Of a stretch of 38,362 nt of DNA, positions 1 through 38,362 are shown piece by piece (the first letter of the stretch is position 1; the number at the start of each line of letters is the position of its first letter). The DNA comes from Microcaldota archaeon (lineage in GTDB: Archaea > Micrarchaeota > Micrarchaeia > Micrarchaeales > Micrarchaeaceae), in contig JAJYEJ010000002.1 in the NCBI GenBank assembly GCA_021785805.1, forward strand, positions 3,073 through 41,434. Direction: 5' to 3'. The notes beneath the pieces were generated by a model. It made no database searches. It saw only the letters and a program-made list of their open reading frames with translations, and had not been told where the DNA came from. The position numbers and the translations under genes are program-made.

Positions 1-275
1 AGCACTCCGGTCAATGGGCTTATCGTCACCGTCGGGGTGGTCGTGTTCGGAATCGCCTTCAGTACTGGAGGGGTCGCATTGAAGTAAATCGGTGTCGCAC
101 CACCGTTCGCTATGACGAGATGAAGCGTTTCGCTTCCGCTCATATTCACTACGAAGTTCAGCGGACCTGCTACCTCCTCAAGCTGGCCGTTGGCCACTCC
201 AAGGTCAAGCAGAGAGAAAGAAAGAAAAAGCAAGAGAAGGACCGATAAAGCTATAGTCCTCTCTTTGTTCGGCAT
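1..275 (-). CDS. Secreted protein, N-terminal part only (runs off the left edge)
   Basis: The frame is open from an ATG at 275 to the window edge and gives about 91 residues. The N-terminus has two charged residues, then a strongly hydrophobic stretch (roughly residues 8-25), which looks like a Sec signal peptide or an N-terminal anchor. The mature part is rich in Thr, Pro, Asn and Val, as in cell-surface beta proteins. The start was chosen because GGTG lies just upstream and because the ATG follows the stop of the preceding secreted-protein gene by only 13 bases, so the two are probably co-transcribed. I do not recognise a family. The real C-terminus is outside the window, so length and function cannot be judged. 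Confidence 0.7.
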   Translation of the reverse strand, partial: MPNKERTIALSVLLLLFLSFSLLDLGVANGQLEEVAGPLNFVVNMSGSETLHLVIANGGATPIYFNATPPVLKAIPNTTTPTVTISPLTGV

Positions 276-288
276 TCACATAACACCA

Positions 289-798
289 TTAGCAGGTTAC
301 TTCCAGTGTTATCGTCTGCGTATATACTGCCGCTGTCTGCCCTGCTGGAACATTGAGCCCGAAGTATATGTCATTCGTTGATGCTCCGGTCGGGACAACT
401 ATCCCGGTGTCGACCCCAGTGGTGTATCCCAATGCGGTTCCCGGACCTCCCGATGTTTTCGCCCACAGGGTATTGCTCACACCCATCGTGCCCGAAGGGG
501 ATCCAGTCCAATCTACGCCATATACGACAGCATTCGCATTAGTGTTGCCTATCGTGTCCGAAAGCACTATAACATTTGTAGTCGGTGCGCTTGAGCCTGG
601 CAGTACTGTGCCAAAGCTAATCGCAGTGTTCGATATGTCGAGAGCGCACGTGAGAGGCACATTGACCGTGCCCGTAATCGTGTTCGTCGCGGCGCCTGCA
701 AACATCACTCCGCCTTGCAACAGAGCGAATCCCAACACTGCGAGAAGCATTGCCGTAGCTGCTATGCCGAAGCCAGCCGCTGTCCTATTACTTCTCAT
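289..798 (-). CDS. Secreted single-domain surface protein (Cys-bounded beta domain)
   Basis: The protein has 169 residues. An N-terminal hydrophobic segment (about residues 9-36) after MRSNR looks like a signal peptide or uncleaved anchor. The rest is one domain of about 119 residues that starts at a Cys (about residue 51) and ends with Cys as the very last residue. It aligns by eye with the last 119 residues of the large neighbour at 872-4621: both have the order C-x-(I/L)-D-(V/I)-S, FGTV, GVSNT, KTSG, NDIYFGL, YTQTITLE and a terminal Cys. The two Cys probably form a disulfide that closes the domain, which would place it outside the cell. It has its own TATA-like box (about 823-835), so it can be expressed separately from the large protein. 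No known family is recognised; a structural or adhesive role is an inference. Confidence 0.85.
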   Translation of the reverse strand: MRSNRTAAGFGIAATAMLLAVLGFALLQGGVMFAGAATNTITGTVNVPLTCALDISNTAISFGTVLPGSSAPTTNVIVLSDTIGNTNANAVVYGVDWTGSPSGTMGVSNTLWAKTSGGPGTALGYTTGVDTGIVVPTGASTNDIYFGLNVPAGQTAAVYTQTITLEVTC

Positions 799-822
799 TT
801 AATCGCCTACTCAATTCTGTAT

Positions 823-835
823 GTTAAATTAAAAA
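823..835 (-). promoter_or_regulatory. TATA box for the 169-residue secreted protein
   Basis: Read on the minus strand, TTTTTAATTTAAC lies about 32 bases before the ATG at 798. This implies a transcription start a few bases ahead of the start codon. It sits in the 73-base gap after the stop of the upstream large gene. Confidence 0.5.
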
Positions 836-871
836 GCCTTTTGGTATCGTTCAGTATAATGGAATGGCACC

Positions 872-3800
872 TCAACAGCTCGTCTCGAGGGTTATGGTCT
901 GGGTATACGAAGGCGACGGGGACTGTCCTGTAGGCACACCAAGACCGAAATATATGTCGTTTCCGGAGCCTGCCGGGAGCAGTATGCCTGTGTTGGCCGG
1001 GAGGGTCCCGAGCGGCGTAGCCGAGCCCCATGGGGTGCCGCTGGTCTTCGAATAGACCGTATTGCTCACCCCGAAGTTCAATGGCCCTGAAGCCCAGTTG
1101 TTTCCGTAGACGAACAATATGGAGTTGACGTTCCCTACGTCGGTGACCGCCACCGAGTTGTCCGTAGGCAGGCTTGTGGAGGGGTATACGGTCCCGAAAG
1201 CTATGTTGTTGTCGCTCACGTCTATCCCGCATGTCGCCGGGGTGAAAGTAACCTGGACCGTATTGCCTGCGATGGCGGCTCCCGAAGCTGGAGATACAAG
1301 ATAATTCACCGCCCCGACCATCTGGTCAGGTATGCTGTAAGAGTACGTTCCTGGCGTGTCCTGGAACTGTATCGTATTCTGTGTCGAGGAAAGCGTCTGT
1401 CCATTGTATATGACGTTCCACGCGTTTCCGCCTGGGAGACCGGTCTCGGCGAAGCTGGTTATCCCGTTCCAGTCCGCTGTAACGATACCGTTGCCGTTGA
1501 CGTTGAGGTTGGTCACTGTGGCTATGGAGTTGAAAACTGTGAGGTTGGCGCTATTGCTTGTCGTCCACCTGCTGAATACGTAGTTGCCGGAGGGCGGCGC
1601 CAGAGCCTGTATGTTTCCGGTCCCTATGACTCTCATCACCTGTCCATTCGAATATACGCTCTCGTTCGTGTTTATTGTCGCCGAGGACGGGGTGTCATCC
1701 AGTGTCACATACCTGGGCTGGAACACATAAGCCGCAAGCGCGACTGCTCCGGCGGATTTTGGCGTCGCGGAGGCGGTGTAGCTCCCAGATGCCGTGTTCG
1801 TGCAGGTTGCGATTTCGGTAGCGGCGCCAGGATTCCCGGCGTAATCCGCCAGTAGGTATTCCTGCCGTGTGCAGCCGCTCGGTATCGATGTGCTTGAGAA
1901 CTCCTGCCCGCCGCTCGCTATCAACAGCAATACGAAGGAGTTGGAGGAGGCCACATTGTAGTTGAGCGTCTGACTCGTTACGCTGTTGCCTGCGCTTGTA
2001 TACAGTTGGTAATTGGTCTGATTTATCCCTATCCCGGCTATGGACTCTCCAGCATTCCCGGAGGCGCCTACCGTATTCGCGGAGCATACGTTTGTGTTCT
2101 GATGCCCCACTGATGCGGCCGGGGGCGGACTGGAAGCGTCTGTAGCATTAGCGTCTCCGAACCACGTCAGAGGCTTTGGCGAAGTCGAGAATGTCGTAAA
2201 GGCGCCTGCATTGCAGTAGTGTCCCGAATATGCGCCAGGGAGGGAAACGGACAACAGGCCGCCCAGAGGCAACGAGTTCGAGCCGAAGCTGAACGGTACC
2301 GAATATGCGGCAGCCGTTATCTGGAAATTTCCTGTCAGCGAAGCTGAAGTATAGTTCGCGTTTCCAAGCGTGTCGAACAACTCGGCGTAGGTCCCCGGGG
2401 CTGAACTCGTGGTATACGCCGAAGATGACGAGGTCGTCGCGGTAAGGACATTGTTGACATATAAGCTTCCAGTAAGCTGGGAGTTGTAGGTCGTTATGGA
2501 ATAATCCACCACGCCCCCGTTGCCGTCATATTGATAGCTCTGCGGCACAGTGAGGGAGAGCGAAGGATAGGCCTGCACTACTGTCAGGGCGTTGTCCGAC
2601 GTATACTGGCTTACTGTGGAATCGTATGCCACTACGTTATACGTGCCTGCCGGCATCGGTGCGTCGGAAGGGGGGTTGCATGTCGAAATGGCATCACAGG
2701 ATACCGATCCAGTGCCAGTGGCAACCACGCTTCCGGGGGATGTCCCTTTCCCTACTAATATCTGTACAGTATCGGAACCGGATGGTGCTGTCGCAGTTAT
2801 CGTGTCACCCTGGTCATACGCGACCGAATTGCTCTGCATAACCAACGATAACGTACCTGCCTTGGAGAAGGCCACAGAGACGGAATTCCCAGCCACTGCG
2901 CTCCCGCTTTGGGGGAACGGGACATAGGTGCTTCCGCCAACTATTTGATTGGCTATGGAAAACGGATACGTCCCAGGTACGGTATCGAACGTGAGCGTAT
3001 TCGATGTCGAGGATTCCAATGAACTGTCATATACGACGTTCCATGTGGTGCTTGGAGGTAGCCCTGACTCGCTGAATGCGGTTATCCCATTGAAATCCGC
3101 GGTTATTATCCCATTGCCTTCTATGGTGGCCACGGTCGACGTCGAGAGCGCGTTCCCGATTACTATATTCGATGGATTGCTCACGGTCCAGCCTGTAAAG
3201 CTGTATGTCCCTGTCGCAGGCGCAGCTGCCGTTATGGGATTCGTCCCTATCACGGTCATCGTCGCCCCGTTCGGATAGCGGATCCCGTTATTGGTTATTA
3301 TGTTCCCTGTAGCTGGATTTATGTCCAATACGACCCCATAGGGGGCGAAGACATATGCTGCCAAAACCCCTATGCCGGGGGATGCCGATGGCGTCATGGT
3401 AAGCGTGTATGTGCCTGGATTCTGTGTGCATACTGCACTTACGGATGAATCCTGTCCGGAGGTGAGCAGGGACGTGGTCTTGGTGCAGCCTGAAGGCAGG
3501 GCGCCCAGGGAGCAATCCTCCCATCCGCATGCACCGACGATCGCGACAAAGCTATTCGACGCGCCCACCGTATAACTCAGCGTTGTCTTAGAACCGCCGC
3601 TCACGTTCGCCGCACTATACTGCGCGGACCTTGAGATGAGCGCATTGAATCCTATCCCTGAAGTTATCTCATACCACGAGGTGGACTGCTGGCACCACCC
3701 GACATTGGTCGACTGGTATCCTGTCGAGGCGCAGTTGCCTCCGCAGCTGCTGTAATAAGCGCTCTTCGCCACGGTGAACGATTCTGCAGGTATGCTGTAT

Positions 3801-4621
3801 CCTCCGGTACCGCATGCGAATACGTACGACGTGAAGCCTGGAGGCAGCGTAAGTACGACGTTGGTGGTGGAGCTTGACTGGGTATTCCCTGCAAGATAAG
3901 AGACCGCATAGCTCGAGAGCGAATCCGATACGCCTGAGAAGTAGAATGACGTGATGTTTGAACCGTATAAGGAGGTCGGGAGAGGAAGCCACTTCCCGCT
4001 GTTGTATTTGAACAAGGTAACGTTGCCCGGATTTCCACCGTTGCCTATGATCCAGCTTCTGGGGACAGAGAAATTATACGTGACGTTCGATATGAACTGA
4101 TCGGCATTCGCTGCAGTGCCGAGCAGGGAGGCAGCGCTCTGATTGATCTGTATGTATTGATAGACATCGCCAGGTGCGGTTTCCGGCGCCTGACTAAAAG
4201 GTACGGACGAGTTCGATACCGTGATGTTGAGCTGCTTTATCCTGCTATGCAGCCGTATATCCATGCTCCTGAACGCGGTCCCTCCCAGGCTGATGCGGAA
4301 CCTCTCCCCTCTCACGTCTAACGATCCCCTCCATTCCATCCCTGTGCCGTTAAGAGCGAAGCCCTCCGGAGGCGTGCCTATGGAAAGTTGCGCTCCGTAT
4401 GTTCCGGTTCCGTTCGTCTGGTTGCCTCCGTACGATGTGGTGTTGGCCGATATGTTGCCTGACGCCTCACTGCTGTTATATCCGCCAGATGATGAATTGG
4501 TCGCGTTCGTATGATTGTAAGCCGTATCGCCTGCCGCTCCAGCATGAGCTATCAGTGCTGCCATAGAAAGCAGCATTCCGATTACGAGCCAAGCGAGAAC
4601 CAGATGCACATTCCTGATCAT
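872..4621 (-). CDS. Giant secreted surface protein with PGF-pre-PGF-like domain, duplicated module and Cys-bounded C-terminal domain
   Basis: The protein has 1249 residues. Order of parts: signal peptide (about 1-29); Asn/Ser/Thr/Gly-rich linker (about 32-75) with many N-glycosylation sequons; a region (about 80-245) matching the PGF-pre-PGF pattern of archaeal surface proteins (VTYNFSVPRSWI, then a Lys-Trp-LPLP turn and SFYFSGVSDS); module A1 (about 330-600); two Ig-like stretches (about 600-780); module A2 (about 880-1130); and a C-terminal domain (about 1131-1249) shared with the neighbour at 289-798. A1 and A2 are diverged copies: both carry SNSFV, a PSGCT block, GNGI(I/V)TAD(F/W)NGIT and (S/A)E(S/T)GLP. 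There is no C-terminal transmembrane anchor and the last residue is Cys. The start is supported by the signal peptide and by a TATA box about 30 bases upstream. A role as surface layer component or adhesin is an inference; no enzyme motif is visible. Confidence 0.88.
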   Translation of the reverse strand: MIRNVHLVLAWLVIGMLLSMAALIAHAGAAGDTAYNHTNATNSSSGGYNSSEASGNISANTTSYGGNQTNGTGTYGAQLSIGTPPEGFALNGTGMEWRGSLDVRGERFRISLGGTAFRSMDIRLHSRIKQLNITVSNSSVPFSQAPETAPGDVYQYIQINQSAASLLGTAANADQFISNVTYNFSVPRSWIIGNGGNPGNVTLFKYNSGKWLPLPTSLYGSNITSFYFSGVSDSLSSYAVSYLAGNTQSSSTTNVVLTLPPGFTSYVFACGTGGYSIPAESFTVAKSAYYSSCGGNCASTGYQSTNVGWCQQSTSWYEITSGIGFNALISRSAQYSAANVSGGSKTTLSYTVGASNSFVAIVGACGWEDCSLGALPSGCTKTTSLLTSGQDSSVSAVCTQNPGTYTLTMTPSASPGIGVLAAYVFAPYGVVLDINPATGNIITNNGIRYPNGATMTVIGTNPITAAAPATGTYSFTGWTVSNPSNIVIGNALSTSTVATIEGNGIITADFNGITAFSESGLPPSTTWNVVYDSSLESSTSNTLTFDTVPGTYPFSIANQIVGGSTYVPFPQSGSAVAGNSVSVAFSKAGTLSLVMQSNSVAYDQGDTITATAPSGSDTVQILVGKGTSPGSVVATGTGSVSCDAISTCNPPSDAPMPAGTYNVVAYDSTVSQYTSDNALTVVQAYPSLSLTVPQSYQYDGNGGVVDYSITTYNSQLTGSLYVNNVLTATTSSSSAYTTSSAPGTYAELFDTLGNANYTSASLTGNFQITAAAYSVPFSFGSNSLPLGGLLSVSLPGAYSGHYCNAGAFTTFSTSPKPLTWFGDANATDASSPPPAASVGHQNTNVCSANTVGASGNAGESIAGIGINQTNYQLYTSAGNSVTSQTLNYNVASSNSFVLLLIASGGQEFSSTSIPSGCTRQEYLLADYAGNPGAATEIATCTNTASGSYTASATPKSAGAVALAAYVFQPRYVTLDDTPSSATINTNESVYSNGQVMRVIGTGNIQALAPPSGNYVFSRWTTSNSANLTVFNSIATVTNLNVNGNGIVTADWNGITSFAETGLPGGNAWNVIYNGQTLSSTQNTIQFQDTPGTYSYSIPDQMVGAVNYLVSPASGAAIAGNTVQVTFTPATCGIDVSDNNIAFGTVYPSTSLPTDNSVAVTDVGNVNSILFVYGNNWASGPLNFGVSNTVYSKTSGTPWGSATPLGTLPANTGILLPAGSGNDIYFGLGVPTGQSPSPSYTQTITLETSC

Positions 4622-4646
4622 GCTACCACTACAAATTATGCGGGAG

Positions 4647-4658
4647 ACTTATTAAGGT
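4647..4658. promoter_or_regulatory. Shared near-palindromic TATA box between the giant surface protein and the phosphohexomutase gene
   Basis: ACTTATTAAGGT lies in the 71-base gap between the divergent genes. CTTATTAAG reads almost the same on both strands. Its centre is about 32 bases from the minus-strand ATG at 4621 and about 40 bases from the plus-strand ATG at 4693, so one box could serve both directions. Confidence 0.5.
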
Positions 4659-4692
4659 TTTCATAGCAGATAACCTAAGGATCTGCAAAGGG

Positions 4693-6078
4693 ATGTCCAT
4701 GTCATATGCGATAAGGTTCGGCACTAACGGATGGAGGGACAGGATGGACGGTGGGTTCAGCGAAGAGAATGTCCTAAGGGCGCTTCACGCCATAGCCGCA
4801 TACTCGAAAAAGACCTACGGCAAAGGCACCGTCATAATCGGTTTCGACGCCAGGAACCATTCACTGGAGTACGCACACCTGGCTTATGACATGTTCACGT
4901 CACAGGGCTTCGATGCGATGATGACCGACTCCCCGACCCCGACTCCTGTGCTGGAATTTTCCGTCAAGGATAAGGGCGCCGTCTGCGGTGTGGAGATAAC
5001 CGCGAGCCACAACCCTGCAGTGTATAACGGCATAAAGTTCATACCTGGATACGGCGCCCCAGCGAGCAAGGCGATAACAGACGAGATAGAGCGAATGGTG
5101 CCGTTTCACGCTGGTGTCCCAAGGCACGCCGAGCCGAAGACATTCTCGCCAAAAGCGGAGTACCTTAACGCGATAAAAGGGAAGATAGACCTTGGCAAGG
5201 TATCATCGCTCAGGGTAGTGGTGGATCCGTTCTACGGGACCACTATCGGATACCTGTCAGAAGCGCTCGCACAGGATGGGGTCAAGGTGGAGCAGATACA
5301 CAGCAATTACGACCCGGACTTCGGCGGCATGAACCCGGAGCCGAATGAAGAGTCGACCGCAGAGCTTGCTAAGAAAGTGCTCGAAACAGGAGCGGATATC
5401 GGAATAGCGAACGACGGCGACGGTGACAGATTTGTAGCCATAGACGGCAAAGGCGCGTTCTACCCTTCAAACAAGGCATGCCTTATAATCGCGGAGTACC
5501 TGTTCGGCACAAAAAGGAAAACCGGCAGGGTCGCCAAGACGGTCGCCGTTACCGCTGCGCTTGATAGGCTGTGCGAGGCGTATGGCGTCCCAGTGACTGA
5601 GGTCCCGGTGGGCTCCAAGTACATATCGCAGGAATTGATGGATGGCGCAGTTCTGGGAGTGGAGTCCACGGCAGGAGTCAGTTTCGGGTGGTGGCTCCCG
5701 GACAGGGACGGCATAGCGGCAGGGATGCTACTGTGCGAGATCATGGCGAACACCGGAAAACCGCTCGACACGCTGTGGCAGGAGGCAGCGAGCAAGTATG
5801 GATACGGGGTATACGAGGAGTTGGAATTTCCCCTCCAGCAGAAGCTTGAGGTGAACATGGACTTCCTTGTGAAAGAGGATTCCCGTTCTGAGTTCGGAGG
5901 GGCGCAGATAACAGGAAGGAGCAAGATCGATGGGATAAAGTTCCTTCTGGATGATGGGGCTTGGGTGTTAATAAGACGGTCCGGCACCGAACCCCTGGTA
6001 AGGGTTTACATAGAAGCTGCAACGAAGAGCAGGGCCGACGAGCTCATCGTGGCGGTAAAAAGGATCCTCGGATTATAG
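4693..6078 (+). CDS. Phosphoglucomutase/phosphomannomutase (alpha-D-phosphohexomutase family)
   Basis: This 461-residue protein has the normal length and all signature motifs of the family. It interconverts hexose 1- and 6-phosphates (glucose, mannose or glucosamine type) for sugar-nucleotide synthesis in the cytoplasm. The catalytic phosphoserine is Ser105 in TASHNPAVYNGIKF. The Mg-binding loop is NDGDGDRF (Asp241, Asp243, Asp245). The C-terminal phosphate-binding loop is RRSGTEP (about 428-434). Substrate preference cannot be fixed from the sequence, so no gene symbol is given. ATG occurs at 4693 and again at 4699; the second has a better-spaced purine-rich site (GGGATG) and the two differ by only two residues. 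The gene stands alone, divergent from the giant surface protein, whose glycans might draw on its product. Its last six bases overlap the convergent gene at 6073-7149. Confidence 0.96.
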   Translation: MSMSYAIRFGTNGWRDRMDGGFSEENVLRALHAIAAYSKKTYGKGTVIIGFDARNHSLEYAHLAYDMFTSQGFDAMMTDSPTPTPVLEFSVKDKGAVCGVEITASHNPAVYNGIKFIPGYGAPASKAITDEIERMVPFHAGVPRHAEPKTFSPKAEYLNAIKGKIDLGKVSSLRVVVDPFYGTTIGYLSEALAQDGVKVEQIHSNYDPDFGGMNPEPNEESTAELAKKVLETGADIGIANDGDGDRFVAIDGKGAFYPSNKACLIIAEYLFGTKRKTGRVAKTVAVTAALDRLCEAYGVPVTEVPVGSKYISQELMDGAVLGVESTAGVSFGWWLPDRDGIAAGMLLCEIMANTGKPLDTLWQEAASKYGYGVYEELEFPLQQKLEVNMDFLVKEDSRSEFGGAQITGRSKIDGIKFLLDDGAWVLIRRSGTEPLVRVYIEAATKSRADELIVAVKRILGL

Positions 6079-7149
6079 CGCCTTCGCCCTATCGCCCGCG
6101 TCTGTGCGCAGCGAGCCTATCGCATCAAAGTAGACCCCTTCGTTCTCATGTATGTATCCCAGAAGGGTCTGGCAGTCCTCGTGCGGCAACAACGGTGTCG
6201 AAGAGAGCAGTCTAACGGTCTCTATATCTATCACTAAGCCTGTCCTGCTCAGCTTTATCAATCCTGCCATCGCCCTGCCCGCCATGCTGAGTATCCAATC
6301 CAGATTCGCGCGCCTCCTTACTCCGTCCAAAGCGGCTTCGTATGCGGCTATCGGCTCCTTCAATGCCTTCAGGTTGTCGTCCAGCGCCCTTGCGTCGAGC
6401 ATAAGCCTATTCGAGGTAGCGACATCGTCGACGTTCAGTAACCTCTCCAGGTTGACCCTGCTAAAGAATACATTGAGTACGTCCTTGACGCAGTCCATGG
6501 CTTTGGTCGTGAGGGCATAATATGTATGGATCTCGGTAAGTCCACCGATCGTCTCCTTGACCTTATCGCTTGCCTCCCCTCCGTCCTTGACGTAAGCCAG
6601 TGCGGCGTCTATCGCCGCCTTCAGCTTCGGGATGTCCCGCTCATCCTGGCCCACCAAGCCATCAAATATACCGTCAACGGATTCGTCCAGGCCGCAAGGG
6701 TCAAAGGCATCCGCCAGCCTGCGGAGAATCTCAACAGTGTAGTGGAAGTTCTGCGGCCCAATCATATTATAGAGATCGTAGCCAATCTGTGTCCAGTCTC
6801 CAGTGTCGCCTTCGAGCCTGGACACGAGCGAATCCGAATCCTTGCACATGTCGTTTGCAAGCCCCATTGCCACGGTGGCGTACTCGATCCTAAGGATATC
6901 AAGTATGATCTGTACCTCGTCCCCGTGGATAAAATTCCTGGCTTTGTCGGACCTGACCTTAGGGGAATCTATTGGATTGAACTTGCCGTCAAAGAAGAAG
7001 ATATGCTCGAACAGCCCGCTTAGCTGCGATGTTACCTCATTAGCCCTACCCAGTGCGCGTTCTCCATAATCGATTGCGCAGTCATTGTGCAGTGTAATCT
7101 CCATCCCGCTTATTGGCATTATGTTCTTTCCGGTTTTGCGTGCATCCAT
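6073..7149 (-). CDS. Hypothetical protein, 358 residues, mainly helical
   Basis: I do not recognise this protein. It is soluble-looking, with no signal peptide or membrane segment, and is predicted to be mostly alpha-helical from long runs with Leu, Ala, Asp and Arg heptad-like spacing (about residues 150-330). It contains few Cys and no obvious catalytic motif. The start at 7149 fits a TATA-like element (minus-strand CCTTTTTATAT, about 7199-7208) some 50 bases upstream. Codon choice resembles that of the neighbours, so it looks native and functional. It heads a run of three unrecognised genes on the same strand (to 8434). The 3' end overlaps the phosphohexomutase gene by six bases. Confidence 0.8.
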   Translation of the reverse strand: MDARKTGKNIMPISGMEITLHNDCAIDYGERALGRANEVTSQLSGLFEHIFFFDGKFNPIDSPKVRSDKARNFIHGDEVQIILDILRIEYATVAMGLANDMCKDSDSLVSRLEGDTGDWTQIGYDLYNMIGPQNFHYTVEILRRLADAFDPCGLDESVDGIFDGLVGQDERDIPKLKAAIDAALAYVKDGGEASDKVKETIGGLTEIHTYYALTTKAMDCVKDVLNVFFSRVNLERLLNVDDVATSNRLMLDARALDDNLKALKEPIAAYEAALDGVRRRANLDWILSMAGRAMAGLIKLSRTGLVIDIETVRLLSSTPLLPHEDCQTLLGYIHENEGVYFDAIGSLRTDAGDRAKAL

Positions 7150-7198
7150 AGAAACACTCGATACGAACGGTTCGACCGCAGGCGGTTGCGTGCTTCAG

Positions 7199-7208
7199 AT
7201 ATAAAAAG
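7199..7208 (-). promoter_or_regulatory. TATA box for the 358-residue hypothetical protein
   Basis: Minus-strand CCTTTTTATAT lies in the 74-base gap between two same-strand hypothetical genes, about 50 bases before the ATG at 7149. It suggests that this gene is transcribed independently of the one upstream. Confidence 0.5.
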
Positions 7209-7223
7209 GCATACCATCAGGTT

Positions 7224-7709
7224 TCAGGAATCGGATTGGTCCTTCCTCATCATTCTTAACAACTGCTCATGGTACTGTTCCGAAGGATTGTAAGAAGGCA
7301 TCTCCGGATGGGTGCTGAAGTAAGAGCCCTTGAACGGCTTGTTGTTCAGATAAATCTCCAACATGAATGCGTCGCTGCACTTCATCGCCCCTCTCAGCAC
7401 GACCAGGAATGCCGCATCATTCGTATAATCCGATATCTCCTGCAGGTTCCTGGCAACTCCGATACGATCCTTTATGTCAGGGAACTTGGCAAAAAGCCCG
7501 GCACATCCTGCCATCGCCTCCGGCACCTTGCGGAGCCCTATCATCGCAAGATGCATCCCTATCTCGTCGGCATCCCTAACTCCTTTTCCCGAAAGCGAGT
7601 CTACGAGTGAACGGACGTAATCCAAAGCGCGGGTTTCAATCTCGGGCCTTGGCCGGCTTATATCAAATCTCCCATCGTGTGCCAAAGCATGTGGCGCTCC
7701 TGTTACCAT
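7224..7709 (-). CDS. Hypothetical protein, 161 residues
   Basis: I do not recognise this protein. It is predicted to be helical and cytoplasmic, with a central section (about 28-110) that reads like short alpha-helical repeats and a polar tail ending in DQSDS. The start is well supported: minus-strand GGGAGGTTGA (7716-7725) is a strong ribosome binding site six bases before the ATG at 7709, and a TATA box (TTATATAT, about 7746-7754) lies further upstream. This is one of the few genes in the block with a full Shine-Dalgarno site rather than a leaderless arrangement. It sits between two other unknown genes. No function is proposed. Confidence 0.8.
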   Translation of the reverse strand: MVTGAPHALAHDGRFDISRPRPEIETRALDYVRSLVDSLSGKGVRDADEIGMHLAMIGLRKVPEAMAGCAGLFAKFPDIKDRIGVARNLQEISDYTNDAAFLVVLRGAMKCSDAFMLEIYLNNKPFKGSYFSTHPEMPSYNPSEQYHEQLLRMMRKDQSDS

Positions 7710-7715
7710 ATCCTA

Positions 7716-7754
7716 TCAACCTCCCAATATGGCTCCGCTGGACATGATATATAA
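7716..7754 (-). promoter_or_regulatory. TATA box and strong ribosome binding site for the 161-residue protein
   Basis: On the minus strand, CGCTTATATATC (about 7745-7756) is followed about 20 bases later by GGGAGGTTGA (7716-7725), then the ATG at 7709. The order and spacing match a standard archaeal promoter with a leadered transcript. Confidence 0.6.
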
Positions 7755-7786
7755 GCGTTTCTATAATCCAGCGAGCAACCACTTAG

Positions 7787-8434
7787 CTAAAAGCCATGCC
7801 CTGAGGGCTCTTCGGTTTCGGACGGCGCCTCTTTCCTTAGCCTCCTCACATTTTCCATCCATAACGAGTAGTTTGCCGAAGCCCCGCGGAACATCACGTG
7901 CTCCTTCGTGCCATCCGGATACCCGCTCATCAATACACTGCGTTTGGGTTCCATGTGGTGCATGGCCTCCTCTAGCTCCTTAAGCGAGCGCAACATCATC
8001 CTGCTCACTCCGGTGTGCGCAGGCAGGGCCTCTTGCACTGGGAAAAAAGAGGCCTTGGCGCGCATTACCAGTTTCTTGTGGTGGGGTGCCTCCACTTTTT
8101 GGATATCTGCAATGGCTGCCCTAAAGCCTCCGATGTTGTGGGTCCTCGCCAAATTAGCCAATTGCGTTGAAACGAATACCGATGTCTCCGCATCGGAACG
8201 GGTCTTCCGCATCTCCGTAACAGATTCACGAATCTTTAGCATACCGTCATCGGTCTTGCCTATCTTCTGAAGGTTATTCACTATAGCGGTCAGACGCCTG
8301 CGCCTGTCGTCCGTCATTCCCCCATTCATATAATCGAGGACCAACTTCCTGGCATCCGCAAAGGTCTCTTCCTCAAGCGCATCATGCCATCTAATCCTTG
8401 GCGCATTTTGTTGTCTTGTTTTGCTAGTCGGCAT
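7787..8434 (-). CDS. Hypothetical protein, 215 residues, Arg/Lys-rich and helical
   Basis: I do not recognise this protein. It is basic and helical with no signal or membrane segment. The frame could begin at a TTG at 8458, but the TATA box at 8464-8473 would put the transcription start near 8441, inside that extension. I therefore chose the ATG at 8434, which would be nearly leaderless. The middle (about 40-135) has repeated Arg/Lys-Leu-Ala patterns similar in style to the 161-residue neighbour, but I cannot claim homology. The C-terminus is acidic, then Gly/His. A nucleic-acid-binding role would be compatible with the charge but is not shown. Confidence 0.75.
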   Translation of the reverse strand: MPTSKTRQQNAPRIRWHDALEEETFADARKLVLDYMNGGMTDDRRRRLTAIVNNLQKIGKTDDGMLKIRESVTEMRKTRSDAETSVFVSTQLANLARTHNIGGFRAAIADIQKVEAPHHKKLVMRAKASFFPVQEALPAHTGVSRMMLRSLKELEEAMHHMEPKRSVLMSGYPDGTKEHVMFRGASANYSLWMENVRRLRKEAPSETEEPSGHGF

Positions 8435-8463
8435 TAAACCATCGTTAAGGACTCCCAAATCAC

Positions 8464-8473
8464 ATATATATTA
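8464..8473 (-). promoter_or_regulatory. TATA box that decides the start of the 215-residue protein
   Basis: Minus-strand TAATATATAT is centred near 8468. At the usual spacing transcription starts about 8441, which favours the ATG at 8434 over the TTG at 8458. Confidence 0.55.
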
Positions 8474-8590
8474 GTTTCCTCGACCCGGACTTTGCGTCAT
8501 TATTACCATACGTTAAGGGGTATCTTGGCCATGGTTGGCGCACACGAGGAACTTTCCGCAATCGCAAGCGCAAAAGCGCCGGATAATCAT

Positions 8591-8600
8591 TCTTTTAAAC
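8591..8600 (+). promoter_or_regulatory. TATA box for pyrH
   Basis: TCTTTTAAAC is centred about 36 bases before the ATG at 8632. No clear ribosome binding site precedes the gene, so the transcript probably has a short leader of about ten bases. Confidence 0.5.
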
Positions 8601-8631
8601 ATTCCTTGCCAAACAATTTACGGCGTTTCAC

Positions 8632-9327
8632 ATGCGGACAATCGGGATATCAATAGGCGGCAGCATACTATCTACAAGAGAGGGCTACAACATAGAATTC
8701 GCAAAGAAATTCGCCACTCTCCTGTCAGGCTACAAAGACTACAAGTTCGTGGTCGTTGCCGGAGGAGGTCAGCTCGCCAGGGACTACATCAAGCTTACAG
8801 GCACCCTGGTAAACGACGCATTCCTGCTAGACGAGATAGGGACGACAGTCACGCGGCTTAATGCAATAATGCTCAAGAACGTATTCAAGAAGGGCGAAGT
8901 ATATCCATCGATACCCAGAACACTGGACGAGGTAAAAGCTGCGCATTCGATAAGCAAGATAGTGGTCCTGGGCGGGTTGATGGAAGGCATAACTACGGAT
9001 ACCGTGACTGTGCTGGCATGTGAAGCTGTCGGAGCCGATACTATGCTAAACATCAGCAAGGAAGCGTTCGTATACGACAGGGATCCGAAAGAGCCTAACG
9101 CCAAGAAGCTTCCAAGACTGACGTATGAGCAGATGCTTGCAATCGCATCGAAATACGACACCAGAGGTCCTGGCACTAACTTCATATTCGATGTGATAGC
9201 TACAGGCATGGCCAGGAGGTCGGGAATGAAGGTGCTGTTCACCGACAATGATGTCGAGCACATAAAGCAGGCGATAGAGGGAAGGGCGCACTATGGGAGC
9301 ATGATGGGCCCAGACGGCAAGGGATAG
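8632..9327 (+). CDS. pyrH: Uridylate (UMP) kinase, archaeal type
   Basis: The protein has 231 residues, in the usual range for archaeal UMP kinase (about 220-230). It phosphorylates UMP to UDP with ATP in pyrimidine nucleotide synthesis. The amino-acid-kinase fold is visible: N-terminal phosphate loop GGS (about residues 9-11), VVVAGGGQLAR (about 41-51), the DEIGTTVTRLNA nucleotide/acceptor segment (about 65-76), and a C-terminal TDND segment. The start follows a TATA box by about 36 bases. It stands alone between a divergent unknown gene and a convergent ferredoxin gene whose end is only four bases away. Nothing looks unusual. Confidence 0.95.
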   Translation: MRTIGISIGGSILSTREGYNIEFAKKFATLLSGYKDYKFVVVAGGGQLARDYIKLTGTLVNDAFLLDEIGTTVTRLNAIMLKNVFKKGEVYPSIPRTLDEVKAAHSISKIVVLGGLMEGITTDTVTVLACEAVGADTMLNISKEAFVYDRDPKEPNAKKLPRLTYEQMLAIASKYDTRGPGTNFIFDVIATGMARRSGMKVLFTDNDVEHIKQAIEGRAHYGSMMGPDGKG

Positions 9328-9331
9328 CCAT

Positions 9332-9769
9332 CTACGGTTCCATGCCCTGCCATGTCTGTGTAGTGGACTTCCTTCTCCTCGGGATGTAGACGTACTCTTT
9401 GCCCCACGCATCCTTGACCTTTATCCTGGTCGGCCTTACCTTGGTGTATTTCGAGAGCTGGAACGTGTCCTTTGTAGCCTCCTCTGTGTACATAGGGCCC
9501 TGCACAGGCGCATAACCGGGCTCCTTCTCCACCCCCTCTATCGTTATGCACGATACAGGACACTCCTCCGGGCATATCATGCAGCCTATGCACTTATTGA
9601 CCTGTATCGGATATTCCGTCATGTCTAATGCGACATCGGCATCGCTTTTCTCGTCCTCTACGTTCTTATGCCTGGGTCGTGTGAAATCAAGCGCGTTGAC
9701 TGGACATACGTCGCCGCATATGCCGCATTGTATGCAAAGGGTGTTGTCGAAGTTGAATTTAAAGGGCAT
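9332..9769 (-). CDS. 2[4Fe-4S] ferredoxin-domain protein (possibly NuoI-like)
   Basis: The protein has 145 residues with two classical cluster motifs: Cys12-x2-Cys15-x2-Cys18-x3-Cys22-Pro and Cys60-x2-Cys63-x2-Cys66-x3-Cys70-Pro, plus an extra Cys74. It therefore should carry two [4Fe-4S] clusters and transfer electrons. The two motifs are separated by a longer, acidic loop than in small ferredoxins, and about 70 residues follow the second cluster, rich in Lys, Arg and Tyr. A separate nuoABCD block lies 11 kb away and has no nuoI, so this may be the matching iron-sulfur subunit; that is an inference. The gene lies 11 bases after a five-helix membrane protein and has a TGAGGG ribosome binding site, so the two are probably one operon. 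Confidence 0.85.
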   Translation of the reverse strand: MPFKFNFDNTLCIQCGICGDVCPVNALDFTRPRHKNVEDEKSDADVALDMTEYPIQVNKCIGCMICPEECPVSCITIEGVEKEPGYAPVQGPMYTEEATKDTFQLSKYTKVRPTRIKVKDAWGKEYVYIPRRRKSTTQTWQGMEP

Positions 9770-9780
9770 TTACCCTCACA

Positions 9781-10527
9781 TCATTTTGTCCCCGTATCGG
9801 GCTTCTGCTGCGGTTGCTGGGACACGGTCTTTGCCACCGGGTTCGGCGTGGTTATCACGTTCCGCTTAGATATGTTGTTGCCAGACCTGAATCCGACGGA
9901 TATCGCTATGCCCCCAGCGATCAACAGCAGCGCAAATGTCACGTAGAAGCTGTATATCGCCAGAGTGGTGTTGTTTATCGAGTTGAAATACGTATTGAAG
10001 AAGCCCCAAATGTTCGAAGGGTTCAGAGACACTGTAGGCGGCAAAGTCGCCAATGCTGTCGCGCTCTCAGTCACGAATACCGTGCCTATCACGTACAGGA
10101 AGCCCCCCAGCACAACCAGGATGGTCAGCCAGCTGTTATATTTCGGGTCCTCGTCGGTGTCCTTTATCAGAAGCAGGACCAGCGCAAACGCATAAAGGTC
10201 TATGGCCAGGAGCTGGAACGGCACGGCTATCGGATAATCCTGGTAAGTGCCTGGCCAGAAGAGGCTGACGCCCAGGAAGACTATGACGAAGATACTGGCA
10301 TCCCTGAGCAATATGAACAGCAGCCACCAAAGGTCTGCGGCAAGCCTAAGCGTGAACTTTCTCAGGATCCTGAGGAAGTAGCCCCTTGCGATCTGCATCG
10401 ATATCGCAAGTATCACAAGGATCTCGATAATCACAGCTATGGTGTTCTCGGTATATATCGAACCCGCTGTTACGTAAGTGGAAGCCGGATTGGCCGCCTG
10501 GAGCAGAAAAGGTACAAGCCAAAGCAT
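9781..10527 (-). CDS. Multi-pass membrane protein, 248 residues, operonic with ferredoxin
   Basis: I do not recognise a family. About five transmembrane helices are visible (roughly 28-50, 66-92, 99-122, 132-155 and 190-216), with a hydrophobic N-terminus that could be a sixth. The helix-2 region is Trp-rich (LWWLLF). A Lys/Pro/Gln-rich tail (about 217-248) probably faces the cytoplasm. No His pairs typical of cytochrome b or metal-binding Cys are evident. It is followed after 11 bases by an 8Fe ferredoxin gene, so it could be the membrane part of a small electron-transfer complex; this is an inference from context only. The start has GTGATT just upstream and a TATA box about 40 bases before. 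Confidence 0.82.
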   Translation of the reverse strand: MLWLVPFLLQAANPASTYVTAGSIYTENTIAVIIEILVILAISMQIARGYFLRILRKFTLRLAADLWWLLFILLRDASIFVIVFLGVSLFWPGTYQDYPIAVPFQLLAIDLYAFALVLLLIKDTDEDPKYNSWLTILVVLGGFLYVIGTVFVTESATALATLPPTVSLNPSNIWGFFNTYFNSINNTTLAIYSFYVTFALLLIAGGIAISVGFRSGNNISKRNVITTPNPVAKTVSQQPQQKPDTGTK

Positions 10528-10560
10528 ACAATCACATTACTGATTTACATGTATGGTTAG

Positions 10561-10571
10561 GCTTATAAAAG
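10561..10571 (-). promoter_or_regulatory. TATA box for the membrane protein-ferredoxin operon
   Basis: Minus-strand CTTTTATAAGC lies about 39 bases before the ATG at 10527. The predicted transcription start is near 10540, giving a leader of about 13 bases that contains GTGATT. Confidence 0.6.
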
Positions 10572-10590
10572 TATCCGTCCGGATAGCTAC

Positions 10591-11157
10591 TTACTGCAAC
10601 TTCAAAACGACGATATCTTCAAAGAAGTAGTGCGCCTTTGCCAGGATCTCTGCACCATCTTTCATGTCCTTATCATACCCATTCGGACCGGTCTCAATAA
10701 TGAGGGCGCATCCTTCCTGCAGCAGGTGCTCCTTGTACTCCGCGATAAAGCGGTCCATCACCTCTCTCCCTTTTACGCCTCCAAGCAACGCCCTGTCCTC
10801 TCCCTTGACACCCTCGTTTAACGCATCGGATGGCACATATGGCGGATTAAATATTATCATATCGAACCTTTCCACTATGCTGTCGAACATGTCACCTGTC
10901 ACGAATCTCCCCGACACTCCGTTGAGTTCCGCGTTTCGCTTCGCGCACTCCACGGCCTTCTCCTCTATGTCGGAAAACGTCACCGAACACCCAAGGAGTG
11001 CGGCCGTTATCCCCTGTATCCCCGTTCCGGTGCCTAGGTCAAGGACCTTGCTCCCCGCTTTTGCAATCCTCATCACGGCGTCGGAGAGCAGGTACGAATC
11101 CTCTCTTGGCGTGTAAACCCCATCGCAGCTCCGTATCATTGCCTCAGGGCCGGTCAT
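10591..11157 (-). CDS. HemK/Mtq2-like class I methyltransferase (probable release factor glutamine methyltransferase)
   Basis: The protein has 188 residues from an ATG at 11157 that overlaps the stop of the upstream permease gene (ATGA), which fixes the start; a longer upstream frame is read-through of the permease gene. It has the class I SAM-binding motif LDLGTGTG (39-46) and the catalytic FNPPYVP (103-109) of the N5-glutamine methyltransferases. The compact size without the N-terminal helical domain of bacterial PrmC matches the archaeal/eukaryotic Mtq2 type, which methylates the GGQ glutamine of class I release factor aRF1, usually with a Trm112 partner. Trm112 is not seen here. The link to the two ABC genes is probably an operon of convenience. 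Methylation of another NPPY-type substrate cannot be excluded. Confidence 0.9.
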   Translation of the reverse strand: MTGPEAMIRSCDGVYTPREDSYLLSDAVMRIAKAGSKVLDLGTGTGIQGITAALLGCSVTFSDIEEKAVECAKRNAELNGVSGRFVTGDMFDSIVERFDMIIFNPPYVPSDALNEGVKGEDRALLGGVKGREVMDRFIAEYKEHLLQEGCALIIETGPNGYDKDMKDGAEILAKAHYFFEDIVVLKLQ

Positions 11158-11939
11158 AATATCGATTCCTTCCGAAAGCTCTTCACGCCTACATATACGA
11201 TTATCACGTCTATGAGCGCGAGCGCGGCTATCGCATACACGAAGAACGCCACTGTCAGGTCTGCGATTCCCAATATGGAAACAAAAGGCATTATCAGGAC
11301 AGGCAACACCAGGAGCGTGCTTATCTGCTGCGCCTCCTTTATCCCTCTCACATGCGACGATACGAGCACCACTATGCCTATCGTAGCGACCGCGAGGAAC
11401 GGGGATGTCAGCAGCATGAGGATCCATGGCACGGTCGGCAACAGTGACGCTCCGAACGCCCTGAACGCCAGCGCATTCGTTATCGTGCCGTAGAGCGCGA
11501 AAACCCCTACGGTGAGGAGTATCGTCGGGATGAGCGAAGCCATTATCTTCCCGAGAAGCATCTCGGGGATGGTGATCGATGTCGAAAGCAGAGCCTCGGA
11601 GGTCTTCCTCTCCTTCTCGCCGGCGAAACTATCGGCAGCTATGACCGATGCCGTAAGTATCGGCATGGTGAGGAATACCGGTCCTAATACGTTCACGGTG
11701 AAGAACAGCATGAACTTCAGGCTGTTCGGGTTGCTTACGCTCGCCGCAGTGATTACAGCCTCGGGCAGTATCCTCGAGGCTATCGCAGGCGCGGCGTATA
11801 TCGCCACATAGAAAGTAAGCACAGGGAGCAGGATTGCAAAGAAGAGCGGCACGCCAAGCATCGGTCCGTAGATGGAGGCGCTGCTGAACACCTCCTTCAC
11901 GTCCTTTATTGCGATAGCGTACGATTTTGCGAAATCCAA
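11154..11939 (-). CDS. ABC-2 type transporter permease
   Basis: The protein has 261 residues with about six membrane segments (roughly 24-50, 78-100, 128-150, 164-190, 204-222 and 226-250). The hallmark ADSFAGEKERKTSEALLS (about 102-119), between helices 2 and 3, identifies an ABC-2/NatB-like permease. It should pair with the ATPase encoded just upstream (four-base gap) to export an unknown substrate, such as a lipid, drug, ion or polysaccharide. The start is a TTG at 11939, supported by GGGTGA at the end of the ATPase gene, so translation is coupled. Its stop overlaps the start of the methyltransferase gene. The substrate cannot be predicted. Confidence 0.88.
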   Translation of the reverse strand: MDFAKSYAIAIKDVKEVFSSASIYGPMLGVPLFFAILLPVLTFYVAIYAAPAIASRILPEAVITAASVSNPNSLKFMLFFTVNVLGPVFLTMPILTASVIAADSFAGEKERKTSEALLSTSITIPEMLLGKIMASLIPTILLTVGVFALYGTITNALAFRAFGASLLPTVPWILMLLTSPFLAVATIGIVVLVSSHVRGIKEAQQISTLLVLPVLIMPFVSILGIADLTVAFFVYAIAALALIDVIIVYVGVKSFRKESIL

Positions 11940-11943
11940 ATAC

Positions 11944-12864
11944 TCACCCTTTTGCGAACAAGCTCTCGAGAAGCGGTTCCGAATAATCTATGCTGACTAT
12001 CGGAATGCCGCGGTCTACTAAATATCTTACCGCTTTGTTGATATCGGAGTAATGGTAAACCCTTATAGCGAGAGCCGAAGACCCGTTCCCAAGCACTCCC
12101 GCAAAGCCTGGAGTCCTCTTCAGCGTTGCGGCGCTTGCCTCCTTTGCCAATCTTATGTTCACCAGGGCGTTATCGAGCACTGCCGAGTAGAGCCCCGTGG
12201 TCGTGGTATCCTTTACGATCCCGCCTTTCCGTATCACAACAACCCTTCCGTTGAACCTCGTCGCCTCGTCGATCTTCTGCGTCACCATTACTACCGTGCG
12301 CCCATCCCTCGCGTAATCTGTCATAAACCTCCTGACCGTTCCCGAGGAATTCACATCGAGGAACGCCGTCGGTTCATCAAGGAGCAGCACCTCCGGATCG
12401 TTCAACATCGACCTGCACAGGCCGATCTTCTGCTTTGTCCCCCTGCTAAGGGTATACACCTTAGCACCGATATACTCGAGAGCGTCAAGCTCCTTCAAGA
12501 TGTCATGCGCCACTTCCATGATTTGCGTATCGCCGAGGCCATATAGCCTTCCGAAGAACCTCAGGTTGTCCTTAACGCTAAGATAATCGTACAGCGCGTA
12601 ATTGTCGGTTAGCAGGGACATCCTGTCCTTTACCTCATTCTCCACATAAGGGTCAAATCCAAGTACGCTGACGGAACCCGAATCCACCTTATACAATCCA
12701 TCTATGCACCTTAGCAGTGTGCTCTTGCCAGCTCCATTCGGGCCTAGGACAACGCTAATGCCTCTCTTGAAAGAAAGCGTTACGCCATCTATCGCTGCGG
12801 ATCTGCCGAACCTCTTGGTTACGGATTTCAATGAAATCTGATTGGCCACGGAAGAATTCCTCAT
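11944..12864 (-). CDS. ABC transporter ATP-binding protein with altered H-loop
   Basis: The protein has 306 residues. The nucleotide-binding domain occupies about 10-225: Walker A GPNGAGKST (41-49), signature LSRGTKQ (139-145) and Walker B VLLLDE (159-164). Two normally conserved positions differ. The Q-loop glutamine position reads LLTD (Asp87), which I recall as a variation seen in NatA-like proteins. The H-loop histidine is replaced by Gln (VTQK, Gln196), which is less common. An extra C-terminal domain of about 80 residues follows, as in drug/sodium exporters. It should energise the ABC-2 permease next to it. No clear TATA box was found in the 93 bases upstream, so it may be transcribed from the pair at 12958-14503. 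Confidence 0.92.
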   Translation of the reverse strand: MRNSSVANQISLKSVTKRFGRSAAIDGVTLSFKRGISVVLGPNGAGKSTLLRCIDGLYKVDSGSVSVLGFDPYVENEVKDRMSLLTDNYALYDYLSVKDNLRFFGRLYGLGDTQIMEVAHDILKELDALEYIGAKVYTLSRGTKQKIGLCRSMLNDPEVLLLDEPTAFLDVNSSGTVRRFMTDYARDGRTVVMVTQKIDEATRFNGRVVVIRKGGIVKDTTTTGLYSAVLDNALVNIRLAKEASAATLKRTPGFAGVLGNGSSALAIRVYHYSDINKAVRYLVDRGIPIVSIDYSEPLLESLFAKG

Positions 12865-12957
12865 CGAACATTCTTATTCCTATGTCCCATCTTTTCCCTG
12901 CCAAAGAACCAATGCCATCTTAAGGACATCCGACCTGATATGGCGCTTCAGACCGAT

Positions 12958-13710
12958 CTACCTGCAAGCCTTATCTCTGTCCAAGCGCCTCATGAGCGCG
13001 TTCAACCTCTCCTTTGTCAGTTGTTCCTCATCAAGTATCCTCACGGAACCCGGATAGAACATGAGTACCTCGCGTTCCCCGCTGAATGTGGTGCCGGAGT
13101 CCCATACCCCGTCGAAACCGAGGGATATCGCGTATTCCGTCAAAAAACCCGAAACTTCAGACAGGGATTCGTCCCTTTCCACCGGATTTCCAGAAAGCAC
13201 ACCATTCCTGATCCTAGTCAGGCAGTCCAAAAACGAATCCTTGTTAAGCAGGAAATACGACTCTTCCGGTCGCCATTCCCTTTCCAATAGGGCTACGCCA
13301 AGATAAGACCAGTCTGCATCATCTATCATATTGCCAACGAAATTGGCGAAGCCTGCAGCAATCGTGTCATATGCGTCACTCTTCATAGCGCTGAAAAGGC
13401 GCACATCCCTAATCTCGCATCTATACAGGGAGGCGCCTGCGCCTCTCTTTATATCATGTTCGCGATACAGTATGGCTGACTTCTCATTGTCTGTAAGGTA
13501 GACCCCGTCAAACATGGATGTTATGATGGAAGGTTCAAGGGTCCTGAGCCCAGGGACGGTCGCTCTATAGAAACGCCCCTTTGAGATGTGCGTGCTATAC
13601 CTTCTAATACACTCATCGCTGATCGTGCCTCTTGCCAAACGCTTAAGGGTATCCCTAGGGGTCTCGATCTCGTGCTCTATGTGTCTGTAGCCAACGGTCA
13701 TATCAATCAT
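12958..13710 (-). CDS. Possible ADP-ribosyltransferase-fold protein
   Basis: The protein has 250 residues from the ATG at 13710, which overlaps the stop of the upstream gene; ATG 13701 is also possible, and the frame is open up to 13782. The pattern resembles ART-fold toxins and polyvalent-protein ART domains. FYR (Arg49) follows a short N-terminal helical part. GVYLTDNEKSAILY (69-82) matches the usual yl(S/T)-x(5-6)-A-x2-Y strand-helix. SLYRCEI (about 94-100) is a core strand. GFDGVWDSG (198-206) with GEREVLMFYPGSVRIL (211-226) matches the terminal GyDG...E-x-vvF-p-x-x-I segment, making Glu214 the candidate catalytic Glu. The middle (about 110-190) would be an insertion. This is motif recognition by eye; a RES-type ART relative is an alternative. 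It is translationally coupled to the gene upstream, which may be a regulator or antidote. Confidence 0.6.
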   Translation of the reverse strand: MIDMTVGYRHIEHEIETPRDTLKRLARGTISDECIRRYSTHISKGRFYRATVPGLRTLEPSIITSMFDGVYLTDNEKSAILYREHDIKRGAGASLYRCEIRDVRLFSAMKSDAYDTIAAGFANFVGNMIDDADWSYLGVALLEREWRPEESYFLLNKDSFLDCLTRIRNGVLSGNPVERDESLSEVSGFLTEYAISLGFDGVWDSGTTFSGEREVLMFYPGSVRILDEEQLTKERLNALMRRLDRDKACR

Positions 13711-14503
13711 TCCCAGAGGAGGGCGCATCACTGAGCTGGCTGTCCAGCTTTCCGGGCAAAGAGAAGTAATCGCGGGCTTCACGTACCAGGCATTTTGCCT
13801 TATCGGTGAGCCCCCAGGTGTCCTGCGGCCCTGAATTCTGTTGAAGCTTTATCAAGTATCCTTCAGATGTGAGCCTGTCCATAAACCTCTCGAACGTATC
13901 CAACCTCCTTTCCCTGGCGGCGCCCCTTGGCCTTTTCATACCGTTGAAGTACAGGAGTTTGATTCTGGTGCCAGTCACCACGTCAAGGGCATAGCATGCC
14001 GACAGGATTAAGACGTCCTTGAACGGCAGTTTATGGTCTACAGCTTCGCCGAGATAGTCTCCGGAATGGCGCTTCCGCCCAGCGTCGACCCTTAACATCC
14101 TTTCCCTACTGTCCCCTATCGCGCAGAAACCGTCCAGCAAGGACGATATATCCCTGATAAGATCGTGCAGCTCCGATGAAGCTCTTACGGAGTGGAGATC
14201 ATTATCGTGTATGAGGTACCTGCCCCTTATCATCCCCGAAACTATATATGCCGCATTCCTCGGGCTCGACCCTTCCGGCATCCGTTCACGGACGAAGCCG
14301 GTGAGGCTACTGCAGCAGATATGGCTCTCTTGAAGGGCGTCTCTGAATATGATAATACGGCCTATTGTGGAAAGACCGAGGCTCCTGTGGCTGTCCATGA
14401 GAGCGGAGAATGGCTTATAGATATCCCTCCAGCCCGGGATGGCGGCATCCGCTCCGCCCGCCACCGAAGCATAACTGTCCCTCCTTACGCTTATTGCTGT
14501 CAT
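13703..14503 (-). CDS. Hypothetical protein with probable C-terminal winged helix; partner of the ART-like gene
   Basis: The protein has 266 residues. The N-terminal two-thirds are unrecognised and predicted helical. The C-terminal part (about 193-250) reads as a winged helix: a helix with FERFMDRLTSEGYL, a short polar wing, then WGLTDKAKCLVREA. It is overlapped by the start of the ART-like gene, so the two should be made together. A DNA-binding regulator or neutralising partner would fit a toxin-antitoxin-like unit, but that is an inference. The ATG at 14503 lies six bases after the transcription start predicted from the TATA box at 14531-14541, so it is probably leaderless. The alternative is an unrelated archaeal protein that merely shares an operon. 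Confidence 0.72.
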   Translation of the reverse strand: MTAISVRRDSYASVAGGADAAIPGWRDIYKPFSALMDSHRSLGLSTIGRIIIFRDALQESHICCSSLTGFVRERMPEGSSPRNAAYIVSGMIRGRYLIHDNDLHSVRASSELHDLIRDISSLLDGFCAIGDSRERMLRVDAGRKRHSGDYLGEAVDHKLPFKDVLILSACYALDVVTGTRIKLLYFNGMKRPRGAARERRLDTFERFMDRLTSEGYLIKLQQNSGPQDTWGLTDKAKCLVREARDYFSLPGKLDSQLSDAPSSGND

Positions 14504-14530
14504 AGGATCCGAAGTACCTGGTTTTTCCAG

Positions 14531-14541
14531 ATATTTATATG
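14531..14541 (-). promoter_or_regulatory. TATA box for the winged-helix/ART-like pair
   Basis: Minus-strand CATATAAATAT lies about 33 bases before the ATG at 14503, in the 56-base gap after the Lhr helicase gene. It gives the pair its own promoter separate from the helicase operon. Confidence 0.6.
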
Positions 14542-14559
14542 CACCTTCCTGCCTTTCCT

Positions 14560-17331
14560 CTATCTTATCGCCCAGTACTTCTTGTTCTTTATGAACTGCT
14601 TCTGCGCCTCTATCAGGTCCGTGTAGAAAAGCCTATCCTCCTTCCTGAACATCATCAGTATCCTGGCCGCGCTTGTCGGACCCACCCCGTAAGTGGATAA
14701 CGCTATTGCTGCCCTTCCCCCGTAGGAGTCAATCAGGCTGGCCTGTCTCATTATCTCTGCAAGCAGGTCCCTCTCCGAGCCCGAGAGCCTTTTTCCATTC
14801 TTCCTCTTCTCCAGCACCTCCACATAACTGTCATCATGCGGGGCTATCAGCGGACTGCTGCAGTTTGGGCATCTTATCTTGTCATCGGACTTGATTTCAT
14901 CAAGTTTCCTGCTGAAGAACATCCCGCAGTACGTGCATATTAGCTTTATGCTCTTCGCAAGCATGAACTTCGAGAACGATTCAACCAGTTCCCGGTTCGG
15001 CAATATCGGCATTATGAGCTCCTTCGTGTAATAAGCGGATGCGAGTATCTCCTTTGACAGGGGCGACAGGCTGACTACCTCAACGGTCCTGATCCTCCTC
15101 TTTCCTGTAGAAAGCTCATGGAAAAGGGCCCTCAATGCCTCTATATCGAAATAGTTGTGCATCAGCTCCCTTACGGTCTCCGAATAGACCGGCGTGCCGC
15201 TAAGCACTTTCATTATCCTTTTTGCCACCGATCTTGTCACGGTTGCGTCCTTTTCCACTATCCCGAACAGCTTCGCCACAGTAATGAACCTGTAGCGGAA
15301 AAGCTCCGTATCCTGGACGGTCTCTTCAAGTGTTCTTGCAGGGTCTTCCCTTGACATCCTGTCGATTATGCCATCAAGGTCGGTCTCGCGTGGCATCTCC
15401 AGGAATATCAGGTACGGCGAACTTTTCGTGTTTATGCTCCTGCCCGTGAACTTTACCACCGCATGCGCTATCAGCCTCGACAGGGCCTCATTCGCAAGGG
15501 TACCCAATCCGGTATATAGTATCTTGTAGCCCTCCGCCTGCTCAATGAATAGTTCAGACCTGTTCGGTATGCCAACTGCGCCTTGACGCTCTATGAAATC
15601 CTTTATCTCACCCTTTAGCGCGATTGACGCGGAGCCTGAGGAATCGACAAGGGATCTGTCGTTAAGGAGTTCAAAGACGCCCTCGGTCACCCCTCTGCTT
15701 ACCGGGATGTCCTCCCCGCTCCAATCCGGAATAGCCGCATCAAGGTCGCTGCTCGGCTCTACGGTTATGGTATTCTCATCGATGCTTATCACCTTCCATG
15801 GGAGGCCTTTGGTTATGAAGATGGAGTTCTCATCCACGGAGCTTGCGACGAACTTCTCGTCGAGCGAGGAGATTATCCTGTTCGTCGACATATCCCTGAC
15901 CATGAAGCGCTGCGTATCGGGTATCACGCTCAGGTGGGAGTAATAGTACATCCTCGTCCGCGGACCCGATGAGACGACATTTCCGTCAAACCCTATCATG
16001 CGCTGCCGTTCCATGAAGTAGAGCAGCTCCTTCAGCGCCTTCCCGTCGAGCTTCGAATAAGCGAACGCCCTCGTTATGATTCCATATACCTCCGACATGG
16101 TGGAGGTCCCTTTGTCGAGCGCTATTCCGCATATCTGGTTCGCGAGCACATCGAGCGCGTTCTCGTGGATGCTGAACCTCTCAAGCGCGCCTTCATCTAC
16201 GTTCCTTGAGATTGCGATCGATTCTATCGCGTCTATCATGCTGGCTGAGACTATCGCCCCTCTCGATGTACCCTTTTCCGTATGCCCACTCCTTCCTATC
16301 CTTTGGATCGCCCTCAGCGCCTGCCTAGGCGATCCGTAATGCACGACCAGATCGACATGTCCTATGTCTATGCCGAGCTCTAGCGAGCTCGTTGCTATTA
16401 TGCTCTTTATCCTATGGGCTTTGAACGAATCCTCCATATCCACCCTTTCCTTCCTGTCCAACGAGCTGTGGTGTACGCCTATCCCGCCGAAAGGCTCCAC
16501 CTTGTTCAGGTTGATGAGCCTGTTCCCCAGGGATTCGACGATCTGCCTGGTATTGGCGAATATCAATGTCGAATTGGAAGCCATTACATGCCCCGCTATC
16601 GTCTCAAGCCTCGCAGCCGCATTCCCGTCAAGTCCGAATTTTTCCATGAAATCGTTGAGCTTCTTGCTATGTCTGTGTGGCAGTTCAACCTGTATCGACA
16701 TGCGCTTCTTGTAGTCGATAGATGCGACTTCGCAGTTCCTGTTGCCGCATAAGAACTTCGATATCATCTCCGGGTCGCCGACCGTCGCGCTTATGCCTAT
16801 CCTCTGGAATCCGGGCGAGAGTTCCTCGAGCCTCTCGAGCGCTAGAGACAGCTGCGCACCTCTCTTGTTATGGTAAAGTTCATGGATCTCATCAATAACG
16901 ACCACCTTTACCTTTCTCAGCGCTGCGCCTATCGTCTTTGTCGGCAGTATGCTCTGCAAGGTTTCAGGCGTTGTGATGAGCAGCATAGGGGCGCTCCTCG
17001 CCTGCCTCGCCCTCTCGCTCTGTGTGGTATCGCCGTGCCTTACTGATACAGTGACTCCAAGTTCACTGCACATCTTCTCCACCCTCCCTATCATGTCCCT
17101 GTTGAGCGCCCTGAGCGGGGTAATGTAAAGCGCCTTCACCCCCAGCCTGTCCTCTTCCTTCAGTATCCTATCCAGCAATGGCAGGAGAGCCGCCTCCGTT
17201 TTCCCCGCTCCCGTCGGGGCTATCACTATGCAGTTGTCTCCTCCCGCTATCAGTGGTATTGCCTTCTTCTGTATGTCGGTATAACCGCCGTGCTTTTCCA
17301 AGAAGCGTTGGTACACGATAGACATGATCAT
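14560..17331 (-). CDS. lhr: Lhr-family superfamily 2 helicase with C-terminal zinc-binding segment
   Basis: The protein has 923 residues. It is an ATP-dependent nucleic acid helicase of the archaeal Lhr group, implicated in DNA repair or RNA handling. Visible motifs: Walker A APTGAGKT (38-45), TPLRALNRD, TTPETL, DEIHELY, SATVGDP, LIFANTR, ATSSLELGIDIG and QRIGRSGH. These are followed by the winged-helix and Lhr core region. Near the C-terminus lies CTYC...CPNC, a four-Cys zinc site, and then a GVGPTSAARIL helix-hairpin-like segment. The zinc site is absent from the second Lhr protein in this window, so the two are separate subfamilies. The ATG overlaps the stop of the upstream surface-protein gene (ATGA), which suggests coupling. 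The starts at 17331 and 17325 differ by only two residues. Confidence 0.93.
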   Translation of the reverse strand: MIMSIVYQRFLEKHGGYTDIQKKAIPLIAGGDNCIVIAPTGAGKTEAALLPLLDRILKEEDRLGVKALYITPLRALNRDMIGRVEKMCSELGVTVSVRHGDTTQSERARQARSAPMLLITTPETLQSILPTKTIGAALRKVKVVVIDEIHELYHNKRGAQLSLALERLEELSPGFQRIGISATVGDPEMISKFLCGNRNCEVASIDYKKRMSIQVELPHRHSKKLNDFMEKFGLDGNAAARLETIAGHVMASNSTLIFANTRQIVESLGNRLINLNKVEPFGGIGVHHSSLDRKERVDMEDSFKAHRIKSIIATSSLELGIDIGHVDLVVHYGSPRQALRAIQRIGRSGHTEKGTSRGAIVSASMIDAIESIAISRNVDEGALERFSIHENALDVLANQICGIALDKGTSTMSEVYGIITRAFAYSKLDGKALKELLYFMERQRMIGFDGNVVSSGPRTRMYYYSHLSVIPDTQRFMVRDMSTNRIISSLDEKFVASSVDENSIFITKGLPWKVISIDENTITVEPSSDLDAAIPDWSGEDIPVSRGVTEGVFELLNDRSLVDSSGSASIALKGEIKDFIERQGAVGIPNRSELFIEQAEGYKILYTGLGTLANEALSRLIAHAVVKFTGRSINTKSSPYLIFLEMPRETDLDGIIDRMSREDPARTLEETVQDTELFRYRFITVAKLFGIVEKDATVTRSVAKRIMKVLSGTPVYSETVRELMHNYFDIEALRALFHELSTGKRRIRTVEVVSLSPLSKEILASAYYTKELIMPILPNRELVESFSKFMLAKSIKLICTYCGMFFSRKLDEIKSDDKIRCPNCSSPLIAPHDDSYVEVLEKRKNGKRLSGSERDLLAEIMRQASLIDSYGGRAAIALSTYGVGPTSAARILMMFRKEDRLFYTDLIEAQKQFIKNKKYWAIR

Positions 17332-19349
17332 CTGCCCGTCCTGCGTCTTGCTGCCTTTCTCATCTGCGCCCTCTTCCTCGAGAAATAATACCTTTCAAGG
17401 ACCACTATGGTCAATATGACTGCCGGTATCACCGCCACCGCTCCAGGCGTCAGGAAGGTCACTATGGAGTTCCCGCCTTCGCTCGTGTCTATGCTCTGCC
17501 TCTGCCCGAAGTAATCCTCATAGCCCTCTACGTACCCGTATGGGACGTCGACGAACTTGATCGCGCCGCTCGGGCCCAAAGTGGTATTGACCATCGTCCC
17601 GTTGGCGAATGTCGCGTTCACGCTTGCGACGACCGGGAAGCCAAAGTAACTCCTTGCGCCTATCGTGACATTGTAGACCGGTACGGCGAAGGATACCGTC
17701 TTCGGGTAGCTCACGTTCCGTATCACGTAGCCTACTGAGATATTGACGCCTTTGTAATCCACGCCGTCTACGGTGTATGTCCTGTTTGCGAACATATACG
17801 TGCTTCCGTAGCTCGTAGTCCCGCTCACATTGATCGCGGAGACGGATATCGGGTTGCCGTAAGCGTCTTCCGCATTCAGCGTGACTAGGTACTGTTGCAG
17901 GTACTCCGCGGTGAGGAATACCGGCGCATCGACCTTTACGCTAAACGTGCTTTCGTTAGAACCGTTGTTCCAGTCGTAGAACGCCATCCTGCTTCCTCTT
18001 CCAGCAGACACATACGGGTCCATCAGCGATACCTTTGCTACGGAGCCATTATCATACCAACCGCTCCCGGTCGCATTGCCATATGGGGTTTCCGCGTTGA
18101 CCAGATATTGTATGACCCATTCCGTCGAGATGTTAATCGGAGAATCCACCGCTACGGAAGTGTTCATTCCGGTCTCGCCGTTGCTCCACCTCACAAAGCT
18201 CGCGCGTTTGCCCATGCCTACGGTTATCCTGTTCGCGTCAAGCGTTACTCTGGCGGTGGAGCTGGCGTTGTACCAACCGCTCCCGGAGATGAGACCGTAC
18301 GATGTGCTCGCATTCACGTAATACTGCAAGCCCCACATGGCCGTCTCAGTTATGTTTCCATCCATATTCACTGTCGCATCGGGATTGGGTCCGGTGTACG
18401 CCCCAGTCCCTGCCCCGGCCCATCCCAGGAATACCTCGCGTTCCCCGGAAGAGACGTTAACCGCAGCAGGTTCGTAAAGCTGGAGCGTGGAGTAAGCGGA
18501 ATAGTTTCCGGATTGCCCCGCAGTGCCGTACGCCGTCACCACATTGAGCTTGTATCCGAGGCTCCATAGGAGCGCATAGTTGCTAGGCACGGGTATCCCG
18601 GATCCGACCATGAAATTATTCTGTTTGTTGTTTATCTCTTCGACGCCATAGGGGTTGCCCAGGAATCTGCTGCTGCCCTTTCCGTATCCTATGTAAGTGT
18701 ATCCCCTTACGACCTGGAGGAACTTGCCGTTCTGCTGGAACATCAGGTCCTTGAATGGCACATCGGGCATAGACTGCGAGGCGTCAGGAGCATCTGCATA
18801 TTCCGCTATCGCCGCTGGCGGGTTAGGCCCAGAATTATCCGTGCCGAGATCCACGCTGCCTATCTGCTGCCCGTTCATATATATGTACCAGACGTTCCCA
18901 GATGAGTCGAACGAGTACGTGTTGTAAGTGCCGTTCTGCCCTGCTGAACCATCAGGCCCAAGCTCTCCGAGAAAGCTCTCGCCGTAATAGTTTGCAGGAA
19001 AATACTCCCAGAACCATGACGCATGCCCTGCTGTCAGGTACGTCTGGCCGGTGCAGCCCGATAGGGTGCAGTTCGAGGCGAAGTCTCCCGTGGCGTTAGG
19101 CACCTCGTACCCTACCTGTATGAAAGCCCCATTGGACAGGGTCTCTCCGACCCAGTAGCCGAAAGAGCCCGTGCCTATCTGCTGCGGGGCGATGGTCTGT
19201 ATCTGTATGGAAGCTCCGGTGTTGAATTCGGTCGATGAATCCCCCTGTGCGCCTGTTTGGAACCAGTACTGGGCGGAACTTACTGCAGGCGCCACAGCCA
19301 CCGCTATCAGGAAAAGCATCAATAGCCGTTGCACGCTATACCCTGACAT
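17328..19349 (-). CDS. Secreted, membrane-anchored surface protein with tandem GSGWY repeats
   Basis: The protein has 673 residues from the ATG at 19349, which starts 14 bases before the end of dtdA and gives a clean signal peptide (about 1-25, ending SSA). A longer frame back to 19457 is read-through of dtdA. An N-terminal domain (about 26-250), Gly/Tyr/Trp-rich with WYIYMNGQQIGSV, looks like a jelly-roll lectin-like fold. Then come tandem modules (about 268, 341, 414 and 487) with the pattern Q-Y-(Y/L)-V-N-A-x(3)-YG-x(3)-GSGWY, as in many archaeal surface proteins and thermopsin-type proteases. A membrane helix (about 633-655) is followed by a very basic cytoplasmic tail. No protease motif is evident. 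It is embedded between dtdA and lhr with overlaps on both sides, an odd place for an exported protein. Confidence 0.85.
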   Translation of the reverse strand: MSGYSVQRLLMLFLIAVAVAPAVSSAQYWFQTGAQGDSSTEFNTGASIQIQTIAPQQIGTGSFGYWVGETLSNGAFIQVGYEVPNATGDFASNCTLSGCTGQTYLTAGHASWFWEYFPANYYGESFLGELGPDGSAGQNGTYNTYSFDSSGNVWYIYMNGQQIGSVDLGTDNSGPNPPAAIAEYADAPDASQSMPDVPFKDLMFQQNGKFLQVVRGYTYIGYGKGSSRFLGNPYGVEEINNKQNNFMVGSGIPVPSNYALLWSLGYKLNVVTAYGTAGQSGNYSAYSTLQLYEPAAVNVSSGEREVFLGWAGAGTGAYTGPNPDATVNMDGNITETAMWGLQYYVNASTSYGLISGSGWYNASSTARVTLDANRITVGMGKRASFVRWSNGETGMNTSVAVDSPINISTEWVIQYLVNAETPYGNATGSGWYDNGSVAKVSLMDPYVSAGRGSRMAFYDWNNGSNESTFSVKVDAPVFLTAEYLQQYLVTLNAEDAYGNPISVSAINVSGTTSYGSTYMFANRTYTVDGVDYKGVNISVGYVIRNVSYPKTVSFAVPVYNVTIGARSYFGFPVVASVNATFANGTMVNTTLGPSGAIKFVDVPYGYVEGYEDYFGQRQSIDTSEGGNSIVTFLTPGAVAVIPAVILTIVVLERYYFSRKRAQMRKAARRRTGR

Positions 19350-20139
19350 ACTCAATACCGAGTTCATTAAGTTTATCCAATATGCCTTTGCGCTGCGTGG
19401 CATTGACGCTGGCCCACTCGATGACGCATACCTCTGGCTTCGGCCTTGACCTGTCAAACGCCTGCTGCAGCATATCCACTTCCGTGATGAAATGCTTCGG
19501 CATCATGTGGGCGAATGCATATTTCCCTTCCAGCGCGAGTTTGGTGAATTTCGAAGGGTAGTGCGTTGACCCCACCCCCACGGCTACCTTATCAAAGCTC
19601 TCATCAGCCTCGGTCAACGCCCTAACCAGGCAACCTGCGAGTCCAGCCGCAAGCGGTTTGCTGTTTACGATGTCGTCATTGCCTCCGACCTCAAGATAGA
19701 GTGAAGGGGTCGTAAGCAAAGGGCCATGATGCGTTGCCTCGTATGTGACATCGATGTCCTTGGTAGGTAATGTACTCATCTTCTTCAACACGTTGAGCAT
19801 GGCTGCGGGTGCAGCTACGCCGAGCTCCCTGGGTTTGCCTCCCAGCTTCGCCTCCTCGGACCAGTTGCCCTCAGGGTGCACGGTGAAGGAGGGCACTCCA
19901 GCTGCGCTGCGATGCCGGCTAAGGAAGAACACCAGGTCAGTCCTGACCAGGCTGTCGAGGAAATCGGCGTTTATGTGGGGTTCGCTTATCTCCAACATCT
20001 CCACTCCGGGAAGGTCATGCGATATGAAGTGCCTGCGCCCCTGCAAAGGGTCCGCTTCCTCAAAGCGGGTGCTGGACTTGAGCGCTTCAGCGGCGTTAAT
20101 GGATGTCGGATCCATCAATGAGTATACCACGAACGGCAT
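19336..20139 (-). CDS. dtdA: D-aminoacyl-tRNA deacylase (DTD2/GEK1 type)
   Basis: The protein has 267 residues, a normal length for archaeal DtdA. The enzyme hydrolyses D-amino acids mischarged on tRNA, keeping protein synthesis stereospecific. Family landmarks in order: SRHRS (74-78), FTVHPEGNW (85-93), ATHHGP (135-140), LEVGG (149-153), GVGSTHYPSKFT (188-199) and AHMMPKH (210-216). The ATG at 20139 lies downstream of a TATA box shared with the divergent RNHCP gene. It is the first gene of an overlapping run with a surface protein and an Lhr helicase. Nothing essential appears to be missing. Confidence 0.95.
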   Translation of the reverse strand: MPFVVYSLMDPTSINAAEALKSSTRFEEADPLQGRRHFISHDLPGVEMLEISEPHINADFLDSLVRTDLVFFLSRHRSAAGVPSFTVHPEGNWSEEAKLGGKPRELGVAAPAAMLNVLKKMSTLPTKDIDVTYEATHHGPLLTTPSLYLEVGGNDDIVNSKPLAAGLAGCLVRALTEADESFDKVAVGVGSTHYPSKFTKLALEGKYAFAHMMPKHFITEVDMLQQAFDRSRPKPEVCVIEWASVNATQRKGILDKLNELGIEYVRV

Positions 20140-20175
20140 TCTATGACCTACGACGCGTATCTAAGCGCAGGGTAG

Positions 20176-20186
20176 GCTTTTATTTG
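20176..20186. promoter_or_regulatory. Shared TATA box between dtdA and the RNHCP gene
   Basis: GCTTTTATTTG lies between the divergent starts. Its centre is about 25 bases before the plus-strand ATG at 20206, making that gene leaderless, and about 42 bases before the minus-strand ATG at 20139. No other good TATA candidate is present in this 66-base gap. Confidence 0.5.
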
Positions 20187-20205
20187 TTGCCCAGAGAATA
20201 AAACC

Positions 20206-20532
20206 ATGGAAATAAGGAGCACGCAGTGGTTCGCGAGACACCGCGAGGACTTTGTATGCGAGAACTGCAGCATGGTGATCAAGGGCAACGGATTCACCGA
20301 CCATTGCCCAGATTGCCTGTTCAGCAAGCATGTCGATATCAATCCCGGAGACAGGGCGGAGAACTGCCGCGGTATGATGGCGCCTATCCGCGCACTGCAC
20401 AACAGGAAGAATTTCGTCCTATACTATAAATGCCTAAAATGCGGGGTAAACAAGAGGGTCAACGCATCCGCAGAGGATAACAACAAACTGCTTCTGTCCC
20501 TTACTGCTTCTGTATCAAAACGCAGTAGATAA
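20206..20532 (+). CDS. RNHCP domain zinc-binding protein
   Basis: The protein has 108 residues. The pattern F-x-C18-x2-C21, then DHCPDC (Cys34, Cys37), SKHVDINPGDRAENC (Cys54) and C76-x2-C79-G is the RNHCP family, named for a conserved R-N-H-C-P run, read here as TDHCP. The Cys residues should form a zinc ribbon-like fold. The molecular function of the family is not established, as far as I know; a nucleic-acid role is often presumed. The gene appears leaderless, with the ATG about 25 bases after the TATA box. It precedes the nuo block by 139 bases, but that block has its own TATA candidate. Confidence 0.85.
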   Translation: MEIRSTQWFARHREDFVCENCSMVIKGNGFTDHCPDCLFSKHVDINPGDRAENCRGMMAPIRALHNRKNFVLYYKCLKCGVNKRVNASAEDNNKLLLSLTASVSKRSR

Positions 20533-20537
20533 ATCCA

Positions 20538-20584
20538 CCGGCATGGCGCCGGGTCGGGAAGCATGCAATCCTGTCCACGGACAG
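20538..20584 (+). other. Two short hairpins between the RNHCP gene and nuoA
   Basis: CCGGC-ATGGC-GCCGG (20538-20552) and CTGTC-CACG-GACAG (20571-20584) are perfect five-base-pair stems. They begin five bases after the RNHCP stop and lie upstream of the nuo promoter candidate. They could be a 3' end structure of the RNHCP transcript; no T-run follows. Confidence 0.35.
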
Positions 20585-20626
20585 TGTACGAATATCGACC
20601 AGGTATTCCATCTGCGGATACTAAGG

Positions 20627-20635
20627 AATAAAAAC
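20627..20635 (+). promoter_or_regulatory. TATA box for the nuoABCD operon
   Basis: AATAAAAAC is centred about 41 bases before the nuoA ATG at 20672. The ribosome binding site GGTGG (20663-20667) lies between. The predicted leader is about 15 bases. Confidence 0.45.
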
Positions 20636-20671
20636 ACTCGTAGAGAATCAGATAAACGTATCGGTGGCGTG

Positions 20672-21028
20672 ATGCTGTATAACTACCTAGCGATTGTCTT
20701 CTTCATCGCCTTCGCCATATTCATGCCAGTATCGCTTCTCATCACCTCCAGACTCATAAGGAGCAGCAAGCCCGGGAACAAAGTCAAGAATGCGCCATAC
20801 GAGAGCGCAGAGGAGCCCATAGGGGAGATCAAGGACACGGACATAGAGTACATGCCGTTCTTCGCGATATTCCTGCCGTTCGAGATTGTCGCGATGATAC
20901 TGGCGCTGTGGTCGGTATCCGTGAGGAGCCTGAGCTTCACGACAAACATGTCTGTCATAGGGCTTGCGATAGTCGCGATGATCATGTCACTGATAGGTTA
21001 TCTTTACATACGTGAGAAACATGCCTGA
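20672..21028 (+). CDS. nuoA: NADH-quinone oxidoreductase-like subunit A
   Basis: The protein has 118 residues with three membrane helices (about 5-27, 60-84 and 93-113). Between helices 1 and 2 lies APYESAEEPIGEIKD, the subunit A loop. It normally reads YECG, so the conserved Cys of this loop is Ser here (Ser45). This small membrane subunit links the quinone-site arm to the membrane arm of complex I-like enzymes. I chose the ATG at 20672 because GGTGG precedes it and the protein then matches the family length; the frame upstream (to 20543) is not conserved-looking. It is the first of four overlapping nuo genes. Confidence 0.9.
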   Translation: MLYNYLAIVFFIAFAIFMPVSLLITSRLIRSSKPGNKVKNAPYESAEEPIGEIKDTDIEYMPFFAIFLPFEIVAMILALWSVSVRSLSFTTNMSVIGLAIVAMIMSLIGYLYIREKHA

Positions 21029-21701
21029 AGCGGAAACTGTAACCGGAGTGGCGGAGGCTGAAGCCCAGCCGCAGCCGCCGGAGGGCACCCCATACACCGC
21101 AGAGCAGTTCCTGAACGCGAGGGAGCGGATGGACAAACTCTATCTAGAGACCGCATCGATAAAGGGGAAGCCAGTGAACGCCATGTTTGCGAAGCTAAGC
21201 GACCTCACCAAGATGATGTCAAAAAACGTTCTCAGCTGGGGCAAGACGAATTCCATGTGGCCGCTACAGTTCGGCCTAGCCTGCTGCGCGATAGAGCTTA
21301 TGGACTTTGGAGCTGCCAGGATAGACGCGGAGAGGAAGGGATACCTCCTATTCAGGGCAACACCAAGACAATGTGATGTCATGATCGTAGCTGGATGGGT
21401 CACCAAGTCGGTGGTCCCAAGGATAAAGAGGCTATACGAGCAGATGGCATCGCCAAAATACGTGATCGCATACGGAGAATGCGCCACATGCGGAGGGCCA
21501 TGGTGGGAAAGCTATAACATAATAAAGGGCATAGACCAGGTCCTCCCAGTCGATGTTTATGTTGCAGGTTGTCCGCCAAAACCGGAGAACCTTTTCGGAG
21601 CGCTAATGAAGCTACAGAAGAAAGTAGGTGGGAATGTTGCAGGAGATACCGAGAGAGGCGTTAGTGAAAACGCTAGAAGGAATGAAGGCGAGAGGGTTTA
21701 A
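21021..21701 (+). CDS. nuoB: NADH-quinone oxidoreductase-like subunit B
   Basis: The protein has 226 residues. It carries cluster N2, which passes electrons to quinone. The ligands are visible as Cys88-Cys89 in LACCAIELM, Cys154 in GECATCGG and Cys184 in VAGCPPKPE. The ATG at 21021 overlaps the end of nuoA by eight bases; an in-frame GTG at 21012 is less likely. The protein is longer than typical NuoB, with about 55 residues of Glu/Ala/Pro-rich sequence before the conserved core and a polar C-terminal tail that overlaps nuoC by 68 bases. The extensions may be lineage-specific contacts. Confidence 0.95.
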   Translation: MPEAETVTGVAEAEAQPQPPEGTPYTAEQFLNARERMDKLYLETASIKGKPVNAMFAKLSDLTKMMSKNVLSWGKTNSMWPLQFGLACCAIELMDFGAARIDAERKGYLLFRATPRQCDVMIVAGWVTKSVVPRIKRLYEQMASPKYVIAYGECATCGGPWWESYNIIKGIDQVLPVDVYVAGCPPKPENLFGALMKLQKKVGGNVAGDTERGVSENARRNEGERV

Positions 21702-22008
21702 CTATCTCGTCAAGATAACGGCAGTAGACTACACGAGCTACGTAGAGCTAGTGTACATACTGTATAACCTCTCTACGAAAGCCCAGGAAATAGTCAAGGT
21801 GAAGCTGCAGCCGAACGGCATGGAGGTCGAAACTGTGATGCCGATATTCTCGGCTGCGGACTGGTACGAGAGAGAATTGTCGGAGATGTTCGGGATAAGG
21901 ATAAAGGGGAGGAACGCGCGCAGGCTGCTTCTTGAGGAATGGGACGGCGTCGATGCGCCTCTCATGAAGAGCTTCGTATGGGGAACGGATTACAAGAGGC
22001 AGAGCTGA
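21634..22008 (+). CDS. nuoC: NADH-quinone oxidoreductase-like subunit C
   Basis: The protein has 124 residues, a short NuoC. The family signature DWYERELSEMFGIRIKGR (about 72-89) is present, followed by RRLLLEEWDG and PLMKSF. It forms part of the peripheral arm beside subunit D. The start at ATG 21634 has the strong site GGTGGGA immediately upstream and lies 68 bases inside the end of nuoB in another frame. A GTG at 21628 would add two residues. Its stop overlaps the nuoD start (TGATG). Confidence 0.93.
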   Translation: MLQEIPREALVKTLEGMKARGFNYLVKITAVDYTSYVELVYILYNLSTKAQEIVKVKLQPNGMEVETVMPIFSAADWYERELSEMFGIRIKGRNARRLLLEEWDGVDAPLMKSFVWGTDYKRQS

Positions 22009-23102
22009 TGGCCATGATGAGGATAAACGTAGGGCCGTTGCACCCTAGCACTCACGGAGTCCTGAGGTTAGTCGTGGATGTGGATGGCGACACCATAATG
22101 AATGTGGAGCCGCACATAGGCTTCCTGCACAGGGGCGTGGAGAAACTGTGCGAGACAAGGATGTATATGCAGAACCCCTCATACTTCGAGAAGCTCGATT
22201 ACATAGCCCCGATGAGTTGGCAGGAACTCTATGTCGCCTCTGTGGAGCAGGCGATGGGGGTCCAGGTGAAGGAGGCTGCGCAGTACGCCAGGGTCATACT
22301 TCTGGAATTCCAGAGGATAGCGAACCACCTCCTCTGGACGGGCACCATGGCCAACGACATCGGCCAGATGTTCACCATATTCATGTGGTGCTTCAGGGAA
22401 AGGGATAAGGTGCTCAAGCTCCTGGAAGACGTGACCGGAGGCAGGATGTTCTACCTGAACATGAGGCTCGGCGGGATACAGAGGCCATTGCCCCCTGATT
22501 TCAAGGACAGGGCTTATGCGCTTGCCGACTACCTGGAGAAGAAGGTAAGGGAATACCCAGATGTCCTCGATGCGAACAGCGTATTCATGGAGAGGATGCG
22601 GGGGGTCGGCGCGATAAGCAAGGAAGACGCGATAAACTACGGGGTGACCGGACCTGTCCTCAGGGCAGCCGGCGTGGAAGAGGATGTAAGGAGGTCCAGC
22701 CCGTATTACGTGTACGACAAGATGGATTTCAGGATTCCAACCGGGAGAAACGGCGACTGCTACGACAGGTATAGGGTGAGGTATGAGGAGATGCTCCAGA
22801 GCATAAGGATAATAAGGCAGGCGCTGGACACGCTGCCGGACGGTGACATGGTCGGCGCCCCAATAAAGCTCATCGGCCCTCCGGCCAAACCCGACATAGT
22901 CGTGGCAAGAAGGGAGCTTCCAAAAGGGGAGGGCCTGATATACATGGTCCCGGACAAGCAGAGGCCATACCGGATATCGCTAAGGGCTCCAGGGTTCGTC
23001 AACCTCGCAGCTCTGCCTAAGATGGCGGTTGGTGCCAAGTTCGCCGACCTCTTCGCCATATTCGGAAGCCTCGATATAATATTCGGTGAGACTGACAGGT
23101 AA
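22008..23102 (+). CDS. nuoD: NADH-quinone oxidoreductase-like subunit D
   Basis: The protein has 364 residues. It begins with MAMMRINVGPLHPSTHG, the quinone-pocket segment with the conserved His (HPSTHG), and continues with EPHIGFLHRGVEK. It ends with the standard D-I-I-F-G-E-T-D-R terminus. The protein is related to the large subunit of NiFe hydrogenases but lacks the four metal-binding Cys, as expected for NuoD. The ATG at 22008 overlaps the nuoC stop. An upstream frame from 21939 is nuoC read in another phase. No further nuo gene follows: the next gene is on the opposite strand, so the membrane pump subunits and any nuoEFG must lie elsewhere or be missing. Confidence 0.96.
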   Translation: MAMMRINVGPLHPSTHGVLRLVVDVDGDTIMNVEPHIGFLHRGVEKLCETRMYMQNPSYFEKLDYIAPMSWQELYVASVEQAMGVQVKEAAQYARVILLEFQRIANHLLWTGTMANDIGQMFTIFMWCFRERDKVLKLLEDVTGGRMFYLNMRLGGIQRPLPPDFKDRAYALADYLEKKVREYPDVLDANSVFMERMRGVGAISKEDAINYGVTGPVLRAAGVEEDVRRSSPYYVYDKMDFRIPTGRNGDCYDRYRVRYEEMLQSIRIIRQALDTLPDGDMVGAPIKLIGPPAKPDIVVARRELPKGEGLIYMVPDKQRPYRISLRAPGFVNLAALPKMAVGAKFADLFAIFGSLDIIFGETDR

Positions 23103-23129
23103 CACCTGGCGTCTAGCCCTACTGCTGCG

Positions 23130-24698
23130 CTATGGGGCGGTGCCGTTGTACTCTAGGAGATAGCCGGTGCCGTTGTAGGCGTACACCCTGTAATTCGTGT
23201 TGTTCGCGAAGAATGACTGCGCATAGCCGACATCTATATACGCATTGAGGCTTATGTTCTCATTCAGGTCTATAAGCGCATACTGCGGAGTGAAGAATCT
23301 GTCTATATTGGTGCTGGGGTCGAACTGTTCAAGATATCTTCTTGTGGCGACATGCGGCACTATGTAGAAATCCGTGATAAGAGAGGCATTTTTCGGCACA
23401 ATCATGATCAGCGAATTAATCTGGGAATCGAGCGCAGCCTGTTGCGGTCCTACCATAAAGAGGAAGTCCTGTCCCAGATTGTTGACGTTCTTTGAATAGA
23501 CCATGGCCGGATAGAATACCAAGATTATTGCGGTTACGCATACGATTGAAACTACTAGGAATGTGATGGCTGTCTGCATATACTCATGCCCGAATTTGTT
23601 GTGCATATATGTGGCAACGACCCCCTTCCTCTCCTTGATCATCATGAGCCCGATTATTGCGCCTACTATGGTTCCGCCGAGCACATAGCTGAAATACTGG
23701 TCCCATACCACTATAAAATTCAGGTTGTGCAGGAAGAATACTATCGATAGCCATGGTAAATCGAAGATAAGGGTGATTAGCGGGTCGAATATGATTACCG
23801 CTCCAAAGCTGAAGAACACTATTATCAATCCGTATATGAGATACCCGTCGAATTGAGGATCCCACGGCTGGCCTCCGGCATTGCCCGTAAGCGCACCCAC
23901 CATGTTGCCCACCACACCGGTCCCGCTATTCGATACCTTGAACTGCGCCGGAAGATCGCTATATGAAGTGCTGTAGCTGTTGACGAGCACAGAAGTGACA
24001 TATGCCTCCAGAGCTATCGCAGCCACGGCCAGAATGATGATGCTTGAAGCCAGCATAAGCCTCTGTTTGCGTAAATCAGCGTCTTTCGTATAACTGAAGT
24101 CGTAAAGGAACAGGCCAACACCTAGCGGTATGGCGAGGAACGGTGCGCTCTCTATCGACCCCAAGAACAACAGCAGCGATATAAAGAACCACCGCTTGTT
24201 CAGCTTCATATAAAGATAGAACGTCAGTACGAATAACGGTATGAGCAGGAACTCCGCATGGTAGTCGAAGATGAGCATACCGTACATACCAGGATTAAGC
24301 AGATAGACTATACAGAATATGACTCCTAGCGTGCTGCTCTTAGCCAGGTCCTTTACCACGAAGAATATCAGCAATCCCGTCAGCGACAGCCCCAACGCCT
24401 GTATGAAGAGCAAGGTAAGCGAGGACTGGTAGAGATAGAATATAGGAAGAAATAATATCTGATCGGGCGATATGTGGTTCCAGAATACGAAGTATTGCAG
24501 ACCGTGCATCACGCCCGGATAATTGAGATGGTAATAGAAGCTCATCGTAGAGAAGCCGAGGTCGGAGTATTCATGGAAGGTGTTGTATGCATTGATTCCA
24601 AACATCGTCCAGTATACTACGCTTATCAGGGTTACAGCTATCGCTATGTACAATGCCGTCTTGTCCTTTAGAATAAGCTTTTCCAGTTTCGCGGCCAC
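23130..24698 (-). CDS. DUF2079 multi-pass membrane protein
   Basis: The protein has 522 residues from a GTG at 24698. The region FHEYSDLGFS to NHISPDQILFLPIFYLY (about 36-80) matches the DUF2079 pattern, in which a conserved aspartate-bearing first loop follows the first helix. About ten membrane helices are followed by an extracytoplasmic C-terminal domain (about 400-522) with N-glycosylation sequons. The fold resembles GT-C glycosyltransferases that use lipid-linked sugars, though activity has not been shown for this family as far as I know. The GTG start was chosen because the TATA box (24718-24730) lies about 26 bases upstream, which makes it leaderless; longer frames to 25007 run through the promoter and the divergent gene. 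The divergent neighbour is a GT2 enzyme, which suggests surface glycan assembly. Confidence 0.85.
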   Translation of the reverse strand: MAAKLEKLILKDKTALYIAIAVTLISVVYWTMFGINAYNTFHEYSDLGFSTMSFYYHLNYPGVMHGLQYFVFWNHISPDQILFLPIFYLYQSSLTLLFIQALGLSLTGLLIFFVVKDLAKSSTLGVIFCIVYLLNPGMYGMLIFDYHAEFLLIPLFVLTFYLYMKLNKRWFFISLLLFLGSIESAPFLAIPLGVGLFLYDFSYTKDADLRKQRLMLASSIIILAVAAIALEAYVTSVLVNSYSTSYSDLPAQFKVSNSGTGVVGNMVGALTGNAGGQPWDPQFDGYLIYGLIIVFFSFGAVIIFDPLITLIFDLPWLSIVFFLHNLNFIVVWDQYFSYVLGGTIVGAIIGLMMIKERKGVVATYMHNKFGHEYMQTAITFLVVSIVCVTAIILVFYPAMVYSKNVNNLGQDFLFMVGPQQAALDSQINSLIMIVPKNASLITDFYIVPHVATRRYLEQFDPSTNIDRFFTPQYALIDLNENISLNAYIDVGYAQSFFANNTNYRVYAYNGTGYLLEYNGTAP

Positions 24699-24717
24699 GG
24701 AGAGGATTAGCAGCAAA

Positions 24718-24730
24718 ACATTAAAAGATA
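24718..24730. promoter_or_regulatory. Shared TATA box between the DUF2079 gene and the GT2 gene
   Basis: ACATTAAAAGATA reads TATCTTTTAATGT on the other strand. Its centre (24724) is about 26 bases from the minus-strand GTG at 24698 and 42 bases from the plus-strand ATG at 24766. Confidence 0.5.
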
Positions 24731-24765
24731 TCGTCCCAAGAGGATTAGACTGTTTGGTGCGTCTA

Positions 24766-25473
24766 ATGGGACCTAGGCTCAGCTTGATACTTCCGGTATA
24801 CAACGAACGCGACAGGCTCTCCAAGAACTTCAAGAGCATATACGACGAAGCGAAGCGACTAGGCACGTTCGAGATCATAATAGCCGAAGACGGCTCCACC
24901 GACGGTTCCAAGGAGCTGGCCAATAGGCTCTCCAAGCGGGATGGCGTGAAGGTCCTTTCAGTGAAGGGGCGGACTGGGCGCGGCGGGGCGATAAAACGGG
25001 CTGTCAAGATAGCTCACGGCAATGTCATAGGGTATATAGACATCGACCTCGCTGTGCCGCTCAGATACATGAAGGATGCGATAAAGCTGGTCGAAGACGG
25101 CCACCCCGTCGTCACGGGCTCAAGGTACGAGAAGGGGGCGGACACCACCAGAAGCATTTACAGGCACATTGCCAGCAAGTCCTACAATCTGCTGCTAAAG
25201 GTTCTGTTGTCGTCTAAGGTCAAGGATCATCAATGCGGATTCAAGTTCTGGTCAGGGAAGTACATAAAGAAGGCGATAAAGGACATAAAGGACAATCACT
25301 GGTTCTTCGACTCCGAGATGCTTGTCAGGGCGGAGCGTACCGGCATAACCCCATACGAGCTTCCTGTCGAGTGGCACGAGGGGAGGGAGACAAAGGTGCG
25401 GCTAAAGGACAACATCTACTTCGTAAAACAGATTCTCAGGCTAAGATCAGAACTGGCCATGCCCCATAAGTGA
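24766..25473 (+). CDS. Family 2 glycosyltransferase, dolichyl-phosphate hexose synthase-like
   Basis: The protein has 235 residues, a single GT-A catalytic domain without membrane segments. It starts LSLILPVYNERDRL (5-18), then IIIAEDGSTDGS (37-48) for nucleotide-sugar binding, GRTGRGGAIK (68-77), and the DxD metal site IDIDLAVPL (Asp92, Asp94). DHQCGFKFW and HWFFDSEML complete the acceptor side. The match is to the dolichyl-phosphate glucose/mannose synthase group, which loads a sugar onto a lipid carrier at the inner face of the membrane. The ATG at 24766 is chosen over the in-frame GTG at 24757 because the protein then begins where the family begins. It is divergent from a DUF2079 membrane protein that might use its product; that link is an inference. 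Confidence 0.92.
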   Translation: MGPRLSLILPVYNERDRLSKNFKSIYDEAKRLGTFEIIIAEDGSTDGSKELANRLSKRDGVKVLSVKGRTGRGGAIKRAVKIAHGNVIGYIDIDLAVPLRYMKDAIKLVEDGHPVVTGSRYEKGADTTRSIYRHIASKSYNLLLKVLLSSKVKDHQCGFKFWSGKYIKKAIKDIKDNHWFFDSEMLVRAERTGITPYELPVEWHEGRETKVRLKDNIYFVKQILRLRSELAMPHK

Positions 25474-25552
25474 AAAGCCGAAAGCCCAGATTGGTGTTCT
25501 CCAGCGGATACGCATTTAGCATTTATCTTATACCATACGGCTTGTGGCGTAT

Positions 25553-26290
25553 TCAAGCCTTCCTGAGCTTGGACACGGATCCGAAGTCGATAGTCGAGCC
25601 ATAACCTATCGCAATCGCACGCATGCCATCAACCCTGGTTCTCCTGAAAACCGGTGACAGCAGCGTGCTAGCCGGCTGCATGTTCACATCGGTCCCAGCC
25701 GCATAATAGTTTATGGCCGGCAGGACCAGAAGCGGTTTTCCTTCGTATCTGCCGTACAGGAAGCACCTAAGCTTCTCCTTTATGCCTGTCGCGTTGTATA
25801 TCCCTATGGCCGGATGCTCATGCCCCATTATCAGCATCTTTGCCTTTTTCACGCCTTCCGGGAGTTCCTCTCCATGGAAGAAGAGGTAGCCGCCTATCAG
25901 AGCCTCCTGCCGGTAGACCTTCAGCTTGAAAGGTTCCTTGTACCTTTCCACAAAGTTGTCATGATTGCCCTTTATGAGCACAGGCATCGCCTTCTTCTCC
26001 TTAAGGAAGTTTATGAAGTCGTAAAGCTCGTTGAACTCCTCCTGGTCCACGGTGGAGAACTCGTTCTTTATGTCTCCGTCCACTATAACGGTATCGGCCT
26101 TTGTGGACTTTAATGCTCCCCCGATCATGTCCATTATCTTCTTGAGGTTCGCCTTTGGGAGGAAGACGCCGCTCTTGACCATGACGCCCTCGTAGCCCAG
26201 ATGTAGGTCTGCCACGACCAACGCGTTAAGGCTCCGTATGTACGCTATGGGTAACCCATCAAGCAGCTCCACATCCTTTGTCAAGTTCAT
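25553..26290 (-). CDS. SbcD-like archaeal metallophosphoesterase
   Basis: The protein has 245 residues. All calcineurin-type motifs are present: Asp28-x-His30 (ADLHLG), GD (71-72), GNHD (108-111), FFHG (His139) and GHEHP (156-160). It belongs to the small archaeal phosphoesterase group related to the SbcD/Mre11 nuclease core and to DNA-ligase-associated phosphoesterases. It should bind two metal ions and cleave phosphodiesters; the true substrate is unknown. No partner helicase or ligase gene adjoins it. The ATG at 26290 follows a TATA-like TTCTTATAGC (26321-26330). It is convergent with the GT2 gene, with a 79-base gap. Confidence 0.9.
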   Translation of the reverse strand: MNLTKDVELLDGLPIAYIRSLNALVVADLHLGYEGVMVKSGVFLPKANLKKIMDMIGGALKSTKADTVIVDGDIKNEFSTVDQEEFNELYDFINFLKEKKAMPVLIKGNHDNFVERYKEPFKLKVYRQEALIGGYLFFHGEELPEGVKKAKMLIMGHEHPAIGIYNATGIKEKLRCFLYGRYEGKPLLVLPAINYYAAGTDVNMQPASTLLSPVFRRTRVDGMRAIAIGYGSTIDFGSVSKLRKA

Positions 26291-26320
26291 GTTAAGCCTA
26301 TCTAACGATGATTACCTTAT

Positions 26321-26330
26321 GCTATAAGAA
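26321..26330 (-). promoter_or_regulatory. TATA box for the metallophosphoesterase
   Basis: Minus-strand TTCTTATAGC lies about 35 bases before the ATG at 26290, inside the AT-rich 160-base divergent region shared with the pilin-propeller gene. Confidence 0.45.
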
Positions 26331-26398
26331 ACATATGATATTATGGTATAAACATCAAAAGCATAAAATCTCTTTCTAACGTGTTAGCGAAAACCAGA

Positions 26399-26410
26399 GT
26401 TTAAATAAGT
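26399..26410 (+). promoter_or_regulatory. TATA box for the pilin-propeller gene
   Basis: GTTTAAATAAGT is centred about 47 bases before the ATG at 26451. A second AT-rich stretch (about 26425-26440) is nearer but would leave too little room for a transcription start before the ATG. Confidence 0.45.
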
Positions 26411-26450
26411 ACATCTCAAATGTCCGTATATATTATTAAATGGCGAAAAT

Positions 26451-27833
26451 ATGGCAAACGCTCTAAGGTCCCAGTCCGCGATGGAGTACCTCATGACATA
26501 CGGATGGGCGATCCTCATAGTGGCTGTGGTCCTGGGTGCGCTCTACAGCCTCGGCATCTTCAACGGTGCCAATTTCCTTGGAGGGACATGCGTAGCATCT
26601 CCAGGATACCTCTGCAGCAATCCGCTCCTGGCCACCGACGGTACGCTTTCCCTAACATACGGGTATCAGGGACCCAATGTCACGGTAGCGGGGTTCGCAT
26701 GCACCAACACGACCACTGCGCCCTCGTCCTTCACGTCATCAGGGTCCTCTAACCTTGAACCTGGGCAGGAGGAGAGCGTAAGTGTCTCGTGCCCTCTCTC
26801 ATCGAGCGCAACGATCGGGACCTCTTACTCCGGTTATCTGTGGGTGGAATACGACCAGGCGGGTCAGAGCGACCTTATATCGAGGTTCGCTACCGTAAGG
26901 GTTGACGCAAGTACACAAGAGCAATACTACGTCTGGGTCGCAAATTATGACTCTAGCACAATAAGCGTGATCAGCACCTCAAACAATGTGGTGGTCAAGA
27001 CGATCACACTAGGTTCAGGCTATTATCCGGTTAGTATCGCTATCACCCCAAATGGGCAGTATGTATACGTGACTGATTCTAACAACGGGGACCTCAGCGT
27101 GATAAACACCGTAACATACGCTGTCACTACAATCTCATTGGGTCCCTCCAGTTCATATCCTTGGGATGTTGCATTCACCCCTAACGGACAGTACGCTTAC
27201 GTTGTGCTCAGGGGAACTGATGTGGTCGACGTGATAAACACCGCAACGCTTGGCGTCAGTGACACGATTACGTTGCCATCAGGCGCTAATCCATGGAGCG
27301 TAAGCATCACCCCGAACGGACAGTACGCATATATAGTAGATACTAATGATGCTGCAGTCAATGTAATCAGCACTTCTACCCTACTTCCAGTCTCCGGAGA
27401 TCCGATTGCAGTGGCTCCATCACCCACTGTTCTTGTATTCGCGCCAAATGGCAACTATGGTTATCTAATAAGTTTAGCTCAAAAACCTGCCAACGTAATC
27501 AGCACCTCAACCAATCTTCCTATCGCAACCTTTGGCGGTTATTACCAGTCTTTCGGTGCGGCAGTCACTCCCAATGGCCAAGATATTTTTGTGACAGATT
27601 ATAATACCGGTGTAGTCTACGAATATAGCACATCGACTTATGCTATGATCGCGGGTCCGATCACTACAGCACAGGCCGCGTATGGGGTCGCAGTCACCCC
27701 TAACGGCGAATATGCATATGTTACAAACCAGCAAGCAGCATCAGTAACTGTCATCAACGTAGCCACAGGTAAAGTTATCACTACGATACCTGTTGGGCTT
27801 AATCCCGAAGGTGTCGCTATAACACCAACATAA
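26451..27833 (+). CDS. Type IV pilin-like N-terminus fused to a seven-blade YVTN beta-propeller
   Basis: The protein has 460 residues. The first 37 form a class III (pilin/archaellin) signal: ANALRS, then QSAMEYLMTYGWAILIV, the usual cleavage region before Q-S-A-x-E-Y, and a hydrophobic assembly helix. A linker domain (about 40-152) has three or more Cys and Ser/Thr-rich turns. From about 155 to the end there are seven blades. Each has Y-(V/A/I)-(Y/W)-V, a short polar loop, a V-I-(S/N)-T strand and the ending (V/I)-(A/S)-x-T-P-N-G or close variants. The C-terminus (VAITPT) closes the last blade. It should be inserted by its N-terminal helix, like a minor pilin, and present the propeller outside. 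Adhesion or cell-cell contact is an inference. It is monocistronic. Confidence 0.9.
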   Translation: MANALRSQSAMEYLMTYGWAILIVAVVLGALYSLGIFNGANFLGGTCVASPGYLCSNPLLATDGTLSLTYGYQGPNVTVAGFACTNTTTAPSSFTSSGSSNLEPGQEESVSVSCPLSSSATIGTSYSGYLWVEYDQAGQSDLISRFATVRVDASTQEQYYVWVANYDSSTISVISTSNNVVVKTITLGSGYYPVSIAITPNGQYVYVTDSNNGDLSVINTVTYAVTTISLGPSSSYPWDVAFTPNGQYAYVVLRGTDVVDVINTATLGVSDTITLPSGANPWSVSITPNGQYAYIVDTNDAAVNVISTSTLLPVSGDPIAVAPSPTVLVFAPNGNYGYLISLAQKPANVISTSTNLPIATFGGYYQSFGAAVTPNGQDIFVTDYNTGVVYEYSTSTYAMIAGPITTAQAAYGVAVTPNGEYAYVTNQQAASVTVINVATGKVITTIPVGLNPEGVAITPT

Positions 27834-28457
27834 AGGGCAATGATTCAGGTGAGTTAGTAAGTTCAAGTATAAGCATCCTTTAAGCAAGACCTGTTTACAC
27901 CAACATTCCTAACTAGGGGTTGATTGGAGAAGGAAAGAGCACCGCCTGCCATCGACATGGCAAAGCAAGCGTGTCCTGCTGAGCCCCGAGACTGTTGGAA
28001 TCATTTTTGGCGTTGGCGCTGTATGTATCCTTCGTACAGATACAATGACAGAATCTCCGATGAAGCGAACTGCATGCTTGTACCGGTCTAACTCGCATCT
28101 CATAGGGGCATGCAACGAAAGAGGACACACTAACACTTGGTTTGAGGCTAGCGAGATTCATGGGCCAGCTTATCGCGCTTCCTGGCACGATCAAGCGGTG
28201 CGGACCTTACGACACCTGTCATCTTATCGGTGTACCAATGCTTAACCGCGTATTTTTCAAGTTCATGGACTACGCAGAGCGGCATACTGAAGACACATGT
28301 GACAATAATCGGGAAAACGACATGGCGCGTTATGCCATAATAGGGAAATAGTATGAGGTGCTGCAAAGGTATTCCACCTCCGGATACATGTGCTGGCTAT
28401 AATGACTGCCGCATCCATGTACGTGCCCATATGTGTGCTGGTGGCTAAGCTGTCAGG
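27834..28457. other. 624-base stretch with no gene found; scattered hairpins
   Basis: No frame here has codon use, start signals or a recognisable product. Two small perfect stems are visible: TGCCAT-CGAC-ATGGCA (27947-27962) and TGTATC/GATACA with a nine-base loop (28024-28044). GAGGTG and CACCTC face each other near 28355-28380. This is unusually long for noncoding DNA in such a compact sequence. It may hold an unrecognised RNA gene, a decayed gene or a long 3' region. I could not fit it to tRNA, RNase P RNA or SRP RNA. Confidence 0.5.
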
Positions 28458-31133
28458 TCACCTCGCCTTTCCGCCTATCTTCTTCATGACCTGCTTGTGC
28501 AGGTACTGCAGGTATCTGCCCCTTTCCTTCATCAGCACCACATCCGCCCTTCCGAAGGTGATCAGCGAATGCGCGAACGGGCTAGGCAGCGGCGTCTCTA
28601 TGATCTCCCACCGCATCTTTCCATCCTTCAGCATGGCCAGCACCTGCTCTGCCCTCGGAAGGTCCATCTTCTCGTTCAGTATCTCCCTGTAAGCCTCTTT
28701 TATCAGGGGGAAGTTCGGGTCCATCTCCTCGGCGGCCTTGAATACGAGCTGGGAGTTCGTCTGCTGCCTGCCTACTCCTATCCTCCAGCCCTTGTAATTC
28801 CTCAGGATCATGAAGCTCCTTCCGGCCACATGCCTGAATATCCTCTTCATGAGTTCGGTGTTCCTTATGTTCTTCCTCATGTCAGATGCGAGATTCCCGG
28901 AAGAGAGATCGTTTATCGCCTCCTGCATTATCTTGCTGTCGATGTGCAGGCTCTCATCGCTGACCAGCATGAATCCGTTGTCATTTATCATGATCCCTAT
29001 ATCCTCGTTGAGCAGCTCCCCTATCTCCATCGCGAAAGCCCTCGAGAGCGCGTCATTGACCCTTCTTCCGAATAGGGAATGGAAGATCAGGTAATGCTTC
29101 TCCGTAGCCGGGTCAGCCGTGGATTCGATGAGCAGCATCTCTATGCTCGGCAGCGCCTTTGCGTAAAGCAGCTGCTCGGCGAAGTAGCTGAAGATGGCCG
29201 TTTTCGAATTTTCATCGACAGGGAACTTTCCAAGGTAATCGCTTATCTCCTTCGGCATCCTGGACGTTCTCCCGTATGCTGTCTTCCTCCTGCCGAGGTA
29301 ACTGTTCATCACCTTCCCGAACTCGGCCCTGAACTCGCCTATCCTTGTGGCAAGCTCGAAGCTGAGCGGCAGCTGCTCCGAGAACCATGGGGGTATCGTC
29401 GGGGACGACGCCTGCGCCTGCGTGACATAGCATTTCATAGCCTTTGCATATTCGAACTTGTACAGCTTCCCCCCTAAAGTGAAAATGTCCCCGGGCTTCA
29501 GCCTCATCAGGAACTCCTCTTCTATGTTGCCTATCCATCTCTTCGTCCCTTCCAGCACAACGTTCACCGCTACCTCATCAGGTATCGTGCCGAGGTTGAG
29601 CATGTATATCACCTTTGTGAACTTACCTCTCTTGCCGAATGCGTTCTCCTTCTCGTCGTACCATATCTTTCCATACACCCTCCTGCTCTCCAAGCCCACG
29701 TAATTGCCTGCAAGGTAGTTCAGAAGGGCGACGAAGTCCTGTTTCTGGAGGTTGTGGTAAGCATACGATCCTTTTACCACGCTGTAAGCCTCATCCACAT
29801 CCCATCTCTTGGCCAGCGCCATGCCCACGATGTGCTGTGCCAATACGTCGAGCGCATTCTGCGGGACCGTGAACGAGTCGAGATGCCGCTTTAGCGCAGC
29901 ATCCAGCATCACCGTGCACTCCACGAGGTCGTCGCGATTGAGCACGATCATCTCGCCTTTCGCCGTCGACTTGTAGGAATGGCCTGCCCTCCCTATCCTC
30001 TGCACGGCCCTCGTGACGCTCTTCGGCGATCCTAACTGCACCACATTCTCTATCGAACCTATGTCGACTCCAAGCTCCAGGCTAGTCGACGAGACCGCGC
30101 ACTTTATCGATCCCTTCTTCAGCATCTCCTCCACCTCCAGCCTAGACTCCCTCGACAATGAACCATGGTGCGCCGCTATGTCCTCACCGTACCCGAACCT
30201 CTTCTTCAGGTTGAAGACCACTCTCTCAGTGCCGCTCCTGGTGTTGGTGAATATGAGCGTGGTCTTGCTCTCCTTTATGATCCCGTTTATCCTCTTGTAG
30301 AGCTCATCCTCTATCTCACCCTCTTTCGCATAGATGAGATCCTTTACCGGGCTTATGACCTTTACGTCGAGCTTCTTGCTCCATGACGCGTCGACTATCA
30401 TGCAATCGTTCGGCTCCTTGCCATTGTACCCTGCCAGGTATTTCGCAGCCTCATCAAGCGGATAGAGCGTGGCTCCGAGCCCCACCCTGGCGAATCTCCC
30501 ATTGGCGAGGTTGGCTAGCCTCTCGACAGAGAGCGACAGGTGCACCCCCCTCTTATTGTTCGCCAGCTCGTGAACCTCATCCAGTACCAGGAATTCTACG
30601 GTCTTCAGGTGCTCTACGAACTTCTGCGAGTTGAGCAGTATCGCAAGGCTTTCCGGCGTTGTGACCAGTATGTTTGGCGGCTTGGCGAGCATCTGCTGCC
30701 GTTCCTTCTGAGTCGTATCTCCTGTCCTGACACCTATGGTCACCTGCCTGATGTTATGCTTGATTATCTCTATCCCCCTGTCCTTCTTTATCGCATCATA
30801 CACCTCCTCCAGCGGCCTTGCGAGGTTCCTGTGTATGTCGTTGTTAAGCGCCCTCAGCGGGGATACGTATATGCAGTAGACCCTGTTCTCTAGCTTCCCT
30901 TCGAGCGAGTAATCGAACAGCCTGCTTATTATGGACAGGAAGGCTGACATCGTCTTCCCGGATCCGGTCGGTGCCGTGACGAGGGTGTTCCTGCCTTCGC
31001 TTATCAGCTTGAACGAGTATCTCTGCGGAGGGGTCAGCCCATCGAAGTTCTTGGTAAACCAGTCCCTGACATACTTGTTAAGCACGCCTAGGCTTTCCTT
31101 GTCGGTAAACGGCTCTTTCGCGTATTCTATCAT
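28458..31133 (-). CDS. Lhr-family superfamily 2 helicase, second paralogue
   Basis: The protein has 891 residues. Motifs: Walker A TAPTGSGKT (53-61), SPLRALNND, TTPESLAILL, DEVHELA, GATLYP in the place of the usual SAT, LIFTNTR, SSTSLELGVDIG and QRIGRAGH. The Lhr winged-helix and core region follow. It lacks the CxxC...CxxC zinc site seen in the other Lhr protein at 14560-17331, so the two are distinct archaeal Lhr branches and not a recent duplication. It should be an ATP-driven 3'-5' translocase acting on DNA or RNA:DNA hybrids in repair. The ATG at 31133 lies about 24 bases after a TATA box, so the mRNA is probably leaderless. It is monocistronic. Confidence 0.94.
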   Translation of the reverse strand: MIEYAKEPFTDKESLGVLNKYVRDWFTKNFDGLTPPQRYSFKLISEGRNTLVTAPTGSGKTMSAFLSIISRLFDYSLEGKLENRVYCIYVSPLRALNNDIHRNLARPLEEVYDAIKKDRGIEIIKHNIRQVTIGVRTGDTTQKERQQMLAKPPNILVTTPESLAILLNSQKFVEHLKTVEFLVLDEVHELANNKRGVHLSLSVERLANLANGRFARVGLGATLYPLDEAAKYLAGYNGKEPNDCMIVDASWSKKLDVKVISPVKDLIYAKEGEIEDELYKRINGIIKESKTTLIFTNTRSGTERVVFNLKKRFGYGEDIAAHHGSLSRESRLEVEEMLKKGSIKCAVSSTSLELGVDIGSIENVVQLGSPKSVTRAVQRIGRAGHSYKSTAKGEMIVLNRDDLVECTVMLDAALKRHLDSFTVPQNALDVLAQHIVGMALAKRWDVDEAYSVVKGSYAYHNLQKQDFVALLNYLAGNYVGLESRRVYGKIWYDEKENAFGKRGKFTKVIYMLNLGTIPDEVAVNVVLEGTKRWIGNIEEEFLMRLKPGDIFTLGGKLYKFEYAKAMKCYVTQAQASSPTIPPWFSEQLPLSFELATRIGEFRAEFGKVMNSYLGRRKTAYGRTSRMPKEISDYLGKFPVDENSKTAIFSYFAEQLLYAKALPSIEMLLIESTADPATEKHYLIFHSLFGRRVNDALSRAFAMEIGELLNEDIGIMINDNGFMLVSDESLHIDSKIMQEAINDLSSGNLASDMRKNIRNTELMKRIFRHVAGRSFMILRNYKGWRIGVGRQQTNSQLVFKAAEEMDPNFPLIKEAYREILNEKMDLPRAEQVLAMLKDGKMRWEIIETPLPSPFAHSLITFGRADVVLMKERGRYLQYLHKQVMKKIGGKAR

Positions 31134-31152
31134 CGTTGCACCTGGCGCGGAT

Positions 31153-31162
31153 AGTTATATGG
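31153..31162 (-). promoter_or_regulatory. TATA box for the second Lhr helicase
   Basis: Minus-strand CCATATAACT is centred about 24 bases before the ATG at 31133. This predicts a leaderless transcript. Confidence 0.55.
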
Positions 31163-31306
31163 AATCCTGAATTTAAAGTATTTGCCAAAAAATCGTGTAT
31201 CTTATATCTATGAATGCGATGCGCTTTGGCACATTGTGGGTATGCTCTATGGGGCCATCCCAAGCCCAGCCTCCCAGATTGGATCGGTAAAGCCTGCGCA
31301 TAGTAA

Positions 31307-31320
31307 GCTATAAATATATC
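31307..31320 (+). promoter_or_regulatory. TATA box for the anchored surface protein
   Basis: GCTATAAATATATC is centred about 33 bases before the ATG at 31346. It is one of the best TATA matches in the window. Confidence 0.65.
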
Positions 31321-31345
31321 TCGCAATTGATTAGTCCAAGAGAGC

Positions 31346-32332
31346 ATGCACGGCGCCAGAGGCAGGAACACGTTCAGCGGTGCGTCAGGCATAGCATTAA
31401 TACTGGTTCTTGCAATATCATGGTTTTCCATCGCCCCATGGGCAGCACAGGCTTCGTACCAGCAACAGAGCGTGGTCGCCATACAGAATAATGGCTGTTT
31501 CCTGGTCTCAGGACTCGCTGCGCAAATGGAATATGTGGCAATCCTGAACGGGTCGCAGGTGTCAATATACGACAACCAGGTTGGCATTAACTACACCAAT
31601 ATCACGGTCAATGGGCAGACGCAGAACCTCTCGCAGCAGATGGCCATAAACGTGAACAGGACCTCGGTCATAATAAAGCTCATCAGCATATCGCAAAAGT
31701 CGGGCGGCAGCGCCACGCTACAGGTGTGCTATTATCCAACGCCCGCAAGGCAGCAACCGACGCAATACAAGTCCTTCAGCAACACCACCGTGATACCTCC
31801 GCAGAGCAAGCCTCCATCGCTCGCCGGTGCGCAGCCTCCGAAGCAGGTCATAACGCTATTTCCCGGATTGCTCATTACTGGCATAGGCGGGTTCCTTCTC
31901 GGAGCGATAATCGTGTACACGATAATGAGGGGCAGGAGAGGGGATGGCGATGACGACACGGGCGAGAACGAGTTCGTGTCCACGCCGGCGAACGCCGGAA
32001 AGGGCGATGAAAGAAGTTCAGCTCCTCTTACGATCCCGCTTAATCCGAAGTCCCCTATCGAACCCAAAAAACCCGTCGATGTGGAAGAGCCGAAGAACCC
32101 ACAGGTAAAGTCTCCGCCTCTGCCTGCGGATGAGGAAGAGACCCCAATCGAAAAGGAGGTAAGGGAGGCGCCTGTAGAGGAGGACCTGAAGCCCGGACCT
32201 GCAAAAACCCAGCCGCATGTCCAACCCCAGCAGAGAGAGAGGCCAAAGGACAAGCCTCAGCCGCCGCAGGCTAAGGGCAAGGACAAAGATAAGAAAAAGA
32301 AGCAACGGCAGTCTAAAATCTCACCAGGCTGA
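31346..32332 (+). CDS. Membrane-anchored surface protein with long Pro/Lys/Glu-rich cytoplasmic tail
   Basis: The protein has 328 residues and no recognised family. Parts: signal peptide (about 13-36, ending AAQAS); a small extracellular domain (about 40-130) with N-glycosylation sequons and two Cys (51 and 128) that could form a disulfide; a Gln/Pro/Thr/Ser-rich stalk (131-168); one membrane helix (about 170-193); and a tail of about 135 residues. The tail is rich in Pro, Glu and Asp, and then Lys/Gln at the end. It is likely disordered and inside the cell, given the Arg-rich stop-transfer MRGRRG after the helix. A scaffold linking surface to interior is one reading of this layout. It is monocistronic with a clear TATA box. 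Confidence 0.82.
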   Translation: MHGARGRNTFSGASGIALILVLAISWFSIAPWAAQASYQQQSVVAIQNNGCFLVSGLAAQMEYVAILNGSQVSIYDNQVGINYTNITVNGQTQNLSQQMAINVNRTSVIIKLISISQKSGGSATLQVCYYPTPARQQPTQYKSFSNTTVIPPQSKPPSLAGAQPPKQVITLFPGLLITGIGGFLLGAIIVYTIMRGRRGDGDDDTGENEFVSTPANAGKGDERSSAPLTIPLNPKSPIEPKKPVDVEEPKNPQVKSPPLPADEEETPIEKEVREAPVEEDLKPGPAKTQPHVQPQQRERPKDKPQPPQAKGKDKDKKKKQRQSKISPG

Positions 32333-32384
32333 CATCCGGCCCAGCCTAATCGTTTCAGATCCTGGCTATGCCTGCACATTTACA

Positions 32385-32756
32385 TTACTTGTATATCGAC
32401 TGGTACTTCTGTCCCTGGGTATCTATTATGTGTATGCACTCGCCCTCGCACTCTATCAGGCATGCCTGGCAGAGTATGCATGCAGGCCCGTTCACCGCGA
32501 CTGACTTCTGCTTGAAGTGGTCGTGGCACTTCTGGACATCGTTGTTCCATTTCGCATATACCTCAGGGAGGTCCTGTCCCTTCCACTGGTCCTCCGGGGG
32601 CGCTGCATCGCTGTTAACGTCTGGCGCTCCCTTGTCCTTCATTACGAATACCGCTACCGGGCACACGTCGAAGCAGTGTGAGCATCCTGTGCATCGCGGT
32701 TTATCTACGTATACTACCATTCCCGGGGTAGCTGTTCCTGGTGCTTCATCTACCAT
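32385..32756 (-). CDS. Ferredoxin with two [4Fe-4S] motifs and a long inter-cluster insert
   Basis: The protein has 123 residues. The first motif is Cys22-x2-Cys25-x2-Cys28-x3-Cys32-Pro. The second is Cys93-x2-Cys96-x2-Cys99-x3-Cys103, with an additional Cys107 and a lone Cys77. The two are separated by about 60 residues, rich in Asp, Lys and Trp, much more than in ordinary 8Fe ferredoxins. It should be a soluble electron carrier; partners are unknown, and the NuoBCD arm is a possible acceptor. The ATG at 32756 is preceded by AGGTTGATC (32760-32768), a near-perfect ribosome binding site at short spacing. A TTG at 32765 lies inside that site and is unlikely. Its promoter lies within the 3' end of tldE. 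Confidence 0.88.
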   Translation of the reverse strand: MVDEAPGTATPGMVVYVDKPRCTGCSHCFDVCPVAVFVMKDKGAPDVNSDAAPPEDQWKGQDLPEVYAKWNNDVQKCHDHFKQKSVAVNGPACILCQACLIECEGECIHIIDTQGQKYQSIYK

Positions 32757-32793
32757 CTTGATCAACCTATTTTCGTTAAATATGCATTTGACG

Positions 32794-32805
32794 CCTTATA
32801 TAATT
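32794..32805 (-). promoter_or_regulatory. TATA box for the ferredoxin, inside the end of tldE
   Basis: Minus-strand AATTATATAAGG overlaps the last codons of tldE (stop at 32796). It lies about 43 bases before the ferredoxin ATG at 32756, so the ferredoxin can be expressed apart from the ribosomal operon. Confidence 0.55.
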
Positions 32806-34196
32806 GTTGCGCTTGTCAACTTTACATCCCTTACAAGAAGCGCAGGTGTGAAGTTGTAATCCTGCGAATCCCAGTTGTATACCTGCACTGTGTCGCCGCC
32901 TGTCGCATCCATCTCCTTGAGCATCCTCGGCAAAGAGTCGTTTATCCTTATGCCTGCGCTCGCAGAGCCTTTCGCCCCCATGCTTATGCGATACCTTATC
33001 TCGCCGTTCTCCACATAGAAGGCAGCATCCCTGGGGACGGTGGAGAACTCTCCCGAGACATAATTGCTGAATCTGGTATACCATACGTTTGTGACAAGGA
33101 CTCCTCTCTTCACCTCCTTTACCAGCTCCTCTACGCTCTTCATATGGTTCTTGTGCGTGATCAAGGTGCCTGTGGAGTCGGGGCTCACCAATCCCGCATT
33201 CCCTGTGGTCTTTGTCCCGTACTTCCTTGCAGTTGATGTATTGTGCAGGTACGTCTTGAGCGTCCCGTCCTTTATCACAGTCGTCTTCTGCGATGGCACC
33301 CCCTCCTGATCGAAAGCGTAAGACGATAATCCATCCGGCGCGCTCGCATCGTCGTATACCGAGATGTCGGTGTCAGTGACATTCTTTCCCAGCTTGTCCA
33401 TCAGGAACGAGAATCCGGCCTCTACCGAACCCATCGATACCGCCGAGCCTATCCTGTCTACGAGTACGCCTGCAGCTATCGGCATGTATATCACATCGTA
33501 ATTCCCTTCGGCTATCATGCCGCTGGTCCTAGCCATCTTTGCTGTCCTCACTGCATAGTCCCCAAGCCCTTCGTAATCTATACCGTCAAGCGTCCTCGAT
33601 GCCCCGTTGCTCTGTACGCTTGTCTCGCTGTCCATGAACACCCTCGCCGAGAAGCTGACGCTCGTGTCCTTCTCCGTAGCATCGACGTTCCCGCTGGTCA
33701 TCAGGCGCCTTCTACCGCGGTAAAGCGTCAGCATCCCGTGCACGTACGATGCACCTCCGTCAAGAGCGGTTGACACTACCCTCGATACTATATCCTCCGC
33801 GTCATAATCCCCATTCTCCACCGACGGGTCGTAGTTCAGGGCGGACTTGTACCTGTATGGCCCCTCAGCTATCCCGTGGTAATCCCTGTTCACCTGGAGG
33901 AGCTCTACTGTCTTCAGCGCCCTGTCGAGCTTCTTCCTCATCTCCTCCCTGCCTACCAACCCCAGGTTGGTGAAGAGGAGCCTTTTTCCCTTCGCTATGA
34001 ATACCCCTATATCGCTGTCATCGATGTCGACCACGGAATCGACCCTGCTGTCGACTACCTTCACGTAAGTCGACGTCCCGCTGCTGGAGGTGACCACTAC
34101 GTCTTCGGCCTTCCCTTCAAGCTCACCGAACACGAACTCTATCGCATCGTCGATGGCCTCTTCAGCGCCCTTCCCGCCTCTTTTTCCCATGGCCAT
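32796..34196 (-). CDS. tldE: TldE/PmbA-family protein (metalloprotease partner subunit)
   Basis: The protein has 466 residues. It pairs with TldD to form a heterodimeric zinc protease; TldE lacks the metal site, which is true here, as no HExxxH is present. The C-terminal half shows the shared TldD/E fold, including GLVSPDSTGTLI, VTNVWYTRFSNYVSGEFS and GAKGSASAGIRINDSLPRML. The ATG at 34196 follows the tldD stop by five bases; the frame extends upstream to 34277, but only inside tldD. In Escherichia coli this pair matures the microcin B17 peptide. In archaea the substrate is unknown, and proteolysis of unfolded peptides has been suggested. It is co-transcribed with tldD and probably the ribosomal stalk genes. 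Confidence 0.93.
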   Translation of the reverse strand: MAMGKRGGKGAEEAIDDAIEFVFGELEGKAEDVVVTSSSGTSTYVKVVDSRVDSVVDIDDSDIGVFIAKGKRLLFTNLGLVGREEMRKKLDRALKTVELLQVNRDYHGIAEGPYRYKSALNYDPSVENGDYDAEDIVSRVVSTALDGGASYVHGMLTLYRGRRRLMTSGNVDATEKDTSVSFSARVFMDSETSVQSNGASRTLDGIDYEGLGDYAVRTAKMARTSGMIAEGNYDVIYMPIAAGVLVDRIGSAVSMGSVEAGFSFLMDKLGKNVTDTDISVYDDASAPDGLSSYAFDQEGVPSQKTTVIKDGTLKTYLHNTSTARKYGTKTTGNAGLVSPDSTGTLITHKNHMKSVEELVKEVKRGVLVTNVWYTRFSNYVSGEFSTVPRDAAFYVENGEIRYRISMGAKGSASAGIRINDSLPRMLKEMDATGGDTVQVYNWDSQDYNFTPALLVRDVKLTSATII

Positions 34197-34201
34197 AAAC
34201 G

Positions 34202-35599
34202 TCACTTGAATGTAAGTAGCGCGCTCGCGCCTCCCATGTTCGTAGGCGCATCCTGCATCGGTTCTCCCTTTCCGCATCTGCCGTACACCAATTCGAACTC
34301 ATCTCCAACCATCTTCACCGAGTTCCAGAAGTTAAGCGTTGTGGTCTCGAGTGCGAAGTTCTTCACGGGCTTGCCGAGTTTCCCGTTCTCGATCAGGTAT
34401 ACCTCGTTGCCCTGGTACTTCGAGAAGCTCCTTGTATCGTCTATGTTCCATTCTGTGAAGCTCTTGACGTATACGCCGTTCCTGGCCTCTGCGATGAGGT
34501 CGTCCAAAGAGTTCCTCCTGTCGGGTTCGAGGTACGTGTTTGCCATCCTTATGAGCGGTTCCTTTCCCGCGTCCGAGCTCCTCGCCGACCCGTTGCTCCT
34601 GGTGCCGAACACCGCTGCGGTCTCCCTGTTCTGCAACAGTTCGTTCTGGATCCCATCCTTCACAAGGATCCTCTTCCTCGCCTTGACTCCCTCATCGTCA
34701 TACAGGTAGAAGCCCGCTGATCCCTTTATCGTAGGGTCGTCGCATATAGTCACCGCCTCGCTCCCTATCCTCATCCCGAGATTATCCTTTGTCAGGTAGC
34801 TGAGGCCGGCCTGCGCCGCTTCCCTTCCCAGGACCCGATCCGCTTCCGACGGATGGCCTATGCTCTCGTGCACCGCTATCCCGGTTATCTCAGGGGCTAT
34901 GACCACGTTCTTCATCCTTTTGTTGATGTTCACCCCCTTCTCCATCACCTCCTTCATGCTCTTCGCCTTGTCCTTCACCTTCTCCGAAAGCCCGGACCTC
35001 TCGAAGCCCTCCAGCCCTCCTGTCGCTCCATGCTGGAATATGTATTGCCTGGTATTGCTTCCCGCATCTACCACGATGGAATAGAAGACCGAGGTCTTAG
35101 GGATCGAGCTCTCTATGGAAGAGCCTTCGCTGTTCTCGAAATACCTGTGCACCTTTTCGTAATCCACTCCACCGTACCTGAACTTCAGGTACTTGACCTT
35201 TGCGATATCGGAATCCTCCTTGGTGAAGGACCTCAGCAGCGCACCGTCGGACATGGCTTCCTTCTCGGGAATCCTGTAATTTGACTTGTAGGTCCCTTCA
35301 GGGTCTATAGAGGTCTGTCCCTGCTCCCTGAATCCCTTAAGGTTCCCTAACATGCCCGACAGCCTTTCTCCGGTCGGCCAGTTGATGGACAGGGTATAGA
35401 GGTATCTATTCTTCAATATCCGTACCCTCAGGATGACATCCTCTCCGCTCGCCGCCGCTTCGAGTATACCGTCCCTCAGGGAATAACCCTCCATACGAGT
35501 GTGCTCTAAGGTCGAATCTGCATATGTGGCCCCGTCCTTGAGAGCAAGCGCTACGGCTCTTGATACAAGGCCGGTGTCGAATTGCGCCTTGGCTGACAT
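34202..35599 (-). CDS. tldD: TldD-family zinc metalloprotease
   Basis: The protein has 465 residues, the usual size. The metal-binding motif HExxxH appears as His244-Glu245-Ser-Ile-Gly-His249 in IAVHESIGHPSEAD. It is the catalytic half of the TldD/TldE heterodimer, which degrades or trims peptides threaded into an internal cavity. The ATG at 35599 has GGTGGG directly upstream and begins 19 bases after the P1/L12 stop, so it is likely the fourth gene of the ribosomal operon. Linkage of tldDE to ribosomal stalk genes is unusual in my experience. Confidence 0.95.
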   Translation of the reverse strand: MSAKAQFDTGLVSRAVALALKDGATYADSTLEHTRMEGYSLRDGILEAAASGEDVILRVRILKNRYLYTLSINWPTGERLSGMLGNLKGFREQGQTSIDPEGTYKSNYRIPEKEAMSDGALLRSFTKEDSDIAKVKYLKFRYGGVDYEKVHRYFENSEGSSIESSIPKTSVFYSIVVDAGSNTRQYIFQHGATGGLEGFERSGLSEKVKDKAKSMKEVMEKGVNINKRMKNVVIAPEITGIAVHESIGHPSEADRVLGREAAQAGLSYLTKDNLGMRIGSEAVTICDDPTIKGSAGFYLYDDEGVKARKRILVKDGIQNELLQNRETAAVFGTRSNGSARSSDAGKEPLIRMANTYLEPDRRNSLDDLIAEARNGVYVKSFTEWNIDDTRSFSKYQGNEVYLIENGKLGKPVKNFALETTTLNFWNSVKMVGDEFELVYGRCGKGEPMQDAPTNMGGASALLTFK

Positions 35600-35618
35600 C
35601 CCACCACGGGGTCAGCGG

Positions 35619-35930
35619 CTAGCCGAATAGGCTCGCCAGCCCTCCAGCGGCTTCCTCCTCGGACTTCTTGTCTTCCTTCTCCTCTTTCTTCTTCTCCGCG
35701 TGGCCTGCTGCCGGTGCAGCTCCTGGCGCCGGTGCGGCGACTGAGACTTGAGCGGTCTGTGCGTTCTTTATGACGTCCTTTATGTTGACCTCCTTGAGCG
35801 AAGCGACTATCGCCTTAGCGCGCGCTTCGTCAGGGCTCATGCCTGCAGCCTTGACTACCTCCATGAGGCTCTTCTCATTGATCTCCTTACCTGCCGCGTC
35901 AAGAAGTAATGCCGCGTATATATATTCCAT
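35619..35930 (-). CDS. rpl12: Ribosomal protein P1 (archaeal L12)
   Basis: The protein has 103 residues. The N-terminal helical dimerisation domain (1-58) begins [19 protein letters not shown]. It is followed by an Ala/Pro-rich hinge (about 63-76), a charged Lys/Glu segment (79-93) and the conserved tail GLASLFG that contacts elongation factors. Archaeal forms usually read GLGSLFG or GLGALFG, so the second Gly is Ala here. The ATG at 35930 is preceded by AGGTGA, which fixes the start; the open frame upstream lies in the end of the uL10 gene and the gap. It is the third gene of the uL1-uL10-P1 operon. Confidence 0.96.
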
Positions 35931-35967
35931 AACTTCACCTAATATCAATGCAATCCTTTTCCATCTT

Positions 35968-36810
35968 TCATGCCTGCTCCGCCGGCGCCATGGCGTTAAG
36001 CGCACTGGCCTGCGCCGCTGCCTGCTGCACCAAGAGCTCGACTATGCCTGGTTCAGGAGCCTTGCTCTCCAGCCCAAGGTGCAAGGCTATCCTGGCCCCT
36101 TTGGCGAGCAACGGTCTTATCGTATAAGCGTTTATCACGTTGGCGGCGAGCGAGAGAGCGAACGCCCTGTTGAACCCCACTGCAACATCCATGATCGTCT
36201 TCGATGGGTCTATGTCTAGTATCTCCCTCTTGAACACGAGCCCTTCGGAAAGCAGGACGGATGGCGCTATCATGGTGCTGAACGGCATTATATCAAGGGT
36301 CTTGAGCGCCTTCGCCACAGACGTGCTTATCCTAGAGCCCTTATTGACCAGCACCTTGTCCTTTGCGATTACCACCTTGCCCTTCTGTATCTGGACGTCT
36401 ATGCCGGCCTGCTTGAGCTCGGTAACAGCCTGGCCCGGCTGCACTCCGGTCTCGCCTCCCTTTATGGATATGTCCTCAGGCGCGACCTGGTTCGGCTTAG
36501 CCGCCAGCTTTATCGTAGTCGCCTTGAACTTCTTGAAAAGCGTGAACGGGTCGGCGTTTGTCATGACTATCGCCGATGTGCCGCTTATCTCCCCAACCAG
36601 GTTCTTGGTTTTCGGATCACCCTCAAGCACGCGTACCAGCAGGGACTTCTTCCCGGTGAGGAATCTCACATCGCTGCGCATCTTGTTTCTCGATGACTGG
36701 AGGAGCCTGTCAGGGATTCCGCTCAGGGGCACCACGCCTATGGTGCTGTAGCTCTTCAGGGCCTTCTTCGCGTCCTCGACGAATTTCATTTTTTCCTCTT
36801 TGTTAAGCAT
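35968..36810 (-). CDS. rpl10: Ribosomal protein uL10 (P0) with a shortened C-terminus
   Basis: The protein has 280 residues. The N-terminal rRNA-binding domain (about 1-110) and the archaeal insertion domain (about 111-185) are present, followed by [10 protein letters not shown] and a C-terminal helical region that holds P1 dimers. Most archaeal P0 proteins are about 320-350 residues and end in an acidic stretch with a GLGALFG-like tail shared with P1. Here the protein stops at MAPAEQA and has no acidic tail or FG motif. The stop is a normal TGA, and no frame downstream supplies the tail. It probably anchors fewer P1 dimers. The start has AGGTGG upstream. It lies ten bases after uL1. Confidence 0.95.
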
Positions 36811-36820
36811 GTTTCCACCT

Positions 36821-37453
36821 TCATACGAGCCTTACCGGCTTGCTCATCGTCAGCTTCAGGAAAACGGACTTTATATACTGCTTCCCTGGCTTCTTGGCGA
36901 ATGTACCAAGGACCTCATCCACATTCTGCGCGATTTGCTCTGTCGCCATCTTCTCGTTCCCTACCGTGCAGTGCGCCGTAGGCAGGTACTTGCCCTTGCT
37001 CCTTACGAATATGGATTTGCTGATGTTGTTTATCGCTGTAGAAACGTCAGTTCCTATCAAGGGCTTCGGCATCTTGTTCCTGGGTCCAAGGACCTGTCCG
37101 AGAGCCTTCGCGATCTGCGGCATGAGCGCAGGCTGCGCCAGCAGCTCAGCCTTGAGCAATGAGGACATCGCGGTCTTGTCGTTGGCGAGTGAAGGGAGCT
37201 CGGAGCTCTTTATCACCTTCGCGCCGAGACTCTGCGCATTCTCCGCCAGGGTCCTGTCATCGCTGAAGACTATGACGCCGCTGGTCTTCCCTTTGCCGTT
37301 CGGCAGCATTATAGCGGCGTTTAGCCTGTTGTCCGGCTTGCTGAAATCTACCCCCGAGAAGTTCACTATCATGTCTACGCTCTGCGTAAACTTGCGTTTG
37401 CCCTTATTCTCGTCTATTAAAGCACTAAGCTTGCCTAGCATCTCTTTGTCCAT
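36821..37453 (-). CDS. rpl1: Ribosomal protein uL1
   Basis: The protein has 210 residues, the normal length for archaeal uL1, with the family core GKGKTSGVIVF, VLGPRNKMPKP (about 121-131) and the C-terminal SVFLKLTMSKPVRL. It binds 23S rRNA at the L1 stalk and is often an autoregulator of its own mRNA. The site GGAGGGAGAT sits just before the ATG at 37453. A TATA box at 37520-37527 gives a leader of about 45 bases. uL11, which often precedes uL1 in archaea, is not here; noncoding DNA lies upstream. Confidence 0.96.
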   Translation of the reverse strand: MDKEMLGKLSALIDENKGKRKFTQSVDMIVNFSGVDFSKPDNRLNAAIMLPNGKGKTSGVIVFSDDRTLAENAQSLGAKVIKSSELPSLANDKTAMSSLLKAELLAQPALMPQIAKALGQVLGPRNKMPKPLIGTDVSTAINNISKSIFVRSKGKYLPTAHCTVGNEKMATEQIAQNVDEVLGTFAKKPGKQYIKSVFLKLTMSKPVRLV

Positions 37454-37514
37454 CTTTATCTCCCTCCTGCCTGGGGCAGTGCTGTCGGGAAAAGCAGCAG
37501 ATATATTCCATCAT

Positions 37515-37530
37515 AAACGTTTAAATACCT
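37515..37530 (-). promoter_or_regulatory. Promoter of the uL1-uL10-P1-tldD-tldE operon
   Basis: Minus-strand AGGTATTTAAACGTTT contains the TATA box TATTTAAA about 70 bases before the uL1 ATG. The predicted leader of about 45 bases is long for this window and could carry regulation; it ends in a strong ribosome binding site. Confidence 0.6.
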
Positions 37531-37763
37531 AACGCATCGGACAGCGGCCCGGTCCGTATACCATCAATACTGATTATGCGTATAGGTATGGACATATGCC
37601 AGTTCGGTGCATGTGCATCTGCCTTCCTGTCCGTATGTGCGATCATGGCCCCTGCGCGGCGTAGCGTAATGGCATCACCGCAAACGCCAGGCATGCGTTT
37701 GCGCACACATAAGGCTGCACAAGTGCTTCGTCACCCGTATAACCCCGTGCCGTAAAAAGGTAA

Positions 37764-37776
37764 GGTATTTAAAAGC
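37764..37776 (+). promoter_or_regulatory. TATA box directed into the tandem repeats
   Basis: GGTATTTAAAAGC is centred near 37770. Transcription would begin about 37797, within two or three bases of the first repeat's ATG at 37799. Confidence 0.5.
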
Positions 37777-37793
37777 TCTTATCCCAGTGTGGA

Positions 37794-37952
37794 ATACAAT
37801 GGTGAATAATGATGGGCGGAAATGGAGGAGGAAGTTAGATATCCGATACAATGGTGAATAGAATGATGAGCGGAAGTGGAGGGATGGAGTTAGATATCAG
37901 ATACAATGGTGAATAGAATGATGAGCGGAAGTGGAGGAGGAGGTTAAGATCC
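37794..37952 (+). repeat. Three tandem imperfect repeats of 52-55 bases containing chained micro-ORFs
   Basis: Units: 37794-37845 (52 bases), 37846-37900 (55) and 37901-37952 (52). Each starts ATACAATGGTGAATA and continues with GATG(A/G)GCGGAA and GTGGAGG-like purine runs. Differences are point changes plus three-base insertions. Each unit contains ATG-GTG-AAT opening a short frame: 37799-37861 (20 codons plus stop), 37851-37916 (21 plus stop) and 37906-37947 (13 plus stop). The first two stops fall inside the next unit's opening, giving 11-base overlaps in shifting frames. The array may be a real peptide or RNA locus, or simply a minisatellite whose frame reflects its sequence. Confidence 0.8.
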
Positions 37953-37965
37953 AAATCGATATCGT

Positions 37966-37980
37966 TGCTACTGAGTAGCA
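37966..37980 (+). terminator. Short hairpin after the repeat array
   Basis: TGCTAC-TGA-GTAGCA is a perfect six-base-pair stem with a three-base loop. It lies between the repeats and the end of the convergent broken gene. A transcript-end structure is possible, but no T-run follows directly. Confidence 0.3.
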
Positions 37981-37983
37981 TGC

Positions 37984-38361
37984 CTATTTCTCATTATTTG
38001 TGATACTTTTATTAGCCGTGCCTCTTTTTTCTTCAATCAGTCTCCTCATAGCGTCTGCACTAGACGATTCCTCCATGTCGAATCTCCTGAATCCGAGATT
38101 CCCTATCAGGAAGTTAGTCATGACCGCGCTCTTTATCCTTATCCCCTTGACTTTGCCCTGCATCTCCTCCTTTAGCCTTTCCATGCCCCCATCATCATAT
38201 ATCGGGGCCACCAGCACAGCACCATTAGGGGAGGATGCATCAGCCAGATATATGAACTTGTTGGTCGGCCTTCCTGTATCCTCTATCGTGCTCTCCAGGT
38301 ATCCTCATGTTAAGGACAGTGAGATCCTGTCGAGTGCCAACTCTTGGCATGTTCGTCTTAT
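37984..38361 (-). pseudogene. Unrecognised gene broken by an in-frame TGA, cut by the right edge
   Basis: Reading the minus strand from 38361, the frame gives 18 residues ending LDRISLSLT, then TGA (38307-38305), then continues in the same frame GYLESTIEDTGRP for 107 residues to a stop at 37984. Both sides look like coding sequence, and no good start codon follows the TGA closely; the first candidate is a GTG at 38217, giving 77 residues. The downstream part has a conserved-looking FIYLADASSPNGAVLVAPIYD region and a charged helical C-terminus. Other genes here use TGA as a normal stop, so recoding is unlikely. It may be a nonsense-mutated gene, a sequence error near the edge, or two adjacent frames. 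The family is not recognised. Confidence 0.5.
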
Positions 38362-38362
38362 G

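What the first reader, a model, noticed from the sequence alone, without database searches (positions are those of the whole stretch)
12958..14503. Overlapping winged-helix plus ADP-ribosyltransferase-like pair: possible new toxin-antitoxin or effector unit
The downstream protein shows FYR, GVYLTDNEKSAILY and the terminal GFDG...GEREVLMFYPGSVRI segment in the order expected of ART-fold enzymes, with Glu214 as candidate catalytic residue. The upstream protein has a winged-helix-like C-terminus. The genes overlap at the stop/start and share one TATA box (14531-14541). A regulator or antidote overlapping a toxin is a classic layout, and I know of no such pair described in this archaeal group.
Basis: partly seen in the sequence, partly recalled or inferred. 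Interest (0 to 1): 0.75.

Follow-up and report, generated by a model that had tools for sequence, protein, structure and literature searches.

The report
Orphan archaeal ADP-ribosyltransferase-like gene
A tiny-genome archaeon carries a gene for a protein related to enzymes that attach ADP-ribose to other molecules, of a kind best known from bacterial viruses; the proposed toxin-antitoxin partnership with the overlapping gene is not supported, because related genomes carry the two genes separately.

Summary
Both overlapping genes are real: 13703-14503(-), 266 aa, and 12958-13710(-), 250 aa, with an 8-nt overlap. The downstream product is ADP-ribosyltransferase (ART)-like. No library names it directly, but it has relatives in 7 other genomes of the phylum (one a Candidatus Micrarchaeaceae record), one of which passes the Pfam ART-PolyVal cut-off. 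Profile comparison with phage ART-PolyVal proteins aligns the whole domain (E 1.8e-15). Structure prediction failed (pLDDT 42), so the fold rests on homology. The motif is R49 (H in distant relatives and all phage members), Y71 and Y82; Glu214 is not conserved, and E212 or D200 are equal or better acid candidates. The pair is not a unit: the upstream protein has one relative in 301 genomes, beside a cupin-like gene in a genome where no ART was found, while the other ARTs are solo genes next to unrelated neighbours, some in mobile-element or toxin-antitoxin surroundings. The winged helix of the upstream protein is plausible but unproven. Most likely this is a sporadic, laterally spread H-Y-E-clade ART effector gene with an upstream local regulator. 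New variant of a known kind, modest interest.

The parts
12958..13710 (-). gene 2: ADP-ribosyltransferase-like protein, 250 aa; ART domain about residues 45-232
13564..13566 (-). codon of Arg49 (FYR), aligned with the HG[ST] histidine of ART-PolyVal/PARP-type ARTs
   Evidence: R in the 3 nearest relatives (G023, G013a, G271), H in 5 other archaeal and all 7 phage members
13465..13500 (-). codons 71-82: Tyr71 (GVYLT) and Tyr82, matching the GxGIYF...Y segment of PARPs
   Evidence: Tyr71 in 15 of 16, Tyr82 in 14 of 16
13069..13077 (-). codons of Glu212, Arg213, Glu214 at the start of the last strand (EREVLMF); alternative acid candidates
   Evidence: position 212 is E/D in 8 of 16, position 214 is E in 4 of 16 and D in 1
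13108..13119 (-). codons 198-201, GFDG motif; Asp200 is the most conserved acid of the C-terminal half
   Evidence: Asp in 13 of 16
13703..14503 (-). gene 1: 266-aa protein of unknown family, possible winged-helix C-terminus
   Evidence: no family match; model unusable
13703..13710 (-). overlap ATGATTGA of the gene 1 stop with the gene 2 start
14531..14540 (-). TATA-box-like ATATAAATAT in the 56-nt gap after the Lhr helicase gene; spacing fits a nearly leaderless transcript
   Evidence: function not shown

Best explanation
Gene 2 encodes a small stand-alone ADP-ribosyltransferase of the H-Y-[E/D] (PARP-like) side of the superfamily, related to the ART-PolyVal / Tox-ART-HYD2 domains of phages and mobile elements. 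It would bind NAD+ through R49 (in place of the usual His), Tyr71 and Tyr82, and transfer ADP-ribose to a macromolecule, or hydrolyse NAD+, when expressed. It is an accessory gene spread sporadically, probably by lateral transfer, in Micrarchaeota and is probably used in conflict with mobile elements or competitors. Gene 1, transcribed first from the shared promoter, is most likely a small DNA-binding regulator that keeps expression low, not an obligate antitoxin. Shown by sequence: homology to ARTs, sporadic spread, no conserved partner. Inferred: catalytic activity, target, biological role, and the regulator role of gene 1.
For: A relative in G014 passes the ART-PolyVal cut-off (36.6 vs 31.2 bits, E 9.5e-9) and others match it weakly. 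Profile-profile comparison with phage proteins, of which four tested score 41.6-53 bits to that family: family profile E 1.8e-15, probability 98.5%; P0001 plus one relative alone E 5.6e-7, 92%. Controls: gene 1 family 0.04%; best column-shuffled decoy E about 0.009. A joint profile against PDB sequences puts PARPs in nearly all of the top 30 places, individually weak at E 0.05-0.3, aligned on the GxGIYF...Y segment. Sporadic spread: 8 of 301 genomes of the phylum, different neighbours each time, one relative in a stretch with a phage-type integrase. In related genomes the Lhr-downstream and ABC-upstream neighbourhoods lack both genes.
Against: P0001 itself matches no Pfam, NCBIfam, PADLOC or PHROG family. 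The structure model is too poor to use. The strand-5 acid is not conserved in the family, so some members may be inactive or work differently. R49 and Ala50 depart from the usual HG[ST]. No macrodomain was found in the 84%-complete genome, so no sign of a reversal enzyme of that type.
Confidence: 0.6

Rival explanations
1. The two genes form a true toxin-antitoxin module: gene 1 binds and neutralises or represses the ART toxin encoded by gene 2.
For: Tight overlap, likely shared promoter, antitoxin-first order, ART homology downstream. ARTs of the HYD2 clade have been grouped with a class of toxin-antitoxin systems (PMC5512222).
Against: The families co-occur only in this genome. The gene 1 relative in G001 sits beside a cupin-like gene and no ART was found in that genome. 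Seven other genomes hold the ART without gene 1. Antitoxins of known modules usually travel with their toxin.
Confidence: 0.15
2. Gene 2 is an ART-fold pseudoenzyme or ADP-ribose/NAD-binding protein without transferase activity.
For: R replaces H, A replaces G in HG[ST], and the strand-5 acid position is variable across the family.
Against: P0001 itself keeps R49, Y71, Y82, D200, E212 and E214, and its relative in L007 keeps all six at 30% overall identity.
Confidence: 0.2
3. The overlap is incidental: two unrelated accessory genes landed side by side at a rearrangement point between the Lhr and ABC-transporter genes, without functional link. (This concerns the pairing and can be true together with an active ART.)
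For: In related genomes neither the region downstream of Lhr nor that upstream of the ABC gene holds either gene; the families are separable.
Against: An overlap of 8 nt with one upstream promoter-like site means they are very likely co-transcribed now.
Confidence: 0.35

Closest known systems
ART-PolyVal (Pfam PF18760) / Tox-ART-HYD2 clade of phage polyvalent proteins (PMC5512222)
   Same: Same motif order and end-to-end profile alignment; YHGS-like, GxGIYF...Y, GYDG and final FxP...I motifs
   Different: R in place of H in strand 1 of P0001 and its nearest relatives; stand-alone archaeal gene with about 40 residues before the domain; P0001 itself scores below Pfam detection
PARP family (PF00644), H-Y-E ARTs
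   Same: GxGIYF...Y segment aligns
   Different: Only marginal sequence scores; catalytic Glu not conserved in the family
DUF3990 (PF13151)
   Same: Weak matches of several relatives
   Different: Below cut-off for every archaeal member tested
DarT/DarG and RES/Xre (ParT/ParS) toxin-antitoxin systems
   Same: Small gene next to an ART-superfamily gene
   Different: No DarT or RES match, no macrodomain in the genome, no conserved partner

Membership tests
ART superfamily (ADP-ribosyltransferase fold) | sequence homology over the NAD-binding core | tested here: met
   controls
ART superfamily (ADP-ribosyltransferase fold) | predicted or solved three-dimensional fold | tested here: inconclusive
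   mean pLDDT 41.8, not searched further
ART-PolyVal / Tox-ART-HYD2 | match to PF18760 above its cut-off | tested here: not met
   P0001 has no match, although relative L004/L023 of G014 passes; hence filed as related, not as member
ART-PolyVal / Tox-ART-HYD2 | H (strand 1), Y (strand 2), D (strand 5) active site (PMC5512222) | tested here: not met
   R49 for H, Tyr kept, last-strand acid E212/E214 rather than D (strand numbering inferred, no model)
type II toxin-antitoxin module | toxin and antitoxin genes conserved together | tested here: not met
   together only in the window's genome
type II toxin-antitoxin module | toxicity of one product and neutralisation by the other | not testable with these tools
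   needs expression assays
DarTG | DarT homology and macrodomain partner | tested here: not met
   no DarT match; no macrodomain in the genome
RES/Xre | RES-domain homology | tested here: not met
   no RES match up to E 10
winged-helix regulators (gene 1) | homology to a winged-helix family or a winged-helix model | tested here: inconclusive
   no family match except Replic_Relax E 0.1 for the C-terminal piece; model pLDDT 34

The most novel reading that the evidence does not exclude
A winged-helix protein and an R-Y-E/D variant of a phage-type ART form a new archaeal toxin-antitoxin or abortive-infection unit in Micrarchaeota, in which the regulator both represses transcription and restrains an ART that has swapped the clade's histidine for arginine.
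Probability: 0.1. Interest if true: 0.65.

Novelty: new variant of a known kind. Interest (0 to 1): 0.35.

Why it matters
A search of the held papers found none naming ADP-ribosyltransferases together with Micrarchaeota. A scattered family of phage-type ART genes in archaea with about 1-Mb genomes would add an archaeal branch to the ART-PolyVal/HYD2 group and suggests that such effectors move between mobile elements and reduced archaea. The natural H-to-R change in one branch is a direct test case for which strand-1 residue an H-Y-E-type ART needs.

Tried and rejected
Direct family searches of both proteins gave nothing. Viral contig scans with P0001, A1 and A2 found no relatives. DarT and RES were rejected for lack of matches and of their partners. 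Glu214 as the sole catalytic residue was rejected on conservation. An imperfect palindrome TAtCTGGAAAAACCAGgTA between the TATA-like element and the gene 1 start (about 14515-14533) was considered as an operator and set aside: by a rough estimate of my own (not a tool result) one such repeat is expected by chance about every second stretch of this size.

Full report
Observation. Reading the - strand confirms two open frames, 13703-14503 (266 aa, P0002) and 12958-13710 (250 aa, P0001), overlapping by ATGATTGA. The gene 2 frame stays open to a GTG at 13782, so the true start, and with it the overlap, is likely but not certain. A TATA-like ATATAAATAT lies at 14531-14540 in the 56-nt gap behind the Lhr-type helicase gene. 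The octamer TATAAATA is not rare in this window (2 found, 0.94 expected); its place, not its rarity, makes it credible. Synonymous codon usage supports both frames as coding, gene 2 being the weakest of 20 genes tested.

What gene 2 is. P0001 matches no Pfam, NCBIfam, PADLOC or PHROG family convincingly, nor a PDB chain. It has relatives in the same phylum: first three, and with profiles eight genomes of 301 including its own, with two copies in G013. One of them, also found in a public record, is from a Candidatus Micrarchaeaceae archaeon. The relative in G014 passes the curated cut-off of ART-PolyVal (PF18760; 36.6 vs 31.2 bits), and three others match it weakly with E 4e-5 to 0.016.

Fold by homology. 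As reference I took phage proteins; four of the six were tested and are clear ART-PolyVal members (41.6-53 bits), the other two are 66-72% identical to one of those. Profile-profile comparison aligned the archaeal family to them from residue 45 to 232 with E 1.8e-15 and 98.5% probability. Using only P0001 and its relative from L007 the result was E 5.6e-7 and 92%. The gene 1 family as a control gave 0.04%. Forty column-shuffled versions of the phage alignment gave a best E of about 0.009; one value recurs in all three lists and may be a stale read, so this control is rough. A joint profile against PDB sequences listed PARP13, PARP4, tankyrases, PARP14, PARP3 and PARP12 first, each individually weak (E 0.05-0.3), aligned on the GxGIYF...Y segment. 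The AlphaFold model had only two sequences to work with and is unusable. I therefore regard the ART fold as very likely by homology and not as shown by structure.

Active site. Across 16 aligned archaeal and phage proteins: position 49 is R in P0001 and its three nearest relatives and H in the rest; Tyr71 is kept in 15 and Tyr82 in 14; Asp200 in 13; position 212 is E or D in 8; position 214 is E in 4 and D in 1. The published clade is described as H-Y-D (PMC5512222), with H-Y-E for PARPs and I, L or Y in place of Glu in some mono-ARTs (PMC7955679).

Gene 1. P0002 has one detectable relative in 301 genomes, in G001 of the same genus (about 30% identity). No family matches it; its C-terminal piece touches Replic_Relax at E 0.1, which is not significant. 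The model has pLDDT 34. The winged helix is a reasonable reading of the sequence (inference) and no more.

Is it a unit? The two families occur together only in the window's own genome. In G001 the gene 1 relative is directly upstream of a cupin-like gene and no ART was found (the cupin match itself is weak, E 0.017). The other ARTs stand alone next to what look like a radical SAM gene, an M24 peptidase, a Fic gene, a TatD-like gene, a DNA polymerase IV gene, or in integrase-bearing or toxin-antitoxin-rich stretches (only Fic and the integrase were checked by family search, the other names are from reading the sequences). In genus relatives with the same Lhr helicase, or with the same ABC-transporter gene, the neighbouring region holds neither gene. 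The pair looks like a recent local arrangement at a rearranged site.

Mechanism and role. The most likely reading is a laterally spread ADP-ribosyltransferase effector under a local DNA-binding regulator. Homology and spread are shown; catalysis, target and role are inferred. A toxin-antitoxin unit is possible (ARTs of this clade have been linked to such systems, PMC5512222) but the main test for it, conserved pairing, came out negative. No macrodomain that could reverse the modification was found in the 84%-complete genome.

Verdict. The ART half of the finding is right and not trivial, since no library names this protein; the pair half is not supported. New variant of a known kind, interest 0.35.

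Noticed in passing
L020 (G013:C9), 2616-6577: A second ART paralogue follows what look like VapBC, kinase, RelBE and TFIIB-zinc-ribbon genes, a dense toxin-antitoxin island in a micrarchaeal genome.
   Followed up: partly
L018 (G011:C3), 4779-6607: An ART gene lies 165 nt behind a Fic-domain gene on the same strand (Fic E 1.2e-23); its protein has a 33% identical relative on a Nocardia plasmid (E 8e-19).
   Followed up: partly
L024 (G023:C4), 163-6889: The G023 ART lies in a stretch with a phage-type integrase and HNH-like and ribbon-helix-helix-like genes, probably an integrated element.
   Followed up: partly
L040, 15-3503: A 1162-aa viral multidomain protein carries an internal ART-like domain ending in IFDPKNVKIV, nearly the archaeal motif; it resembles a polyvalent protein.
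   Followed up: partly
window 872-4621: 1249-aa repetitive, probably secreted surface protein with internally repeated segments.
   Followed up: no
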